A stretch of 64,000 bases of DNA from Atopobiaceae bacterium. Its GTDB lineage: Bacteria; Actinomycetota; Coriobacteriia; Coriobacteriales; Atopobiaceae. Positions 1 through 64,000 of the stretch are shown here, one piece after another. Location: NCBI GenBank assembly GCA_017533825.1, contig JAFWIE010000031.1, forward strand, positions 62,001 to 126,000, given 5' to 3'. Every line of letters starts with the position of its first letter. The stretch's first letter is position 1. Below the pieces are notes generated by a model, which was not told where the DNA came from, did not search any database, and was given only the letters and a program-made list of their open reading frames with translations. Position numbers and translations under genes: made by a program.

Positions 1-12
1 CTCGATGCTCAT
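1..12 (-). CDS. Start of a gene running off the left edge (partial)
   Basis: Only the first four codons are inside the window (Met-Ser-Ile-Glu on the minus strand). The start is supported by an AAAAGGGG ribosome-binding site seven bases before the ATG and by the gene-free stretch of about 170 bases that would be its upstream region. That upstream stretch carries a small inverted repeat (GCGAG/CTCGC around position 75) that could be an operator. Nothing can be said about the product. Confidence 0.45.
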
Positions 13-186
13 CTTCAGTACCCCTTTTTGTTCGTTAGTACCTTACGCTCACCTATACTTTGATCTTGCGCGAGCGTCTCGCTTGTTTGAACTTTTTCGT
101 TCGGCTTGGATACTTGTGGGCACGCAAGTACAGGAGATTCTCGAGTATGCGATTGTCGACTACAGCACCGAACCCGCCCCTCAACC

Positions 187-903
187 CTAGGAGGCACATG
201 CGGCGGCAAGTTGTGCCTCTTCTGCCACGAGGCTCGCCAGCAGATCAGCCAGTCCACCGCAACGGCTCCCGATGCTCGCAGAGCAAGCCGAGGCATTGCG
301 GGCCTTGCGCGTCTCCTGCTTCACGCGCTTGCGGTGCTCCGTGAGCTCTCCCGAAGCCATCATGTCGAAGACTTCCCGCGTGATCTGTGCGTCGTACAGA
401 GCGCGGTGCGCGCGCGAGCGGTCATTGGGGATTCCAAGCCAATCCGCAGCATCGCACAGGGCGACCTTCTTGCGTCCCAAACCCATGAAGTGAGCATACA
501 GCGGCTGGATGTCCATCCACCGATGCGGCAGGGCGCATTCGATTCCCTTCGCATCGAGCTCGGTCCTTATCTGCTTGAGGTCGCTCTCACTCCACGTGAC
601 CATGCGCGCACGACAAGGTCCAATCCATGCGGCAAGTGCTCCGATAACCTCTTCCAACGGTCGTGCACATGCGATGTCGCCGTTGACGATGCCAGTCAGG
701 CTGCGCACCTGGCCAGATACGCTCCGCGCCAACGTGGGCCGCACCACATGGCTGAACTCACCCACGACATTGCCGTCCGGGTCGAGCTTGACGGCCCCCA
801 CCTCGATAATCTCTTGCCGCAGACCGGTGCCGCCTCGCACTGCCTTCGGAACCGGTGTGAACTCCAAGTCGATGATTACATTGCAGTCATATGCGTTTGC
901 CAT
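187..903 (-). CDS. DEDDh-type 3'-5' exonuclease (RNase T / DnaQ fold)
   Basis: A 238-residue exonuclease-domain protein. The first catalytic block is near residue 12 (IDLEFT), followed by an EIIEVGAV block, and the last block HRALYDA near residue 165 supplies the His and Asp of the DEDDh active site. Proteins of this fold remove nucleotides from the 3' end of RNA or single-stranded DNA with two metal ions. It resembles stand-alone KapD-like exonucleases rather than the polymerase III epsilon subunit, since no clamp-binding or polymerase context is present. The C-terminal 50 residues are Ala/Ser/Arg-rich and not conserved in the fold. The start is set by a GGAGAGGA site seven bases before the ATG. 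The upstream region contains the 1030-1197 inverted-repeat element, so that element may regulate this gene. Substrate unknown. Confidence 0.85.
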   Translation of the reverse strand: MANAYDCNVIIDLEFTPVPKAVRGGTGLRQEIIEVGAVKLDPDGNVVGEFSHVVRPTLARSVSGQVRSLTGIVNGDIACARPLEEVIGALAAWIGPCRARMVTWSESDLKQIRTELDAKGIECALPHRWMDIQPLYAHFMGLGRKKVALCDAADWLGIPNDRSRAHRALYDAQITREVFDMMASGELTEHRKRVKQETRKARNASACSASIGSRCGGLADLLASLVAEEAQLAAACAS

Positions 904-1029
904 TGTGCGTCCTCTCCTCGCGCGTCCGTTGACGATGCAAGCATACGAGGCGCACGGGACAAGAATTGCGCATTGACACCGCTTCAGCGCATGGCAACCG
1001 AACGACGCATGTATTCAGGTGCACGTAAG

Positions 1030-1197
1030 AGTGACCAATCAATTATGCAACCAATTACAAAAGCCCAGCTCAGAGAGATTTGCAATGAAACTTGATGTGA
1101 CAATTGGTCACTGCGTAAAATAGCTAGTGACCAATTGTCACATCAAAAACGGTAAAACCCCTGTTGGCGAATCCAACGCCACTGTTAATTGGTCACT
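1030..1197. repeat. Inverted-repeat element with four alternating copies of AGTGACCAATT
   Basis: This fills most of the gene-free stretch 904-1268. The word AGTGACCAAT(T) occurs at 1030 (forward), 1102 (reverse), 1126 (forward) and 1187 (reverse). The two inner copies sit in a perfect 21-bp inverted repeat, arms 1092-1112 and 1126-1146, separated by 13 bases. A smaller hairpin (GTTGG/CCAAC) lies at about 1164-1178. The element is upstream of the exonuclease gene and downstream of the deacetylase gene, both on the minus strand. It could be a multi-site operator, a terminator-like RNA hairpin or a small mobile palindromic element. No open frame of note covers it. The rest of the gap (904-1029 and 1198-1268) shows nothing clear apart from the ribosome-binding site of the exonuclease. 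Confidence 0.75.
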
Positions 1198-1268
1198 TTT
1201 CGAATGGCATACTAATGATGACAGCACAATCCCGCGTCACGCCACGTCATCTATGGGCGCACCCATCA

Positions 1269-2942
1269 CTAATGTATAATAAGCAGCACCAAACACGCCA
1301 CCGCCACGATGACGAGGGCAACAATGAGTGCGATTACATATATAGGAATGCGTAACCCCGTGGCCTCTGCCGATGTCCGCGATTCGTTCTCCGACGCAGA
1401 CGCTTGGGAATGCTCCTCGCTCTCCCCTGTTTGCCCAGATTCCGCACCTTCGGTGGCATCTGCTTCCACAGAGCTCAGCTGCGCCTCTTGCTCCGCAGCA
1501 GCTTCCTGCTCCTCGTAGGTCGTCACGTGCTCGAGCATGTCATTACTGGTGTCGGGTCCCACGGTAGAGCGATACAAGCCGAACTCCGAGCAGTTGATCT
1601 GTGAGGCATACGGATCATTCGGGTCATCAGACACGTAGAACCACGTCCACTGCTGCGACGTGTGCTTCTCGTACGCGTTTTGCTGCGCCTCGATGGCAGT
1701 CATCCCGCCAAGATTCGCGATGGGCTGGTGCAAATCGAGCGTTATGCGATTCTGGTCATATAGATGGTAGTAGGTCTTCGGAACGTCCCACGTGCCGTAC
1801 GTCTGCGCAGTGTCTGAGCAAAACATCGCATCGGCACCCTTGTCCACCGCCTCCTGCACGGCAAGTGCCAGGACCTGGTGTCCTCCGTGACCATACTCCC
1901 CCGCGAAGTCCTGGCACACGACCACCAGCGGCTTGAAGCGTCGCACGAGACCGGTAAAGAACGCGCTTACCTCATCTTGGTTGTAAATGGCCTGAGCAGT
2001 CTCCAAATCCTCGGCATAGACGTCCTCAAAGGAAGCGTTGACGGGGTAATTGCGTACGCCAATCGCCCAGAGGCCATCGAGCTTCTCGTGCTCGCGTCGA
2101 ACGTCTCCGTTCCAGTAATTGGTCATGTAGGCAACCTGCGTCGCAAGGCCACGGCCGCCGGTATAGGTCGCGAGCACACCACCCAGCCAGAGAATCTCGT
2201 CATCGGCATGTGTCGAGCACACGAGGAAGTCCGCCTTGTCGCAAGGAGGATTCCACGTCTGCACACCCGCGGGAGCAGCACCGGGCGTGTATGCGTCAAG
2301 CGTGCAGGCCTCGGCACCGTTCGGGAACGACAGCTCGCAGGAGGTCGCACCCGAACCTTCCAGCACGATATATTCATGCAGAAAGTCGTTCTGCCCACAA
2401 GATTGCTGATGCGACTGGCCACTGGCGTCGTTATAGCGCAACGTCCAAGGACCAGGAATGGCGTACCACTTCACATACAGGCTGCCCAACGTGCTGCCAT
2501 CTTGCGCCGAAACGGTGAGCGTCTCACCGGGATCGAAGGATGCCGCGAGTTCGTAGCTGCCGTAGGAGAGGGCTTCAGTGTCGCCACCGCTGCTTCGCGT
2601 GAGAGAGACCGCAACGGGGCTCGCCTCAGGCGCGTTCGTTGTGGCGGGCGCGGCGGGAGTGGTGGATGGGTCTGTCGATGAAGGCGCGTTGGTCGGAGCA
2701 GGATTGCCAGCCGCATTTGTCTCTTGGGTTGCATTCACTTCCGGGGTGGCAATCGCTTCCGGGGTGGCACCTGCCTCCTGGGTATCATCCACGCTCTCGG
2801 CGGTGTTCGCCTCCTCGACCGTCTCAAACACCGTGTCCTCACCGGACTCGGAAGCGAGCGCATGCATCGGCCACGCACATACGCAGAGCAGTACAACAAA
2901 CAGGGCCATAACGGCCGACGCAGGGGCCAATCGAGTCTTCAT
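1269..2942 (-). CDS. Secreted, membrane-anchored PIG-L family deacetylase
   Basis: A 557-residue protein with an N-terminal signal peptide ending near ALASE, a Thr/Glu/Ala/Asn-rich linker, a beta-rich region, then a PIG-L (LmbE) domain. The PIG-L signature HADDE is present and a GHGGH block supplies further metal ligands. Family members are zinc enzymes that remove the acetyl group from N-acetylglucosamine-type sugars. The C-terminus has a Ser/Glu-rich stretch, then a strong hydrophobic helix (IPIYVIALIVALVIVAVACL) and a few residues, so the catalytic domain should face outside. The open frame extends further upstream into the 32-bp tandem repeats, but the start at 2942 has a GGAAAGGA site and begins the signal peptide. 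Likely substrate is a surface glycan or host glycoconjugate; this is inference. Confidence 0.85.
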   Translation of the reverse strand: MKTRLAPASAVMALFVVLLCVCAWPMHALASESGEDTVFETVEEANTAESVDDTQEAGATPEAIATPEVNATQETNAAGNPAPTNAPSSTDPSTTPAAPATTNAPEASPVAVSLTRSSGGDTEALSYGSYELAASFDPGETLTVSAQDGSTLGSLYVKWYAIPGPWTLRYNDASGQSHQQSCGQNDFLHEYIVLEGSGATSCELSFPNGAEACTLDAYTPGAAPAGVQTWNPPCDKADFLVCSTHADDEILWLGGVLATYTGGRGLATQVAYMTNYWNGDVRREHEKLDGLWAIGVRNYPVNASFEDVYAEDLETAQAIYNQDEVSAFFTGLVRRFKPLVVVCQDFAGEYGHGGHQVLALAVQEAVDKGADAMFCSDTAQTYGTWDVPKTYYHLYDQNRITLDLHQPIANLGGMTAIEAQQNAYEKHTSQQWTWFYVSDDPNDPYASQINCSEFGLYRSTVGPDTSNDMLEHVTTYEEQEAAAEQEAQLSSVEADATEGAESGQTGESEEHSQASASENESRTSAEATGLRIPIYVIALIVALVIVAVACLVLLIIH

Positions 2943-3165
2943 GTATCGTCCTTTCCAGCATGCTCGCCTTGTAATCGTAGCACGGCGAACACTTATGCAC
3001 GGGTTTCTCAAAGTGGCGACGCCGCGGAGGGAGCAAATCCGTCTCCAAAACGAGAACCCACCATGGATAAAGCCATCCAGGCGGTCCCACACCAGCGTCG
3101 ATTCCCGCCAACGCATTCCACGGATGCAATAGTGAGCAGAAGGGACGAACCTAAGGGAGATGGTC

Positions 3166-3347
3166 CTTTGGGGAGCAGCCGTTGCCGAGGGCGGACACTT
3201 TGGGGAGCAGCCGTTGCCGAGGGCGGACACTTTGGGGAGCAGCCGTTGCCGAGGGCGGACACTTTGGGGAGCGGCCATTGCCGAGGGTGGACTTTTTTGG
3301 GGAGCAGCCGTTGCCGAGGATGGACTTTTTGGGGGGCAAATCCTTTG
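3166..3347. repeat. Five tandem copies of a 30-33 bp unit
   Basis: Units begin at 3166, 3198, 3230, 3262 and 3292, with a broken sixth copy from 3325. The core reads CTTTGGGGAGCAGCCGTTGC followed by CGAGGGCGGACA. The first three are identical or nearly so at 32 bp; the fourth is 30 bp and the fifth 33 bp, with several substitutions. They occupy the 475-base divergent gap between the deacetylase (start 2942) and deoC (start 3418). All six frames are open across parts of it only because of its composition. The remaining part of the gap (2943-3165) shows no recognisable signal except the deacetylase ribosome-binding site. Confidence 0.9.
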
Positions 3348-3417
3348 GCGGATGCGTCCTTTGACAAACGCGCCGATTTCGTCGATAGTCACAGCAAACC
3401 CCGACGAACGGAGAGAC

Positions 3418-4113
3418 ATGGAAAGCAAGCCTCTGGAAGCATGGACCCTCGATGACTACGCGCAGCTCATCGATCACACGAACCTGCACGCGGACGCGAC
3501 CGAGCACGACATGATCGTCCTCTGCGACGAGGCCAAGCGGCATCACTTCCGCATGGTCGCAATCAATCAAGTTCAAGTCGCCTTCTGCGCCAAGCAGCTC
3601 GCGGGAACCGACGTACACGTGGGCGCCGCCATCGCATTTCCTCTGGGGCAGACCTCCATCGCCGCAAAGGTTGCCGAGACGCGCGACGCCCTCGCGAACG
3701 GCGCCACCGAAATCGACTACGTGGTCAACCTCACCCAGGTGCGCGAGCATCGCTGGGACTACGTTGCCGACGAGATGCGCCAAATCGTAGCTGCTTGCAA
3801 CGAGGCAGGTGTCCCCTCCAAGGTCATCTTTGAGAACTGCTACCTCACCGACGACGAGAAGATCGAGCTGTGCCGCATCGCCCGCCAGGTGCGACCGACG
3901 TTCGTGAAGACCTCGACCGGCTTTGGCACGGGTGGGGCAACCGTTCACGACGTCGAACTCATGCACGAGCACGTCGCGGGCGAGGTGCTCGTCAAGGCAG
4001 CAGGCGGCATCCGCGATGCCGACACGTTCCTCGCGATGGTGCGTGCCGGTGCCCGCCGTATCGGAACGTCAGCAGGCGTCGCCATTATCGAGGAGCTCGC
4101 CGGCCGGATGTAG
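3418..4113 (+). CDS. deoC: Deoxyribose-phosphate aldolase
   Basis: A 231-residue class I aldolase that cleaves 2-deoxyribose 5-phosphate to glyceraldehyde 3-phosphate and acetaldehyde, in salvage of deoxynucleosides. The Schiff-base lysine is in [13 protein letters not shown] and the second catalytic lysine in VKAAGGIRD; the conserved aspartate block reads EIDYVVN. Length is normal for the family. The longer open frame back to 3160 runs through the tandem repeats; the ATG at 3418 follows a GGAGAG site and matches the family N-terminus. It ends four bases before the convergent HAD gene. No other nucleoside-catabolism genes are nearby. Confidence 0.95.
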
Positions 4114-4117
4114 GGCG

Positions 4118-4726
4118 TCACTCGCCGTCACCGAGGATGTGCGCGCGGAGGGCTTCGACGTCACCGTTGTACACGTAGCCCTGCATTCCCGCGCGCTCGG
4201 CGCCTACCACGTTGCGCAGCATATCGTCGACGAAGAGACACTCGGACGGCTCGAGCCCAAACCGCTCGCAGAGCAGCAGGTAGATGGGCGCATCCGGCTT
4301 CACGATGTGCTCATAGCACGAGACGAGCACGCCATCGAACTCGTCGATGGCCGGGATGCGCTCCCGGTAGACGGCAAATGAGGGGCCGGCATTGGAGAGC
4401 AGATACACCCCATAGCCACGCTCCTTGAGCTCGCGCACGAGCACGCCCATCTGCGGCAATGGGTCGAACACCTCGTGCCAGCGAAGCGCAAAGACCTCCG
4501 CCATCTCGTGCAGGCGCTCGGGCAACTTGAGCTTCGCCGTCCACGCGACGGTCTCCTCACAGATGGCCCCAGCGTCGACCCAGCCCCACTCCCGCGAATC
4601 AAAGACCGCATGCGCAACCATGGCAGCATCGTCGGGATCATCGCATAACGCCCGGCTTATCTTGGTAGGATTCCAGTCCATGAGCACTCCGCCCATGTCG
4701 AGCACCACGTTCTTTATCTGGGCCAT
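4118..4726 (-). CDS. HAD-superfamily hydrolase (YihX-like)
   Basis: A 202-residue HAD subfamily IA protein. Motif I is LDMGGVLMDW, motif II LLSNAG, the lysine lies in HIVKPDAPIY, and the acidic motif IV is CLFVDDML. The pattern DMGGV, with Gly instead of the second Asp of motif I, is typical of the YihX (alpha-glucose-1-phosphatase) branch. These cytoplasmic enzymes remove phosphate from small metabolites such as sugar phosphates. The start has a GGGAGGG site. It is a single gene, convergent with deoC. The substrate cannot be told from sequence. Confidence 0.85.
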   Translation of the reverse strand: MAQIKNVVLDMGGVLMDWNPTKISRALCDDPDDAAMVAHAVFDSREWGWVDAGAICEETVAWTAKLKLPERLHEMAEVFALRWHEVFDPLPQMGVLVRELKERGYGVYLLSNAGPSFAVYRERIPAIDEFDGVLVSCYEHIVKPDAPIYLLLCERFGLEPSECLFVDDMLRNVVGAERAGMQGYVYNGDVEALRAHILGDGE

Positions 4727-4791
4727 ATGCCCTCCCGAATCTCGCGTACCACGGGATCACCCCACGGCAACCGCCTTCATGACCCCTAATC

Positions 4792-4812
4792 GTAACACTA
4801 ACGCAGTGTTAC
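4792..4812. promoter_or_regulatory. Palindromic operator-like site upstream of ddh
   Basis: A perfect inverted repeat GTAACACT-N5-AGTGTTAC, about 70 bases before the ddh start codon and between the divergent HAD and ddh genes. The size and symmetry fit a site for a dimeric repressor. A -10-like TATGCT lies around 4851, just downstream. The regulator is not identifiable here. Confidence 0.55.
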
Positions 4813-4880
4813 AAGATGCGCCCCGTCCCCCACTCCTACGCTATGCTCAACTGGCCATATCACAATCGAAGGAGGACACC

Positions 4881-5858
4881 ATGAAAGTGGCTATCGCAGG
4901 ATACGGCAACCTTGGCCGCGGCGTTGAGGCTGCCGTGACCAACGCGCCCGACATGGAGCTCGTCGGCATCTTTACGCGTCGCGACCCCGCGCGCGTGACC
5001 GTTGCGACCGACACGCCTGTCTACAACTGGGCCGACCTCCCCACGTTCGCCGATAAGGTAGATGTCGTGGTTCTCTGCGGCGGCAGCGCGACCGACCTGC
5101 CCGAGCAGACGCCCGAACTCGCCCAGTACTTCACCGTGGTCGACAGCTTCGACACGCACGCAAACATCCCGCAGCACTTCGCCAACGTCGACGCCGCCAC
5201 CCGCAAGGCAGGGACTCTCGGCGTCATATCGTGCGGATGGGATCCGGGCCTCTTCTCCCTCGCCCGTCTCTATGCGAGCGCGGCGCTGCCCAACGGTGCC
5301 GACTACACCTTCTGGGGTCGCGGCGTGAGCCAGGGCCACTCCGACGCCATCCGTCGCATCCCCGGCGTGGTGGACGCGCGGCAGTACACCGTGCCGGTTC
5401 CCGCGGCCGTCGAGGCTGCCCGTTCCGGCAAGAATCCCCAGCTCACCACCCGCGAGAAGCACACGCGCGAATGCTTCGTGGTGGCCGAGGAGGGCGCGGA
5501 CCTCTCCGCCATCGAGGAGGCCATCGTCACGATGCCCAACTACTTCTCGGACTACGACACCACCGTGACGTTCATCTCGCAGGAGGAGCTCAACGCCAAC
5601 CACGCCGGTCTTCCCCATGGCGGCACTGTCATCCGCAGCGGACGCACGGGCCTCAATGATGAGTTTGGCGACACGATCGAGTTCTCGCTCGACCTCGATT
5701 CCAACCCGTACTTTACGGGCAGCGTGCTCACCTCCGTCGCTCGCGCCGCATATCGCATGCACGAGGCGGGGCAGACCGGCGCACGCACGATGCTCGACAT
5801 CCCGCCCGCGCTGCTCTCGCCCCTCTCCGCTGAGGAGTTGCGCGCACACCTGATGTAA
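4881..5858 (+). CDS. ddh: meso-Diaminopimelate D-dehydrogenase
   Basis: A 325-residue NADP-dependent dehydrogenase that aminates L-tetrahydrodipicolinate to meso-diaminopimelate in a single step. The N-terminal Rossmann loop is AIAGYGNLGRG; the region VISCGWDPGLFS and the block WGRGVSQGHSDA with IPGVVDARQYTVP are typical of the family. An AAGGAGG site precedes the ATG closely. It lies 81 bases before lysA, so the product is the substrate of the next enzyme and also a cross-link residue of the cell wall. A palindromic operator-like site lies upstream. The dehydrogenase route is much rarer in bacteria than the acylated routes. Confidence 0.93.
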   Translation: MKVAIAGYGNLGRGVEAAVTNAPDMELVGIFTRRDPARVTVATDTPVYNWADLPTFADKVDVVVLCGGSATDLPEQTPELAQYFTVVDSFDTHANIPQHFANVDAATRKAGTLGVISCGWDPGLFSLARLYASAALPNGADYTFWGRGVSQGHSDAIRRIPGVVDARQYTVPVPAAVEAARSGKNPQLTTREKHTRECFVVAEEGADLSAIEEAIVTMPNYFSDYDTTVTFISQEELNANHAGLPHGGTVIRSGRTGLNDEFGDTIEFSLDLDSNPYFTGSVLTSVARAAYRMHEAGQTGARTMLDIPPALLSPLSAEELRAHLM

Positions 5859-5877
5859 CGCACGACCTCAACCCGGA

Positions 5878-5912
5878 GGTGTCCCGCAGAGGACAGTCCC
5901 CTTTGGGACACC
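5878..5912 (+). repeat. Hairpin between ddh and lysA
   Basis: Arms GGTGTCCC and GGGACACC enclose a 19-base loop that itself contains GGAC/GTCC. There is no T-run, so it is more likely an mRNA-processing or REP-like repeat than a terminator. Its middle (GCAGAGGACAG followed by CCCCTTTG) resembles the right arm of the hairpin at 13076-13149, which suggests one dispersed repeat family. Confidence 0.6.
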
Positions 5913-5939
5913 CGCCCGACCTCGAAAGAAGGAGTCCAC

Positions 5940-7235
5940 ATGTTGTACGACAACCTCTCCGTCAATGACGCCGGTCACCTCTGCATCGCGGGCATCGACG
6001 CCTGTGAGCTGGCCGCCGAGTTCGGCACACCGCTCTACGTGCTGGACGAGGACCGCGTGCGCAAGAATTGCCGTGCCTACGTCGAGGCGATGCACTCCTA
6101 CCTGCCCGAGGGGTCACGGCCTCTTTACGCGGGCAAGGCGCTCTGCTTCAAGGGCATCTACCCCGTCATCGAGGAAGAGGGCATGGGGGCAGACGTGGTC
6201 TCGGGAGGAGAGGTTGCCACGGCGCTCGTGGCGGGATTCCCTGCCGACCTGCTCTTCTTCCACGGGTCAAACAAGACCGACGCCGAGATAGCCTACGGCG
6301 TCGAGAAGGGCGTCGGCTGCTTCGTGGTCGACAACCTCAACGAGCTCGGGGTTCTCTCACGTGAGGCTCAGGCGCACGACATCACCCAGCGCATCCTCCT
6401 GCGCGTGACCGTTGGACTCGACCCGCACACACTCGCTGCCATCAACACCGGTAAGGTGGACTCACAGTTCGGCGTCCCCATCGAGACGGGCCAGGCACTC
6501 GAGTTTGCACGGCAGGCGCTCGCCACTCCCGGCGTGGAGGTCATGGGCTTCCATAGCCACATTGGCAGCCAGATTTTTGAGCCGGACTCCTTCTGTGACC
6601 AGGTGGACCGCCTGCTCGCATTCGCGTGCAGCGTGCGTGACGAGCTCGGCTTCGTGGCCCAGACCTTCAACCTCGGCGGCGGCTTTGGCGTACCCTACGT
6701 CGAAGAGGACCCCACCGTGGACATCGCCGCAAACATCGCGGCCATCGCCGCGCACCTGAGCGACGGCTGCGCGCGGACGAACTACCCCATGCCGCGCGTC
6801 CTGCTTGAGCCTGGTCGCTCAATCGTCGCCAATGCCGGCGTGACGCTCTACACAGCTGGCGGCACGAAGACCATCGAGGGATATCGCAGCTATGTAATGG
6901 TCGATGGTGGCATGACGGACAACCCCCGCTACGCCCTCTACAAGAGCGCCTACACCGTGCTCAACGCCAGCCATGCCGCCGACGATGCGGACTTCGCCTG
7001 CACCATTGCCGGGCGCTGCTGCGAGAGCGGCGACCGCATCGCAGAAGACATCACGCTCGCGCGCCCCGAACGCGGCGACATCATCGCAGTCCTCACCACT
7101 GGCGCATACAACTTCGCGATGTCGAGCAACTACAACCGCGTGCTGCGACCCGCCCTCGTCATGTTGCGCGATGGCAAGGCCCGCCTTGCGGTACATCGCC
7201 AGACCATCGATGACCTTCTTGCGTTGGAGGTGTAA
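5940..7235 (+). CDS. lysA: Diaminopimelate decarboxylase
   Basis: A 431-residue PLP-dependent fold III (alanine-racemase-like barrel) enzyme making L-lysine and CO2 from meso-DAP. The PLP lysine is in LYAGKAL near residue 61; the block GFHSHIGSQ, the phosphate-binding EPGRSIVANAG region and the dimer-interface CCESGD motif are all present. It follows ddh in the same direction with an AAGGAG site, so the two steps are probably cotranscribed, although the hairpin at 5878 lies between them. A strong terminator follows. Confidence 0.95.
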   Translation: MLYDNLSVNDAGHLCIAGIDACELAAEFGTPLYVLDEDRVRKNCRAYVEAMHSYLPEGSRPLYAGKALCFKGIYPVIEEEGMGADVVSGGEVATALVAGFPADLLFFHGSNKTDAEIAYGVEKGVGCFVVDNLNELGVLSREAQAHDITQRILLRVTVGLDPHTLAAINTGKVDSQFGVPIETGQALEFARQALATPGVEVMGFHSHIGSQIFEPDSFCDQVDRLLAFACSVRDELGFVAQTFNLGGGFGVPYVEEDPTVDIAANIAAIAAHLSDGCARTNYPMPRVLLEPGRSIVANAGVTLYTAGGTKTIEGYRSYVMVDGGMTDNPRYALYKSAYTVLNASHAADDADFACTIAGRCCESGDRIAEDITLARPERGDIIAVLTTGAYNFAMSSNYNRVLRPALVMLRDGKARLAVHRQTIDDLLALEV

Positions 7236-7260
7236 CTCTTATCAACAGAGTACTCGCGTG

Positions 7261-7306
7261 GTAGCCCCCGGTCCATTCCCTGAGCAGCCGGGGGCTACCC
7301 TTCTTT
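7261..7306 (+). terminator. Terminator after lysA
   Basis: Perfect 11-bp stem GTAGCCCCCGG/CCGGGGGCTAC (7261-7271 and 7288-7298) followed by CCTTCTTT. It closes the ddh-lysA unit. Confidence 0.85.
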
Positions 7307-7409
7307 ACGTTGGGGGCAACCCCTTGGATGTATACCGAACTAAGAATAACCCGACACAATCCCTTGACGTATAGTGAGGCTACCGTTGGCTGGCGAAGAA
7401 AGGAAGCAA

Positions 7410-8654
7410 ATGGCATCACAGAGCACGATCATCACGAGAGGGCGCAGAGGGTTTGCAGCAGGGCTCGCCGCCCTGTTTGCGTCGGTCTGCATGGCCCTCA
7501 CCCTCGTCGGGTGTGGTCCCAAGCAGGTCGCGGTACCCGACCTTCACTATAAAGAGACAGAGGAAGCCGAAAAGACGCTTGAGAAGCTGGGACTTAAGCT
7601 CGGCACCGTCACCGAAGAGAAAACTGACGACCTCCCCATTGGCGGCTTCATCTACAAGCAGGACCCCGAGTTAGACGCACAGGTAGACGAGGGCACTGAG
7701 GTCAACGTCACCGTCTCGGTCGGTCCCAAGATTACCGACCCCGTCACCGTTCCCGACCTCACTGGCATGTCGGTCGAGGAGGCCGAGGACGCACTTGCTA
7801 AGGTCGCACTTGTCGCGCAGCCCGGCGAGCCAAAGAACTCCGACTCGGTGGATCCGGGCAAGGTGTGCGGTCAGTCTGTAGCCGCCGGCACGCAGATCAC
7901 CCCGCTCGAAATCGTCGCGTATTACGTGAGCATGGGCAAGGAGATGGCCGCCGTTCCGAACGTCACCGGAATTGCCGTGCACGACGCACGCGATGCCTTG
8001 AGCAAGGCAGGCTTTGGATGCGACACCACAGAGTCCTACAGCGACTCCGTCGCAAAGGACGTGGTCATCAGCCAGAGCATCAAGAAAGACCAGAAGGTCC
8101 AGAAGGGCACCGTCGTCACGCTCGAGGTCTCGCTCGGCGCAAAGCCGGCGGAGAAGGTCGCCGTGCCCAACATCTATAGCTACAACCTCGAGGCCGCCAA
8201 GCGGACGCTGGAGAGTTCGGGCTTCGCCTACGAGTACTCTGGTGACGAAGGTGGCACGGTCACCTACGTGGATCCCGCCCCGGGCACCATGCTCGACAAG
8301 GGCGCCAAGGTTATCTTCCAGATCACGGTACCCCAGCCCCAACCGCAACCCGAGCCTCAACCCGAGCCGCAACCCGAGCCGCAACCGGATCCCGATCCTG
8401 AGCCGGATCCCGATCCTGAGCCGGATCCCGAGCCGGATCTGCCGGACGTCGACGATCCGGTCTACGGCAACCAGCTCACCGCAGAAGACGTCGAAAACAT
8501 CATCTGGGAGCGCGGCCTTGGCGAGATGCAGGGAGACCCGATTCTCCTGCAGCTCAATGACAACAAGTGGTACTGGGAGGTAACGTGCAACGATGTCGAC
8601 GAACACGAGCACACCTTCGTCATCGATGGTGATGGTAACGTCTCCGAGGTGTAG
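7410..8654 (+). CDS. PASTA-repeat lipoprotein
   Basis: A 414-residue predicted lipoprotein. The signal peptide ends in the lipobox LVGC with Cys35. Four PASTA modules of about 65-70 residues follow (starting near VAVPDLHYKE, VTVPDLTGMS, AAVPNVTGIA and VAVPNIYSYN), then a Pro/Gln/Glu/Asp repeat linker (PQPEPQ and PDPEPD units), then a C-terminal globular stretch of about 70 residues without a known domain. PASTA domains usually sit on the outside of PknB-type kinases or penicillin-binding proteins and bind muropeptides; here there is no kinase or transpeptidase domain. It may be a cell-wall sensor or anchor. An AAAGGAAG site sits six bases before the chosen ATG; the longer frame from 7374 lacks one. 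Confidence 0.88.
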   Translation: MASQSTIITRGRRGFAAGLAALFASVCMALTLVGCGPKQVAVPDLHYKETEEAEKTLEKLGLKLGTVTEEKTDDLPIGGFIYKQDPELDAQVDEGTEVNVTVSVGPKITDPVTVPDLTGMSVEEAEDALAKVALVAQPGEPKNSDSVDPGKVCGQSVAAGTQITPLEIVAYYVSMGKEMAAVPNVTGIAVHDARDALSKAGFGCDTTESYSDSVAKDVVISQSIKKDQKVQKGTVVTLEVSLGAKPAEKVAVPNIYSYNLEAAKRTLESSGFAYEYSGDEGGTVTYVDPAPGTMLDKGAKVIFQITVPQPQPQPEPQPEPQPEPQPDPDPEPDPDPEPDPEPDLPDVDDPVYGNQLTAEDVENIIWERGLGEMQGDPILLQLNDNKWYWEVTCNDVDEHEHTFVIDGDGNVSEV

Positions 8655-8684
8655 TCACAAGCTGAGATAAGGTCACGCATATCC

Positions 8685-8726
8685 AAGGGGCCCGCTGGGA
8701 GATAGCTCCCGGCGAGCCCCTTTCGT
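8685..8726 (+). terminator. Terminator between convergent PASTA and LRR genes
   Basis: 17-base arms (8685-8701 and 8706-8722) with two imperfect positions; outer sequence AAGGGGC/GAGCCCCTT, followed by TTTCGTGTT. It can serve both convergent genes. Confidence 0.8.
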
Positions 8727-8753
8727 GTTAGCGGAACTCGGAGCAGTTCAGAG

Positions 8754-10436
8754 TTAGTAGATCTCCTCGCCATATGAGTAGTCGCCGTAGGAATTGCTGT
8801 CGTAGGTAGTGCTGTCGTAGGAATCATCGTAGGAGTAATCCTCCACCGTGCCATAATCCTGCGACTCCTCCGTCTGGCTACCCGTCTCCTGCGTCTGGTC
8901 GCCAGTCTCCTCCTGCACCGGAATGTCGATCGGGCCCTCCCAGAGCGGGTCGTTCTCGGGCGTCGAGAAGTCGAGGTTGTCGTAGCCGATCTGCTTGCGC
9001 AGCAACTCGTAGCGCGGATTGCCCCAACGATAGTCCTCGTGAGGGTTGCTGAGCATGGTGCGCACGACGCAGTTCGGGTGCAGCTCCTGGTAGCGTGCGA
9101 ACTGCTCCTCGGGCACGGAGTTGGGGTAGCCGCACCAGAAGCGCTCGAGGTCGATGTCGTAGAGGCAGGTGATGTCGGAGATGCCGGGGTTGTTCGAAGC
9201 GTTGAGGTGCTTCAGCTCGTGGCAGTTGGCGAGCGGCGAGAGGTCCGTGACGTAGTTGGAGAATATCTCCAAGAACTCAAGGTGCGGGCAGTCGGCCAAG
9301 GGCGAGATGTCCGTGATGTTGCCGAGGATGCAGATGAACACCTCAAGGTCGGGCATGTAGCTCACGAACCAGATGTCCTGCAGGTCGGAGTTGTGGCCGA
9401 GGTCAAGGTACTTGACCTTGTTGCAGTACTTAAGTGCCTGGTCGTTCTCGGGAGAGAGGGAGCCGAGTCCCTCGTTGCTGGCGAAGATGCGCTGGGTGTC
9501 GGTACGCACGGTGTAGATGCCACCACCAAACCAGATGCGCCACACGACCTCTGTGTTCGGGTAGTCGTTGCGGATGGAGGCGCAAGTCTCGTCGTCGAGA
9601 CCGCACGTGTCGAGGTCGAGGAAGGTCACCCACGGCATGTTGTTCATGATGTCGCGCACCTCGGTGCCCCCATCGGTCATGGGGCAGCGCCGGAAGTCGA
9701 GCGTTGTGTCGTTGAGGTTGATGCGCTTGCCGAAGGCACCGAAGGTGTAGTTGACGGCGACGTTGGGGTTCGATTGCTTCATGACGGAGGCGGCATGGAG
9801 CTTGGTATGCCCTTCTTCCTCCCCCAAGTTGATGCTCTTGACGTTGGTCATGCCACCTACGAGCGGCGCAAACGTCTCCAGCTCTTCGACCGTCGCCTGC
9901 GTCAGGTCCACATCCGTGGCATCAAGCGCAACGTTGATTGAGCCAGCTTGGTAGCTTCCGACCATGGCGATCTGCGGGCATGCCTCCCGGAAAGCAGCCA
10001 AGGACTCGGGAGACCAGCTCGGAGCGTCAATCTTGACGCCCTTGACGTTGGAGGCGTAGTGCAGCGTCGTCCGTGCCAAGTCGACAGCGGCCGCTTGGTC
10101 CATGGAGGTGAGGTCAGCGACCTGCGTCGCACGGTCGTAGGAGACGCCTGCCGGCAGGTCCACTTCGTAGTCGACGGCAAGATCGGGGTGTGCCACCGCC
10201 CACGCGTTTATCTGATCGAGCGAGTCATTGCCCTTCACCGTGACGTGCTTCAGCGAGGTAAGCGTATCGAGCTTCGGCAACTCCTCCGGCTCGAGGTCCA
10301 TGCTCAGGTTCTCGGTACTCGCCAAGGCCACCCCATGTCGGAACACGATAACCGTTCCCGATGCGACCAAGGCCACGCAGACAACCACAATGACCGCTGC
10401 GACTATCCCAACAATGATAAGAACGCGCTTCTTCAT
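8754..10436 (-). CDS. Membrane-anchored leucine-rich-repeat protein with Tyr-rich tail
   Basis: A 560-residue protein with an uncleaved N-terminal membrane helix (VLIIVGIVAAVIVVVCVALV) right after MKKR, so the bulk should be outside the cell. The middle contains irregular leucine-rich repeats, clearest in KVKYLDLGHNSDLQDI, ISPLADCPHLEFLEIFSN and LSPLANCHELKHLNAS. The last 60 residues are low-complexity, first Glu/Thr/Gln then Tyr/Ser/Asp/Gly (SYGDYSYGEEIY at the very end). The same kind of tail is found on the 59376-60914 protein. The start is 21 bases inside the longest frame, where GGAGGGG precedes an ATG. No sortase signal. Probably a surface protein for binding; function unknown. Confidence 0.8.
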   Translation of the reverse strand: MKKRVLIIVGIVAAVIVVVCVALVASGTVIVFRHGVALASTENLSMDLEPEELPKLDTLTSLKHVTVKGNDSLDQINAWAVAHPDLAVDYEVDLPAGVSYDRATQVADLTSMDQAAAVDLARTTLHYASNVKGVKIDAPSWSPESLAAFREACPQIAMVGSYQAGSINVALDATDVDLTQATVEELETFAPLVGGMTNVKSINLGEEEGHTKLHAASVMKQSNPNVAVNYTFGAFGKRINLNDTTLDFRRCPMTDGGTEVRDIMNNMPWVTFLDLDTCGLDDETCASIRNDYPNTEVVWRIWFGGGIYTVRTDTQRIFASNEGLGSLSPENDQALKYCNKVKYLDLGHNSDLQDIWFVSYMPDLEVFICILGNITDISPLADCPHLEFLEIFSNYVTDLSPLANCHELKHLNASNNPGISDITCLYDIDLERFWCGYPNSVPEEQFARYQELHPNCVVRTMLSNPHEDYRWGNPRYELLRKQIGYDNLDFSTPENDPLWEGPIDIPVQEETGDQTQETGSQTEESQDYGTVEDYSYDDSYDSTTYDSNSYGDYSYGEEIY

Positions 10437-10632
10437 ATGACCACCCCTCCACGACACATGCGCACAGGGTATTGTATGACTTTATTCTCAGGTTTTCAGT
10501 AACAAGATGGGGAAAGATTCTGAGGGCCTTCGCTGCGTGTCTGAAAATGGTCCAAAAGGGGGTAGGCAGGGGCGAGCACCGCACTTGGCCACCTCCCTCG
10601 GACCGCTTTCGGACGTCCTGCCGCAGCGACGG

Positions 10633-11520
10633 CTAGAAGTCAATGAGAGGATTACGCTTGAGCTCAAGAAGGTAATCGAACGGCGCACACTCGCCACCGC
10701 CCTCGAGGTCACGCTCGATCTCCCCGAGCTTCCCGTATAAGTCCGCAGCGACGGCATCAATGTGTACCGTCTGCTCATCGTCCAGGTATTCCGTGAGCCG
10801 GCCCCCTTCGAATCCCCGCGCAGTGACGCCAAGGAACCGTGCGGCGAGAGCGGCATCGTAGGTGCCCGTCGCGCAGAGCAGCCCCGTCACGTCGGCGGTC
10901 ACCTCATCCCACACCGGGAGCACGTCGTCCGGCATGAGCCTGCGGCACACCACATGCGCGCACTCGTGATGCAGACGGATGCCACGCGATATGCGCAGCC
11001 AGTCCTCCTCGTCGTAGGGGGTCTCGCTCGCAGGCACGTTGCTGTATGGTCCTTCCGATATCACCACGAGCTCCGTCCTGAAGGCGCCCGGCTCGCGCGC
11101 GAGCCCCCCGAACTCACTGGGCCAGTCATCCCCACCGCGCGCCACGTACGACTCGTACGCCGCATGCACCTTCCCCCAGTCCGCAAGCCCACGATAGGTG
11201 ATCGCACCCACCGTGCGAGCTATGGGAACCGGAGACGACTTGTGTCCCACGATCTGCAGGAACGTCTCGAAGTCGTCCCGATTGGCGAGGCATACGACGT
11301 CTACGGGCCCGGCAGGCGTCTGCACCACGACCAGCTCGTCCGCGTCACTCGAGACGAAGTGATCGAGCGATGCCCCCTCGACTACGACGCCGCGCCCGCT
11401 CGCGAGTCGGTGCGCCTCTTGCGCGCCCTCGGCCGGCGCAACGTAGAGCTGCGGGAATCGCTTCGCAAGCGCCTCGATCACTGCCTTGCCGCACAACCTC
11501 TCGTCTGTCCGCTCGTCCAT
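10633..11520 (-). CDS. Uncharacterised protein with HECAH zinc-protease-like motif
   Basis: I do not recognise the family. The 295-residue product has RLHHECAHVVCRRL near residue 195, matching HExxH, and about 15 residues later WDEVTADVTG could supply a third metal ligand. A middle block about GPVDVVCLANRDDFETFLQI is well formed and the protein has no signal peptide, so it is probably cytoplasmic. The start has a GGAGGAAGG site seven bases before the ATG; the longer frame to 12192 is an antisense shadow of the alcohol dehydrogenase gene. It is divergent from that gene with 66 bases between them. Confidence 0.7.
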   Translation of the reverse strand: MDERTDERLCGKAVIEALAKRFPQLYVAPAEGAQEAHRLASGRGVVVEGASLDHFVSSDADELVVVQTPAGPVDVVCLANRDDFETFLQIVGHKSSPVPIARTVGAITYRGLADWGKVHAAYESYVARGGDDWPSEFGGLAREPGAFRTELVVISEGPYSNVPASETPYDEEDWLRISRGIRLHHECAHVVCRRLMPDDVLPVWDEVTADVTGLLCATGTYDAALAARFLGVTARGFEGGRLTEYLDDEQTVHIDAVAADLYGKLGEIERDLEGGGECAPFDYLLELKRNPLIDF

Positions 11521-11586
11521 GTGCGCACCTTCCTCCGTTGTTGTCATGCTAATATGGGGCGACCTTGCCTGAGAGGAGCATTTCTC

Positions 11587-12687
11587 ATGAACTACTATAT
11601 GCCGACTCGCCTCTTCACGGGAGACGATTGCATTTCTCAACACAGCGACGCGCTGCGCGCCCTCGGCGACAGTTGCATCATCATCACCGACAGAATCGCC
11701 GCCAAGGCGAGTGGCGCCTTGGATGACGTGTGTGCCGCACTTGACTCCTGCGCGATTGCACATGTCGCGTGGGACGGCGTAAGCGAGAACCCGCCCGTCT
11801 CGGCATGCATCGAAGCGGGACGTCTGGCAGCGGAACGAGGGGCAACGTTCGTCCTCGGCATCGGTGGCGGCTCGTCGCTCGACGCAGCGAAGGCAATCTC
11901 GGTCTTTGCCGCGAACCCGGACCTCGACGAAGCGGGCTTCTATGCCCTGGCGTGGGACCGGAGTCCCCTGCCCATCGCCTTGGTAGGGACCACCGCAGGA
12001 ACCGGCAGCGAAGTCACGAAGGTCTCGGTCCTGACCGACGCCGCGCACCGCAAGCATAGCATCCATGATGACCGCCTCTACGCCACCGTGGCCTTCGGCG
12101 ACAGCCGTCACACGCATTCCTGCCCCGCAAGCGTCACGCTCTCCTGCGGCGTCGACATCATTGCCCATGCGACGGAGAGCTACTTCAGTCACAAGGCGGA
12201 CGAGGTGTCGCGCGCCTTCGCCGTCCGTGCCATACGGCTGTCCAGCGCACCACTAGCGGCGGCCGCCGCGGGCGAGGAACTCGACGTCGAGCAGCGTCGT
12301 GCGCTCTACGAGGCGTCCATCCTCGGCGGCCTCGCCATCAACACCACGGGGACGTGCTTCCCCCACAACGTCGGCTACTACCTCACCGAGAACTACAGCG
12401 TCCCGCACGGGTTTGCCAGCGCCATCTTCCTGCCGGCGATGCTCACGCGCGTCAGGGACTACGACGCCCCGTACGCCGCCGCGTTCTATGACGAGATCGG
12501 CTCCGACGAGGAGACATTCGTGCGTCTCATCGAGGGCTGCCTCCCCAAGCGCGACATCGCCATGACGGATGACGAGGTCGTTGCCGCCCTCCCCCGTTGG
12601 GAAAACAACGGCTCCGTCAAGAACACCCGTGCAGCCATCTCCGTGGAGGCGATCCACGAGATTCTTTTGTCCTTGTTCGTACGATAG
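11587..12687 (+). CDS. Iron-containing (type III) alcohol dehydrogenase
   Basis: A 366-residue NAD(P)-dependent enzyme of the Fe-ADH family. The nucleotide-binding block GIGGGSSLDAAKAI, the TTAGTGSEVT block, and metal ligands in CGVDIIAHATESY and in the block FPHNVGYYLTENYSVPHG are present. It probably reduces a short-chain aldehyde or oxidises an alcohol in the cytoplasm. GAGAGGAG precedes the ATG. The cupin gene begins 15 bases after its stop, so the two are likely one transcript. Confidence 0.9.
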   Translation: MNYYMPTRLFTGDDCISQHSDALRALGDSCIIITDRIAAKASGALDDVCAALDSCAIAHVAWDGVSENPPVSACIEAGRLAAERGATFVLGIGGGSSLDAAKAISVFAANPDLDEAGFYALAWDRSPLPIALVGTTAGTGSEVTKVSVLTDAAHRKHSIHDDRLYATVAFGDSRHTHSCPASVTLSCGVDIIAHATESYFSHKADEVSRAFAVRAIRLSSAPLAAAAAGEELDVEQRRALYEASILGGLAINTTGTCFPHNVGYYLTENYSVPHGFASAIFLPAMLTRVRDYDAPYAAAFYDEIGSDEETFVRLIEGCLPKRDIAMTDDEVVAALPRWENNGSVKNTRAAISVEAIHEILLSLFVR

Positions 12688-12702
12688 TTAGGAGAGGAAC
12701 GC

Positions 12703-13050
12703 ATGATCAGAAAAGCAGCCGACCAGAAGACAGAGAGCAAGTGCATCCGCAACGGCAACGGCGAGACCGAGATGCACCTTATCGCCGAGAGCGTAGACGA
12801 GTTGTATGGCAAGGGTAGGTTGTTCAACCTCATGGTTCTGGCGCCGGGCAACAGCATCGGCGAGCACACGCACGAGGGCGACAACGAGATCTTCTACTTC
12901 CTCAAGGGCACCGGCGAGTACAACGACAACGGCACGATCGTCACGGTTGAGCCGGGCGACACCACCGTCTGCAACGACGGTGAGATGCACGGCCTCAAGA
13001 ACACCGGTGACGTGCCTCTCGAGTTCATCGCGCTGATCCTGTATTCGTAA
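12703..13050 (+). CDS. Single-domain cupin protein
   Basis: A 115-residue beta-barrel protein. Cupin motif 1 appears as GEHTHEGDNEIFYFLKGTGE and motif 2 as PGDTTVCNDGEMHGLKN, with His/His/Glu and a second His as likely metal ligands. Small cupins act as isomerases, dioxygenases or sugar-binding domains; this one gives no substrate clue. It has an AGGAGAGG site and follows the alcohol dehydrogenase. Confidence 0.88.
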   Translation: MIRKAADQKTESKCIRNGNGETEMHLIAESVDELYGKGRLFNLMVLAPGNSIGEHTHEGDNEIFYFLKGTGEYNDNGTIVTVEPGDTTVCNDGEMHGLKNTGDVPLEFIALILYS

Positions 13051-13075
13051 TCGCGCCAAGCATACGGCGTGCTGC

Positions 13076-13149
13076 AAGGGCACCACAAAGGGGGCTGTCC
13101 TCCGCGGGACAAATCGTCTCGCGGAGGACAGCACCCTTTGTGGTCCCTT
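13076..13149. terminator. Long near-perfect hairpin between cupin and mrp-like genes
   Basis: Two 30-base arms (13076-13106 and 13120-13149) pair with one bulge and one mismatch around a 13-base loop. Arm words include ACCACAAAGGG and GCTGTCCTCCGCG. It can end transcription of the ADH-cupin pair, but the stem is longer than a typical terminator and the T-run is only three bases. Its words recur in the 5878-5912 hairpin. Confidence 0.7.
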
Positions 13150-13228
13150 TATGTCAGTCGGCCTCGTGACGATGCGCTAGAATGTGGAACGCAAATGCGA
13201 CACCAAAGCGCACGGAGAGGAGCAGCGC

Positions 13229-14080
13229 ATGACACCAGAGGAAGAAGAGGCGATTCGCCGCGAGTTCGAGGCGGCACGCAGTGCCGGCCATGACTCACAG
13301 CCGGTACAGGAGGAGCCCCCCACATTCGAGCTCAACGAGTTCAGTCGCATCCGCCACGTGGTCGGCGTCATCTCGGGCAAGGGCGGTGTAGGCAAGTCTC
13401 TCGTGACGGGCATCTTGGCGCGCGAGCTCGCCCGGACCGGTGCCAAGGTGGGCATTCTCGACGCCGACATCACCGGCCCCTCCATCCCCCGCATGTTCGG
13501 AATGGCAGATGAGAAGGCAAGGGGTGTGGCGAACCTCATCGTCCCCGCCCGGACCGCTGGCGGCATGAGGGTCATGAGCGCCAACCTCGTTCTCGAGCAT
13601 GAGGACGATCCCGTTCTTTGGCGCGGCCCCATCCTCGCTGGCGCGATTCGCCAGTTCTGGGCCGAGACCTACTGGGAGGTGCTCGACTACCTGCTCGTGG
13701 ATATGCCTCCCGGAACGGGCGATGTGGCCCTCACGGTATTCCAGTCTCTGCCCATCGACGGCGTGGTCATCGTGAGCAGCCCACAGGATCTGGTGCAGAT
13801 GGTCGTCGGCAAGGCTGTGAACATGGCCAAGATGATGGACGTACCGATATACGGCCTCGTCGAAAACATGGGCTACCTCGAGTGCCCGCACTGCGGCGAG
13901 CGCATCGAGCCGTACGGACCCAGCCGCCTCGAGGCAACCGCCGCGCATTACGGTCTGCGCGCGCTGGGACAACTACCCATCGACGCTCGCTTCGCCACGA
14001 TTTGCGACAAGGGCACGGCCGAGACCGACCTGCCCGACGGGCTTCTCCCCGACGCGATCGCCGCAATCACCAAGGGATAA
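13229..14080 (+). CDS. Mrp/NBP35-type P-loop ATPase (Fe-S cluster carrier)
   Basis: A 283-residue ATPase. The deviant Walker A motif is SGKGGVGKS, followed by the LDADITGPS, VDMPPGTGD and SSPQDL blocks. The signature ENMGYLECPHCGERIEPYG carries the CxxC that in this family holds a bridging [4Fe-4S] cluster between two subunits. It probably loads Fe-S clusters onto target proteins in the cytoplasm. The N-terminal 45 residues are Glu-rich and lack a MIP18/DUF59 domain. GGAGAGGAG precedes the chosen ATG. The Fe-S scaffold-like gene of this window is 30 kb away. Confidence 0.92.
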   Translation: MTPEEEEAIRREFEAARSAGHDSQPVQEEPPTFELNEFSRIRHVVGVISGKGGVGKSLVTGILARELARTGAKVGILDADITGPSIPRMFGMADEKARGVANLIVPARTAGGMRVMSANLVLEHEDDPVLWRGPILAGAIRQFWAETYWEVLDYLLVDMPPGTGDVALTVFQSLPIDGVVIVSSPQDLVQMVVGKAVNMAKMMDVPIYGLVENMGYLECPHCGERIEPYGPSRLEATAAHYGLRALGQLPIDARFATICDKGTAETDLPDGLLPDAIAAITKG

Positions 14081-14104
14081 GAGCCACAACGAGATGGCCT
14101 GTTT

Positions 14105-14141
14105 GGATGGCACTTTCGTACCTGGTACGAAAGTGCCATCC
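14105..14141. repeat. 37-bp almost perfect palindrome
   Basis: 18-base arms reading outward from GGATGGCACTTTCGTACC, separated by a single T at 14123. With a one-base spacer it is DNA-symmetric, like an operator or a REP-type element, rather than a standard RNA terminator. It lies between the mrp-like gene (stop 14080) and the TTG start of the flavoprotein (14160), and overlaps the longer ATG-started frame of the latter. Confidence 0.85.
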
Positions 14142-14159
14142 GGGCAAGAGGAGGTCTCC

Positions 14160-15362
14160 TTGCGCAAAGAGCGACGCCCATCACGCACGAGAGAGCATGC
14201 GAGGCTGCTAGAGGCAGCCAGTCGCATACGCGTACCTGAAGCCACCGACGTCTGTATCGTGGGCGGAGGTGCGGCCGGACTCGTGGCGGCAATTGTCGCC
14301 GCCGAGAACGGCTCGCGCGTCGTCACGCTCGACGCAGACCTTGAGTGCGGGCGCACGATACTCGCCACGGGTAACGGGCGCTGCAACTTCACAAATGTCG
14401 GCCTCGACTCCGCACGCTACAACCAGCCGGAGTTCGTGCGAAACGTCGTTGGGCAATCGTGGCTCGGCGACGTGCTGGCATTCTTCCACGATTGCGGTCT
14501 TGCATGGGAGGAAGAGGCCGAGGGTCGCGTCTACCCCCTCAGTCGACAGGCGGCCTCGGTGCGCAGCGTGCTGCTCGGACGGGCAACGCGCGCTGGCGTC
14601 ATACTCGCACCGGCACGCTCTGTGCGGAGCGTGCGACAGGCGGATGGCGGTTTCGAAGTGGCCTATGAGGAAGCCTTCGACGCGCAAACTCGACGTGTGC
14701 TGCAGTCCCGAACCGTGGTGATGGCAGTCGGAGGAGGGACGGACCTCTGCGAGAACATCGGGCTGCCCATGACGCCATACCTCCCGGTCCTCTGCCCACT
14801 TGGCTGCGAGGGGCCGCTGCTTGCCGAGCTCGACGGGAGGCGCGTCCGCGTGGAGGCACGCCTCATCCGAGCCGGCGTTGAAGTGCTCAGCGAACGGGGC
14901 GAAGTGCTATTCCGGCGATACGGCCTCTCTGGCATCGTGGTTTTCAATCTCTCCCGATACGCACGGCCCGGCGACGAGCTAGTGCTCGATCTTTTGCCGA
15001 CGATGAAGCTCGCTGAGGCACACGAACTGGGTCTGCATACGCTTGACGGACTTCTCGACCCCGTCATCGCACAGGCGCTCACAAAGCTCGAGGGTTCGTG
15101 GGAAGGAGCGCTCACACGAACGAAGGCGCTCACCTATCGCATCATTGGCCCAGCCGACACGGCACACGCCCAAGTCTCGCGCGGAGGCCTAGACGTAAGG
15201 ACATTCAACCCCGCTACACTTGAGGCGCAATCAAAGCCGGGCCTTTTTGCGTGCGGAGAAGCCCTTGACGTGGACGGCCCCTGCGGCGGCTTCAACTTGG
15301 CATGGGCATGGAAGAGCGGCATGGTCGCGGGCGCCGCGGCGGCAAAGGAGACAAGCAGATGA
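14160..15362 (+). CDS. FAD/NAD(P)-binding oxidoreductase, HI0933/BaiN-like
   Basis: A 400-residue flavoprotein. The dinucleotide-binding motif VCIVGGGAAGLVAA is near residue 32, followed by GRTILATGNGRCNFTN, the hallmark of the HI0933/BaiN group, and the C-terminal FAD block FACGEALDVDGPCGGFNLAWAW. Some members (BaiN of Clostridium scindens) reduce bile-acid intermediates, but most are unassigned. I prefer the TTG at 14160 because a GAGGAGG site lies six bases before it; the ATG at 14094 has no such site and would put the 14105-14141 palindrome in the protein. Its stop overlaps the next start (ATGA). Confidence 0.85.
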   Translation: MRKERRPSRTREHARLLEAASRIRVPEATDVCIVGGGAAGLVAAIVAAENGSRVVTLDADLECGRTILATGNGRCNFTNVGLDSARYNQPEFVRNVVGQSWLGDVLAFFHDCGLAWEEEAEGRVYPLSRQAASVRSVLLGRATRAGVILAPARSVRSVRQADGGFEVAYEEAFDAQTRRVLQSRTVVMAVGGGTDLCENIGLPMTPYLPVLCPLGCEGPLLAELDGRRVRVEARLIRAGVEVLSERGEVLFRRYGLSGIVVFNLSRYARPGDELVLDLLPTMKLAEAHELGLHTLDGLLDPVIAQALTKLEGSWEGALTRTKALTYRIIGPADTAHAQVSRGGLDVRTFNPATLEAQSKPGLFACGEALDVDGPCGGFNLAWAWKSGMVAGAAAAKETSR

Positions 15363-16996
15363 TCGAGGTTTCCAACCTACGCGTTCCCCTCAAGCAACTC
15401 GACGGCACCGAGGAGGGAGAGCTGCGCACGTGTCGTCGTGCGGCAGCGCGCAAGCTGGGGATTCGCGAGGGACGCATCCGGCGCATCGAGCTCAGGAAGC
15501 GATCCATCGACGCGCGCAAGCGAACCGCGATTCTGCTCACCTATACCCTGCGACTTGAGGTCCAGGGCGACGAGGTCGAGCTCACGCGCGACAGACGTCA
15601 CAACGCGCGTCTCGTTGAGGAGCTTCCCTACGCGTTGCCCTCACTCCACGCAACTGCACGTAACGGAGACGAGCGCCCCGTAGTCGTTGGCGCTGGCTGT
15701 GCGGGCCTCTTCTGTGCCCTTGCCCTCGCCAGCGCGGGTCTCGCCCCCCTGCTCGTGGAGCAAGGTGATGATGCTGAACGACGCACCGAAGCCGTCCAGC
15801 ACTTCAACGCAACGGGCGAGCTAGACCCACGAAGCAACATCCAGTTTGGCCTCGGCGGTGCCGGGACCTTCTCGGACGGAAAGCTCGGCACGGGAACTTC
15901 GAGTCCCGCGCATCGCCTCATTCTCCAGACGCTCGTCGAGGCAGGTGCACAACGTCGCATCCTCTGGGACGCAAAACCACATGTGGGCAGCGACGTCCTG
16001 CCCGGCGTCGTCACGCGCATCGTGCAGAGAATTGAGGGCCTCGGAGGCGAGGTACGCTTCCGTACGCAACTCACCGGGTTGGACTGCGAGCACGGACGCG
16101 TAACGGGCGTGCGGCTCCTGCGCGAGGGCCGAGAGGAGCGTGTTGCGACCCACAACGTCGTACTCGCTTGCGGGCATTCCGCCCGTGACGTCTTTGAACT
16201 GCTCGATCGCGAGGGCGTGGCGCTCGAACGGAAGACCTTCGCCATGGGCGTGCGCATCGAACACCTGCAATCGAGCGTCGACCGAGCGCTCTTTGGTCCG
16301 TCGGCCGGTCATCCCGCCCTAGGCGCGGCATCCTACAAGCTGGCCGAGCACCTACCCGGCGGACGAAGCGCGTTCTCGTTCTGCATGTGCCCGGGCGGCT
16401 ACGTGGTGGCGGCTGCCAGCGAACAGGGCGGTGTGGTCACGAACGGCATGAGCCTCTCAGACCGCGCGGGCATCAACGCGAACGCAGGCCTGCTCGCAAA
16501 CGTCTTTCCCGAGGACCTGCCCGGCGATGACGTGTTGGCCGGTATTGAGTTGCAGCGCACTTGCGAACAAGCTGCCTACGAGAGGGGTGGCGGCGGAAGA
16601 GGCACAGGCGCGTTCGCGGCACCCGCGCAGCTCGTCGGAGACTTCTTGGCACAAGCGCCCTCGTCTGCGGCGGGGTCCGTCAAGCCCACCTATCCACGCG
16701 GAGTGACATGGGGAGCGCTGGAAGGCACCCTCCCCGAGTACGTGCTCGAGACGCTGCGTGGCGTCATCCCGCGCATGGAGCACAAGCTCCGTGGCTTCTC
16801 TGCGCCCGACGCCGTGCTCACGGGCGTGGAGACCCGCTCCAGCTCACCCGTGCGCGTGACGCGCGGCAAGGACGGACAGTCCGTCAGCACCCCCGGCTTG
16901 TGGCCCTGCGGAGAGGGGGCTGGCTATGCCGGCGGCATCATGAGTGCCGCCACCGACGGCCTGCGCACCGCCGAAGCCCTCATCGCCCATCACTGA
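15359..16996 (+). CDS. FAD-dependent dehydrogenase (COG2509-like)
   Basis: A 545-residue flavoprotein. A distinctive N-terminal region of about 95 residues (ending near HARLVEEL) precedes the FAD-binding loop VVVGAGCAGLFCALAL. Other blocks are NIQFGLGGAGTFSDGKLGTG, SFCMCPGGYVVAAAS, and the C-terminal LWPCGEGAGYAGGIMSAATDG. This is a widespread uncharacterised family in anaerobes. The start lies inside the stop of the preceding flavoprotein (ATGA), so the two are translationally coupled and may act on related substrates. Confidence 0.88.
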   Translation: MIEVSNLRVPLKQLDGTEEGELRTCRRAAARKLGIREGRIRRIELRKRSIDARKRTAILLTYTLRLEVQGDEVELTRDRRHNARLVEELPYALPSLHATARNGDERPVVVGAGCAGLFCALALASAGLAPLLVEQGDDAERRTEAVQHFNATGELDPRSNIQFGLGGAGTFSDGKLGTGTSSPAHRLILQTLVEAGAQRRILWDAKPHVGSDVLPGVVTRIVQRIEGLGGEVRFRTQLTGLDCEHGRVTGVRLLREGREERVATHNVVLACGHSARDVFELLDREGVALERKTFAMGVRIEHLQSSVDRALFGPSAGHPALGAASYKLAEHLPGGRSAFSFCMCPGGYVVAAASEQGGVVTNGMSLSDRAGINANAGLLANVFPEDLPGDDVLAGIELQRTCEQAAYERGGGGRGTGAFAAPAQLVGDFLAQAPSSAAGSVKPTYPRGVTWGALEGTLPEYVLETLRGVIPRMEHKLRGFSAPDAVLTGVETRSSSPVRVTRGKDGQSVSTPGLWPCGEGAGYAGGIMSAATDGLRTAEALIAHH

Positions 16997-17020
16997 CCGG
17001 AAGTTCTGCTCTTCGGTCAG
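16993..17020 (+). terminator. Hairpin at the end of the flavoprotein pair
   Basis: Arms CTGACCGGAAG and CTTCGGTCAG pair with one bulged G around a seven-base loop. The stem includes the stop codon of the flavoprotein gene. No T-run follows, so its strength as a terminator is uncertain. Confidence 0.5.
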
Positions 17021-17035
17021 GGTGGCCACGCATCT

Positions 17036-17340
17036 GTCTCGACCCTCAACCATGGGGGCCTTCGGCGGAGCGTAGCGCCAAAGGGGGTGGGCCGATTGTC
17101 CGTGGATGCCCGGTTTGTGCAGGCCTACACCGTTCGTTGGGGTCCAACCCTCATGGGCGAACCCATGGACGGTCTCCCGGCAGTCCCGCCGACTTTGGCT
17201 CTCGGGACTATGCCGCTTCTTGGGGGCAAACACAACAAAGCACAGGTTTCTTCGGCGGTCGGTATGGGTTCGTGGAGCAAAATCCTTCGGATTCAGTGCG
17301 CGGCCCGGAAGGTTTTGGACACAGGCGGTGAGGGGGAACT
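17036..17340. ncRNA. Candidate structured non-coding RNA
   Basis: This stretch between convergent genes has no convincing protein frame but is dense in hairpins. Stems include CCGT/ACGG (17130 and 17169) enclosing two hairpins, GTTGG/CCAAC (17136-17148) and CATGGG/CCCATG (17152-17167); then CGGCA-GTCCCG pairing with CGGGAC-TA-TGCCG (17178-17215); then AATCC/GGATT (17281-17293). The layout of a branched junction followed by a long bulged stem is what a structured RNA would show. The strand cannot be settled. Ordinary RNase P, tmRNA and SRP consensus words are missing. The rest of the 16997-17692 gap holds the inverted-repeat element 17347-17501 and a plain stretch 17502-17692. Confidence 0.35.
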
Positions 17341-17346
17341 GCATTA

Positions 17347-17501
17347 GTGCGGAAAATCGTCGGGCGATTCTCTCATCAACTGGGAATTTTTCATGTTTGA
17401 TATCGATTTTCCGCAGTGGCTATTTTACCCACTGTGGAAAATCGATATAAATATCGGTAAATTCCCAGTTGGTGTCTAATCCATGCAACGATTTTCCGCA
17501 C
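17347..17501. repeat. 155-bp inverted-repeat element with nested blocks
   Basis: Two 73-base arms (17347-17419 and 17429-17501) around a nine-base A/T-rich loop. Each arm has three conserved blocks of 14, 13 and 19 bases, separated by unconserved spacers of exactly 16 and 11 bases. The word GCGGAAAATCG occurs four times with alternating orientation (17349, 17404, 17434 with one change, 17489), and CAACTGGGAATTT twice. The element is flanked by TTA on both sides. It lies 3' of both neighbouring genes (flavoprotein and uvrB), where no operator is needed. Candidates are a palindromic small RNA, a cluster of protein-binding sites or a non-autonomous mobile element. Confidence 0.9.
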
Positions 17502-17692
17502 TTATGCACAAGAGTGATGTCACCTCTTGCATGGTTTTGGGCGTTTTGCTCCCCGAGGCACCTCACAAGCAGCGCAAGTGACGCCCTTCCCACCCGCCGC
17601 CCAAGCATGGCACCGCAGGCGCCGCCCGTGACAACACCCTCCGCCCCCGTTGTCACTGGGTCGGTGGTCAGAGACCGACAGTCACCTCGCAG

Positions 17693-19924
<2,232 letters not shown>

Positions 19925-20064
19925 GATATCTCCTCTCGCATGCCGTACCAGTATAGCAAGGCAAGGCAGTGCGACGAGGGCAACTCACTTCGCTCCTGTG
20001 GATCACGGCAACACGCTATGATGGTAGACGGCAAAGCGGGAAACTCTTGAAGCGAGGTGCGCTG

Positions 20065-20670
20065 ATGATCGAAAACAAGCTTGGAGTTCATGACCCCGTG
20101 ACGCTTGCCCACGAGGAAGAGCGCATCTCCAAGGCGGCAGCATTCCGCCTGTATCGCGATGGAACGCTCGATGCGCTGATTCCAGGCAGTTTCGTGGCTC
20201 TGCAAACGATCCATGCGCGCATGTTCGGCGAGATATATGATTTCGCCGGCAAGGTGCGCACGGTCAACTTGGCAAAGGGAGGCTTTCGCTTTGCTTCTGC
20301 GCTGTACTTGGACTCAGCCATCAAAGCCGTCGAACGAATGCCGCAGACTACCTTCGACGAAATCGTTGAGAAGTACGTCGAGATGAACGTCGCGCACCCC
20401 TTCCGCCAGGGAAACGGACGAAGCGGTCGCATTTGGCTCGATCACATACTTCGTGCCGAGCTTGGCAAGACCATCGATTGGTCCTCTATAACGCGTGACG
20501 ACTATCTCTTTGCGATGGAGCGGAGCCCGATCCGCGACCTTGAGCTCAAGGCGCTGTTACGAGGCGCCCTATCCGACCGCCTCGACAATGCATCGCTTCT
20601 GGCACGCGGCATCGACATGAGCTATGCCTACGAGGGCTACGCCGCCTACCGCACTGAGGACCTGCAGTGA
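20065..20670 (+). CDS. Class III Fic protein (AMP transferase, self-inhibited)
   Basis: A 201-residue stand-alone Fic-domain protein. The catalytic loop HPFRQGNGRSGR (near residue 114) is complete. The C-terminus has DMSYAYEGY, which matches the inhibitory motif (S/T)xxxE(G/N); a C-terminal position defines class III, represented by NmFic of Neisseria meningitidis, which adenylylates DNA gyrase and is restrained by its own helix. I infer an analogous regulated AMP transferase or toxin. No separate VbhA-like antitoxin gene is adjacent. The start at 20065 is chosen because the upstream part of the open frame has no Fic homology and GCGAGGTG lies before it. It is divergent from uvrB. Confidence 0.88.
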   Translation: MIENKLGVHDPVTLAHEEERISKAAAFRLYRDGTLDALIPGSFVALQTIHARMFGEIYDFAGKVRTVNLAKGGFRFASALYLDSAIKAVERMPQTTFDEIVEKYVEMNVAHPFRQGNGRSGRIWLDHILRAELGKTIDWSSITRDDYLFAMERSPIRDLELKALLRGALSDRLDNASLLARGIDMSYAYEGYAAYRTEDLQ

Positions 20671-20721
20671 CCGCTAGCCTCTGAGGAAGGTTGCCTGACC
20701 CTCCGGCTTACGGGCAAACGG

Positions 20722-22506
20722 TCAGCAGACCCATTTGTCGATGATGGTGGGCGCGGGATAACCCCAGTCCTCCTCGACGTAGCGGGCGGTACGAATGAAG
20801 TCGGCCTTCTCGAGCACGCGCGCCGACGCGACATTCTCGACCATCGTGCTTGCGGTGGCGATTTCGATGTCGGTCTCTGCGTAGAGATACCCCACCATCA
20901 GACGCGTTGCCTCCGTAGCGATGCCCTGGCCCCACCAGCACCTGCGCAGCCGACACCCAATGCTCACCTTGTGCAGGTTGTCGCGCAAGCCATAGTACTC
21001 TGCCAAGCCAACAAACTCTCCGCTTTCCCTCCTGCGAATGGCCAAGACAAGCGATTCCTTGTTCTTGAAGATGTCGCCGTAGAGCAGGCGAATCGTCTCG
21101 TGCGGATCATCGTGCTGCAGCTCGATGAGATACGCTGGCAGCCAGCGCCGAACGAGTGGGTCACCTGCCAAGTCTCGCAGAGCATCGGCGTCGGCATCAA
21201 CGACCTTGTTGATTACGACGCGCTCGCCCTCTATACCGGGAATCTCGTCAAAGAGCTTCTTGTCTCCTTGCACAGACGCCACCGGCGCGTCCTCCGTCTC
21301 AGACGCGGAATCCGCGGCCAGAAGAATCGTCTCCCTATACTCCTGTGCAAGCCTTGCGCGTCGCTCGGCCCCCTGCCTCCGCGCGTCCTCTTCGAGCTCG
21401 TCGAAGCTACGCCGACCACCGGCATGCTCTGCGAGGAATTTCTCTCGTTCGTATGCCTCGAAGAGACGCCTGCGGTCGCGCCGTTGTCGACTCACCTGAT
21501 TGAGGCTCTCTGCCTCGATGAAGATGCGCGTCGCCTGCGAGTACTCCCCCACGACTTCGTCCTCGATGCGGTCGATAGCCATGAGCACGCCACCCTCCGC
21601 CAAGTCGTCGTTGAAGGTCACGTCCAGGTTGATGAGCAAGTCCTCCGGCCCGAGGTACAGCGAAAGGACACGCCCGCACTTTATGACATCCGGGTCACTC
21701 TCCACGATGGAAACGACGTCATTGACTTCCTCTAGCGTAAGGCCCTCGCCGATGAGAAGACCGCGGGTCTCGCGCAGGAGCACGAGGGCGATAAGGGCCA
21801 TGATGACGCCAATGACTACGGAAGCCCATGCGTCGATGATGTAGTTGCCTGTCACCTGCGACGCGATGTTGCCCACTAAGGCCACGACCATACCGCCAAC
21901 CGCCGCCGTGTCCTCCAGAAAGACGGTGATGTTCGTCGGACTCTTCGACTCGCGGATGTACTTCATGATGCGCATGTCGCCGCGTTCCCTATTCACCGTG
22001 CGCACCGCCACCGAGAGCGAGAAGCCCTCAAAGATGATGCCAATCACGAGCACCACGTAGTTCACGAGCGGGTTCTCGATGGGATGCCCACCGGCAAGGA
22101 CGTTCTGGATGCCCTCATAGATAACGAATCCGCCGCCAAGCACGAAGATGACGAGCGCCACCGCGAGGCTGTAGAAGTACAGCTCGGAACCATAGCCAAA
22201 GGGATGCTCCACGTCGGGCTTACGCTTCGAGAGTCGGTTGCCCACGAGCAGGAGCGAGTCATTGATGGCGTCTACCATCGAGTGGATACCCTCCGAGAGC
22301 ATGGCGGAAGAGCCCGTAAGGTACGCCGCGAAGAATTTCACGATGGACACGATCACGCCTGCGCCGACGGCCACCACCACGGCGGCGTTATCCTGCAGCC
22401 TCTCGGTCGCCATGAGGTTCGCACGCTTCTCGCGTTGGCGTTGCGCTCGAGCTCTTGCGTCCCGTATGTCGGCCTCGTCCCCGTTCTCGAACGCGGTATC
22501 GGCCAT
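20722..22506 (-). CDS. CDF metal transporter fused to a GNAT acetyltransferase
   Basis: A 594-residue two-domain protein. Residues about 35-330 form a cation diffusion facilitator with six membrane helices; helix II carries HSMVD, and TVFLEDTAAV followed by IIDAWAS resembles the SLC30A9 (ZnT9) branch. A charged, probably coiled-coil segment (about 330-400, many Arg and Glu) leads to a C-terminal GNAT domain of RimJ type (about 425-594) with VSIGCRLRRCWWGQGIATEA as the acetyl-CoA loop. CDF proteins export Zn, Fe or Mn by proton exchange; GNAT domains acetylate amines. The joint is in one uninterrupted frame. AGAGGTAG precedes the ATG, and the 22615-22742 repeat lies upstream. Confidence 0.85.
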   Translation of the reverse strand: MADTAFENGDEADIRDARARAQRQREKRANLMATERLQDNAAVVVAVGAGVIVSIVKFFAAYLTGSSAMLSEGIHSMVDAINDSLLLVGNRLSKRKPDVEHPFGYGSELYFYSLAVALVIFVLGGGFVIYEGIQNVLAGGHPIENPLVNYVVLVIGIIFEGFSLSVAVRTVNRERGDMRIMKYIRESKSPTNITVFLEDTAAVGGMVVALVGNIASQVTGNYIIDAWASVVIGVIMALIALVLLRETRGLLIGEGLTLEEVNDVVSIVESDPDVIKCGRVLSLYLGPEDLLINLDVTFNDDLAEGGVLMAIDRIEDEVVGEYSQATRIFIEAESLNQVSRQRRDRRRLFEAYEREKFLAEHAGGRRSFDELEEDARRQGAERRARLAQEYRETILLAADSASETEDAPVASVQGDKKLFDEIPGIEGERVVINKVVDADADALRDLAGDPLVRRWLPAYLIELQHDDPHETIRLLYGDIFKNKESLVLAIRRRESGEFVGLAEYYGLRDNLHKVSIGCRLRRCWWGQGIATEATRLMVGYLYAETDIEIATASTMVENVASARVLEKADFIRTARYVEEDWGYPAPTIIDKWVC

Positions 22507-22614
22507 CTTCTACCTCTCTTGTCTATAGCCCTGCGAGCACACCTTTAGACTACCAGAACTCATGGGCTCACAATGGATGGTCCACTCGGGAGTGGCTCGT
22601 TGGCCGGGCCGTAT

Positions 22615-22742
22615 CGCTTTGTTTCCAGATTGTAAACGACACATAATGAGTCTCCATAGAAGACATGTCCTCGCGCGAGCTGGGGTTTTTCGCCTATGAA
22701 GGCAAAAACAAAGCGATTATGTGTCGTTTACGAGATGGAAAC
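22615..22742. repeat. Interrupted inverted-repeat element upstream of the CDF-GNAT gene
   Basis: Paired words in opposite orientation: CGCTTTGTTT (22615-22624 and 22706-22715), GTTTCCA (22621 and 22736), GTAAACGACACATAAT (22632-22647 and 22716-22731), and an inner hairpin GTTTTTCGCC/GGCAAAAAC (22685-22709). The order of the outer words is partly swapped between the arms, so it is not a single clean hairpin. It lies between the macrodomain gene end (22780) and the CDF-GNAT start (22506), both on the minus strand, so it can be an operator region or a structured leader. Confidence 0.75.
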
Positions 22743-22779
22743 AATCATAAAAAAGCGGTCATGAGGCAGCTACAATCGC

Positions 22780-23625
22780 TCAGGACTGGCCAAACTCCTC
22801 ACAGAACGCATCGTAGTTCACGGAACCTTGGGGCGGGCACCACACGGCGAATTCGATGGTGTCGAACCACCCGCCAAGCTCGTTCACCGCCTGATGCCAT
22901 GCCGGGGCGACAACGTGCGGGTCGTTGTAGAACGCACCGCATCCGAATGCACCCAAGACGAGCGTGCGCACGCCGAATGACGCGGCAACCGAGAGCACGC
23001 GCCGTGCACGCGTCAGGTGAATCCTAAACAACTCGTCTGCGGGGAAGCCTATCTTGAAGTCCCTCAGGTTCGGTGCGGCGCAGGTGAGAACGTCAACCTC
23101 AAACCATTGGTCGCGCGGAAGAAGCGCAGGCGGCATGCCATCCGCCTTGACCACGACCACGTTGGGCGTGTAGATGCAGTCATCGCTCGCGAGCGTATCG
23201 TGCGCTGCACGGTTCGGCAGATAGTAGCCCTCCCAAAGCCGGCGCTGGTCAAGGCACGGGTAGAGTGTGCTGCATCTGCACAGGCACTCCTCTTGTGCCC
23301 TCGAGCCCACCACCACCCCACCTCCCGGATTCACCGGCGAGGCGAAGTTGAGAACGGCACAGCGCGAGCCGGGATTCTCCGCAACAAGGCGTCGTGCTGC
23401 CTCGAACGTACGGTCCGGGGAAACGGAGACCTTCGCCAATGACACATCCTGGACGGAATCGGGAGTTACAAGCGCGTCGCTCGCGCCAACGAGCCTCGTT
23501 CCCTCGCGTGAAGCCTCCACCTTCCCGACCAGTACCTCGTCTCGGCACATCCGCATGGTGTCGTTAAAGCACCTGATGAGCGCACCTCTATTGCCCATAA
23601 AAGCCACCGCCTTCTCAATCTCCAT
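22780..23625 (-). CDS. TIGR02452-type macrodomain protein with PARG signature
   Basis: A 281-residue protein of the microbial PARG-like family. The signature is NFASPVNPGGG followed by seven residues and QEE, matching the GGG-X6-8-QEE catalytic loop of poly(ADP-ribose) glycohydrolases. The C-terminal half is macro-fold-like, with VLGAFGCGAFYNDPHVVA. Family members may remove ADP-ribose from proteins or nucleic acids in the cytoplasm. Alternative starts lie at 23658 and 23694; I choose 23625 because GGAG sits nine bases before it and the family N-terminus fits. It is followed by the 22615-22742 repeat. Confidence 0.8.
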   Translation of the reverse strand: MEIEKAVAFMGNRGALIRCFNDTMRMCRDEVLVGKVEASREGTRLVGASDALVTPDSVQDVSLAKVSVSPDRTFEAARRLVAENPGSRCAVLNFASPVNPGGGVVVGSRAQEECLCRCSTLYPCLDQRRLWEGYYLPNRAAHDTLASDDCIYTPNVVVVKADGMPPALLPRDQWFEVDVLTCAAPNLRDFKIGFPADELFRIHLTRARRVLSVAASFGVRTLVLGAFGCGAFYNDPHVVAPAWHQAVNELGGWFDTIEFAVWCPPQGSVNYDAFCEEFGQS

Positions 23626-23710
23626 GACGGATGCTCCGCGCAACAAGAGCGCACGCATGACAAAGGACCCTGTGTCACGCGCTGCCCGCGGCACATCCTC
23701 GCGACACAGC

Positions 23711-24142
23711 CTACCTATTGATAAACCAAAGGCCCACTAAGCATATCGCCACACCAAGGACCTTGGTCCACGAAAGCGCCTCACCGTACAAGACGAAGCC
23801 CACAACGAGCAGTGCCACCGCGAGAAAGGAACTCTGCACCACCGACGCCGTGCTCACTTCCCAACCCGCGCGATACGCATAGATGAACCCAACCTCAAGG
23901 CCGACGATTACCAAACCCAAGGCAAACGGTGCCCAGTTGGCCTTGTGGAGCTCATGAGCAAATCCCCCATGGTTGCCCAAGGCAAAAAAGGCCACGAGTG
24001 ATGCCACGGCGCCCACCACGTACGTCACGAACAGCGAGACGAACGGGCTCATGTTGCCGGGCACGCTCTTCGAGCAAATCTGATATGCAACATTGGACAG
24101 AACGACCAGACCAATGGGCCAGATGAAGGAAAATGACGGCAT
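23711..24142 (-). CDS. Small four-helix DMT/EamA-like membrane protein
   Basis: A 143-residue protein of four hydrophobic helices, resembling one EamA half or an SMR-type drug/metabolite transporter subunit. The end VLYGEALSWTKVLGVAICLVGLW is the characteristic EamA closing block. Small members act as dimers to move metabolites or drugs across the membrane; the substrate is unknown. An AGGAG site precedes the ATG. It shares a divergent 107-base control region with the following acetyltransferase gene. Confidence 0.8.
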   Translation of the reverse strand: MPSFSFIWPIGLVVLSNVAYQICSKSVPGNMSPFVSLFVTYVVGAVASLVAFFALGNHGGFAHELHKANWAPFALGLVIVGLEVGFIYAYRAGWEVSTASVVQSSFLAVALLVVGFVLYGEALSWTKVLGVAICLVGLWFINR

Positions 24143-24249
24143 GCTGTACTCCTATCGGGTTGGTACGCCGCGACCGATTACACCCGGCGACACCGTTATA
24201 GTACTCTACGTCACATTACACGATACGGCCATCGAGAGGGAGCATGACC

Positions 24250-24777
24250 ATGCATATACGACGGGCGGGCTTGGATGACTTCACTAGCATTATGGAGCTC
24301 TACCACGAGGCCTCCGACGCGATGACGGGGACGCCACATGATTGCTGCTGGCGGAGAGACGACCATCCGACACCCGAGTTCGTACGCGGGCTTATCGCCA
24401 GCGGTGGCACGCTCGTCATCGAGGACAAGGGCACGATCGTCGGTGCGGTAGGAACGGACCATGACCTCGGACACATCTACAGAGGCGTGACCTGGCTCGC
24501 GGACGTGCCCGACCAGCTCACCTGTGTGGTGCATCTGCTGGTGATTCGGCTGGACAGGCGTGGCGAGGACTTGTCGCGCATGCTGCTGCGAGCATGTTTG
24601 GCAGAGGCGCGTGAGCAAGGCATGCGCACCGCACGGCTCGACGCCACGGCAAACAACTCCCCCGCGATAGCGTTGTACCAAAGCGAGGGATTCGTGCAGG
24701 TGGGAGAAGATGCCTTGGACGTCAATCCCGACGGCGACTCCCTCATACCCTTCGTCGTGATGGAGCGCCTCCTCTAG
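24250..24777 (+). CDS. GNAT-family N-acetyltransferase
   Basis: A 175-residue single-domain acetyltransferase. The acetyl-CoA-binding region runs from VVHLLVIRLDRRGEDLSRML (a variant of the usual R/QxxGxG/A loop, here RRGEDL) to ARLDATANNSPAIALYQSEGF, the classic C-terminal GNAT block. The ATG at 24250 has a GGGAG site seven bases upstream; the in-frame ATG at 24244 is too close to it. Target unknown. Confidence 0.85.
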   Translation: MHIRRAGLDDFTSIMELYHEASDAMTGTPHDCCWRRDDHPTPEFVRGLIASGGTLVIEDKGTIVGAVGTDHDLGHIYRGVTWLADVPDQLTCVVHLLVIRLDRRGEDLSRMLLRACLAEAREQGMRTARLDATANNSPAIALYQSEGFVQVGEDALDVNPDGDSLIPFVVMERLL

Positions 24778-24813
24778 CTCTGCGGAATCAAGTCTTGGAG
24801 CGTCCCAGGCCGC

Positions 24814-25707
<894 letters not shown>

Positions 25708-25896
25708 GGTCAACACTTCCTTGGTCCGTACGCAAGCCGTCATCACACTTGGTTGAATGATAATCGGCTACTCTAACGCACCATCGCCCTTCGTACGCCG
25801 TCGACAAACACGGCACCACCACGCACGGCAAATGCGCCACGACATCCTGCATCGACGACTCGGTCGAGTACGTGCCGGAACGCGCTTCCGTTCCGC

Positions 25897-26499
25897 TTAC
25901 ACCACGCTCATACCATTGGGGTAATACTTTGCGTACTGCCGTTGCGCTTCGTTGACGCTGTTAAGGTACTCACGCGTCTCGGGATATGCGATGATGTCAA
26001 CGAATTCGCTGCCGTCCGCCGCCTGTTGCCAACCCTGAACCGCCCCAATACCGGCATTGTAGGCGCAGATGACCTCATCCTGAGTCTCGAGCTGTGATTG
26101 GAGATAGGCGAGGTATGCCGTGCCGTACTCGATGTTGGTCGACGCGTCGGTAAGGCGATTGGGATCGTAGGCATTCGTATCGACGAGGCCCAGCCCAGCT
26201 ATCGACTTGGCTGTGTCGGGCATAAGCTGCATGAGGCCAACCGCCCCTGCGCCGCTCTGGGCCGTCTCGTTCCAACCCGACTCGCATCGAATCACCGCGG
26301 CGACCAGATGTGCATCTACGCCGTGGCGCTCGGCCGCATCGTCAATCTTCTCGGCATAGCTCACGGGGAAGAACACTCCCCGCACCATGTCGATGGGCAG
26401 AACCTCAACCACCAAGGTGAGTGCCAGCATCGCCGTCATGAACAAGACGGGGAGCGTGCGATACCACCGCCAGAAGAGTGCGTTTCGTGTGTCTGGCAT
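25897..26499 (-). CDS. Membrane-anchored lytic transglycosylase (Slt type)
   Basis: A 200-residue protein with an N-terminal membrane helix (LPVLFMTAMLALTLVVEVL) and an SLT domain. The catalytic Glu is in IRCESGWNETAQSGAGAVGLMQL, and the later CAYNAG block is conserved in the family. It cleaves peptidoglycan glycan strands, giving 1,6-anhydromuramyl ends, outside the membrane. The start at 26499 has GAAGGGA upstream and follows the coaE stop by six bases, so it is the last gene of a zinc-ribbon/coaE/slt operon. Confidence 0.9.
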   Translation of the reverse strand: MPDTRNALFWRWYRTLPVLFMTAMLALTLVVEVLPIDMVRGVFFPVSYAEKIDDAAERHGVDAHLVAAVIRCESGWNETAQSGAGAVGLMQLMPDTAKSIAGLGLVDTNAYDPNRLTDASTNIEYGTAYLAYLQSQLETQDEVICAYNAGIGAVQGWQQAADGSEFVDIIAYPETREYLNSVNEAQRQYAKYYPNGMSVV

Positions 26500-26504
26500 G
26501 TTTA

Positions 26505-27098
26505 CTATCCCTTCACCACATTCGTCCACCACGCGTCAACCTGCCGCATGAGGGCCTCCGTACTTCCCTCGTTCTCAAAGACGGTATCGGCGTGTTGTTC
26601 CAAATACTCTTGCGCCGGCTGCTGCGCGTCGCGTCGGTCGAAGTCCTCGGCATCCATGCCGCGCTCCACGGCCCGCTCGCGACGTAGAGGCGTAGGACAC
26701 ACCACACAGACAACTTCATCTGCCAGCCGCCGGTAGCCAAGTGCGCGATCGAGCAGTGGCACCTCCACCACGCACACGGGAGCCGACGTTTGCTCCTCAA
26801 TCCGGGACTCCAGCGCAGCAAAGATTGCCGGATGCGTGATTGCCTCAAGCGCTGCCGTCTCCTCGTCCGAGACGAACGCGCGCTGGGCGAGTACATCCCG
26901 ACGCAGCTCGCCAGTCCGATCGTCAATCACGTCGTCCCCGAACCGTGCCGCCAGCTCGTCAAGCGTCGGCGACCCAGGCAGGCACACCTCACGCGAAAGC
27001 ACGTCGAGGTCGATTCGACGCGCACCTCGAGCCTCAAGCGCACGCGCCACCGTCGATTTCCCCGATGCGATTCCGCCCGCAAGGAACACCGTGCGCAT
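26505..27098 (-). CDS. coaE: Dephospho-CoA kinase
   Basis: A 197-residue kinase for the last step of coenzyme A synthesis (phosphorylation of the 3'-OH of dephospho-CoA). The P-loop GGIASGKST is at residue 8; RRIDLDVLSREV and VEVPLLDRAL are the typical substrate-binding blocks. It sits eight bases after the zinc-ribbon gene and six before the lytic transglycosylase gene. Confidence 0.94.
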   Translation of the reverse strand: MRTVFLAGGIASGKSTVARALEARGARRIDLDVLSREVCLPGSPTLDELAARFGDDVIDDRTGELRRDVLAQRAFVSDEETAALEAITHPAIFAALESRIEEQTSAPVCVVEVPLLDRALGYRRLADEVVCVVCPTPLRRERAVERGMDAEDFDRRDAQQPAQEYLEQHADTVFENEGSTEALMRQVDAWWTNVVKG

Positions 27099-27106
27099 GC
27101 AGCCCC

Positions 27107-27535
27107 CTACGACTTCGCCTCAAACTTGGCGTGACAGCTCGGGCAGGTAATCCTCAGCTTGCCCTTCTTGCGCGGCACGCGCACGCGCTGACCACATTCG
27201 GGGCAAGTGAGGTGCTTGTATTCGCGAAGTTCTTTGGCCGCGCTTCCGGGATTGCGGAACCACGGCATGATGGGCGCGACGAAGTCCAAGAAGACGACGT
27301 TTTCCGTCTCGCGTGCCTCCACATCGCGCGACGAGAGCCGCCAGCAGCAGTATCCGATGAGCAGCAGAGCGAAGATGCTCAGAACGAACGACCGCACGAA
27401 GAGGTTGATGATGAGCAACAGCAGCGCCACCATCAAGATGCTGACGCCCAGCTCGTCCGAACCGTTGCGACCCTCCATCCATGCAGCGAGCTTATCCTTA
27501 AATCCCGCCTTGTTGCCGTTATCTTCCTTGGCCAT
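27107..27535 (-). CDS. Small membrane protein with zinc ribbon
   Basis: A 142-residue protein: a charged N-terminus, two closely spaced hydrophobic helices (about residues 30-65), then a C-terminal zinc ribbon with two CxxC knuckles (CPECGQ and CPSCHA) and a basic loop between them. It fits a family of membrane zinc-ribbon proteins common in Coriobacteriia, with no assigned function. First gene of the coaE operon. A TATACT box lies about 35 bases before the start. Confidence 0.85.
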   Translation of the reverse strand: MAKEDNGNKAGFKDKLAAWMEGRNGSDELGVSILMVALLLLIINLFVRSFVLSIFALLLIGYCCWRLSSRDVEARETENVVFLDFVAPIMPWFRNPGSAAKELREYKHLTCPECGQRVRVPRKKGKLRITCPSCHAKFEAKS

Positions 27536-27710
27536 ACGAGCCTCCTTGAGTGTTGACTGGACGAAGTAGTATAGCGCACGCTCTGCGACAAACTACGATT
27601 CGATGACGGTGTGCAGAAGAGAACCACGTTCCCGCATATCCTGCCGGGGCCACGGGTCCTCGCTAGCCCCTCCTCGCGGACACCATCCCTCGCACCCCAT
27701 CTCCCAGAGT

Positions 27711-30700
27711 TTACGCAAGAAGATCGGCGAGGTCCGCCAGCGAGACCGACCCGGACTCAACGCCGAGGATCTGCGAGGCGAGGCGTGCCTTTCGCCGCTG
27801 CAGCTCCTGGATGCGCTCCTCGATCGTCTCGGCACAAATCACCTTGTACACCGTCACGTCGCGGGTCTGGCCGATGCGGTGCGCGCGATCTGTCGCCTGG
27901 TCCTGCGCGGCAGCGTTCCACCATGGGTCGGCATGAATCACCACCGACGCACCCGTAAGATTGAGACCAGTGCCCCCCGCTTTGAGCGAGATGAGGAACA
28001 CGTTCGTGTCGCCCGCGTTGAACTCCTCCACCAGCTCCATGCGACGACGCTTGGGCGTGGCTCCCGTCAGCATACTGTACGACATGCCTTGCTCGTCGAG
28101 ACTCTGTGCGATGAGCTGCAGAAAGCTTGTGAACTGCGAGAAGAGCAACAGACGCTCGCCGGCATCCACCACCCTCCCTACCAAGGTGAGGATGGTCTCC
28201 ACCTTGCACGACTCCCCCTCGTAATCCTCAAAGACGAGGCGCGGATCGCAACACGTCTGTCGCAGACGCATGAGCGCGGCGAGCACCTGCATACGCTGAG
28301 CGCCAGACTGCTCTCCCATCTGCTCTGTGAGCTGCGTGCGCAACTCGGCGACCTGCGCGTCGTACAGGGCACGCTGTTCCTCGCCCATACGTGCATACAC
28401 GACCTGCTCAAGCTTCTCGGGGAGGTCATTAAGAACGTCACGCTTCGTCCTGCGCAGGACGAAGGGGCTGATAGCGCGTGCCAGACGATCCGCCTTCTCC
28501 CGGTTCCCTTCCTCCGCGACGGGGCGTTCAAATCGCTCACGGAACCCCTCGTAATCGCCCAGTAGACCAGGCATCAGGAAATCGAAAATGCTCCAAAGCT
28601 CCGAGAGGCGGTTCTCTACCGGCGTCCCTGTCAACGCGAAGCGATGTGCGCAGTCAAGCGCCTTAACGGCGCGCGCGGCAAGCGTCCCGTGATTCTTTAT
28701 GTACTGTGCCTCGTCGAGGGCCATGAGCCAGAACCGCTTGCCCGCGTATCCATCCACGTCGCGGCGAAGCAAGTCGTAGGAAGTAATGAGCACGTCGCTT
28801 CGCCGCGCCCGCAACTCGTCGCGCTCCCCCGCCGTCCCCGCGACCACAGTCACCCGCAACTCGGGCGCGAACTTCTCGAACTCCTGCGCCCAGTTGTAGA
28901 CGAGGGAGGCGGGACACACCACGAGCGAGGGACCGATTCGCCTTGCCTCCTCCCGTCGTGCGAGCAGCAGCGAGATGAGCTGCACAGACTTGCCCAGACC
29001 CATCTCGTCGGCGAGGATACCAGCCAGACCCTGATCGACCAAGGAGCTCATCCACTCGAACCCCGTCACCTGATACGAACGCAGGGTGTGGGCAAGTGAC
29101 GCGGGCGGCTCGTAGGACTTTGCCCCGACATCACGCACCTTTCCAAGGTAGTCGTCAAGAGACGCGTTTCGCCACGTGGGTAGCACTTCCTCGTCGAGCA
29201 AGAGCGCCCGGTAGGCAGGCAAGGTCACCGACCCCTGTGCAAGCTGTCGCTCCGAGATGCCCAGCTCCTCAACGAGGGCTGCCACGTCACCGAGATCCAC
29301 CCCCACCCCTTCGGCCGCAAGGTCCATGAAGGTCCCATCACGCAGCTTGTGGTAACGTTTGCGCAGTTTATAGCTTTCCAAAAGCTCCGCGAGCTCACGT
29401 GCATCGAGCCCATCCGCACTCAAGCGCAAGTCAAGCAGGTTAGACCGCACCGCAAGCTCCGCCCTGGGTCTGGGACGCACCTTGGACTTCAGGCGGTCGT
29501 ATGCATCGGTCGCAAAGACGGTTCCCACGGATTGCAGCTCGGCCACGCCCTCAAAGACGAACGCTGCCATCGCGTCCGAATCCGCTGCCGAAATGAGCAG
29601 CGTCCCATCCTCCGTCAGCGAGAAATACCGCCTCAGGGTACCTCGTCCCAGTGCCTCCGCCTTGATGTCGCGCACAAAGCCATCGACTTCGCTCGTCCCA
29701 GAACCGCCAATCAATTCGATTCTCTGCGCCCCATACACAGCATATGGCTCACAGGTAATGCCACGCTCGGTTCGATCCAAATAGAATTGCAAGTCACAGG
29801 GAACCGGTCGCAACGCTTCGAGCTTCTCGGGCACCTCAGTATGCGCCGCCTTCTCGAGAAGCGGTAGGACGATGGCAGCGAATGCGGACGCGTCCCGCTC
29901 TGCAACCACAAGCTTCTGGGCGCCGACGGTCAGAACATCGCCAAGCGCCACAATCGCACGCGAGAACTCGGGATCACAGCAGTACAGCGTGTGGTCATCC
30001 CACGCGAGAACCCGACCTCCCGAGGTCGCGAAGCGCGCGTTGCCACGGCGAACAAGCTCGTACGCACCGGCCTCTACAGGAGCGAGCGAGAACCCCAAGT
30101 CTGGGTTGGCGTTTCTCACGCGAAAGCGGCGGACCATACGATCCGCGTCAGTCTGCGCCATGAGGTCCTCGAATCCCACCTCCTTGTCCATAAAGGCATC
30201 CAAGAGGTCCCAGAGTTCGACGGAAGAGAGGTGCATCTGGCGCTGCGGCGCGCCGCTCGTGCCGAGTGGTCCCGTGCCGACCGCACGGTCGAACGCAAAG
30301 GCGCGACGGTTGCGTACGGCACGAACCAAGAGGCATGCAGCTTTCCAACCGAGCGAGGTAAACGCCTCCTCGACATGTGCGAAGGCAAGGCTCTTGCCAT
30401 AGGAGGCAAACGAACCCGCCTCCACATTTGCCACGAACTCAGATATCGACTTGAGCGCGTAGGCTCCCTGCGCACCAACCACGCGAAAGCGCACACCAAA
30501 GCCCGCCTCATACGTGAACGTTGGATCGAGCGACACAGTTCTCCCGTGGGGTTCGGTCGAGCTTGCCACTGCCGCGGGCTTCTGCGTCTCCGCGCGCTCG
30601 ATGAGACGTGCTATCGCGCGCGAGGTCCGCACATGGCCAGTCGCATCATAACCATCGTAGGCATCAGGTCTCGCGCAGAAGTCCAAGACAAGCGCAGCGG

Positions 30701-30968
30701 CATGTTTGCAGGGCTTGCCCGCTCCGCGTGCTGAGGAACAGTCACACTCAAAGTATGTGACCTCGCCACGGCCCTCGTCCACCACAACCTGCGGCCGATG
30801 CGGCCCATCCCAACTCGCTGAAGAGTCTACGCGCGCATCGAGCACGACTTCGTCACCCTCGTAACGACATCTGCGCCTATGCAACTTGTCGCCCGCAGCA
30901 GCAAGCCGCTTGCCACGGCTGAGCACAGCCGGCGTACACAAACGCTTGAGCGATGCCTCCAGGCTCAT
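27711..30968 (-). CDS. SWIM-domain SNF2 family ATPase/helicase
   Basis: A 1085-residue protein. The SWIM zinc finger (ECDCSSARGAGKPCKHAAAL, about residue 73) is N-terminal; the middle 500 residues are the poorly characterised region found in long bacterial SNF2 proteins. The motor follows: ADEMGLGKS (Walker A), LDEAQYIKN (motif II), and LKAGGTGLNLTGASVVI with QATDRAHRIGQ (motifs V and VI). Such proteins use ATP to move along DNA or remodel nucleoprotein. It may remove stalled RNA polymerase as HepA/RapA does, though the sequence is distinct. Monocistronic. Confidence 0.92.
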   Translation of the reverse strand: MSLEASLKRLCTPAVLSRGKRLAAAGDKLHRRRCRYEGDEVVLDARVDSSASWDGPHRPQVVVDEGRGEVTYFECDCSSARGAGKPCKHAAALVLDFCARPDAYDGYDATGHVRTSRAIARLIERAETQKPAAVASSTEPHGRTVSLDPTFTYEAGFGVRFRVVGAQGAYALKSISEFVANVEAGSFASYGKSLAFAHVEEAFTSLGWKAACLLVRAVRNRRAFAFDRAVGTGPLGTSGAPQRQMHLSSVELWDLLDAFMDKEVGFEDLMAQTDADRMVRRFRVRNANPDLGFSLAPVEAGAYELVRRGNARFATSGGRVLAWDDHTLYCCDPEFSRAIVALGDVLTVGAQKLVVAERDASAFAAIVLPLLEKAAHTEVPEKLEALRPVPCDLQFYLDRTERGITCEPYAVYGAQRIELIGGSGTSEVDGFVRDIKAEALGRGTLRRYFSLTEDGTLLISAADSDAMAAFVFEGVAELQSVGTVFATDAYDRLKSKVRPRPRAELAVRSNLLDLRLSADGLDARELAELLESYKLRKRYHKLRDGTFMDLAAEGVGVDLGDVAALVEELGISERQLAQGSVTLPAYRALLLDEEVLPTWRNASLDDYLGKVRDVGAKSYEPPASLAHTLRSYQVTGFEWMSSLVDQGLAGILADEMGLGKSVQLISLLLARREEARRIGPSLVVCPASLVYNWAQEFEKFAPELRVTVVAGTAGERDELRARRSDVLITSYDLLRRDVDGYAGKRFWLMALDEAQYIKNHGTLAARAVKALDCAHRFALTGTPVENRLSELWSIFDFLMPGLLGDYEGFRERFERPVAEEGNREKADRLARAISPFVLRRTKRDVLNDLPEKLEQVVYARMGEEQRALYDAQVAELRTQLTEQMGEQSGAQRMQVLAALMRLRQTCCDPRLVFEDYEGESCKVETILTLVGRVVDAGERLLLFSQFTSFLQLIAQSLDEQGMSYSMLTGATPKRRRMELVEEFNAGDTNVFLISLKAGGTGLNLTGASVVIHADPWWNAAAQDQATDRAHRIGQTRDVTVYKVICAETIEERIQELQRRKARLASQILGVESGSVSLADLADLLA

Positions 30969-31042
30969 GGGTCTCCATCCACTTCGGTCATTAGCGAAGT
31001 GTTCATTCTACACCCTCGAGCGGAAGGCGGGACGAAAACAGC

Positions 31043-31078
31043 CCGCGGGGATTGCCCCCCATGGGCAATCCCCCGCGG
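31043..31078. terminator. Hairpin after the HELFH metallopeptidase gene
   Basis: CCGCGGGGATTGCCC pairs with GGGCAATC(C)CCCGCGG with one bulged base. A further copy of GGGCAATCTC lies at about 31091. It follows the minus-strand metallopeptidase gene and precedes the SNF2 gene. Confidence 0.65.
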
Positions 31079-31102
31079 TCAAGCCCTCGTGGGCAATCTC
31101 TC

Positions 31103-33733
31103 CTACGCCTCAGGCTCAGTGGACGCGGGTTCGTCCGGTACGGTCTCCGACATCTCGAACTCAGCGGGTTCGGGCGCGGTCGGTTCGGTCTCCTGCATCT
31201 CGGACGCGGTCGCAGCAGCCTCCGGTGCAGGCTCAGGTTCGGCAGATGCGGGTTCGTCAGGTGCGGGCGCGGCAGGCTCGGACTCAGATTCGGACTCCGG
31301 TGCCACCTCCTCGGATTGCTGCTCATCCGGCACAGTTGCCCCTGGCTCGGAATCAGACGTCGGCACAGTCGCCGCGCTTTCCTGACCTTCGGACGCGAGT
31401 TCTTCCGGTACGGACGCCATAGCCGCGGTCTCTCCCGGTGTGGACACCTTCGGCACGGATGCCTTAGCCGTGGCCTCTTCCGACGCGGACGCCTTCACCG
31501 CAGCCTCGGCCGGCGCGGCCACCGTCGGCACGGCAGCCGTCGCTGCTGCCTCAGTTGCCCCAACCTTGGCCGATGCAGCCACCTTCGGCACGGTCTCCTT
31601 CGGCGCAGCCACCTTTGCAGCAGCCCCGGCATTATTCTCCGAAGTCGACTTGACCGGAGTGTTCGTCTTGGACTTGCCGCCGCCGGCGAGCGCAACGTCG
31701 TTTGGCACCGTCGACTCGACCATACGGTTTGACTCCACAATCTTCAGATAGTCGGAATCCGCATCTTTGTTCATATCGAGAGGAGTCATGGCGTCTTTGT
31801 CGTCAAAGTCGAAGAGAATCGACCCGCTCACTCCCTGCTTCGGATTCTCCGTCTCCAAGCTTTGCAGATAGTTGAGGCAGGTAGTCACGAACGACAGCGA
31901 TTCCAAATCGCCCTGATAATCGTTCTTCTGCTTTGGATTCTCCACTCCCTTGATGAACTTGTCAGAGAAGTCATCGGTATCCTCGTAAATCTTGTTTCCC
32001 GCGTCATCCGTGGGCGAGATGTCATTGATTACTTGGTCGAGCGTCTCTCCCTTGTGCATGCGTTCGAGAATTGAGTTGAGGCCCATACGAAGTGTTTGCG
32101 ACGAGATATTCGTCACGACGTCACCGTTGGTCGTGATGGAACTCCCCAAGCCGAGGTCCTTGCGCGCAGCGAGTTCACTCAAATACAGCGTCGCGAGGTA
32201 GCCAGAGACGTACCTGCTTGCATCGGTATCGACTTCGTTATTCTGGGAATCAGTCCCTGTACAGAACCCCAAGTCCGCATACACAAATGAGCCATCGGTT
32301 TGTTTCGCCCGCAGATAGTCATTGAGGACGGTCTCCTCCGTATACCGGTCAAAACTCTTCTTGTAGTTATTCGGATCCTGGCGGAACGTCTTGAAGAGGT
32401 CATTGCGGAAGTCGTAGACATTCTCGACTGACGAGGCGGTTCCCTCGACGAACCACAAGGGATAGTGCGTTGCCGCAAACATCTTCTCTCCCGCACGGGT
32501 GAGGAACCTGTCATTATCGTCGGTCAGCACTTCAGCCAGGTTGGTACCCCCCACCATACCCGTACGATTGTAGTCATCCATCAGGGCATGGAAGAGTTCA
32601 TGGACGATGGTGTTCTGGAAGGTCTCCAGCTTCTTGCCCGAGCGCAACAACTTGAACTTGCCAGTCCCCTCGTCTTTAACCATGTTGTCGTTCGCGTCCT
32701 TAACGGCCAGGTCAGAGAGCTCTACGCCAATCATGTAGCAGTACCTCACCACGTCATCGTTCAAGACGGGCTCGCCCGACACATACGCAAGCGCGCGAGC
32801 AGGGGCGGTAGCATGCTCCTTGATGCCGTCTTGATCACCGGCGCCATAGTACAAATACAGACCAATCTCCCTGCCAATCTCGCCGTTCTCGGCAGCAGTG
32901 CGAAACGCAGGGAAGCTATTTAGAAGAAGCTCAACGGCCTGCGGCTGCAATTTGTTGACGATGAGATCGAGCAGCCACTCGAGGTCTTCGTCACTGAACG
33001 CGTCACGTGCCGTCTGACCGCAATGGACATCTACCAGACTCCACTCGTCCTCATCTTCCTCGTCTTCCGCGTCGTCCTCGTCTTCGGCGTCGCCCCAGTC
33101 ATCTGAGACGTCCAAATCATCCGCGTCGTCTGAATCATCCGCATCATGGTTTGACGCATCCTGTGCAGGAGTCGACGCATGTGGATTGGTTGCCAGTGCC
33201 TCCGAGCCGGGAGCCGCTTCCCGAACGAGATCCTTGCTTACGCGGGGGAAGAAGTCCTTGAGCGACGCGGGCAGGATGAAGGTGATGCCCGACGAAGCAT
33301 CGTATACCGAGACGATCTCGGCTCCACCAAAGAGCGCAATCAGCGAGTCAGAAAGCCCAATGGCATAGGCATCTACTCCCTCGACAGCGAATTCTCGCGG
33401 CATAAAGAAGGCGATTGTGGGCAGATAGGTGCGGCCTTCCTCGGCTTGGGTCACGACCTGCATGCCATCATCCACCCAAAACACGGGCACATCCCATGTC
33501 TTGCCCTCAGCCGTGGAGACGGTTGCCAGCCCATCAAGCGCGGAGCCTGCACGCGGTGCCTCAACGCCATCAATCGTAACGCCACTCACGTTCGTTTGTT
33601 CCTGCCCCGCCAAGGGCTGGTTGTGGTTCTCGACCTCAACGTCCTGGGCCGCAAACACAACAGCTGGAGCCGCGAACTGAAAGACGAGCGAAAACGTTAG
33701 GAGTGCGGAGAGAAGCCGCTTTGCAGTTGACAT
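31103..33733 (-). CDS. Exported zinc metallopeptidase (HELFH) with low-complexity tail
   Basis: An 876-residue secreted protein. A signal peptide ends near VVFAAQ. An extremely acidic segment (Asp/Glu runs, about residues 210-245) separates an N-terminal domain from the catalytic domain, where IVHELFHALMDD (HExxH) is followed about 50 residues later by PLWFVEGTAS, a likely glutamate ligand of a gluzincin. The final 190 residues are Ala/Pro/Glu/Val repeats rather like a wall-spanning stalk, but there is no LPxTG or membrane helix. It probably cuts host or surface proteins; no close family was recognised. The start at 33733 begins the signal peptide; the ribosome-binding site (AAGGCG) is weak. 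Confidence 0.78.
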   Translation of the reverse strand: MSTAKRLLSALLTFSLVFQFAAPAVVFAAQDVEVENHNQPLAGQEQTNVSGVTIDGVEAPRAGSALDGLATVSTAEGKTWDVPVFWVDDGMQVVTQAEEGRTYLPTIAFFMPREFAVEGVDAYAIGLSDSLIALFGGAEIVSVYDASSGITFILPASLKDFFPRVSKDLVREAAPGSEALATNPHASTPAQDASNHDADDSDDADDLDVSDDWGDAEDEDDAEDEEDEDEWSLVDVHCGQTARDAFSDEDLEWLLDLIVNKLQPQAVELLLNSFPAFRTAAENGEIGREIGLYLYYGAGDQDGIKEHATAPARALAYVSGEPVLNDDVVRYCYMIGVELSDLAVKDANDNMVKDEGTGKFKLLRSGKKLETFQNTIVHELFHALMDDYNRTGMVGGTNLAEVLTDDNDRFLTRAGEKMFAATHYPLWFVEGTASSVENVYDFRNDLFKTFRQDPNNYKKSFDRYTEETVLNDYLRAKQTDGSFVYADLGFCTGTDSQNNEVDTDASRYVSGYLATLYLSELAARKDLGLGSSITTNGDVVTNISSQTLRMGLNSILERMHKGETLDQVINDISPTDDAGNKIYEDTDDFSDKFIKGVENPKQKNDYQGDLESLSFVTTCLNYLQSLETENPKQGVSGSILFDFDDKDAMTPLDMNKDADSDYLKIVESNRMVESTVPNDVALAGGGKSKTNTPVKSTSENNAGAAAKVAAPKETVPKVAASAKVGATEAAATAAVPTVAAPAEAAVKASASEEATAKASVPKVSTPGETAAMASVPEELASEGQESAATVPTSDSEPGATVPDEQQSEEVAPESESESEPAAPAPDEPASAEPEPAPEAAATASEMQETEPTAPEPAEFEMSETVPDEPASTEPEA

Positions 33734-33844
33734 AACACGCCTTTCGTATAAAGGGACGAGTGTTATCACATAGTATCAGGTATGGTATCCCACAGGGAGA
33801 ACAATCACCTCGACGGACCCCCAATGGGACGACCTGAGCTCTCG

Positions 33845-35698
33845 TTATGCTGCCTCGGCAAGCCCTTCCTCGCCATACAGCTCACCCATCACCTCGTCGA
33901 GCCGCTTCATGTCGTAGAAGTCGGAGTAATCCCGCGTGCCGTCCTTGTCAATCTTTACCAGATAGACGTCAACAGGTGTGCCACCCTCCACGTTCTTTCC
34001 CGCTTCGTCCAACAACTGCTGTACCGCGGACGAAGCCTGCCCCATGGACCCCTCGGGCATATACAATGCCGCAACGAGGAACGAGCCACCGCCCGACTGC
34101 TCGCCTATGATGGGAATACCAGCGTCCTTGCAGCGCGACGGGAAGTAGTTGCCGCACGAGAACGAGCGTTGGCTCGTGAGCACCGCATAATTGAAGTCGC
34201 GGCTTTTCGCAAAGGCATTCGTCTGGAAGCTGCCGTCAAAGAGGGAGTCGACTTCGAGCACCGTCGTAAACGGCTGACCAGTGATGGTGTCGAAGGATTT
34301 GAACTCTGACTTGCCCGTAACGAGCGCGAGCATAGCGGAGAGCACGTCGTCCGACCCGCCGATGTTGCATGAGATGTCGATGACGATATTCTCGATCTTC
34401 GGGTTCTTTCGAGCGCGCTCAATACCCTGTACGAACGTGCCGACCATATCCGGGGCCAAGCTGCCCGTCGGCACGGGAGCCCCTGCCTCGTAATGGGCGC
34501 GCCATCCATCAGCATCGTAATCCATGAAGCTATCGAGAATGATAACCGCCGTGCTTCCCTTCTCGCGATATGTGTCTGGCGACTTGCCGAGTATCTCTGT
34601 GCGCTGCTGAAGGGGGGTTGCACCATCACTAGGATTTGCCATCTTGAGGTAGTCGGATTCGAGGTCGCAGGACTTCATGAGCGCTGCGAGTTCCTCAATC
34701 GCGGCAGTCGTCCCCTCCGTCACCTCACCATTAGTCATGATGTACCCATCAATGGTCGACGTGTGACCATCACTCAACAGCATGGACAGACCATAGAGGC
34801 CGGCCAAGTAATCATAGTAGTCCGTCGACTTAAGCAGGTCGCGTACCTTGCTCGTGAACTCGTCGTACTCCAGTGCGGCGTCAAGACCCTTCTGCTTGAG
34901 AAGCCCGTCGAGCATGGCACGCCCAGTGTTGCCGCGCAGGTTGTCCATCATGAAGCACGTCTCGGCGTAGGCAAAGTCCACCATGTCTTGTGGACGCTCG
35001 TGATCGACCGTCAGCTGATCGTAGTAGGTGGGGTCGAGCTCCAATAAGTCACCATTGTAGCCATTCATAAGGTACAGGTTCACCCCATTGAAGAAGAGGG
35101 CACTCATGGACGCCTCAGAGAGCAGGTCCGATTCACAGGCAAGCGGCAGATAGGCGTCGTCGTCCTCCACGTGCAGGTCGATTCCATACGCAGCATAGTC
35201 GAACGTGGTGGGCTTGGCCGTGCCTTCGTACTCCAACGACTTCACACGTACGTATTGAGCACCATAGTCAAGAAACCCACACGGCTTCCCCGCATGCGTT
35301 TGGGGCTCGAGGTATGTACGAAATGCGGCCAAATCATCTGAAGAGACCGTGTCTGCAACGTCGTCCACCACAAGGACGCCTCCCTCCGTCGCCGTGAACG
35401 TGGCGGTTGTGCCGTCGGACTCGACGGTGGTCTTGTCGCCCGTCACCAGCTCCTTGTATGCGGCGAGTCCGAAGTAGGGCACGTTGGGGGCATGGTCGTA
35501 GAACCTCACCGTGAGCTCGGCTGGTGCGGCGTCTTTGTTTGAGATGACCCTTAAGGTCTTCTCAGCATAGGTCGCGTCGTCAGCCACTGAGTCGCTCGAC
35601 TCCTGCGCCTGTTGCGCCTGCTGTCCACAGCCAACTAACGCCACAACGCATAGCAGCGCCATTGCAAACGCTGCCAGTAGCCCACCGCGCTTCTTCAT
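33845..35698 (-). CDS. S41-family peptidase lipoprotein
   Basis: A 617-residue lipoprotein with lipobox LVGC (Cys24). The C-terminal domain is S41 (C-terminal-processing or tricorn type): DISCNIGGSDDVLSAM is the substrate-binding strand and SQRSFSCGNYFPSRCKDAGI holds the probable catalytic serine, with GEQSGGGSF after it. The first 300 residues are unassigned. It should act outside the membrane. Start chosen at 35698 (AGGGAG seven bases upstream) rather than 35704. It lies next to the HELFH peptidase in the same direction, so two exported peptidases are adjacent. Confidence 0.85.
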   Translation of the reverse strand: MKKRGGLLAAFAMALLCVVALVGCGQQAQQAQESSDSVADDATYAEKTLRVISNKDAAPAELTVRFYDHAPNVPYFGLAAYKELVTGDKTTVESDGTTATFTATEGGVLVVDDVADTVSSDDLAAFRTYLEPQTHAGKPCGFLDYGAQYVRVKSLEYEGTAKPTTFDYAAYGIDLHVEDDDAYLPLACESDLLSEASMSALFFNGVNLYLMNGYNGDLLELDPTYYDQLTVDHERPQDMVDFAYAETCFMMDNLRGNTGRAMLDGLLKQKGLDAALEYDEFTSKVRDLLKSTDYYDYLAGLYGLSMLLSDGHTSTIDGYIMTNGEVTEGTTAAIEELAALMKSCDLESDYLKMANPSDGATPLQQRTEILGKSPDTYREKGSTAVIILDSFMDYDADGWRAHYEAGAPVPTGSLAPDMVGTFVQGIERARKNPKIENIVIDISCNIGGSDDVLSAMLALVTGKSEFKSFDTITGQPFTTVLEVDSLFDGSFQTNAFAKSRDFNYAVLTSQRSFSCGNYFPSRCKDAGIPIIGEQSGGGSFLVAALYMPEGSMGQASSAVQQLLDEAGKNVEGGTPVDVYLVKIDKDGTRDYSDFYDMKRLDEVMGELYGEEGLAEAA

Positions 35699-35739
35699 CT
35701 CCATGCTCCCTCTTCGACGTTCATGCTCATTGGGCTATT

Positions 35740-36654
35740 CTACGCTTTGTCATGCACCCGAGGAAACCTCGTCCTTCGCACCGGCGTCGGGGCGAGCTCG
35801 CTGAGCAGGATAGCGCCAAAGACCAAGGCGAAGCCCAGCGCGAGCTGCAACGTGAGCTGCTCTCCGTAGATGAGTACGCTGAAGGCGACGCCGAAGACGC
35901 TCTCGAGCGAGAGGAGCAACGACGCCTGCGCAGGAGGCACATGCGCCTGACCCACGTTCTGGATGACGGTGCAGACGCATGACGAGAGAACGACGAGGTA
36001 ACCCATCTGCAGCCAGAAGTCCACACCTCGGAGCGCCGAGAGCGGCGGGAATGGTTGCGCCACCACACCATAGGCCAAGCATACAAGGCCCATCACATAG
36101 AACTCGACCACTGTCATGGTGAGCACGTCGCGACCTTTAGCAACGGCAACCATCACTTCAATCTGCACAGCGAACCAGAAGGCACCGACGATCGTCATCC
36201 AGTCACCCCAACGTAACGCAAAGGGTTCCGCGCCGCCCAGCGAGAGCATGCCCACGCCAGCGAGGGCCAAGCCGGCCGCAATCACATTTGCCGCCGTAGG
36301 GCGAACGCGCGCGACAACCCAATGCAGGAAGGGAACCATCACGCAATACGTTGCCGTGAGAAACGCGTTGTGACCGGGCGTCGTGTCCACGAGGCCCAGG
36401 TTCTGGATGAGGTAGCCCAGACCACCCGAAACGCCAAGCGCGATGCCCGCATACACGTGAGAGCGGTCGAGCCGCGAAGAAAGCCTGCGCCAGAGCACCA
36501 CCGTCATGAGCATGCCCGAGAGCACGAAGCGAATGCCAAGTAGCCACGAAGGCGGCAGAACGTCGAGGGCACCCTTGAGTATGACAAAAGAACCGCCCCA
36601 GAGCGCGGCAGCCATGACGAGCATGAGTTTATAGGGTGGTGCGCTTTTGTGCAT
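35740..36654 (-). CDS. EamA/DMT family transporter
   Basis: A 304-residue membrane protein with two EamA halves and about ten helices (first half LMLVMAAALWGGSFVILKG; second half starts near WMTIVGAFWFAVQIE). Family members export amino acids or other metabolites. The start at 36654 is after the hairpin 36674-36700; the longer frame to 36726 would place that hairpin in the protein. GGGGAG is only three bases from the ATG, so translation start is not certain. Confidence 0.88.
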   Translation of the reverse strand: MHKSAPPYKLMLVMAAALWGGSFVILKGALDVLPPSWLLGIRFVLSGMLMTVVLWRRLSSRLDRSHVYAGIALGVSGGLGYLIQNLGLVDTTPGHNAFLTATYCVMVPFLHWVVARVRPTAANVIAAGLALAGVGMLSLGGAEPFALRWGDWMTIVGAFWFAVQIEVMVAVAKGRDVLTMTVVEFYVMGLVCLAYGVVAQPFPPLSALRGVDFWLQMGYLVVLSSCVCTVIQNVGQAHVPPAQASLLLSLESVFGVAFSVLIYGEQLTLQLALGFALVFGAILLSELAPTPVRRTRFPRVHDKA

Positions 36655-36673
36655 GAACTCCCCAAACGCTAGC

Positions 36674-36700
36674 GCCCCGCGAAGACGATCCCCGCGGGGC
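36674..36700 (-). terminator. Terminator after the DJ-1 gene
   Basis: Perfect eight-bp stem GCCCCGCG/CGCGGGGC with an 11-base loop; on the minus strand it is followed by GTTTGGGG. It sits between the DJ-1 stop (36726) and the EamA start. Confidence 0.7.
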
Positions 36701-36725
36701 ACCAAAGACACTATGCCAGTCGGCA

Positions 36726-37292
36726 CTACTCCCAGTACACCACGGCACCCTTGAGGCGCTTCACCTCTTCGTCACCTTTGTAGCGACGCACGATCTCGAG
36801 TGCAAAGTCGATGGCAGTCCCCATCCCCTGGCTCGTAGTGAAGTTGCCGTCCACCACGACGGGCTCGTCTGCGGCAAGATCGGCACCCTGCTCGGCAAGC
36901 ACGTGCTGGAACCCAGGATTGCTCGTAGCGCGCACGCCCTTGAGCAGGCCCTCTTCCGCGAGGATTGACGGAGCGGCACAGATGGCCGAGAGCGGCTTGC
37001 CCGCATCGGCAAACGCATGCACTGCCTCCATCAAGGGAGCGCACGCATGCAGGTTGGGCGTTCCCGGCAGTCCTCCCGGCAGCACGAGCATGTCGTAGGC
37101 ACCGAAGTCGACTTCCGAGACGTGCTTGTCGGCCACGACCGTCACCTTGTGCGAAGAGGTGACCTCACGTCCCTCGGCGACCGAGACGGTATCGCACGGA
37201 ATCGATGCCCTATAGAGAATATCCACCACGGTGAGTGCCTCGATTTCCTCGCACCCGGGCGCCAGAAACACCGCCACACGCTTCTCGCTCAT
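36726..37292 (-). CDS. DJ-1/PfpI family protein
   Basis: A 188-residue protein of the DJ-1/YajL group. The reactive cysteine is in the nucleophile elbow SAICAAPSILAE, with the acidic residue of the site in PGCEEIEA near residue 15, and LVLPGGLPG ahead of the elbow. Proposed roles in the family are deglycation of methylglyoxal adducts and oxidative-stress protection; both are debated. AAAGGAGG precedes the ATG. It is divergent from the BASS transporter gene. Confidence 0.92.
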   Translation of the reverse strand: MSEKRVAVFLAPGCEEIEALTVVDILYRASIPCDTVSVAEGREVTSSHKVTVVADKHVSEVDFGAYDMLVLPGGLPGTPNLHACAPLMEAVHAFADAGKPLSAICAAPSILAEEGLLKGVRATSNPGFQHVLAEQGADLAADEPVVVDGNFTTSQGMGTAIDFALEIVRRYKGDEEVKRLKGAVVYWE

Positions 37293-37439
37293 CCTTCCTC
37301 CTTTGACGGGGCTTGTCCAATGGGTTGGATTCTACCACGCGAAGGGCATGCTCTCCATGGCAGCGCAGCGTTACCGAACGATTCCGAATTGCCGACCACA
37401 TGTACCGCTGGCCTACACTTGTTGCTAGGAGGTAGGCAC

Positions 37440-38405
37440 ATGATGCGACGTTGGCAGGCTCTGGGCAGCTTCATAGGAAAGCATCTCATGGTGATCGTGC
37501 CGTTGGGGGTTGCCCTCGGCATCGCCTTCCCTGAGGTGCTGCTGCCGGTGAAGCCGCTGATACCGACGCTGTTTGCCATCATGACGCTGCAGAACTCACT
37601 CTCCAACGACTTGGGCTCCATGGCAGTAACGCTTCGACGCCCGCTCGCGCTCGTCATCACCATCGTGACGGTCCACCTTGCGATGCCCCTCGTGACCTTC
37701 GCAATCGCGAGCCTCATCTTCGGCCCGAACTCTCCCACCGTCGCAGGCGTCGTCCTTGAGTACTCGGTACCCATCGGGGCATCGACCGTCATGTGGATCG
37801 GCATGTTTTCCGGCGAGCTGGCACTTGGCATCTCCACCCTGCTCGTCTCGACGCTGCTCTCGCCCTTCACCATACCCGCAGCCATGCAGTTGCTGGTTGG
37901 GACCACCGTCGAGGTGGACGCACTGGGCATGATGGGCGATATGGCCTACATGGTTGCCGTGCCCGCACTCGTCTCCACGGTATTCAACGAGCTCTCGCAC
38001 GGATGGGCGAAGCAGGTGCTTGCCCCAGCAACCACACCCATCTCGCGCCTCGCGCTTCCGCTCATCGTGGCGACCAACGCCACGGGTATCGCCGAGCCCG
38101 TGCGCCATCTAACGCCGAGGCTCGTGGGCATCATGCTCCTCATGCTGTGCTTTGCCATTGGGAGCTTCCTTGTGGGGATGGCGCTGGCGCGACGGCTGGC
38201 TCAGGATGACGAGGAGCGCTTCGTCGCCATATCATTCCTGTGCGGCATTCGCAACGTTACCGCCGGGGCCGTACTCGCCTCGCAGTACTTCGGCCCGGAG
38301 GTAATGTTTCCCGCCATCATCGGCACGCCGTTCCAGCAGGTGCTCGCAGCCACGTTCGGCCGCATCATGGAGCGCTCGCTCGCGAAACATGCCAAAGAGG
38401 GGTAG
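37440..38405 (+). CDS. Bile acid:sodium symporter (BASS) family transporter
   Basis: A 321-residue membrane protein with about nine helices. The conserved blocks include FAIMTLQNSLS, VLEYSVPIGASTVMWIG and ATNATGIAEPVRH, and the last helix pair FLCGIRNVTAGAVLASQYF. Family members move bile acids, pantoate or other organic anions with sodium. The true substrate is unknown. TAGGAGGTAG precedes the ATG. Monocistronic. Confidence 0.85.
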   Translation: MMRRWQALGSFIGKHLMVIVPLGVALGIAFPEVLLPVKPLIPTLFAIMTLQNSLSNDLGSMAVTLRRPLALVITIVTVHLAMPLVTFAIASLIFGPNSPTVAGVVLEYSVPIGASTVMWIGMFSGELALGISTLLVSTLLSPFTIPAAMQLLVGTTVEVDALGMMGDMAYMVAVPALVSTVFNELSHGWAKQVLAPATTPISRLALPLIVATNATGIAEPVRHLTPRLVGIMLLMLCFAIGSFLVGMALARRLAQDDEERFVAISFLCGIRNVTAGAVLASQYFGPEVMFPAIIGTPFQQVLAATFGRIMERSLAKHAKEG

Positions 38406-38503
38406 TCAATCACCGGACGGGACTGCGCGGACGGGACTGCGCGGGGCACAGCACTCAAGCAGCCTTGCAATTGCCGTACCGCAAGATGATTTGGCCCGTC
38501 GAG

Positions 38504-39607
38504 CTAGCGCGTCGCTGCACTTCTGCGCCTGTCGTGTCCGCCAAATTCAGGGGAATGCGTCCTTCTCTTGATCTCGTACAGACTCGCATCCGCCTTGCCC
38601 ATCAGGTCAAACAGCTCGCCGCTCTCCAGCAAATCGCCTTCTGCACGGCCGATGCTCAGCAGGACCTCCCCATCCTCGATGGCGTCCGAATGGAATGTGA
38701 AGGTATCCCCCTCAAATACATCCGAACCTGCGCAGATCACGAGGAACTCGTCGCCTCCGAAGCGATAGCAGACACCTTCTGGGAATAGCGCCCGCAGCTT
38801 CTGAGCCGCCTCTTTGAGCACCTCATCTCCCACAAGGTGGCCGTGCTCGTCGTTGATTTCCTTAAAGTAGTTCACGTCTGCCATGAGGACGATTACGTGC
38901 TTGCCAAGCAGGGCGGCCGCGTCTTCCTTGAGAGCAGTTCGGTTGCTCAGCCCCGTTAGCCCATCTTGGCGAGTCATGCGCTCAAGCAACTTGTTGGCCC
39001 GTTGCTGCTTGACCAAGGCGTCTGCCATCCGGAGTTGAGAGTGGAAGCGCACGACCATGCCCAGCGCCGAGACAACCGTGAGAATGACGTAGTTGAAGGC
39101 ATTGACGCACCTAGCCCCATCTATCTGCCACAGCACCGCATACAGCGCAGCGTACACGATGAACGTCACGATGGTGCCTGGTAGCGGCCTGAGGGGGATA
39201 AAGCAAACGAGCGCCAACTCTACGGCAAGGAAGGAGGTCAGTTGCTCGCCTCTGGCATAGTGGTCGTGAGAAACCCATATGGCCCAAGCCGAAAACGCGA
39301 GGTAGAGCAGGGTGGTAAGCAACGACGCGGGCCTATGGGGGATGGACTCGCTCTTTTTCAGCCTAGTTGCGTAGAAATACCCGACGAGGCCGATGGGGAT
39401 GGTCGTGAGCACCTTGAGGATACTGCTCAGTTCTGCCTGCCCGAAGTGGCTCCGTGAGGCAACGAAGAACGCGAGGCCAACAGTCTGGATGAAAACCACC
39501 GACGCCGCCACCACAGACACATTGCTAACAGAGTCTTTGTCGATGATGGCCTGAGACTCAGCATCGACTTCGGGATTCAGATACTGCCTAACATTAGCCG
39601 CGTTCAC
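38504..39607 (-). CDS. Membrane-bound diguanylate cyclase (GGDEF)
   Basis: A 367-residue protein with about six membrane helices (residues 25-200) and a C-terminal GGDEF domain. The active site reads RFGGDEFLV; VNYFKEINDEHGHLVGDEVL is the substrate-binding block. The usual RxxD inhibitory site five residues before GGDEF is absent. It should make cyclic di-GMP in response to a signal at the membrane. I choose the GTG at 39607 because GGGGAGG lies four bases upstream; the ATG-started frame would add 29 unlikely Cys-rich residues. No EAL or PilZ protein is nearby. Confidence 0.9.
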   Translation of the reverse strand: MNAANVRQYLNPEVDAESQAIIDKDSVSNVSVVAASVVFIQTVGLAFFVASRSHFGQAELSSILKVLTTIPIGLVGYFYATRLKKSESIPHRPASLLTTLLYLAFSAWAIWVSHDHYARGEQLTSFLAVELALVCFIPLRPLPGTIVTFIVYAALYAVLWQIDGARCVNAFNYVILTVVSALGMVVRFHSQLRMADALVKQQRANKLLERMTRQDGLTGLSNRTALKEDAAALLGKHVIVLMADVNYFKEINDEHGHLVGDEVLKEAAQKLRALFPEGVCYRFGGDEFLVICAGSDVFEGDTFTFHSDAIEDGEVLLSIGRAEGDLLESGELFDLMGKADASLYEIKRRTHSPEFGGHDRRRSAATR

Positions 39608-39703
39608 GCTACCTCCCCTCAGTGGACCGCAAATGGGAGCGCAATTGTCCTTCGACTTGCAACAATGGACGCAAGCACTGCTCCTCGCTGACATATTTCT
39701 CTA

Positions 39704-39733
39704 CCCTTCCGATAATAGCATTAATCGGAAGGG
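39704..39733. terminator. Hairpin downstream of the YunG-like gene
   Basis: Perfect 10-bp arms CCCTTCCGAT and ATCGGAAGGG with a ten-base A/T-rich loop, 23 bases after the stop of the minus-strand YunG-like gene. No clear T-run. Confidence 0.6.
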
Positions 39734-39755
39734 TCCTTCATTTGCACGTCTTATA

Positions 39756-40178
39756 TCAGTCCTGCAATCTAATGCGATCAAGCAGCTGGGCGCGCAGGTG
39801 CTCGTAACGCTCGCGCTTCTCGTCCTTGGCGAAGTGCACCGCGCGAGACTGCTCCGTCGAGCTCCCATAGTCCAAGACCCTCTCCCCGAACTGCTCGCTG
39901 GTGAGGTCAAACACACAATCGCCCACCACGTTGTAGCAGTGGTAGTTCCCGTCGCCGAGCGGTACGCCGAGCACCTCCCCACCGAAGAGGTCCTGCATGA
40001 GGAAGGCCGTGATGGAGCACTGGCCCAAGGTCGGATTCTGCGGCGACCAGTCCTTGCGCATCCGCGGCGCACAGGTCTCGGCACTCCAAAGGCCGAGCAG
40101 GATGTCGTAGTAGTCGCACGGGGTCAACCCGTGCGCATCCCGTATCGTCGCGGTCTCCCAGCCATAGAACGCATACAT
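39756..40178 (-). CDS. YunG-like protein
   Basis: A 140-residue protein containing NPTLGQCSITAFLMQDLFGG then VLGVPLGDGNYHCYNVVGD and FDLTSEQFG, which matches the YunG group (Bacillus subtilis YunG). The arrangement Cys...His...Asp looks like a papain-like or transglutaminase-like fold, but no activity is known. GGGAGG lies eight bases before the start at 40178. It follows the nitroreductase gene by 45 bases, so they may be cotranscribed. Confidence 0.75.
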   Translation of the reverse strand: MYAFYGWETATIRDAHGLTPCDYYDILLGLWSAETCAPRMRKDWSPQNPTLGQCSITAFLMQDLFGGEVLGVPLGDGNYHCYNVVGDCVFDLTSEQFGERVLDYGSSTEQSRAVHFAKDEKRERYEHLRAQLLDRIRLQD

Positions 40179-40223
40179 CACGCGCACCTCCCATACGTTG
40201 CAGCCAAGTCGCATGCACCGACG

Positions 40224-40763
40224 CTACAGCTCGAACACCAACTCTTCCAACGGCTTGCTTTCGAAGTGCATCTTGCTGGGCTGCGCATCCGCTGCGGGAT
40301 AGCCCACATCGAGCAGACAAATCGGCATGATGCCTTCGGGAAGCTCAAATGCATCAAACAGCACCTGCGTGTCGTAGCCACGTACCCACAGCGTCCCGAG
40401 CCCCAGCTCGGTAGCAGCAAGTTGCATATGGTCACACACGATGGAGACGTCCATCTCGGCCACGCTGTAGACGTCCTCCACCGTCCCGTGCATCACGGTC
40501 TCGCGCTGGTTGTGCCAGGCGGCACCCACCTCGGCGCAGAGCATGAGCACCAGCGGTGCGTTGTAGGCCATGCGCGTCGCCGCCCGCACCTTTGCCAGTG
40601 CCTCCTCGCTTCTCAGCACATAGATGCGCTGCGGCTGACGATTGGCGCCCGTGGGCGCAAGGCGCGCAGCTTCAAGGATGTAGTCGAGCTTCTCCTGCTC
40701 GACGGGACGGGGGTCATAGTCGCGCACCGACCAGCGCAGACGGGCGAGTTCGTTGAAGTCCAT
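40224..40763 (-). CDS. Nitroreductase family flavoprotein
   Basis: A 179-residue FMN-dependent nitroreductase. Typical blocks are RWSVRDYDPRPV at the N-terminus, APTGANRQPQRIYV for FMN binding, and ATELGLGTLWVRGY near the middle. Such homodimeric enzymes use NAD(P)H to reduce nitro compounds, quinones or flavins. AAGGAGG precedes the ATG. Divergent from the Suv3-like helicase. Confidence 0.9.
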   Translation of the reverse strand: MDFNELARLRWSVRDYDPRPVEQEKLDYILEAARLAPTGANRQPQRIYVLRSEEALAKVRAATRMAYNAPLVLMLCAEVGAAWHNQRETVMHGTVEDVYSVAEMDVSIVCDHMQLAATELGLGTLWVRGYDTQVLFDAFELPEGIMPICLLDVGYPAADAQPSKMHFESKPLEELVFEL

Positions 40764-40780
40764 GGTATCCTCCTTGGAGA

Positions 40781-41026
40781 TTGCGTTTCCCTAGCGTAGC
40801 ACGTACGCATTTGGGGGTCCATCGGGGACCACCCCTCAAGGGGCTCCCGCAAGGACGTGATACACTCGTAGAGCGAGCACCCCTTGACTACGATGCGTTG
40901 TGGTGTGTCCCGTTCTTTGAGCACCCCGAACGCGTACGCAATGCATCGCCCGCCGATGCTACGCCGTTACAGCGGAGCCTCATCGAGCAGGGCGTGACCG
41001 CGCACGTCCTGACGCAGCGGCAATAA
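40781..41026 (+). CDS. Doubtful small open frame before the helicase gene
   Basis: An 81-codon frame beginning with TTG and without a ribosome-binding site. The last 50 codons have the GC-rich third positions of a real gene (ERAPLDYDALWCVPFFEHPE and onwards), which could mean a remnant of a coding sequence. I recognise no family. It fills the 278-base gap between the divergent nitroreductase and helicase genes, where otherwise I see only their ribosome-binding sites. Confidence 0.25.
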   Translation: MRFPSVARTHLGVHRGPPLKGLPQGRDTLVERAPLDYDALWCVPFFEHPERVRNASPADATPLQRSLIEQGVTAHVLTQRQ

Positions 41027-41041
41027 TCGGAAAGGAGACGC

Positions 41042-43393
41042 GTGCGGCGGGTCAACGATTGGGAAGGACTCCTTGCCAACCTGCAGGAGGAGCACCGACA
41101 AGCCCTCAGCGAAGCGCTGCGCACCGCTCTGCGGCGCAGGCTTCGGCTCTTGGCCCAAGGCAAGGCACGCTCCTTGCCCGTCACCGTCACCGCGCGCTCC
41201 AAAGCCGTCGAGACGTGGCGCAAGCGCTTCATGAAGGGCGCATCGAAGACCGCAAAGCGGCGCATGGGCTATGCGCGCCTGCAGTCCAACCCAACCTATC
41301 AGCGAATCGAGCAGGAGCTCGCGAGGGAGTACTGGCAGACGACGCTCGAGCGCCTGCCACGTCCCAGCGCAATTGGCGCCCTTCCGCTCGCCGAGGCATG
41401 TGCGACCTTCCAGGCGACCTGCCCGCAATTCGGCAGCAGTGGCCTCGAACCTACCGTGCGACACATTCTGGACGAGGCGTATGCCGAGGCAATCGACCGC
41501 GAGGCCTTCCTGGCGCAGACAGCCGACCGCATACACGAGATAGCTCGGACCCGTGACCTCACGGAATATACCGACGCACATCTGGGCACGCAGCCATTCA
41601 ACCTGCACGACATGACGAGCAGGGAGCAAATCATCGTACGCGTCCGCGACGCCGACCTTGCAGCACGTGTCGTGTGCCGTCTCTACGGGCAGGAACGGGC
41701 GGACATTGCAATCACCGAGCAGATCATCCGACTCCTCCGAGCGCAACGGGGAATGACCGGCCTCGACGCACTCCTCGGCGCCCTCTTCTCCACGCCACAC
41801 CCGCATGCCAAGATCGTTCGTCGCATGGCGAAGCGTGACTCCCGACACGTCGTGGCCCACTTGGAGACGGACGAGTTCGCCCACGAGCTTGTTGACGACC
41901 TCCTACAGAATCCCCTCTATGCCAAGCAGTACGAACAGGCGGTCGAGCTGCTGCTACGCGTCCGCGAACGCGTGCCCCAGACACCCATGGACGCCTACCC
42001 GCTCGCTCGTACCATGCACCGCCGCTTCGTGGTGCACGTCGGTCCCACGAATTCCGGTAAGACCCACGACGCCCTGCACGCCCTCGCAGCTGCTCGGTCG
42101 GGCACCTACCTCGGCCCGTTGCGCCTGCTTGCCTACGAGCAGTTCGAACGCCTGAACCGCGACGGTTGCCCGTGCTCGCTCCTCACGGGTGAGGAGTCCG
42201 TCGAAGTCCCGCGCGCACGCCACGTCTCGTCAACCGTGGAGATGGCAGATTTCCAGACGCCCGTCGAGGTCGCCGTTATCGACGAAGCCCAGATGGTCAC
42301 CGACCCAAGCCGAGGACACAACTGGACCAATGCGCTGCTGGGCATCCCAGCCACAGAGGTACACGTGTGTTGTGCCCCTTACGCCGAGAAGGTCGTGCGC
42401 CAGCTGGCGCAGCTTTGTGGAGACGCGTGCGAGGTCGTGCCCCATGAGCGCCTCGTCCCCCTCAGCTTCGACCGCAAGCGCTTTCATCTGCCCAACGACG
42501 CGGAGCCGGGTGACGCGCTCGTCGTCTTCTCGCGCAAGTCCGTTCACGCGGTTGCCGCGACGGTACGTGCCGCCGGGCTTCGTCCCTCGCTCGTCTACGG
42601 CGCCCTCCCCTACGAGGTGCGCCACGAGGAGGCCCGCAAGTTCGACGCAGGCGAGACGGACGTCATCGTGGCCACCGACGCCATCGGCATGGGCATGAAC
42701 CTGCCCATTCGCCGCATCGTATTCGTGGAGCAGCATAAGTTTGACGGGCGCGAGCGACGCATGCTGCGTCCCGAGGAAGTGCAGCAAATCGCTGGGCGCG
42801 CCGGCAGGTATGGCCGCTACGACGAAGGCCTCTTTACCTCGACGCGGCAACGCGCCGATATCGCATGGCGCTATATGGAACGAGTCGAGCCAATCGAAAG
42901 CCTTCCCGTCGGCATCCCCTCAAACATCGCTCTCGTCCGAGACGCAACGCTCTCGCAGTCCGTGCGCCAGTGGATGGCCATCGAGCAGCCCGAGCCTTTC
43001 TCGCGCATCGGTGTCGCGCGCGACCTGAAGCTCATCGCGATAGCCGAGGCACACGTCTCGTCCGAGCGCCTTGTGGACATCGACACCAAGCTCACGGTCC
43101 TGGCGCTTGCGACGATGCCCTTCGACGAGCGGGAACGACGCCTCATGGACGCGTGGCGTACCATGGTCGACGCGCAGCTGACGGGCGGTGCGTGCGAGCT
43201 CCCCCTTCCCCAGACGGAGTTGGACGCCTCGTCACTCGCCCAACTGGAGGCCGATTATCGCTACTGCGACCTTCTCTATACCTACGAACGCCTCTTCGCG
43301 GGCACCGCAGAGCGGATCTCGCAACTCGTCACCTGCCGCAACGGCATCGCACATGCCATAATGACGATGCTCGACGCATCCCACGAACGATAG
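41042..43393 (+). CDS. Suv3-like DExH RNA helicase
   Basis: A 783-residue helicase with the motifs of the Suv3 group: VGPTNSGKTHDAL (Walker A, about residue 335), GPLRLLAYE, IDEAQM (motif II), LVYGALPYEVRHEEARKF, TDAIGMGMNLPIRRIVF (motif V) and QIAGRAGRYG (motif VI). The N-terminal 330 residues are basic and helical and not a known domain. Suv3 is best known as the mitochondrial RNA degradosome helicase; bacterial relatives are little studied. The start is a GTG at 41042 preceded by AAAGGAGA. The DUF3592 gene starts nine bases after its stop. Confidence 0.9.
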   Translation: MRRVNDWEGLLANLQEEHRQALSEALRTALRRRLRLLAQGKARSLPVTVTARSKAVETWRKRFMKGASKTAKRRMGYARLQSNPTYQRIEQELAREYWQTTLERLPRPSAIGALPLAEACATFQATCPQFGSSGLEPTVRHILDEAYAEAIDREAFLAQTADRIHEIARTRDLTEYTDAHLGTQPFNLHDMTSREQIIVRVRDADLAARVVCRLYGQERADIAITEQIIRLLRAQRGMTGLDALLGALFSTPHPHAKIVRRMAKRDSRHVVAHLETDEFAHELVDDLLQNPLYAKQYEQAVELLLRVRERVPQTPMDAYPLARTMHRRFVVHVGPTNSGKTHDALHALAAARSGTYLGPLRLLAYEQFERLNRDGCPCSLLTGEESVEVPRARHVSSTVEMADFQTPVEVAVIDEAQMVTDPSRGHNWTNALLGIPATEVHVCCAPYAEKVVRQLAQLCGDACEVVPHERLVPLSFDRKRFHLPNDAEPGDALVVFSRKSVHAVAATVRAAGLRPSLVYGALPYEVRHEEARKFDAGETDVIVATDAIGMGMNLPIRRIVFVEQHKFDGRERRMLRPEEVQQIAGRAGRYGRYDEGLFTSTRQRADIAWRYMERVEPIESLPVGIPSNIALVRDATLSQSVRQWMAIEQPEPFSRIGVARDLKLIAIAEAHVSSERLVDIDTKLTVLALATMPFDERERRLMDAWRTMVDAQLTGGACELPLPQTELDASSLAQLEADYRYCDLLYTYERLFAGTAERISQLVTCRNGIAHAIMTMLDASHER

Positions 43394-43402
43394 GAGCAGC
43401 GC

Positions 43403-43831
43403 ATGATTTCTCCCCTCCTCGTCATCTTCGTGCCCATCTTCAGCATAACGTTCGTGGTCATCGCCATCCCAACGCTCATCACCATCAATCACAAGATCAA
43501 GCGCTGCACCCAGAGCGTCCCCGGCACGTTTGTACGCGAGAACGCGCACCGCATGGCCAAGTCCACCTACTTCATGCCGGTCGTGAGTTACTCCGTGAAC
43601 GGCGTGCAATACGAACTCGAGGTGGAATATGCCGAGGGATTCGGCGGCGTCATCTCCCAAGACCCTGGCACACCCTGTACCGTGTACTACGACCCGGCAG
43701 ACCCCACGTATGTATGGGCTTCGCGCGAGGGCACATTCGGGCAGCGTACGGGCATGAAGGTTCTGCTCTACCTCGGCATCGCAGGACTCATCTTCAGTGG
43801 CATCGCCGCGCTGGTAATCTTCATCAGCTAA
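43403..43831 (+). CDS. DUF3592-type membrane protein
   Basis: A 142-residue protein with one hydrophobic helix at each end and a beta-rich domain between them (VVSYSVNGVQYELEVEYAEGF and CTVYYDPADPTYVWA), matching the DUF3592 pattern. Function unknown; the domain is outside or inside depending on topology that I cannot determine. It follows the helicase gene closely with TAGGAG as ribosome-binding site. Confidence 0.8.
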   Translation: MISPLLVIFVPIFSITFVVIAIPTLITINHKIKRCTQSVPGTFVRENAHRMAKSTYFMPVVSYSVNGVQYELEVEYAEGFGGVISQDPGTPCTVYYDPADPTYVWASREGTFGQRTGMKVLLYLGIAGLIFSGIAALVIFIS

Positions 43832-44043
43832 CCACTGCAAGGCTCGCTGCGCTCAATCGATTGCCACCCTTCAAGTCCTGCGATAGCGGCAGAATGCGGT
43901 TCAGCGGCGTATTTTTGACCTTCCGCGGAATGGTTTTCTTTTTTCGCGCGCATTGCGATGCGATGCACCTATCATGCTTGTTAGCTGTGCAAATGGTGGG
44001 GTGCCACGGGGTTGCCCCGCAAGATTTGTGGAGAGGAGCTTTT

Positions 44044-44736
44044 ATGCAGTATTCGTCAGATGTGGAGAAGATGTGCCCGGTCACCAAGGGTGCATACCAC
44101 GGACCCGCGCCCATCCCCGAGGAGGGTGCATGGGTACAGGCAAAGCAGCTTGAGGACATCTCGGGCTACACCCATGGCATCGGCTGGTGCGCACCTCAGC
44201 AGGGCGGCTGCAAGCTGAGCCTCAACGTCAAGAAGGGCATCATCGAGGAAGCCCTCATCGAGACCCTGGGCTGCTCTGGCATGACCCACTCTGCCGCCAT
44301 GGCCGCCGAGATCCTGCCGAAGAAGACCATCCTTGAGGCACTGAACACCGACCTCGTGTGCGACGCCATCAACGTTGCCATGCGCGAGCTGTTCCTCCAG
44401 ATTGTCTACGGCCGCACCCAGACCGCATTCTCCGAGGACGGCCTCCCCATCGGTGCTGGCCTCGACGACCTTGGCAAGGGCCTGCGCACCATGATCGGCA
44501 CCACGTACGGTACCGCCGCTAAGGGCGCACGTTATCTCGAGCTTGCACAGGGCTACATCACCCAGCTTGCCCTCAACGAGAACAACGAGATTATCGGCTT
44601 CGAGTTCCTGAATCTCGGCAAGTTCATGGACGACGTCAAGGCCGGCAAGGATGCCAACGAGGCCATCAAGGCCAACACCGGCCGCTACGGCCAGTGGGAC
44701 GCCCCCGCCAAGACCATCGACCCGCGCAAAGAGTAA
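44044..44736 (+). CDS. NifU-like iron-sulfur scaffold protein (partner of GGGtGRT)
   Basis: A 230-residue protein whose middle matches the NifU/IscU N-terminal fold: GWCAPQQGGCKLSLNVKKGI, then IETLGCSGMTHSAAMAAEIL, then NTDLVCDAINVA. The cysteines at these three blocks could bind a cluster, but the Asp that follows the first Cys in IscU is missing and the third Cys is shifted. The C-terminal 80 residues are an extension particular to this group. GAGAGGAG precedes the ATG. The stop is 22 bases before the GGGtGRT gene, and this pairing recurs in anaerobes. I infer a dedicated Fe-S or other metal cofactor role. Confidence 0.85.
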   Translation: MQYSSDVEKMCPVTKGAYHGPAPIPEEGAWVQAKQLEDISGYTHGIGWCAPQQGGCKLSLNVKKGIIEEALIETLGCSGMTHSAAMAAEILPKKTILEALNTDLVCDAINVAMRELFLQIVYGRTQTAFSEDGLPIGAGLDDLGKGLRTMIGTTYGTAAKGARYLELAQGYITQLALNENNEIIGFEFLNLGKFMDDVKAGKDANEAIKANTGRYGQWDAPAKTIDPRKE

Positions 44737-44758
44737 TTAAAGGAAGGGAGTGATATAC

Positions 44759-45760
44759 ATGGCAGTATCGTTCGAAGGCTATGAGCGCCGCATCGACAAG
44801 ATCAACAAGACCCTCGCTGAGTATGGCATCGCCGACCTCGAGGAAGCCCTCAAGATCTGCACCGACCTCGGGTTCAATCCGTACGAGATCACCGAGGACA
44901 TCCAGTCCATCGCATTCGAGAACGCCAAGTGGGCTTACACCCTCGGCTGCGCCATCGCAGTGAAGAAGGGCTGCAAGAACGCTTCCGACGCCGCTGCCGC
45001 CATCGGCATCGGCCTGCAGGCCTTCTGCGTGCCCGGCTCCGTCGCCGAGGACCGCAAGGTCGGTCTGGGCCACGGCAACCTGGGCGCCATGCTGCTCGGC
45101 GAGGACACCGAGTGCTTCGCATTCCTGGCTGGCCATGAGTCCTTTGCAGCCGCTGAGGGCGCTATCGGCATCGCCAACAACGCCAACAAGGCCCGCAAGA
45201 AGCCGCTGCGCGTCATCCTGAACGGTCTTGGCAAGGACGCTGCCCAGATCATCGCCCGCATCAATGGCTTCACCTACGTCCAGACCAAGTTCGACTACTT
45301 CACCGGCGAGCTTGAGGTCGTTCAGAGCATTCCGTATTCCGATGGCCCGCGCTCCAAGGTCAACTGCTACGGCGCCGACGACGTCCGCGAGGGCGTTGCC
45401 ATCATGTGGCACGAGAATGCCGACATCTCCATCACCGGCAACTCGACCAACCCGACTCGCTTCCAGCACCCCGTGGCGGGCACCTACTTCAAGGAGCGCG
45501 TCCTGGCTGGCAAGAAGTACTTCTCCGTCGCTTCCGGTGGTGGCACCGGCCGTACGCTGCATCCGGACAACATGCACGCCGGCCCCGCCTCCTATGGCAT
45601 GACCGACACCATGGGCCGTATGCACAGCTCCGCTCAGTTCGCCGGCTCCTCCTCCGTGCCCGCGCACGTGGACATGATGGGTCTCATCGGCATGGGCAAC
45701 AACCCCATGGTCGGCTGCACCGTCGCGTGCGGCGTCGCCGTCGAGCAGGCTCTCGCGTAA
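44759..45760 (+). CDS. GGGtGRT protein
   Basis: A 333-residue protein named for its invariant block, here ASGGGTGRTLHPDNMHAGPA. Other conserved parts are the N-terminal FEGYERRIDKINKTL, LGHGNLGAMLLGEDTECFAFLAGHESF and the C-terminal MVGCTVACGVAVEQALA with two cysteines. The family (Pfam GGGtGRT) has no known function. Codon use is extreme toward GC-ending codons, as in highly expressed genes. AAAGGAAGGGAG precedes the ATG at 44759. Two strong hairpins close the unit. Its constant companion is the NifU-like gene upstream. Confidence 0.93.
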   Translation: MAVSFEGYERRIDKINKTLAEYGIADLEEALKICTDLGFNPYEITEDIQSIAFENAKWAYTLGCAIAVKKGCKNASDAAAAIGIGLQAFCVPGSVAEDRKVGLGHGNLGAMLLGEDTECFAFLAGHESFAAAEGAIGIANNANKARKKPLRVILNGLGKDAAQIIARINGFTYVQTKFDYFTGELEVVQSIPYSDGPRSKVNCYGADDVREGVAIMWHENADISITGNSTNPTRFQHPVAGTYFKERVLAGKKYFSVASGGGTGRTLHPDNMHAGPASYGMTDTMGRMHSSAQFAGSSSVPAHVDMMGLIGMGNNPMVGCTVACGVAVEQALA

Positions 45761-45792
45761 CGCTTCTCTCTTTAGCGCGTTGACTCGGCTCA

Positions 45793-45826
45793 GGAGCCGT
45801 CATCCTCGGATGGCGGCTCCTTTTTT
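45793..45826 (+). terminator. Terminator after the GGGtGRT gene
   Basis: 13-bp arms GGAGCCGTCATCC/GGATGGCGGCTCC with a two-base loop (one wobble pair), followed by six T. Confidence 0.9.
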
Positions 45827-45835
45827 GCAAAGAGA

Positions 45836-45870
45836 AACCCGCCGCGGGTTGGCGTTGCCCGCGGCGGGTT
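45836..45870 (-). terminator. Terminator of the fibronectin-like protein gene
   Basis: Perfect 13-bp arms AACCCGCCGCGGG and CCCGCGGCGGGTT, followed on the minus strand by TCTCTTTGC. It may act on both strands. Confidence 0.7.
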
Positions 45871-45878
45871 CAGTTGTC

Positions 45879-45910
45879 AGCGGGTTGTGGTTTGCAGTCC
45901 ATAACCCGCT
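45879..45910. terminator. Third hairpin in the convergent gap
   Basis: 12-bp arms AGCGGGTTGTGG and CCATAACCCGCT with one wobble pair and an eight-base loop, 13 bases beyond the stop of the minus-strand gene. No T-run. Confidence 0.6.
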
Positions 45911-45923
45911 ACGTGTCCTTGGT

Positions 45924-48900
45924 CTACAATGCTTGAATGCTATAGACTCGTGGCTTGTAGTTGGCATCGGCCGCAGCCCACATGATTCGTCCGCCCACGT
46001 AGACCGGCTGCGTAGCGTCGTACAATGTGGCGCCTTTGATCGTGCGCGTGAGCACCTTCTTGCCGTTGGCGGTTATCACCCTATAGTGAAGCGAGTTCTT
46101 CCCATCCTTCGTCACCGTGTATAGAATGCCGAAGCGTGAGTCCGACAGCTTGACCATCTTCGCATTAGAGACGCCGCTCTTTCCTTTGGGGCTATATTGC
46201 GTGAGCCATTTGACCGCGGTTTTGCCGGAGGCACGATCGGTCACGGTGAGATACAGGTTGCTCTGAAGCTCCCATGAATCCCCCTTTACGCCCTTCACCC
46301 CGTAACCCTGCGGCACCGACGTCCCACACATCAGGACGGTGCTGTTGCTCACTTCCATACCATCGAGAGAGGCCCCTGTATAGTTATTGCCCGCATCGCC
46401 CATGATCTCGAATGCGTTAACGGACATGGTGTCGCCCGCCTGCTTGGTGCCATAGCCTTCCTGCCACGTGAGCTGCATCGCGCGCGGGTATGCATCGCCG
46501 TGGTCCGCAACGTACAGCGTGCCATCCTTGAAGCGTACCAGCTGCCCAAAGGAGTGGCTCGCATAACTGATGTTGCTTACCGTTGCCTTCATGGTCTTTG
46601 TGTCGATCTTAAAGCCGATGTTCGACTGGTGATGCAACCCGTCATCCGTTTGGAACATAGTGCGACCGGTCATGAGATAGAGCGTCGGGCCCTGCATGTC
46701 AAGCGCAACCGATGACCAACTGAAGGGCTCATAGATGCCGGTAAAGCTGTTGCTCGCGCCTCCCTTAATGGTTGCTGTCTTGCCCTTCTTCCACTTGCTG
46801 GAATACTTGGTCACACGAATGACGACCTTTTTCTTGCTCTCTTTATAATTGGGTGAGCCAGTTATTACGTAGTTATTGTTGTCTGGTCCATGATAGAAGC
46901 CACCCCACACATCGCATCCGCCAAACGATATCTTCTTCTTCGACACGCGCTTGCAGTTCTTGTCGTAACCCACAACAACGATCGAGCTACCCTTGAGGTA
47001 TACCACGTAGGTCTTGCCTCCCTGCGTATACGTATAGGTGTCACGCGCATCACCCCAGTATGACAATCCCGCAATCGAAGCCTTCTTCGCCTTTGCAGCA
47101 TTGTTACCTTTTGCAGGCGTCAGGGGAATCTGTTGGGCAACAGACGCGGACTTCACCTCGCCTGCCTTTCCGTATACCGCTATTACCTTGAAGTAGTAGA
47201 TCGTTCCTGGTGTCGCCTTGCAGGTGTAGCTCCCTGCACTTCCCTTGAGCTTTGCGATGCAGGAGTATCCGGAGTTCTCGATCGTGGAGCGATACACGCG
47301 ATACGCCGTCGCGCCCTTGTACGCCTTCCACGACACCTTGAGCTTCTTCGCGGATGCCTTGATGACGGACTTGATGCGCACCGTGGGCTTGGGCAGGGCG
47401 TATACAGTCTCCACGCTGTCGCTATACCATTCGGCGGTGGGAAGCATCACGTAGGTCTTGCCGTCTACGACTGAATAGGGCCTCACAGCATAGCAATAGC
47501 TCGCTTTCCAAGCCGCCCCTACGGTTGTTGACGTCGTAGCGTCTCCCTTCACCGTCGAGACCAGCTTGTACTCTCCATTTGCATAGCCCCACTCGTCGGC
47601 TTTCGCACGATAGACCTTGTATCCCGTTACGCTGCTCGTCTTGTTCCACGTGAGGCGCACCTTGTTGTATGTAGCCCGCTTTGCTGTGGGCTTGCTTGCC
47701 TTCGGATAGTCGAGTGTGAAGGATGAACCATTGGAATACACATAGTATTCAGTGGCGTCACAGCTGTACTGCTTGCCATCCACGTTCACGAACGGCAATA
47801 CGACATATGTGCAATACTCTCCCCAAGGAGCAAGCACGCTCAGCGAGGTCTCCTGAGTGTTGGTACGCGTTGCGAGCAGCTTCAATACATACTTTTGGGC
47901 CTTGTCGTCATACTGGCTTCGGTAGACCTTGTAGCCACTCACACCCGCAAGCGACGTCCAACTCACGTTCACCTTTGTGTTGGTCGCCTTCTTCACAGCC
48001 GTTCCCTTCACGACGTCGGGATAGCAGATGACCTTGAAGGCAAGGGTGCTGGAAGCTGCGGTCGATCCCTTGGGTGTATACGTAATCGTGATGGTCGCAG
48101 ACCCCAAGCCCTTGGCGTTGATTGTGGAATAGAACCAGTAGCTGCCATCGTATGACTCATAGTCAATCTGATAGCAACCATCCTGCGTCCCCTCAAAGTC
48201 TACCGCTGCCACCTTGGTGTTTGAACTCGTTATCCGCACCTTCGAACCGACCTCGCCACGCACCTTCAAGTCAAAGCTTCTGCTACCCGTGCCATTCTCT
48301 GTAGACCGCTCAACGGCCAGAACGTTGCCCTCATCCAAACCGCTTACCGTTATGGCCCCCGACGTTATGCTCGAGCCCTCATCACTCGACTGAGTTACGA
48401 GCGTGAGGGATTCGGTGGCATCAGCACGCTCGACCGCACTCATCTGTGAGGAGTCGAGAACCTCGTCCTCAACCGTAAGGGCATCCGCAGACTCGCTCTC
48501 GAGGGCAAGCGTCGCGTCAGGCTCACTTGTCAGTGAAGCCTCTTCCTCGGGGGCGCCTTCTTCGTCGGTAACTTCACTCCGAGCGGCCTCGTCGCCGGCG
48601 GCCTCGTCGCCGGTCGGGAGTCCATCCACGGTCGCGTCGTCCACGGTCGCTTCGGCTTCATCGGGAAGCTCGTCCTCACTCGGAAGCTCATCCTTAGACG
48701 GGAGCTCATCTTCAGAAGGGAGCACATTCTGCGCCGTTGTCTCATCCGGTACCGGAATTCCATCCCCTGACGTCGTCTCGCCCGACGCAGCCTCGTCCTC
48801 AAGTGGAAGCCCCTCGGTCACGGCCGCATTCCCCTCCACGACGGGCAGTGTCTCCGCAGGTACCGTCTGTGCCAACGCTCCGGCATCGGTCGCGTCCTCT

Positions 48901-48998
48901 ACTTCGGCCATCGCACGCGGAGCTGGCAATGCGAGCTGCAGCGACAACACGATTGTGGTTACTGCGGCAACCACCCTGCGGCCAGCTTGATTCCTCAT
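45924..48998 (-). CDS. Large secreted protein with fibronectin-like repeats
   Basis: A 1024-residue secreted protein. A signal peptide (AAVTTIVLSLQLALPAPRAMA) is followed by about 170 acidic residues with repeats of the form SEDELPS, then an Ig-like region, then three fibronectin III-like modules marked by SGYKVYRSQY, TGYKVYRAKADEWGY and TAYRVYRSTIENSGY. The last 380 residues look like beta-propeller blades (YWGDARDTYTYTQGGKTYVV, then repeated VGYDKNCK-type and TVTDRASGKTAVK-type strands). There is no sortase signal or membrane anchor. A GTG at 49004, six bases upstream, fits the GAGGGGG site better and is an alternative start. Probably binds host or surface glycans; unproven. Confidence 0.82.
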   Translation of the reverse strand: MRNQAGRRVVAAVTTIVLSLQLALPAPRAMAEVEDATDAGALAQTVPAETLPVVEGNAAVTEGLPLEDEAASGETTSGDGIPVPDETTAQNVLPSEDELPSKDELPSEDELPDEAEATVDDATVDGLPTGDEAAGDEAARSEVTDEEGAPEEEASLTSEPDATLALESESADALTVEDEVLDSSQMSAVERADATESLTLVTQSSDEGSSITSGAITVSGLDEGNVLAVERSTENGTGSRSFDLKVRGEVGSKVRITSSNTKVAAVDFEGTQDGCYQIDYESYDGSYWFYSTINAKGLGSATITITYTPKGSTAASSTLAFKVICYPDVVKGTAVKKATNTKVNVSWTSLAGVSGYKVYRSQYDDKAQKYVLKLLATRTNTQETSLSVLAPWGEYCTYVVLPFVNVDGKQYSCDATEYYVYSNGSSFTLDYPKASKPTAKRATYNKVRLTWNKTSSVTGYKVYRAKADEWGYANGEYKLVSTVKGDATTSTTVGAAWKASYCYAVRPYSVVDGKTYVMLPTAEWYSDSVETVYALPKPTVRIKSVIKASAKKLKVSWKAYKGATAYRVYRSTIENSGYSCIAKLKGSAGSYTCKATPGTIYYFKVIAVYGKAGEVKSASVAQQIPLTPAKGNNAAKAKKASIAGLSYWGDARDTYTYTQGGKTYVVYLKGSSIVVVGYDKNCKRVSKKKISFGGCDVWGGFYHGPDNNNYVITGSPNYKESKKKVVIRVTKYSSKWKKGKTATIKGGASNSFTGIYEPFSWSSVALDMQGPTLYLMTGRTMFQTDDGLHHQSNIGFKIDTKTMKATVSNISYASHSFGQLVRFKDGTLYVADHGDAYPRAMQLTWQEGYGTKQAGDTMSVNAFEIMGDAGNNYTGASLDGMEVSNSTVLMCGTSVPQGYGVKGVKGDSWELQSNLYLTVTDRASGKTAVKWLTQYSPKGKSGVSNAKMVKLSDSRFGILYTVTKDGKNSLHYRVITANGKKVLTRTIKGATLYDATQPVYVGGRIMWAAADANYKPRVYSIQAL

Positions 48999-49173
48999 GC
49001 GCACATCATCCCCCTCACAATTCCTGAATTCTTGCTGTAGGGCCAGTATACACTCTCTTTTGTGCTGTCTTGCATTCGATGCCGTGGCCCGATAGGCTTT
49101 TTTATTCACAATTCATTCAACGAAACGTGCTAGCATGTGCATTCCTGAACAACAGCAATCGAAGGGGGCCTTG

Positions 49174-50061
49174 ATGGCAGACTACGTCTTGAGCTGCTGC
49201 TCCATGTGCGACTTGTCGCAAGAATGGCTTGACTCACGCGACGTGCACTATATTTACTTTAACTACGAGATCAACGGCAAGGTCTGCAAGGACGACTTCG
49301 GCCAGACCATCCCTCCCGCTGATCTTTACGCACGCATGCTTGCGGGCGCCGAGGTAAGGACAAGCCAGATCAGCGTAGGCGAGTACATGAACGACTGGCG
49401 CCCCTTCCTCGAGGCCGGTAAGGACATACTGCACATTTGTCTCGCATCTGGTCTCTCTGGTACGTATGGATCGGCCTGCATGGCGCGCGACAGCATTGCG
49501 CAGGAGTTCCCCGAGCGCAAGATCATCGTCATCGACTCCACCTCGGGCAGTGGCGGCTATGGACTGCTCATGGACAAGCTCGCCGACCTACGCGACGAGG
49601 GCTACTCACTCGAGGACCTCGCCGCGTGGACCGAGGCACACAAGGCGGAGGTCCAGACGTGGTTTGTGACGACCGACCTCACGTTCCTCATTCGCGGCGG
49701 TCGCGTCTCCAAGGCAGCCGGACTCTTGGGCGGCATGCTCAACATCTGCCCCATGCTCGACATCGAGCCCGACGGCTCCCTCGCCGTAAAGGAGAAGATT
49801 CGCACCAAGCGCAAGGCGTTCCAACGGCAGCTGATGAAGATGGAGACGCTCGCGCAGAATGGCTTCGATTACGACCAGCGCGTCTTCATCACAAACACCG
49901 AGTGCCTCGCTGACGCCAAGGCGGTCGCAAGCATGGTGGAAGCCAAGTTCCACAAGCTGCGCGACGGCAAGGTTGAGATATTCGATGTGGGCGCAGGCAT
50001 CGGCTGTCACCTAGGACCGGGCACCGTCGTGCTCAACTTCTGGGGTAAGCCACGCAGCTAG
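49174..50061 (+). CDS. DegV family fatty-acid-binding protein
   Basis: A 295-residue EDD/DegV-fold protein that holds a fatty acid; members partner with fatty-acid kinases to use exogenous fatty acids. The lipid-pocket blocks are RTSQISVGEYMNDW and LASGLSGTYGSACMA, with DSTSGSGGYGLL further on and the LIRGGRVSKAAGLLG segment. The ATG at 49174 has GAAGGGGG upstream; the longer frame has no such site. Single gene with a terminator. Confidence 0.9.
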   Translation: MADYVLSCCSMCDLSQEWLDSRDVHYIYFNYEINGKVCKDDFGQTIPPADLYARMLAGAEVRTSQISVGEYMNDWRPFLEAGKDILHICLASGLSGTYGSACMARDSIAQEFPERKIIVIDSTSGSGGYGLLMDKLADLRDEGYSLEDLAAWTEAHKAEVQTWFVTTDLTFLIRGGRVSKAAGLLGGMLNICPMLDIEPDGSLAVKEKIRTKRKAFQRQLMKMETLAQNGFDYDQRVFITNTECLADAKAVASMVEAKFHKLRDGKVEIFDVGAGIGCHLGPGTVVLNFWGKPRS

Positions 50062-50088
50062 TGGGGTTGCTTCGCAAGAGAAGGATTG

Positions 50089-50127
50089 GACCGCTCAAGG
50101 GAAGTGACCCCTTGGGCGGTCGTCTTT
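50089..50127 (+). terminator. Terminator after the degV-like gene
   Basis: 12-bp arms GACCGCTCAAGG/CCTTGGGCGGTC (one wobble), nine-base loop, followed by GTCTTTTG. Confidence 0.85.
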
Positions 50128-50166
50128 TGTCCGTCTCCGTTTGGGCAGTCCCTCTTTGGGAGAGCC

Positions 50167-50940
50167 CTACGTTTGAAAGAAGCGCTGGTACAGGGCCAAC
50201 TCCTCAGGCGTGTCCTTGCTCGAGAGGAACGCCACCGCGCCTTCGACATCTCGTCCTGTAAGGAGGCCCCCTGCCGCGAGGCGCCTTCTGAGTTGCCGCG
50301 CCGTCCCCGCTCCCCCATCATAGAAGGGTACATCGCCCAGCACATGACGAATCTGCTCGAGAACGAACGGATAGTGCGTGCAACCAAGGACGACGGCATC
50401 GACCGTTCCAGCATATCCACCCACTAGGGAATCAATCAGGTCAATGAGGTCGGGCTCACAGAGCTTGCCTCGCTCTATGCGCGCCGCAAGCCCCTCACAG
50501 GGAACGGCAATGACGCGAGCCCCGCTCCCCCACTCCTCCATAAGGTGCTGGAACTTCTCGAGCCTCACCGTCATAGGCGTCGCCATCACCAGTACCGTTC
50601 CATCAGGCGTGCCGAGCACGGCAGGCTTGAGGGCAGGCTCGACTCCGATGATGGGCACCTCCGGATATGCGGCGCGCAGCTGTGTGGCAGCGGCGGAGGT
50701 TGCGGTGTTGCACGCAATCACGATGGCCTTGCATCCGGCAGCAAGGAGTTGTTCCACAATTTGCCGCGAGAGGCCTAGGACCTCCTCGGGTGTCTTCTCT
50801 CCATACGGCGCATGAGCCGAGTCGCCATAGTAGACAAAGCGCTCGTTGGGAAGTTCGCTCACGAGTGCACGCAGCACGCTGATGCCACCCACACCGGAGT
50901 CGAAGACCCCAACCCATCCCTTGTATTCATCTGCATTCAA
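50167..50940 (-). CDS. murI: Glutamate racemase
   Basis: A 257-residue cofactor-independent racemase that supplies D-glutamate for peptidoglycan. The two catalytic cysteines are in IACNTATSAAA and LGCTHYPF, and the start of the fold is WVGVFDSGVGG. The chosen start is TTG at 50940, seven bases after GGAGG; the ATG-started longer frame would add a 34-residue N-terminus absent in the family. It is divergent from the FKBP gene, with 69 bases between them. Confidence 0.93.
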   Translation of the reverse strand: MNADEYKGWVGVFDSGVGGISVLRALVSELPNERFVYYGDSAHAPYGEKTPEEVLGLSRQIVEQLLAAGCKAIVIACNTATSAAATQLRAAYPEVPIIGVEPALKPAVLGTPDGTVLVMATPMTVRLEKFQHLMEEWGSGARVIAVPCEGLAARIERGKLCEPDLIDLIDSLVGGYAGTVDAVVLGCTHYPFVLEQIRHVLGDVPFYDGGAGTARQLRRRLAAGGLLTGRDVEGAVAFLSSKDTPEELALYQRFFQT

Positions 50941-51009
50941 CGCATAACCTCCAACTCGTCTCCTCCATGGTACACTAGCGCACATTGCAACTCCAACGAA
51001 AGGATGTTT

Positions 51010-51435
51010 ATGAGCAACGAAGGCAAGCAGGTGAAGGTCCACTACGTGGGAACCCTCGACGACGGCACCAAGTTCGACTCCTCACGCGACCGCGGTGAGC
51101 CCCTCGCATTCACATGCATGGCAGGCCAGATGATTCCCGGCTTTGACGCCGCCGTGCGCGACATGGCGGTGGGAGAGACAACGACCATTCGCTTGGAACC
51201 CGCTGACGCCTATGGCCCCCGTCGCATGGAACTGGTGCAGACCATCCCCCTCATGCAGCTTCCCGGCGCAGAGAATCTGAGCATCGGCCAGCGCGTTATG
51301 CTCCAATCGGTAACGGGCCAACCCATGCAGGCCACCGTCACCGATAAGAACGACACTGCCATTACGTTCGACTTAAACCACGAGATGGCGGGCAAGGCAC
51401 TTACCTTCGAGATCGAGCTGCTTGAGGCAAAGTAA
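51010..51435 (+). CDS. SlyD-like FKBP-type peptidyl-prolyl isomerase
   Basis: A 141-residue isomerase. The FKBP core is VKVHYVGTLDDGTKFDSS and MIPGFDAAVRDMAVGE, and the insert-in-flap region (about residues 65-120) is present, followed by FDLNHEMAGKALTFEIELLEA, the typical SlyD closing block. There is no long His-rich tail, so nickel-storage is unlikely. It assists prolyl-bond isomerisation during folding in the cytoplasm. AAAGG lies seven bases before the ATG. Confidence 0.92.
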   Translation: MSNEGKQVKVHYVGTLDDGTKFDSSRDRGEPLAFTCMAGQMIPGFDAAVRDMAVGETTTIRLEPADAYGPRRMELVQTIPLMQLPGAENLSIGQRVMLQSVTGQPMQATVTDKNDTAITFDLNHEMAGKALTFEIELLEAK

Positions 51436-51478
51436 CGATTCTTGCACGGGAGGGCTACTTCCCGACGCTACGGTCAAG

Positions 51479-51516
51479 GGGGGTGCCCCAGGATACGCTC
51501 CTGGGGCACCCCCTTT
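51479..51516 (+). terminator. Terminator after the FKBP gene
   Basis: Perfect 15-bp arms GGGGGTGCCCCAGGA and TCCTGGGGCACCCCC with a five-base loop, followed by TTTGTC. Confidence 0.9.
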
Positions 51517-51547
51517 GTCGTGCAAGATGAGGATGTTTCCCTACACC

Positions 51548-54500
51548 TTACTCGTTCTTGCTCCACACGGCGTAATAGGTCACGTCGGAGGGAAGTTCGT
51601 CGTACCACACAGAATACGTGTCGGCGTACTCTGAAGTGCTCGAAGTGCTCCATCCGAGGAAGGTATAGCCTTCACGCGTCGGCTTGGCCTTGCTGTCAAG
51701 ACTTATGCTACCATCGTTATACTTCACAACGAACGACGTACCACCCGTGCCACCATTGGCGTTGAGGGTCACCTTGTAGTCCTTCGCCCAGACGGCGTAG
51801 AGGGTCTCGTTCGAGCCATCGTACCACGAATACGTGCCATTCGCGCCAGCACTATAGTCGTAGCCCGGACTCTCATACGAGAATGGCTCCTGTTTATCGT
51901 CGCTCCAACCAATGAGCGTGTAGCCCGCGCGTTTGGCCTTGTTTGAGTAGGTCGCGAGGTTCACGTCGTAGTCGTAGGGATCTGCACAAGGATTGCCCTT
52001 CTTGACCACTTCGGTGCTGGCAGAACCGTTGGTGCCACCGTTGTAGTCGAGGGTGAATCTTGTTTTGGGTGCCCACTGAGCGTATAGCGTCGCGTTCTCG
52101 TCCCCCATGTAGCGATAACCGTAAGGCAGCGTAAACGACTCCCCAGAGCCATCCTTCTTGGTGTTCCAGCTCGCGATGTAGTAGTCTTCGCGCGTGAACA
52201 GCGTGCTTTCCTCTAGATCGCAATACTGATACGGACGCATGTACGTCACTTTGGTGGCTGTTGAGCCGGAGTAGTTCGCATTGTAGGTAAGCGTCGGCTT
52301 CTTCGTCCAGTTGGCCCAGAGGGTGATGCCCTTCTTGGGGATGAAGATATCGTTATTCGATTGGTAGTAATACTCGCCCTTGCCGTTCTTCTTGGTGTAC
52401 CAACCATCGAAGTACACCTTCGCACGGTCGGCAGGCTCGGTGAGGTCGTAACCGTTGTAGGCTCCACCGATGACGCCAATAGTCTTGGTCTTGGTTGCGC
52501 CGGAATCCGTCACCCACTTGCAGGTAATCTTTGCAGTAGGCTTCTTCCACTGCACATAATAAGTCATTGACGTGGGGATATTGTACACATCGTCGCCGAT
52601 GCCATAGGAGACACCCTTGCCGTTGGCCTTGGTGTTCCAGCCTGCCGCAGCCATGCCCTTCTTCGTAAAGCCTGGCGCATCTAGATACGCACTGAAGGAA
52701 TGGGAAGTCTTCTTCTCGGACGTACCGTTATTTGCCTTGTAGGTAATGGTAGGAGTCTTCGTCCACTGTCCGTAAAGAGTCATGCCCTTCTTCCCCACCT
52801 TGAGGCTATCAAACACGGAACGGTCAACTTTCGTCCCCTTCCCATTTGCCTTGGTGTTATAACCCACGAATTCGTAGCCATCGCGATACCCGTTGCCAAA
52901 GGACACATTCGCCTTGTTCAGCATCACGCCCGGGGCAACTTTGATCGTACTGGTGCTGCCCCCCTTATAGTTATCGACGAGCTTCAACGTAGCGGTGTTC
53001 TTCCTCCATTGTGCGTAGAGGGTGAGGTTCTTCTTGGGCACGACGAAGTACTCGTTGAGCTTGTAGCTCTTGCCCTTGCCGTTGGCCTTGGTGTTGTAGC
53101 CAACGAGGGTGTAGCCCTCGCGGCTCGAATCGTAAGAAGAAAGAGTAGTCTCGGAGCCCGGCCAATAATAGCTTTTCCCTGCCTTTGGCGCACCCTTGTA
53201 GTTGTCATTTACGACAATTGCCGTGAGCTTCTTCCACTGAGCGTAGAGGTTGAGGTTTTTCTTCGTCACTAGCGGCGCACCATAGTAGTCCGTCAGGCCA
53301 AGCGAAGCGTTCCCCGCCAAGCTCATGCCCGACCCGTTCTTCTTGGTGTTGAAACCCATCATGCGATAACCATCGCGGCCAATCCATTCATCGACAACGG
53401 ATGCATACCCGGCAACCACTTTCATCGTCTTCTTTGTTGCCTTCTTACCCGTATAAAAATCATTGCCCGAGTAGTTTGGATGTATGACAACCTTAGTGTT
53501 TGCCTTCTTCCACTGCGCGTATAGTGTGAAGTTCTTATTGGGCATCGAAACCCTCTCCTCTGGGAAGAATGCGGTTCCTTTGCCGTTCTTCTTTGTGTTG
53601 TAGCTCACCAAGGTGTAGCCCTTGCGAGAGAAGCCATTGCCAGGGTAAAAATCAGAGCCCGAGTAATACTTAGTAGTGAACTTCTCACCTTTGCCATAAT
53701 TGGAGTTGTAAACCACCGTGTGCTCTTTGCCATCGCCCCGCTTCCTCCACTGGGCATATAGCGTGACACCCTTTGCAGGGACCTTTACGTACGCGGGATC
53801 TTGCTCCGTGAGCTCCGCGTTCGCGTAGATCTTATACATCTTGCCCTTGCCGTTAGCCTTAGTGTTCCAGCCTACCAGATCATAGCCGTTACGGTGCCTA
53901 TCAGCATATCTTTTCACTTGGTAGGAGACGCCTGACCTGACATATGTCGTCTCGCTCTGTCCCTTTGTATGGTTATCGACAAACCTGAGCGGAGCGTTGG
54001 CCTTCTTCCACATTTGGTACAACGTAAGGTTCTTCGTGGGTTTGAGGTTTTCGAATTGCTTTAATGTGTACGCCTTTCCCTTGCCGTTGGCTTTGGTGTT
54101 GTAACCCACTACTACGTAGCCATCACGGTAGGTAGCACCATTACCAAGCTTTAGGGGTTCGCCCTTTTCCACATTGTAGATGTCGTCGGTCATGTCCCTG
54201 AAGTTGGCCTTCACAGTGACTTTGACCTTCGCCGCCATCTTCTGCCACTGGGCATAGAATATAAGGTCGCGCGCCGGGGCCTTGACCACCGCTCCAGGCG
54301 CATAGGCCTCGCCACTTCCATCGGGCTTGGTGTTCCAGCCAGTAAACTTCATATCCAGAGGAACACTGAGGCCATTGCTCTTTCCAACGAATCTTTGGAA
54401 CCTCAGCTCCTTTCCCGCCTTGCGATAGTACCAGGTCGATGGAGACATATCAGCATTGCCATAGTTCCAGCCAAAAAAGTAGGTCTTGCTTTTGTCCTTA

Positions 54501-55786
54501 TAGAGTGGGTGCACATAGAGGTGCTTGAGAACCTTGTTAAACTTGACATCCCATCCTTTAAAGGTGCGGCCCGCTGCCGTAGCGAGCTTAGGCGCGCTCG
54601 CCTTCTTGCCACGTGCAACCTTCTGCTTCTTCAAGAGGTTACCGAAGGCATCGTAGAAGCGTACCCAGAAGTACCTCTGGGCCGCCTTCTTGGCCGCCAT
54701 TTTGGCCGCCGTCTTCGCAGCTTTGACGGGAGTCTTTGCGACGGACGCCTTCTTTGGAGTCGCAGCATTCTTCGGGGCGGCAACCGCAGCAACCTTCGCC
54801 GCCGGCTTTGATGCAGGGGCCTTCTGAGAGGCGACCTTCGTCGTGGCCGGCTTCGCACTGGCGGTCGTGGCCGGCTTCGCACTGGTGGTCGCGGCCGTGC
54901 CCTCAGGTGCGGCAGTCTCGGTGGACTGAGTATGGGAGACGTACTCGGTCTGCGCGGGTTTCACTTCGGGAGCTGCGGTTTCCTTGGCGGCCTCAGCCTG
55001 CGGCTGGTTCACCTCAGTCTCGTCCGTTGCCTTCTCGGTCTTGGGAGCAGCCTCGCCCTTGGCAGGTGCTGTCTCCTGCGTAGTCTCCTGCTTGCCGTCG
55101 GCCTCTTCGTCCTTGGAATCGCCTTGCGAATCGTCGGTGGGCTCACCGTTGGCTACGCCATCCTCGGGGGCCTCGTCGCCCTGCTTGGGCTCGTCGCCCT
55201 CGTCGTTCTCGTCGCCCTGCTTGGGCTCGTCACCCTCAGGAGCACTCTCCCCCTGCTGCGGGTCATCGGCCTCGTCGGTCTTGTCGGCGGAACCCTCGCC
55301 ATCGGCCACGCCATCGGAGCCACTCATGTCTTGACCGACAGCTCCGTCGTCGGGACTGTTGTCCTCACAACCAGTCCCCTCAGACTGTTCACTTGTCCCG
55401 ATGGACTCGTTACCGGTCTGCTCGCCAACGTTGCCGGTCTCGTTACCGGTCTGCTCGCCTTCGTTGCCGTTCTCTCCGGTCTGCTCGCCAACGTTGCCGT
55501 TCTCGTTACCGGTCGGCTCGCCAACATCCGAACCCACACCTTGGTTCGTATTGTCGAATCCCGCCGGATTGTCAGTCATCATGCCCTGCTGGCCATCAAC
55601 ACCGTTCGTGTCCACGCCTTCCAAGACCGTCTGATCCGGCAGGTTCTCGGTCAGCTGTTCCTCGCCTAATGCGACGGCCGGCGCCACAATGAGCGCTACG
55701 GCGAGCAGCAAACTCGTTACCATGACGCAGAACAGCCCTTTTGCCTCCCTTCCCTGCATAGATTGGGGATAGTATGCCTCTTTCAT
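51548..55786 (-). CDS. Giant InlB-type repeat surface protein
   Basis: A 1412-residue secreted protein. After a signal peptide (VMVTSLLLAVALIVAPAVALG) come about 240 residues of short degenerate repeats (NVGEQTGNE and DEPKQGDE types), then about 130 residues rich in Lys/Ala/Pro. The rest is about 12-13 Listeria-Bacteroides (InlB B) repeats of about 60-80 residues, each marked by GYNTKANGKGK or a variant and closing with LTLYAQWKK or similar. Repeats differ from one another but keep those words. No LPxTG, cell-wall-binding or membrane anchor is seen; the protein ends at YYAVWSKNE. It should act as an adhesin or matrix protein, perhaps held to the wall by its Lys-rich part. AAGGTGG precedes the ATG. 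Confidence 0.85.
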   Translation of the reverse strand: MKEAYYPQSMQGREAKGLFCVMVTSLLLAVALIVAPAVALGEEQLTENLPDQTVLEGVDTNGVDGQQGMMTDNPAGFDNTNQGVGSDVGEPTGNENGNVGEQTGENGNEGEQTGNETGNVGEQTGNESIGTSEQSEGTGCEDNSPDDGAVGQDMSGSDGVADGEGSADKTDEADDPQQGESAPEGDEPKQGDENDEGDEPKQGDEAPEDGVANGEPTDDSQGDSKDEEADGKQETTQETAPAKGEAAPKTEKATDETEVNQPQAEAAKETAAPEVKPAQTEYVSHTQSTETAAPEGTAATTSAKPATTASAKPATTKVASQKAPASKPAAKVAAVAAPKNAATPKKASVAKTPVKAAKTAAKMAAKKAAQRYFWVRFYDAFGNLLKKQKVARGKKASAPKLATAAGRTFKGWDVKFNKVLKHLYVHPLYKDKSKTYFFGWNYGNADMSPSTWYYRKAGKELRFQRFVGKSNGLSVPLDMKFTGWNTKPDGSGEAYAPGAVVKAPARDLIFYAQWQKMAAKVKVTVKANFRDMTDDIYNVEKGEPLKLGNGATYRDGYVVVGYNTKANGKGKAYTLKQFENLKPTKNLTLYQMWKKANAPLRFVDNHTKGQSETTYVRSGVSYQVKRYADRHRNGYDLVGWNTKANGKGKMYKIYANAELTEQDPAYVKVPAKGVTLYAQWRKRGDGKEHTVVYNSNYGKGEKFTTKYYSGSDFYPGNGFSRKGYTLVSYNTKKNGKGTAFFPEERVSMPNKNFTLYAQWKKANTKVVIHPNYSGNDFYTGKKATKKTMKVVAGYASVVDEWIGRDGYRMMGFNTKKNGSGMSLAGNASLGLTDYYGAPLVTKKNLNLYAQWKKLTAIVVNDNYKGAPKAGKSYYWPGSETTLSSYDSSREGYTLVGYNTKANGKGKSYKLNEYFVVPKKNLTLYAQWRKNTATLKLVDNYKGGSTSTIKVAPGVMLNKANVSFGNGYRDGYEFVGYNTKANGKGTKVDRSVFDSLKVGKKGMTLYGQWTKTPTITYKANNGTSEKKTSHSFSAYLDAPGFTKKGMAAAGWNTKANGKGVSYGIGDDVYNIPTSMTYYVQWKKPTAKITCKWVTDSGATKTKTIGVIGGAYNGYDLTEPADRAKVYFDGWYTKKNGKGEYYYQSNNDIFIPKKGITLWANWTKKPTLTYNANYSGSTATKVTYMRPYQYCDLEESTLFTREDYYIASWNTKKDGSGESFTLPYGYRYMGDENATLYAQWAPKTRFTLDYNGGTNGSASTEVVKKGNPCADPYDYDVNLATYSNKAKRAGYTLIGWSDDKQEPFSYESPGYDYSAGANGTYSWYDGSNETLYAVWAKDYKVTLNANGGTGGTSFVVKYNDGSISLDSKAKPTREGYTFLGWSTSSTSEYADTYSVWYDELPSDVTYYAVWSKNE

Positions 55787-55975
55787 ACTTACCACCTTTC
55801 CTCGGGCGGGAGACCACCTCACACGTGTATCCCGCTTTCACTAATGTAAAGCCATTCTACCAGCCTCATCAGGTTTCAATTAGAAAGCTTCCATGTTTCT
55901 TAATTATCGTCAGGCACAATTGTTTAACTTCTCATGTGTTGCGTCCGTCGAGTGGCACGTTGTGACCACATGAAA

Positions 55976-55998
55976 AGGCGGCCCGCAGGGGACCGCCT
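55976..55998 (-). terminator. Terminator of the small membrane protein gene
   Basis: AGGCGG/CCGCCT stem with an 11-base loop, followed on the minus strand by TTTTCATG. Confidence 0.7.
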
Positions 55999-56034
55999 CG
56001 TCCATCAGCCTATGCTTAAGCTCGCGCTCCTTGC

Positions 56035-56346
56035 CTATGCCCAAGGAAGCCACGTGAGGTACGACGGATATTGCCCATTTGCCATCGACTGGATGGTCTC
56101 GTTGTAGAGGCCCGTAAAGTACAAAACCGCAAAAAGTATGAAGGCAAAGAATAGCCCGATGAAGTACGAGCGAGCATAGTTCCTGCGGTTGATGTTCGAG
56201 GACGAGAGGCTAAAGACGATGAGGAAGATCAGTCCGATGACGGGAATGCTAAAGAGGATACTCAGGCCGAAGTAAGCCCATGCACCAAGCGGCCGATACT
56301 CAGATGAAACGTCGTACTCGTCGAACTCGCTGAAGTGGTTGGCCAT
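56035..56346 (-). CDS. Small two-helix membrane protein, unknown
   Basis: A 103-residue protein with two hydrophobic helices (IPVIGLIFLIVFSLS and FIGLFFAFILFAVLYF) joined by a short basic loop (NINRRNYAR). I do not recognise a family. A GGAGCCACC site precedes the ATG. It lies between the InlB-repeat gene and the L,D-transpeptidase gene, all on the minus strand. Confidence 0.7.
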   Translation of the reverse strand: MANHFSEFDEYDVSSEYRPLGAWAYFGLSILFSIPVIGLIFLIVFSLSSSNINRRNYARSYFIGLFFAFILFAVLYFTGLYNETIQSMANGQYPSYLTWLPWA

Positions 56347-56422
56347 GGGTGGCTCCTTTCGCCTGCGTTAATGCTACGTGTGGATTGCATGGTTTTGTAG
56401 TGTAGCATAAGTGAGGCGAAAC

Positions 56423-59029
56423 CTACTCGTGCACGTAGACCGTATCGCCCACCGACGTCATGTTGTACAGCTCCTCCGCCTTCTCGTAGGGCAAGTTGAT
56501 GCATCCATGGCTCCCGTTGTACACATACAGGTCGCCGCCAAACGAGTCGCGCCACGTCGCATCGTGAAGCCCATACCCGCCGTAGAACGGCATCCAGAAG
56601 TTGACGTACGACTCGTAGTCCGGCTTGCCGTCGTTGTTGTAGTCGAGACCGACCAGAACCTGTCCGGGAAGGTGCGCATACAGCTCATACGTACCGGTGA
56701 TGGTCTGATGTCCCTCGTACATGTCGCCAGAGACGAAGGCGGACTCCCAAATGACCTTACCCGATGAGTCGAAGAGGCGAGCAAACTGTGCGGCCAAATC
56801 GACATCAATGTATCTGCCGAGCTCTTTGTGCCACGGGCTCTCCTCGTAGGCCTGCTGCCGCGAGGTGCCTTCGCGGTTGAGCTCGTCATAGGTGATTGCC
56901 TCGAACGGTCGCGTATCACCATTGCGCAGGTTCTTTGAGAACGCGGTCACGAACTTGTCGATGTCCAGAAAGACCTCGCCCCACTCTCCGTCCTTGTACA
57001 CCAAGGGACTCAAGGTTCCCTTGCACCACGTCTCGACGGCATCCTCGTCAACTTGGACGGCCGGCTCGTCCGAGACGCTCACCCATGACCTGATGAGAAT
57101 CTGGTCGCAGATGGCAATCTGCTTTCCCTCCACAAGGATGGGAATCGTGGCGTCACGCACGGCATTGGCGTTATTGACCGCCGTCGCGTACTGCGGAAGG
57201 TCCTCCAACTCCGCCTGCCTGAACGCCAACTCCGGACTTGGCCGCGAAGACGAACGCATCGTGGCAATGCTCCCACGGGCAGCAGTAAGCACTTGCTCCT
57301 TGTCGAGTGCCTGCCCATCGACGCTTCCCTCCAGGGAATACAGCTGGGTGGCGGAATTGTAAGCCACGCGCGCTTTATTCGAGGGCAGCTTTTCCTCGTT
57401 GAACTCGTCAACCGCGTCGGTCACCTGCTTGTCGAACTTGACGTTGTCGTAGGTGATTCCTTGGTCCACATCAGGCTCGCCACCGAAGATGACCACGATC
57501 GGCCATGTGAACGTAGACTGGTTCTCGAACGCCTCGCGAGCGATACGCGCCTCATCACGATCGAGCGAAACGCTCGCCCCATCAACGCTCGTCGAGAACT
57601 CCCCCACGGAGACGGTGAGTGCATAGGTCTCGGTCCGCTCCGTGAGTGCCTTCTCTGCCTGCTCTACCGTGAGCTCAGACACATCACATTCGCCAATATG
57701 CGTGTTTGGCAGGAACCGACCGGAGAGCTGTACGACGCCCACGATATAGATAATGAGCAGGATGACGGCGAGTATCGATGCCCCCGCGATGATGCGTGTG
57801 CGTTTGCTTGTACGCTTGATGCGGTCAAGCACGGAGAGGTCGCCCTCATAGTCATTGGCATCGTCCTCAGCGTGTGACCCCTCCTCAGCCTGCGGCATGG
57901 GCTCGTCGTCGATTGGGGCCTCCTCCTCCAGAAGCTCGTCATCCTCGAGGAGTTCCTCGCCCCCCTGGAACTCATCCTCCTCCTGGAACTCGTCCTCATC
58001 CAGCAGCTCATCGCCCTCAAGGAGCTCCTCGTCTTCCAGAGGTTCATAATCCTCCAGAGGCTCGTACTCCTCCAGAGGCTCGTCATCCTCGAGAAGGAAC
58101 GCATCGTCATCAGCCTCAACAAGCGGCTCGTCGATGTCGAAGGACCGCTCGTCATAGAGGTCGTCATAGGGCTCAACCGAGTCAAACACCTCGACGATTG
58201 GCTCGTTAGGAGCTTCGACCCCACCGAACGGCTCGTCAAGGTCAAGCGGTTCGTCAACGTCGAGATACTCATCGGGGTCATAGGAGTCATAGAGAAAGCC
58301 GTCATCCGCCTCAACGTGCTGCATCGGAGCAGCTTCAGCAGGCACCACTGCCTCGGGCGCGTCATACGAGGGCAAGCTCGCCTCGTCTGCACCGAATTCC
58401 TCATACTCCACATCGAGCCAGACCTGATCGTCATGTCTCCAGAGCTTCCTCCGCGGCCGCCTTGGCGACGACGTCTCCTCGCGTAGGGCTATATCGTAGG
58501 GGTTCTCCTCGGTATACACGTCATCCGGAAGATAGCGATCGTCATAGGTGGGATGGCTCTCTTCGCCCAGCGCAAAGGGCTCGTCGAGCCCCACTTCCAG
58601 ACCATCGGATACGGGGTCTTGGTGCTCAATGTACGCTTGCGTGCGAGTAAAGGAAGCATCAGTCACCTCGGCATAAGCTTCCGACTCGTAGTATTCGTAT
58701 TCCTCATCAGACGGCAGGCCCTCCACAGGGCCGCGAACCACCACGCGTCCTCCGCGCGCCTTGGGATACATAGCTTCAAGCTCGCGTGCACTACTCGCGG
58801 ACTTCGAACGAGATGTCCGTCCATCGACGGAGCGAGACAACGACAGCCATGATGACGCGGAATCCACCACATCGTCCATCGCGTCCTCAGACCACGTCTC
58901 GTCTGAGGCACTGGGCGCTGGTTCCGCATCTTTGCTATTCCAAAATCCCTTGTGATTGTCCGCATCTCCCGTGGACGCGCCTTCACCGGGCGTAATCCTG
59001 TAATCGTCGTCGTATAAGCTTTCCGTCAC
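56423..59029 (-). CDS. YkuD L,D-transpeptidase with long acidic N-terminus
   Basis: An 868-residue peptidoglycan cross-linking enzyme. The C-terminal YkuD domain has HDATWRDSFGG and the active-site motif SHGCINLPYEKA. It is preceded by a PG_binding_4-like region and a single membrane helix (AGASILAVILLIIYIVGVV, about residue 435). The first 430 residues are on the inside and very acidic, with runs such as EPLEEYEPLEDYEPLEDEE; this is not part of known family members. Such enzymes make 3-3 DAP cross-links; the genome encodes its own DAP pathway (ddh). The start is a GTG with a GGAGAG site. Confidence 0.9.
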   Translation of the reverse strand: MTESLYDDDYRITPGEGASTGDADNHKGFWNSKDAEPAPSASDETWSEDAMDDVVDSASSWLSLSRSVDGRTSRSKSASSARELEAMYPKARGGRVVVRGPVEGLPSDEEYEYYESEAYAEVTDASFTRTQAYIEHQDPVSDGLEVGLDEPFALGEESHPTYDDRYLPDDVYTEENPYDIALREETSSPRRPRRKLWRHDDQVWLDVEYEEFGADEASLPSYDAPEAVVPAEAAPMQHVEADDGFLYDSYDPDEYLDVDEPLDLDEPFGGVEAPNEPIVEVFDSVEPYDDLYDERSFDIDEPLVEADDDAFLLEDDEPLEEYEPLEDYEPLEDEELLEGDELLDEDEFQEEDEFQGGEELLEDDELLEEEAPIDDEPMPQAEEGSHAEDDANDYEGDLSVLDRIKRTSKRTRIIAGASILAVILLIIYIVGVVQLSGRFLPNTHIGECDVSELTVEQAEKALTERTETYALTVSVGEFSTSVDGASVSLDRDEARIAREAFENQSTFTWPIVVIFGGEPDVDQGITYDNVKFDKQVTDAVDEFNEEKLPSNKARVAYNSATQLYSLEGSVDGQALDKEQVLTAARGSIATMRSSSRPSPELAFRQAELEDLPQYATAVNNANAVRDATIPILVEGKQIAICDQILIRSWVSVSDEPAVQVDEDAVETWCKGTLSPLVYKDGEWGEVFLDIDKFVTAFSKNLRNGDTRPFEAITYDELNREGTSRQQAYEESPWHKELGRYIDVDLAAQFARLFDSSGKVIWESAFVSGDMYEGHQTITGTYELYAHLPGQVLVGLDYNNDGKPDYESYVNFWMPFYGGYGLHDATWRDSFGGDLYVYNGSHGCINLPYEKAEELYNMTSVGDTVYVHE

Positions 59030-59375
59030 GTGCGCTCTCCGACCTTTCGTTACCTAACACACCTCGTGCGAGACCTTCTCAAACATCGAGGCAATTCAAT
59101 GTCTTCTTGCGGAATCTCATCATACGCGAATACCGCTTGAGGTTATCTCAAGTCACGAGAATCATGGATGAATCAAAGTTCGCTCAACCATGCCCAGGCG
59201 ACCATTCGTGGCTCGCGCGAAGCCGCTTCCCCACAGGGATGCGCCTTCCAGGGATGCGCCTTCGCGCTTTGAATGTGCCCGCGCGTGCCACGCGCTCAAG
59301 TCCACGCAGGAAACCTAGAGGATAATGGCTTCGCCTGCACTCCCTCTCTACCTGCTCTTCGCCGACTGCAACACG
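59030..59375. other. 346-base intergenic stretch upstream of the L,D-transpeptidase
   Basis: It lies between two minus-strand genes. I see a short inverted repeat CTTGAG-N5-CTCAAG near 59140, a direct repeat AGGGATGCGCCTTC twice around 59235-59270, and the ribosome-binding site of the transpeptidase. No open frame or terminator is convincing. Confidence 0.4.
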
Positions 59376-60914
59376 TTAGTAGCTGTCGTAACCGTAGTCG
59401 TAACCGGAGTCATACGACCCGTACGAGTCCTGACCGTAGCTGTAATCATCGCCATAGCCGTAGTCGTTGCCCGTACCATAGCCATAGCTGGTTGTTCCGT
59501 CGTCGTAGCCCGTACCGTCAGTATAGGTCGTGCCATCCGTGGTCGTGCCATCCGTGGTCGTGCCATCCGCAGTCGTGCCGTTCGTGGTCGTGCCATCTGT
59601 GGAGGTGCCATCCGTCGCCGTAGCGTTCTTAGCCGCCTCCTCCTTCTTCTTGAGCTCCTCTTCCTTCTTCTTGAGCTCTTCCGCCTGCTTGGCCGCCTCC
59701 TCGGCCGCCCTGCGCTCTGCCTCCTCACGTGCAGCCTGCTCAGCAGCTAGACGGTCGACCGCCTCCTGGCGCCTCGCCAGCACGGCATCGGTAAACATTT
59801 GGTAGTTGACAATCTCTGCCTTCAGCATCCAGGCACGCGCGCTGTCGAGTATGCCGTCCGTCACGTTCTGCGGCTCAATGCGGGCAAAGACGAACCGAAG
59901 CGGGTACGTCTCGTCAGGATAGGTTACCTTGCCGTTGACAATCACTCCTTCCTCCTGAATTGCCAGCGGGAAGGAGTCGATGGTTCCTTCGAAGACATCC
60001 CCGGCATCCGAGAGGACGGGACCGCCAAGCTGAACGGAATAGACACCCTTCAGGAGCGACAGTGCGTCCTCGTTGGGGTGCTGGATCATAACGAGCTCGT
60101 CGACAGCCTCCCCCGTCGCGGCAGAACCCGTCACATGCAAGGGAATCGGCGTCATGTGCGCCGGATCGTACCCCTCGAGCTCAATTGCGACTCCCACCGT
60201 CACAGGAGTATGGATGTCTTGTTCCTTGGCCTCGGCAGCAGCAGCCTCCTCGTTGATTTTCTGCTCCTTCTTGTTCCACTCCATCGAGTAAACACCAGCC
60301 GCAATCAGCGCAATGACGCATCCCGCAATCACCAGCACCGTACGCCAACGCTTAAGAACCGATTTGATGCCCTTGCGCTCGTATGCCTTCGCCTCGTTGT
60401 ACGCATCCTGCGTCTTGGGCTCATGCAGGGCGGCCGGCTTCGGTTCGCGCAGAGCCGCCGGCTTGGGTTCGCGCCTTCTCTTTGGGGGGCGAGCCTCGAT
60501 ATTCTGCTCGCGCTTACGAAGCGAAGTGTCCTCCCGGGCTTCAACGACAGCGGGAGCAGGTTCGACCACGAGCTCGATGACCTCATCGGGCTCGGCCTCG
60601 GGAGTCGTCTCAGGCTCGTCCACCGGTTCGACTACGAGTTCGATGGGCTGATCTGCGTCGATCTCGGCCGGCTCTGACTGCTGGGCGGAAGGTTCCTGTG
60701 CATCAACATCACGAGACTGCTGATCCGTCGAGCTCTCTGCACCAGCATCCTCGCACTCCTCCTCGGAATTCGGCACGCCGTCGTCTAGCAGTTCTTCCTC
60801 GGGAATGACCTCTTCGGCAAGTGTCTCCTCAACGTAGTTCTCGATGTTGAGTCCACATACCGGGCAAAACCTCTGTGCGCCAGAAAGCTCGACATGGCAT
60901 CTTGGGCATTCCAT
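59376..60914 (-). CDS. Zinc-ribbon membrane protein with Tyr/Gly/Asp-rich tail
   Basis: A 512-residue protein. The start is a zinc ribbon with CPRC and CPVC knuckles, then an acidic linker with two copies of PIELVVEPVDE or similar, a basic segment (RREPKPAALREPKPAALHEP), one membrane helix (VLVIAGCVIALIAAGVYS, about residue 200) and an outside beta-rich domain. A Lys/Glu/Ala coiled coil follows, then repeats TTDGTTTDGT and a tail DYGYGDDYSYGQDSYGSYDS. This architecture resembles TcaA/YvbJ-like zinc-ribbon membrane proteins. GGAGGG lies seven bases before the ATG at 60914; the ATG at 60929 is less well placed. Confidence 0.8.
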   Translation of the reverse strand: MECPRCHVELSGAQRFCPVCGLNIENYVEETLAEEVIPEEELLDDGVPNSEEECEDAGAESSTDQQSRDVDAQEPSAQQSEPAEIDADQPIELVVEPVDEPETTPEAEPDEVIELVVEPAPAVVEAREDTSLRKREQNIEARPPKRRREPKPAALREPKPAALHEPKTQDAYNEAKAYERKGIKSVLKRWRTVLVIAGCVIALIAAGVYSMEWNKKEQKINEEAAAAEAKEQDIHTPVTVGVAIELEGYDPAHMTPIPLHVTGSAATGEAVDELVMIQHPNEDALSLLKGVYSVQLGGPVLSDAGDVFEGTIDSFPLAIQEEGVIVNGKVTYPDETYPLRFVFARIEPQNVTDGILDSARAWMLKAEIVNYQMFTDAVLARRQEAVDRLAAEQAAREEAERRAAEEAAKQAEELKKKEEELKKKEEAAKNATATDGTSTDGTTTNGTTADGTTTDGTTTDGTTYTDGTGYDDGTTSYGYGTGNDYGYGDDYSYGQDSYGSYDSGYDYGYDSY

Positions 60915-61175
60915 ATGCTTACCCTCCATCCTCAGGGTGCAGATCAGACGATGCTACCCCACCCATACGCATTCTGTCTACTTTACTCTATTCGGCTCTT
61001 TTCACATCCCCAAAGACGGAAAGGCTTCACAGGATTATCCAAAAGTCATTGGTACCGGAGAAGTATGGGCAATCCCCGAATGACCGACGGCCGTCCCCGT
61101 ATGCCCAGCCGTTGCGGCTTATGCTTTGGGCATCCGTTAGAATGAGGGGACGGGACGTACAGAGGAGGGAATGCC

Positions 61176-62123
61176 ATGGCTGACGAGGTGCGCACCCAGA
61201 CGGTGCATACAACGTCCACGGACGGAAAGACGCAGCTGAGGGGGATCATCTGGTGGCCAAGCGAGGGGACTGAGCACCGTGGGGTGATTCAGCTGGTCCA
61301 CGGCATGGCTGAGCACATCATGCGTTACGACGACTTCGCGCGCTTCTTGGCCGACCATGGGTTCGTGGTGTGCGGGCACGACCACGTGGGGCATGGCGAA
61401 AGCGTCTCGAGCCCCACGGAATGGGGTTGCCTGCCTCTGCGCGGTGGTCGAGATGTGCTCGTCGGCGACGTCGGACGTATGCGCACCTTCATACGCGAGC
61501 GCGTGGACAGCAGTCTCCCCCACTTCCTCTTTGGCCACTCCATGGGCAGCTTCGTAGTGCGTGCTTACATCTCTGAGCACGGTGAGGGACTGGCGGGCGC
61601 CATCATCTGCGGTACCGGCCACATCGCACCGGCGATGTCTACAGGCGGAACCGCACTCGCACGAATCATCTCGCGCGCTCGCGGCGAATCCTACGTGAGC
61701 AAGATGCTCGGCGACCTTTCCGTCGGCGCCTATGCCAAGGCGATCAAGGACGCCCGCACCCCGCTCGACTGGCTCTCGTACAACGAGGCGAACGTCGACG
61801 CTTACATCGCCGATGAAGCGTGCGGCTTCCCCTTCTCCGCAGGCGGCAACGCCACGCTCACGGCACTCACGGGCGAAGTCTGCAGCCCAAAGTGCTGTCA
61901 GCGGGTACCCCACGAGCTTCCCCTGCTCTACATCGCCGGCGATGGCGACCCCGTCGGCGACATGGGCAAGGGAGTCAGGACGGCCGCACAGATGGCCCGC
62001 GACGCAGGCAGCGTCGATGTCGTTTGCACCATCTACGAACACATGCGCCACGAGATTCTCAATGAGGTTGACCACCAACGCGTATACGACGACGTACTTT
62101 CTTGGATGGAGGAGCGGATATGA
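61176..62123 (+). CDS. Alpha/beta hydrolase, lysophospholipase/monoacylglycerol lipase type
   Basis: A 315-residue serine hydrolase. The oxyanion-hole region is QLVHGMAEHIMRY, the nucleophile elbow is FLFGHSMGS, the acid is in IAGDGDPVGD and the His in YEHMRHEIL. Members release fatty acids from mono- or lysolipids, yielding glycerol or glycerophosphodiesters. The stop overlaps the glpK start (ATGA), so a lipid-to-glycerol route with the next gene is an attractive inference. GGAGGGA precedes the ATG. Confidence 0.9.
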   Translation: MADEVRTQTVHTTSTDGKTQLRGIIWWPSEGTEHRGVIQLVHGMAEHIMRYDDFARFLADHGFVVCGHDHVGHGESVSSPTEWGCLPLRGGRDVLVGDVGRMRTFIRERVDSSLPHFLFGHSMGSFVVRAYISEHGEGLAGAIICGTGHIAPAMSTGGTALARIISRARGESYVSKMLGDLSVGAYAKAIKDARTPLDWLSYNEANVDAYIADEACGFPFSAGGNATLTALTGEVCSPKCCQRVPHELPLLYIAGDGDPVGDMGKGVRTAAQMARDAGSVDVVCTIYEHMRHEILNEVDHQRVYDDVLSWMEERI

Positions 62124-63616
62124 GCAACAAGCGTTATGTGATTGCCTTGGATCAAGGGACCACGTCCTCGCGGGCGATTCTCGTTGACCACGACGGCGCG
62201 ATGGTCGATGCGGTTCAGCGCCCCTTCACGCAGCTCTACCCCAAGCCCGGTTGGGTGGAGCATAACCCGCAGGAGATTCTCTTCTCGCAACTCGGATCGC
62301 TCACCGAGCTGGTCGCGCGCCACGGCCTGAGCACAGACGACATCGCCGGCATCGGCATCGACAACCAGCGCGAGACGACCATCGTCTGGGACCCCTCGAC
62401 CGGGCAGCCCATCGCCAACGCGATCGTATGGCAATGCCGCCGCACGGCCAAGCTGGTCGAGGAACTCTGTGGCGATCCTCAGACGGCACAGCGCATCAGG
62501 GCAAAGACGGGCCTGCTGCCCGACGCGTACTTCTCGGCGAGCAAGGTCCGTTGGCTGCTCGACAACGTGAAGGGCGCTCGCGAGCGCGCCGAGGCAGGCG
62601 AGCTGCTCTTTGGCACCGTTGACTCGTACCTGATCTGGGTGCTCACGGGCGGTCTAGTGCATGCCACCGACCCCACCAACGCAAGTCGCACCATGCTCTA
62701 CAACATCCACGAGAACTGCTGGGATGAGGAACTCCTCGAGCTGTTTGGGGTGCCCGCTTCCATGATGCCCGGAGTGCGGCCCTCATCAGGCAGCTTCGGC
62801 GAGACGAGCTACCCAGGCGTTCCTGCCGCCGTCCCCATCTGCGGCGTGGCCGGCGACCAACAGTCCTCGCTCTTTGGGCAATGCTGCTTCGCTCCCGGGC
62901 AGGCAAAGAACACCTACGGCACGGGCTGCTTCCTGCTCATGCATACCGGAGCCGACGCCATCGAGTCGGCCAACCAGCTGGTCACCACCATCGCCGCGAG
63001 CGCACCAGGGGTCGGTCACACCGAATACGCGCTCGAGGGATCCGTCTTTGTGGGTGGCGCCGTCATCCAATGGCTACGCGACGAGCTGGGACTCATCCGC
63101 ACGGCGGCCGAAAGCGAGGCGCTGGCAGCCGAGGTCCCCGATACCGGCGGCGTGTATGTGGTCCCCGCCTTCACCGGACTGGGCGCCCCGTGGTGGGATG
63201 CCGACGCACGCGGCACGATTTGCGGCATCACGCGCGGCACCAACCGCAGTCACCTCGTGCGTGCGGGGCTTGAATCCATCGCTTATCAGGTGACGGACCT
63301 CGTGCACGCTATGGAGGCGGACGCCCAACGTCCCATCGATGTTCTCAACGTGGACGGTGGCGCCTCTGCCAACGATTTGCTCATGCAGTTCCAGGCCGAC
63401 GTCAGCCGCAGGTGCCTCCATCGCCCGCACAACGTCGAGACCACCGCGCTCGGCGCCGCCTACCTTGCCGGACTCGCGTGCGGCTTCTGGTCTGGCACCG
63501 AGGAACTCCAAGCCCTGCGGGCCTCCGATGACGTCTTTGAGCCGCAGATGGACGCCGCAGACGCAGAGAAGCTGCTTGCCGGCTGGTCAGACGCCGTACG
63601 CCGCGCGCGAGCATAG
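62120..63616 (+). CDS. glpK: Glycerol kinase
   Basis: A 498-residue FGGY-family kinase converting glycerol to glycerol 3-phosphate. Conserved blocks include ALDQGTTSSRAI (phosphate 1), GWVEHNPQEI, GIDNQRETT, GTVDSYLIWVLTGG, AGDQQSSLFGQ, and AFTGLGAPWWD with the adenosine-binding region DGGASANDLLMQFQAD. GGAGGAG precedes the ATG at 62120. Coupled to the hydrolase gene upstream; no glycerol facilitator or dehydrogenase is in this window. Confidence 0.96.
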   Translation: MSNKRYVIALDQGTTSSRAILVDHDGAMVDAVQRPFTQLYPKPGWVEHNPQEILFSQLGSLTELVARHGLSTDDIAGIGIDNQRETTIVWDPSTGQPIANAIVWQCRRTAKLVEELCGDPQTAQRIRAKTGLLPDAYFSASKVRWLLDNVKGARERAEAGELLFGTVDSYLIWVLTGGLVHATDPTNASRTMLYNIHENCWDEELLELFGVPASMMPGVRPSSGSFGETSYPGVPAAVPICGVAGDQQSSLFGQCCFAPGQAKNTYGTGCFLLMHTGADAIESANQLVTTIAASAPGVGHTEYALEGSVFVGGAVIQWLRDELGLIRTAAESEALAAEVPDTGGVYVVPAFTGLGAPWWDADARGTICGITRGTNRSHLVRAGLESIAYQVTDLVHAMEADAQRPIDVLNVDGGASANDLLMQFQADVSRRCLHRPHNVETTALGAAYLAGLACGFWSGTEELQALRASDDVFEPQMDAADAEKLLAGWSDAVRRARA

Positions 63617-63631
63617 CACCGAGAGGAGCGC

Positions 63632-64000
63632 CCATGCCCGAGAGAACATACAAGTCCAAGCAGATGATCGTGATGCGTCGCGACCTGCGCATGCGCAAGG
63701 GAAAGATCGCCGCGCAAGCTGGTCATGCCTGCGTGGAAGCTACGCTGATGGCGCTGGCACGTGAGGGGCGCCTCGACCAGGTGCGGGTGACGCCGAGCCA
63801 AAACTGGGTGTATCTCGATGACGCGGGCATGCCAGAGACGCCCCTCTCGCGCTGGTTTGATGCGGGAGTCGCCAAGGTATGCGTATACGTCGACGGAGAG
63901 GACGCCCTGCTCGACCTCGCGCAGCGCGGACGCGAGCTTGGCTTTGCCGTGGCCCTCGTGCGAGACGCGGGCTTCACGGAGTTCCACGGCGAGCCCACCT
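63632..64000 (+). CDS. Peptidyl-tRNA hydrolase 2, cut by the window end
   Basis: The first 123 residues of a Pth2-type enzyme, open to the end of the window. SKQMIVMRRDLRMRKGKIAA with QAGHA, and ALVRDAGFTEFHGEPT at the edge, are the family hallmarks. Pth2 releases tRNA from stalled peptidyl-tRNA. Pth2 is the archaeal and eukaryotic type and is less common in bacteria, which usually have Pth1; its presence may be a supplement to or a replacement of Pth1. GAGAGGAG precedes the ATG, 15 bases after the glpK stop. Confidence 0.88.

Follow-up and report, generated by a model that had tools for sequence, protein, structure and literature searches.

A probable REPIN-like palindrome family linked to a DUF559-type gene in an Atopobiaceae bacterium and its relatives

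Introduction

What is the long palindrome that lies between two convergent genes of an Atopobiaceae bacterium (genome G000), and is it peculiar to this locus? The window analysed here, a 64-kb stretch of that genome, had been described in a first-pass annotation as containing a palindromic element with four alternating copies of one word, lying 3' to both of its neighbours and flanked by TTA at both ends. All of these statements hold on closer analysis, and the element proves to belong to a family of copies of 157 bp. Below we describe its anatomy, its relatives in the same and other genomes and the gene with which it is associated, and we weigh the explanations that could account for it.

The palindrome and its neighbourhood

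The symmetry about position 17424 comprises 57 complementary positions out of 78 (z = 8.8 with respect to the rest of the 64-kb window, where the mean is 20.3, the sd 4.2 and the next best site 45), and the element folds as single-stranded DNA with -54.5 kcal/mol (z = -13.8). A repeat search of the window returned 49-nt arms that are 80% complementary and 21-nt outer arms that are 95% complementary. The word TGCGGAAAATCG stands at 17348(+), 17404(-), 17433(+) and 17489(-), and TTA at 17344-17346 and 17502-17504. The left neighbour, a FAD-oxidoreductase-like ORF on the plus strand, ends at 16996, and the right one, uvrB on the minus strand, ends at 17693, both converging on the palindrome. No Rfam family matched window positions 14000-22000 at the gathering score and no terminator-like site was found at the window copy. 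The features are the following:

17346..17502, whole element, 157 bp from the A of AGTGCGG to the T of CCGCACT, centre 17424 (from a 34-copy alignment and symmetry)
17348..17359, plus strand, word 1, outer left, TGCGGAAAATCG
17362..17376, left variable spacer, constant in length and near random in sequence across copies
17377..17383, plus strand, B box CAACTGG, common to the subfamilies, with a TTT(A)CC-like block next to it
17404..17415, minus strand, word 2, inverted, inner left, CGATTTTCCGCA
17416..17432, centre GTGGCTATTTTACCCAC, with a 3-base loop TTT or AAA depending on the copy
17433..17444, plus strand, word 3, inner right, TGTGGAAAATCG (begins TGTGG)
17465..17471, minus strand, right-arm B box CCAGTTG
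17472..17486, right variable spacer, of fixed length
17489..17500, minus strand, word 4, inverted, outer right, CGATTTTCCGCA
17503..17520, minus strand, position of a one-sided extension, consensus ATATAnCnTTTGTGCATA (minus strand), in this subfamily only and degenerate in the window copy

Two other sites of the window were observed. A near-perfect hairpin, CACAAAGGGGGCTGTCCTCCGCGGGA...CGCGGAGGACAGCACCCTTTGTGG, its second most symmetric site, lies at 13086-13146 between a cupin-like ORF and a Mrp-like ATPase ORF, and an ORF with HPFRQGNGRSGR, a Fic-type motif, lies beside uvrB (19969-20670).

Conserved words and free spacers

The span of 157 bp is identical in 34 of 34 intact copies from two species, G000 and its sister species G011 (MAG RUG14419, an uncultured Coriobacteriaceae), and the conserved words occupy element positions 2-13, 58-69, 87-98 and 143-154. 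Conservation extends to the B boxes (CAACTGG and, on the right arm, CCAGTTG), to the accompanying TTTACC / GGTAAA and to the central TGGCTAwwwTAGCCA. Identity among the G000 copies is 95% in the words, 86% in the blocks and 36% in the spacers, and across nine orthologous pairs (G000 versus G011) it is 92%, 87% and 61%, respectively, so the spacers drift while the words are held. Constant spacing, combined with spacers whose sequence is free to vary, is what recognition of a defined geometry would lead one to expect.

Base pairs have also changed in a paired manner, with 21 of 39 altered on both sides in an alignment of 18 sequences; in this alignment, which contains the sequences from which the structure was first proposed, covariation is 0.308 versus 0.102 when shuffled and at most 0.081 when slid, and 0 of 500 shuffles score as high. 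Coordinated changes of the two arms also occur between the species, one of which has, for example, ATATCG/CGATAT where the other has ATAACG/CGTTAT. Protein binding or a cruciform had been preferred in the first-pass annotation to a simple RNA stem; the conserved blocks and the random spacers of fixed length fit this preference, whereas the hairpin covariation leaves room for a role as a single strand, and binding is what we infer.

The TTA flanks belong to a conserved asymmetry in which one end reads TAAG and the other TTAG, and 28 of 34 copies have an A facing an A. The TTA/TAA direct repeat is confined to the window subfamily, where the conserved TAAG/TTAG asymmetry of the ends makes a target duplication the less likely reading. 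A one-sided TATAnC + TTTGTGCAT extension is conserved among the 34 copies of the window subfamily and puts a TATA-like box 12-17 nt beyond one of the ends; no such extension was found in the other subfamilies examined, and no -35 signal lies beside the box in the 34 copies. The triplet at the centre is either TTT or AAA, and certain positions are restricted to C/G or to A/T with no pairing across the palindrome: tested as a base-pair signal, position pair 70/86 (C or G only) is unpaired and positions 77-78 are A or T only. These restrictions hint at an inversion of the inner part or at shape readout.

Two further candidates were rejected. A DnaA-box reading (the inner word contains TTTTCCACA) fails on the fact that the word changes wholly between subfamilies, and a peptide-coding reading (AAC TGG GAA TTT ... 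as an ORF) on the in-frame stops and differing codon positions of other subfamilies.

A dispersed and old family of copies

The window palindrome is one copy of a large dispersed family. The G000 genome has 43 occurrences of the word TGCGGAAAATCG and 0 of a reversed control, and the BLASTN search that had been proposed at first pass identified 22 distinct same-word copies in G000, in addition to more divergent copies with a different word. About 15-18 copies are present in G011. At least nine copies occupy corresponding positions in the two species, as judged from the flanking genes, with about 78-93% nucleotide identity, indicating that they are of old date and held under constraint where they are. 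The restriction to a single locus with random decay, named beforehand as the outcome that would argue against a functional or mobile element, is excluded by the many copies and by these common positions.

A clean empty site, of the kind that the first-pass annotation had suggested looking for, was not found: the one G011 site examined, occupied in G000, keeps a decayed end alone, which represents a loss. A convergent gene pair matching that of the window is present in G003 without the element. Two G000 copies (C84:45177 and C84:65298) resemble each other over 235 bp around the element only, which fits copying as a unit, with recombination as an alternative. The genes next to the copies are unrelated and lie in tandem (31), divergent (20) or convergent (19) orientation. 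Searches of plasmids and phages with the element sequence gave no match and no target duplication was seen.

Other mobile or repeated sequences were observed in G011. In three element copies (C83, C80 and C16, loci L169, L172 and L174) an IS with the end ...CGCTCAACGACGACA is inserted at one identical point, before AACGATTTTCC at the edge of word 2, and these three of the six insertions with known junctions mark a hot spot. IS elements that target REPs are known. At a different site (C2:158292, L162), a RAYT-like Y1 protein lies amid a different repeat, GGAACAGGGGACG, the genome thus containing two unrelated gene-plus-repeat systems.

The same architecture with other words

Weak matches in other species correspond to the same element with another word, all four sites having switched together, and within one element all four words agree. 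A covariance model of 18 sequences retrieves the architecture in 16 of 16 genomes of the genus and also in two other genera of the same family, g2 and g9. In the G009 and G010 subfamilies the whole B box is inverted. The words include:

GTGCGGAAAATCG, G000 and G011
GTGGGAAnAA, G015
GTGTAAAGTCG, G014
GTGTACCTTTG, G009 and G010
GTGGACAATCG, G006
GTGTACGCGCG, G004
ATGGGAAATGA, G001 and G002

A putative partner gene with the matching word beside it

Clustering of the neighbouring genes brought out one protein of ~377 aa that adjoins elements in five species. The gene situated immediately upstream of a copy with the window's word is on G000 contig C36 (12592-13716, minus strand, ~377 aa), and a search of the genus retrieved about 27 close homologues with at least 43% identity to the C36 protein. 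In 25 of these 27 the element follows immediately on the 3' side of the gene, namely at 21 of 21 first-tier loci by the word test and the model together (two of them score zero by the word test alone and two just below the threshold) and at four of six further loci. The model match is situated about 100 bp past the stop codon of most close homologues, and the same word test finds an element upstream of the gene at 0 of 21 first-tier loci. Two first-tier loci where the element is missing are G014:C47, where the gene is split, and G011:C10.

The word linked to the gene is also the dispersed word in G000, G011, G014, G015, G009, G010, G006 and G004. Two genes and two words are present in G000, the C36 gene corresponding to the window's family and the second gene to the C17 copy. 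A prediction made from this matching was borne out in G014, where a word without partner at C33 (AGTGGACAATTTTTT) was then found behind the gene at C50. For other dispersed words (G014:C70, C14b, C130 and C180; G003:C52 and C67; G004:C102; G005:C147) no matching gene was found in the draft genomes. Protein and word distances are correlated (Mantel r 0.43, p 0.0002), but the correlation is lost (p 0.16) after removal of close orthologues. Dispersed copies outnumber partner genes by about ten to one, and some of them lie between divergent genes. Distant homologues with four-word elements of other spacing were also identified, on both sides of the gene at L310 and L331 and additionally at L278, L290, L302 and L359, and the four-word test detected no adjacent element at most homologues in the genera g4 and g48.

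In both species the element has also been duplicated along with a gene (G000:C84:31076 and 33555; G011:C8:22400 and 24943), the G000 duplicates having 366 bp in common that are about 93% identical.

A divergent DUF559-type protein

The first-tier proteins have no relative in Pfam (including at the cut-off of DUF559, PF04480), NCBIfam, PADLOC or PDB profiles. Their family aligns with the second-tier paralogues at 2.8e-40 (hhalign), and in a family-level sample 24 of 24 distant homologues that are above the Pfam DUF559 cut-off match the family HMM (3e-12 to 4e-31). Judged by these profile matches, the ~377-aa protein is a divergent DUF559 (PD-(D/E)XK, Vsr-like) homologue. DUF559 belongs to the PD-(D/E)XK superfamily and is found in Vsr-like endonucleases (PMC12907096). 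The protein resembles these in its alignment with distant homologues, which spans their DUF559 domain, and in keeping PD and YDG..H; unlike them, it falls below the Pfam cut-off, carries an insertion after H257 and has an invariant N in place of the E of E-Y-D that is present in the distant homologues. Nuclease activity is uncertain because of this replacement in the (E/N)-Y-D motif. Single-sequence structure prediction gave a pLDDT of 35.5, too poor for a reading of the fold. The dN/dS ratio between G000 and G011 is 0.16, so the partner protein is under purifying selection. Homologues are present in 182 of 296 Coriobacteriia genomes, and no match was found in plasmids or viral contigs.

Proposed explanation and alternatives

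We interpret the palindrome, with a probability of roughly 0.6, as a REPIN-like element that is recognised through its word and was probably once spread by the DUF559-type protein. The element would consist of two hairpin units in inverted arrangement, each with the word at one edge and its reverse complement at the other, in the order word/complement/word/complement. The word would act as a recognition code, each subfamily having its own gene and word, and the C36 protein would be the cognate partner of the window's word. Most likely it would bind the word, four times per element, in DNA that is folded or cruciform, and would have driven, at least formerly, the copying of the element to new intergenic sites; DNA cleavage or transposition, and any benefit to the host, are further possibilities. 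The present copies would be mostly inherited vertically and under selection in place, and the protein-word pair may persist vertically, as REPIN/RAYT pairs do (PMC3116915).

The words that stay unchanged at a given site from one species to the other despite drifting spacers, the nine or more positions common to G000 and G011 and the occurrence in all gene orientations could also be expected if a domesticated DUF559-type protein bound immobile palindromes as fixed chromosomal sites, for chromosome organisation, repair or regulation. We regard this as unlikely, though it deserves attention: units of a fixed 157 bp, common boxes outside the words and discrete 235-bp segments look like a repeat family, copy number and word vary by species, and pure binding sites have no need for a long hairpin. 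A much smaller chance is given to the view that the copies are genes for structured non-coding RNAs, in which the TATA-like box would be the promoter and the long hairpin the RNA. The one-sided extension of the 34 window-subfamily copies and the strong hairpin covariation speak for it, but this reading was demoted because no subfamily but one has the TATA-like end; moreover, the -35 signal, the terminator-like site and the Rfam match are lacking as described above, the whole B box stands inverted in G009 and G010, and an RNA hairpin has no need for word 1 to equal word 3.

It is very improbable that the element is an ordinary REP/BIME or MITE for which a RAYT or IS200/IS605 transposase of the same genome provides the mobility. 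The palindromes do form an intergenic family, and Y1 transposases are present in members of the genus, including RAYT-like ones of 255-337 aa, but the RAYT-like locus of G011 is flanked by other repeats (GGAACAGGGGAC) and not by the 157-bp element, there is no GTAG-type tag, and the element-linked gene does not encode a Y1 protein. Hardly more credible is that the element serves only as terminator or attenuator at the 3' end of the DUF559-type gene, with the dispersed copies as by-products of recombination; its constant position 3' of the gene would be so explained, but not the roughly ten copies per gene, those between divergent genes, or the words of dispersed copies, which are under constraint and better kept than the flanking DNA.

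Relation to known systems and significance

The REPIN-like element proposed here resembles REPIN/RAYT systems (PMC3116915) in being an extragenic inverted doublet of palindromic units that can form either one hairpin or a clover, dispersed in one genome, with a group-specific sequence, a copy beside a single-copy partner gene and long vertical persistence. The repeat beside the partner gene is the dispersed repeat in both cases. The partner here is, in contrast, a DUF559 (PD-(D/E)XK-like) protein with no PF01797 match and no conserved HxH, whereas that of REPINs is the Y1/HUH tyrosine transposase RAYT (PF01797). Furthermore, no GTAG (or CGTC) tag stands at the foot of the units, whose ends are TTAG/TAAG or A-rich; the length is fixed at 157 bp with words of 12-16 bp and loops of ~45 nt, compared with 20-40 bp for REPs; and the copies number tens instead of hundreds. 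We do not file the system under REPIN/RAYT because the Y1 transposase and the GTAG tag are both absent. With MITEs, which are non-autonomous IS derivatives, the element shares its small size, dispersal, terminal inverted repeats and lack of an internal gene, but it has no visible target duplication, no matching transposase and a word that is repeated internally, and the linked gene lies outside the palindrome, with the element on one side only in the first-tier loci.

More generally, DUF559/Vsr-type proteins may recognise four copies of a subfamily-specific word in a palindrome that is folded, and may spread this palindrome over the chromosome, forming a class of repeat systems programmable by divergence, unrelated to IS200/IS605 and widespread in Coriobacteriia, in which protein and word co-diversify; we put this forward tentatively, at somewhat less than even odds. 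To our knowledge, all well-described bacterial REP/REPIN families are tied to one protein type, RAYT, and a literature search in which subscription journals were mostly not covered returned no earlier report tying DUF559 to repeats. Coriobacteriia are common gut and rumen bacteria, and the association offers a lead to the function of DUF559-type proteins, which are abundant and unannotated in this class, while the matched protein-word pairs of about a dozen species provide a direct handle on specificity. If true, the proposal would add a second, unrelated protein to the gene-plus-palindrome arrangement and would imply that this lifestyle evolves repeatedly.
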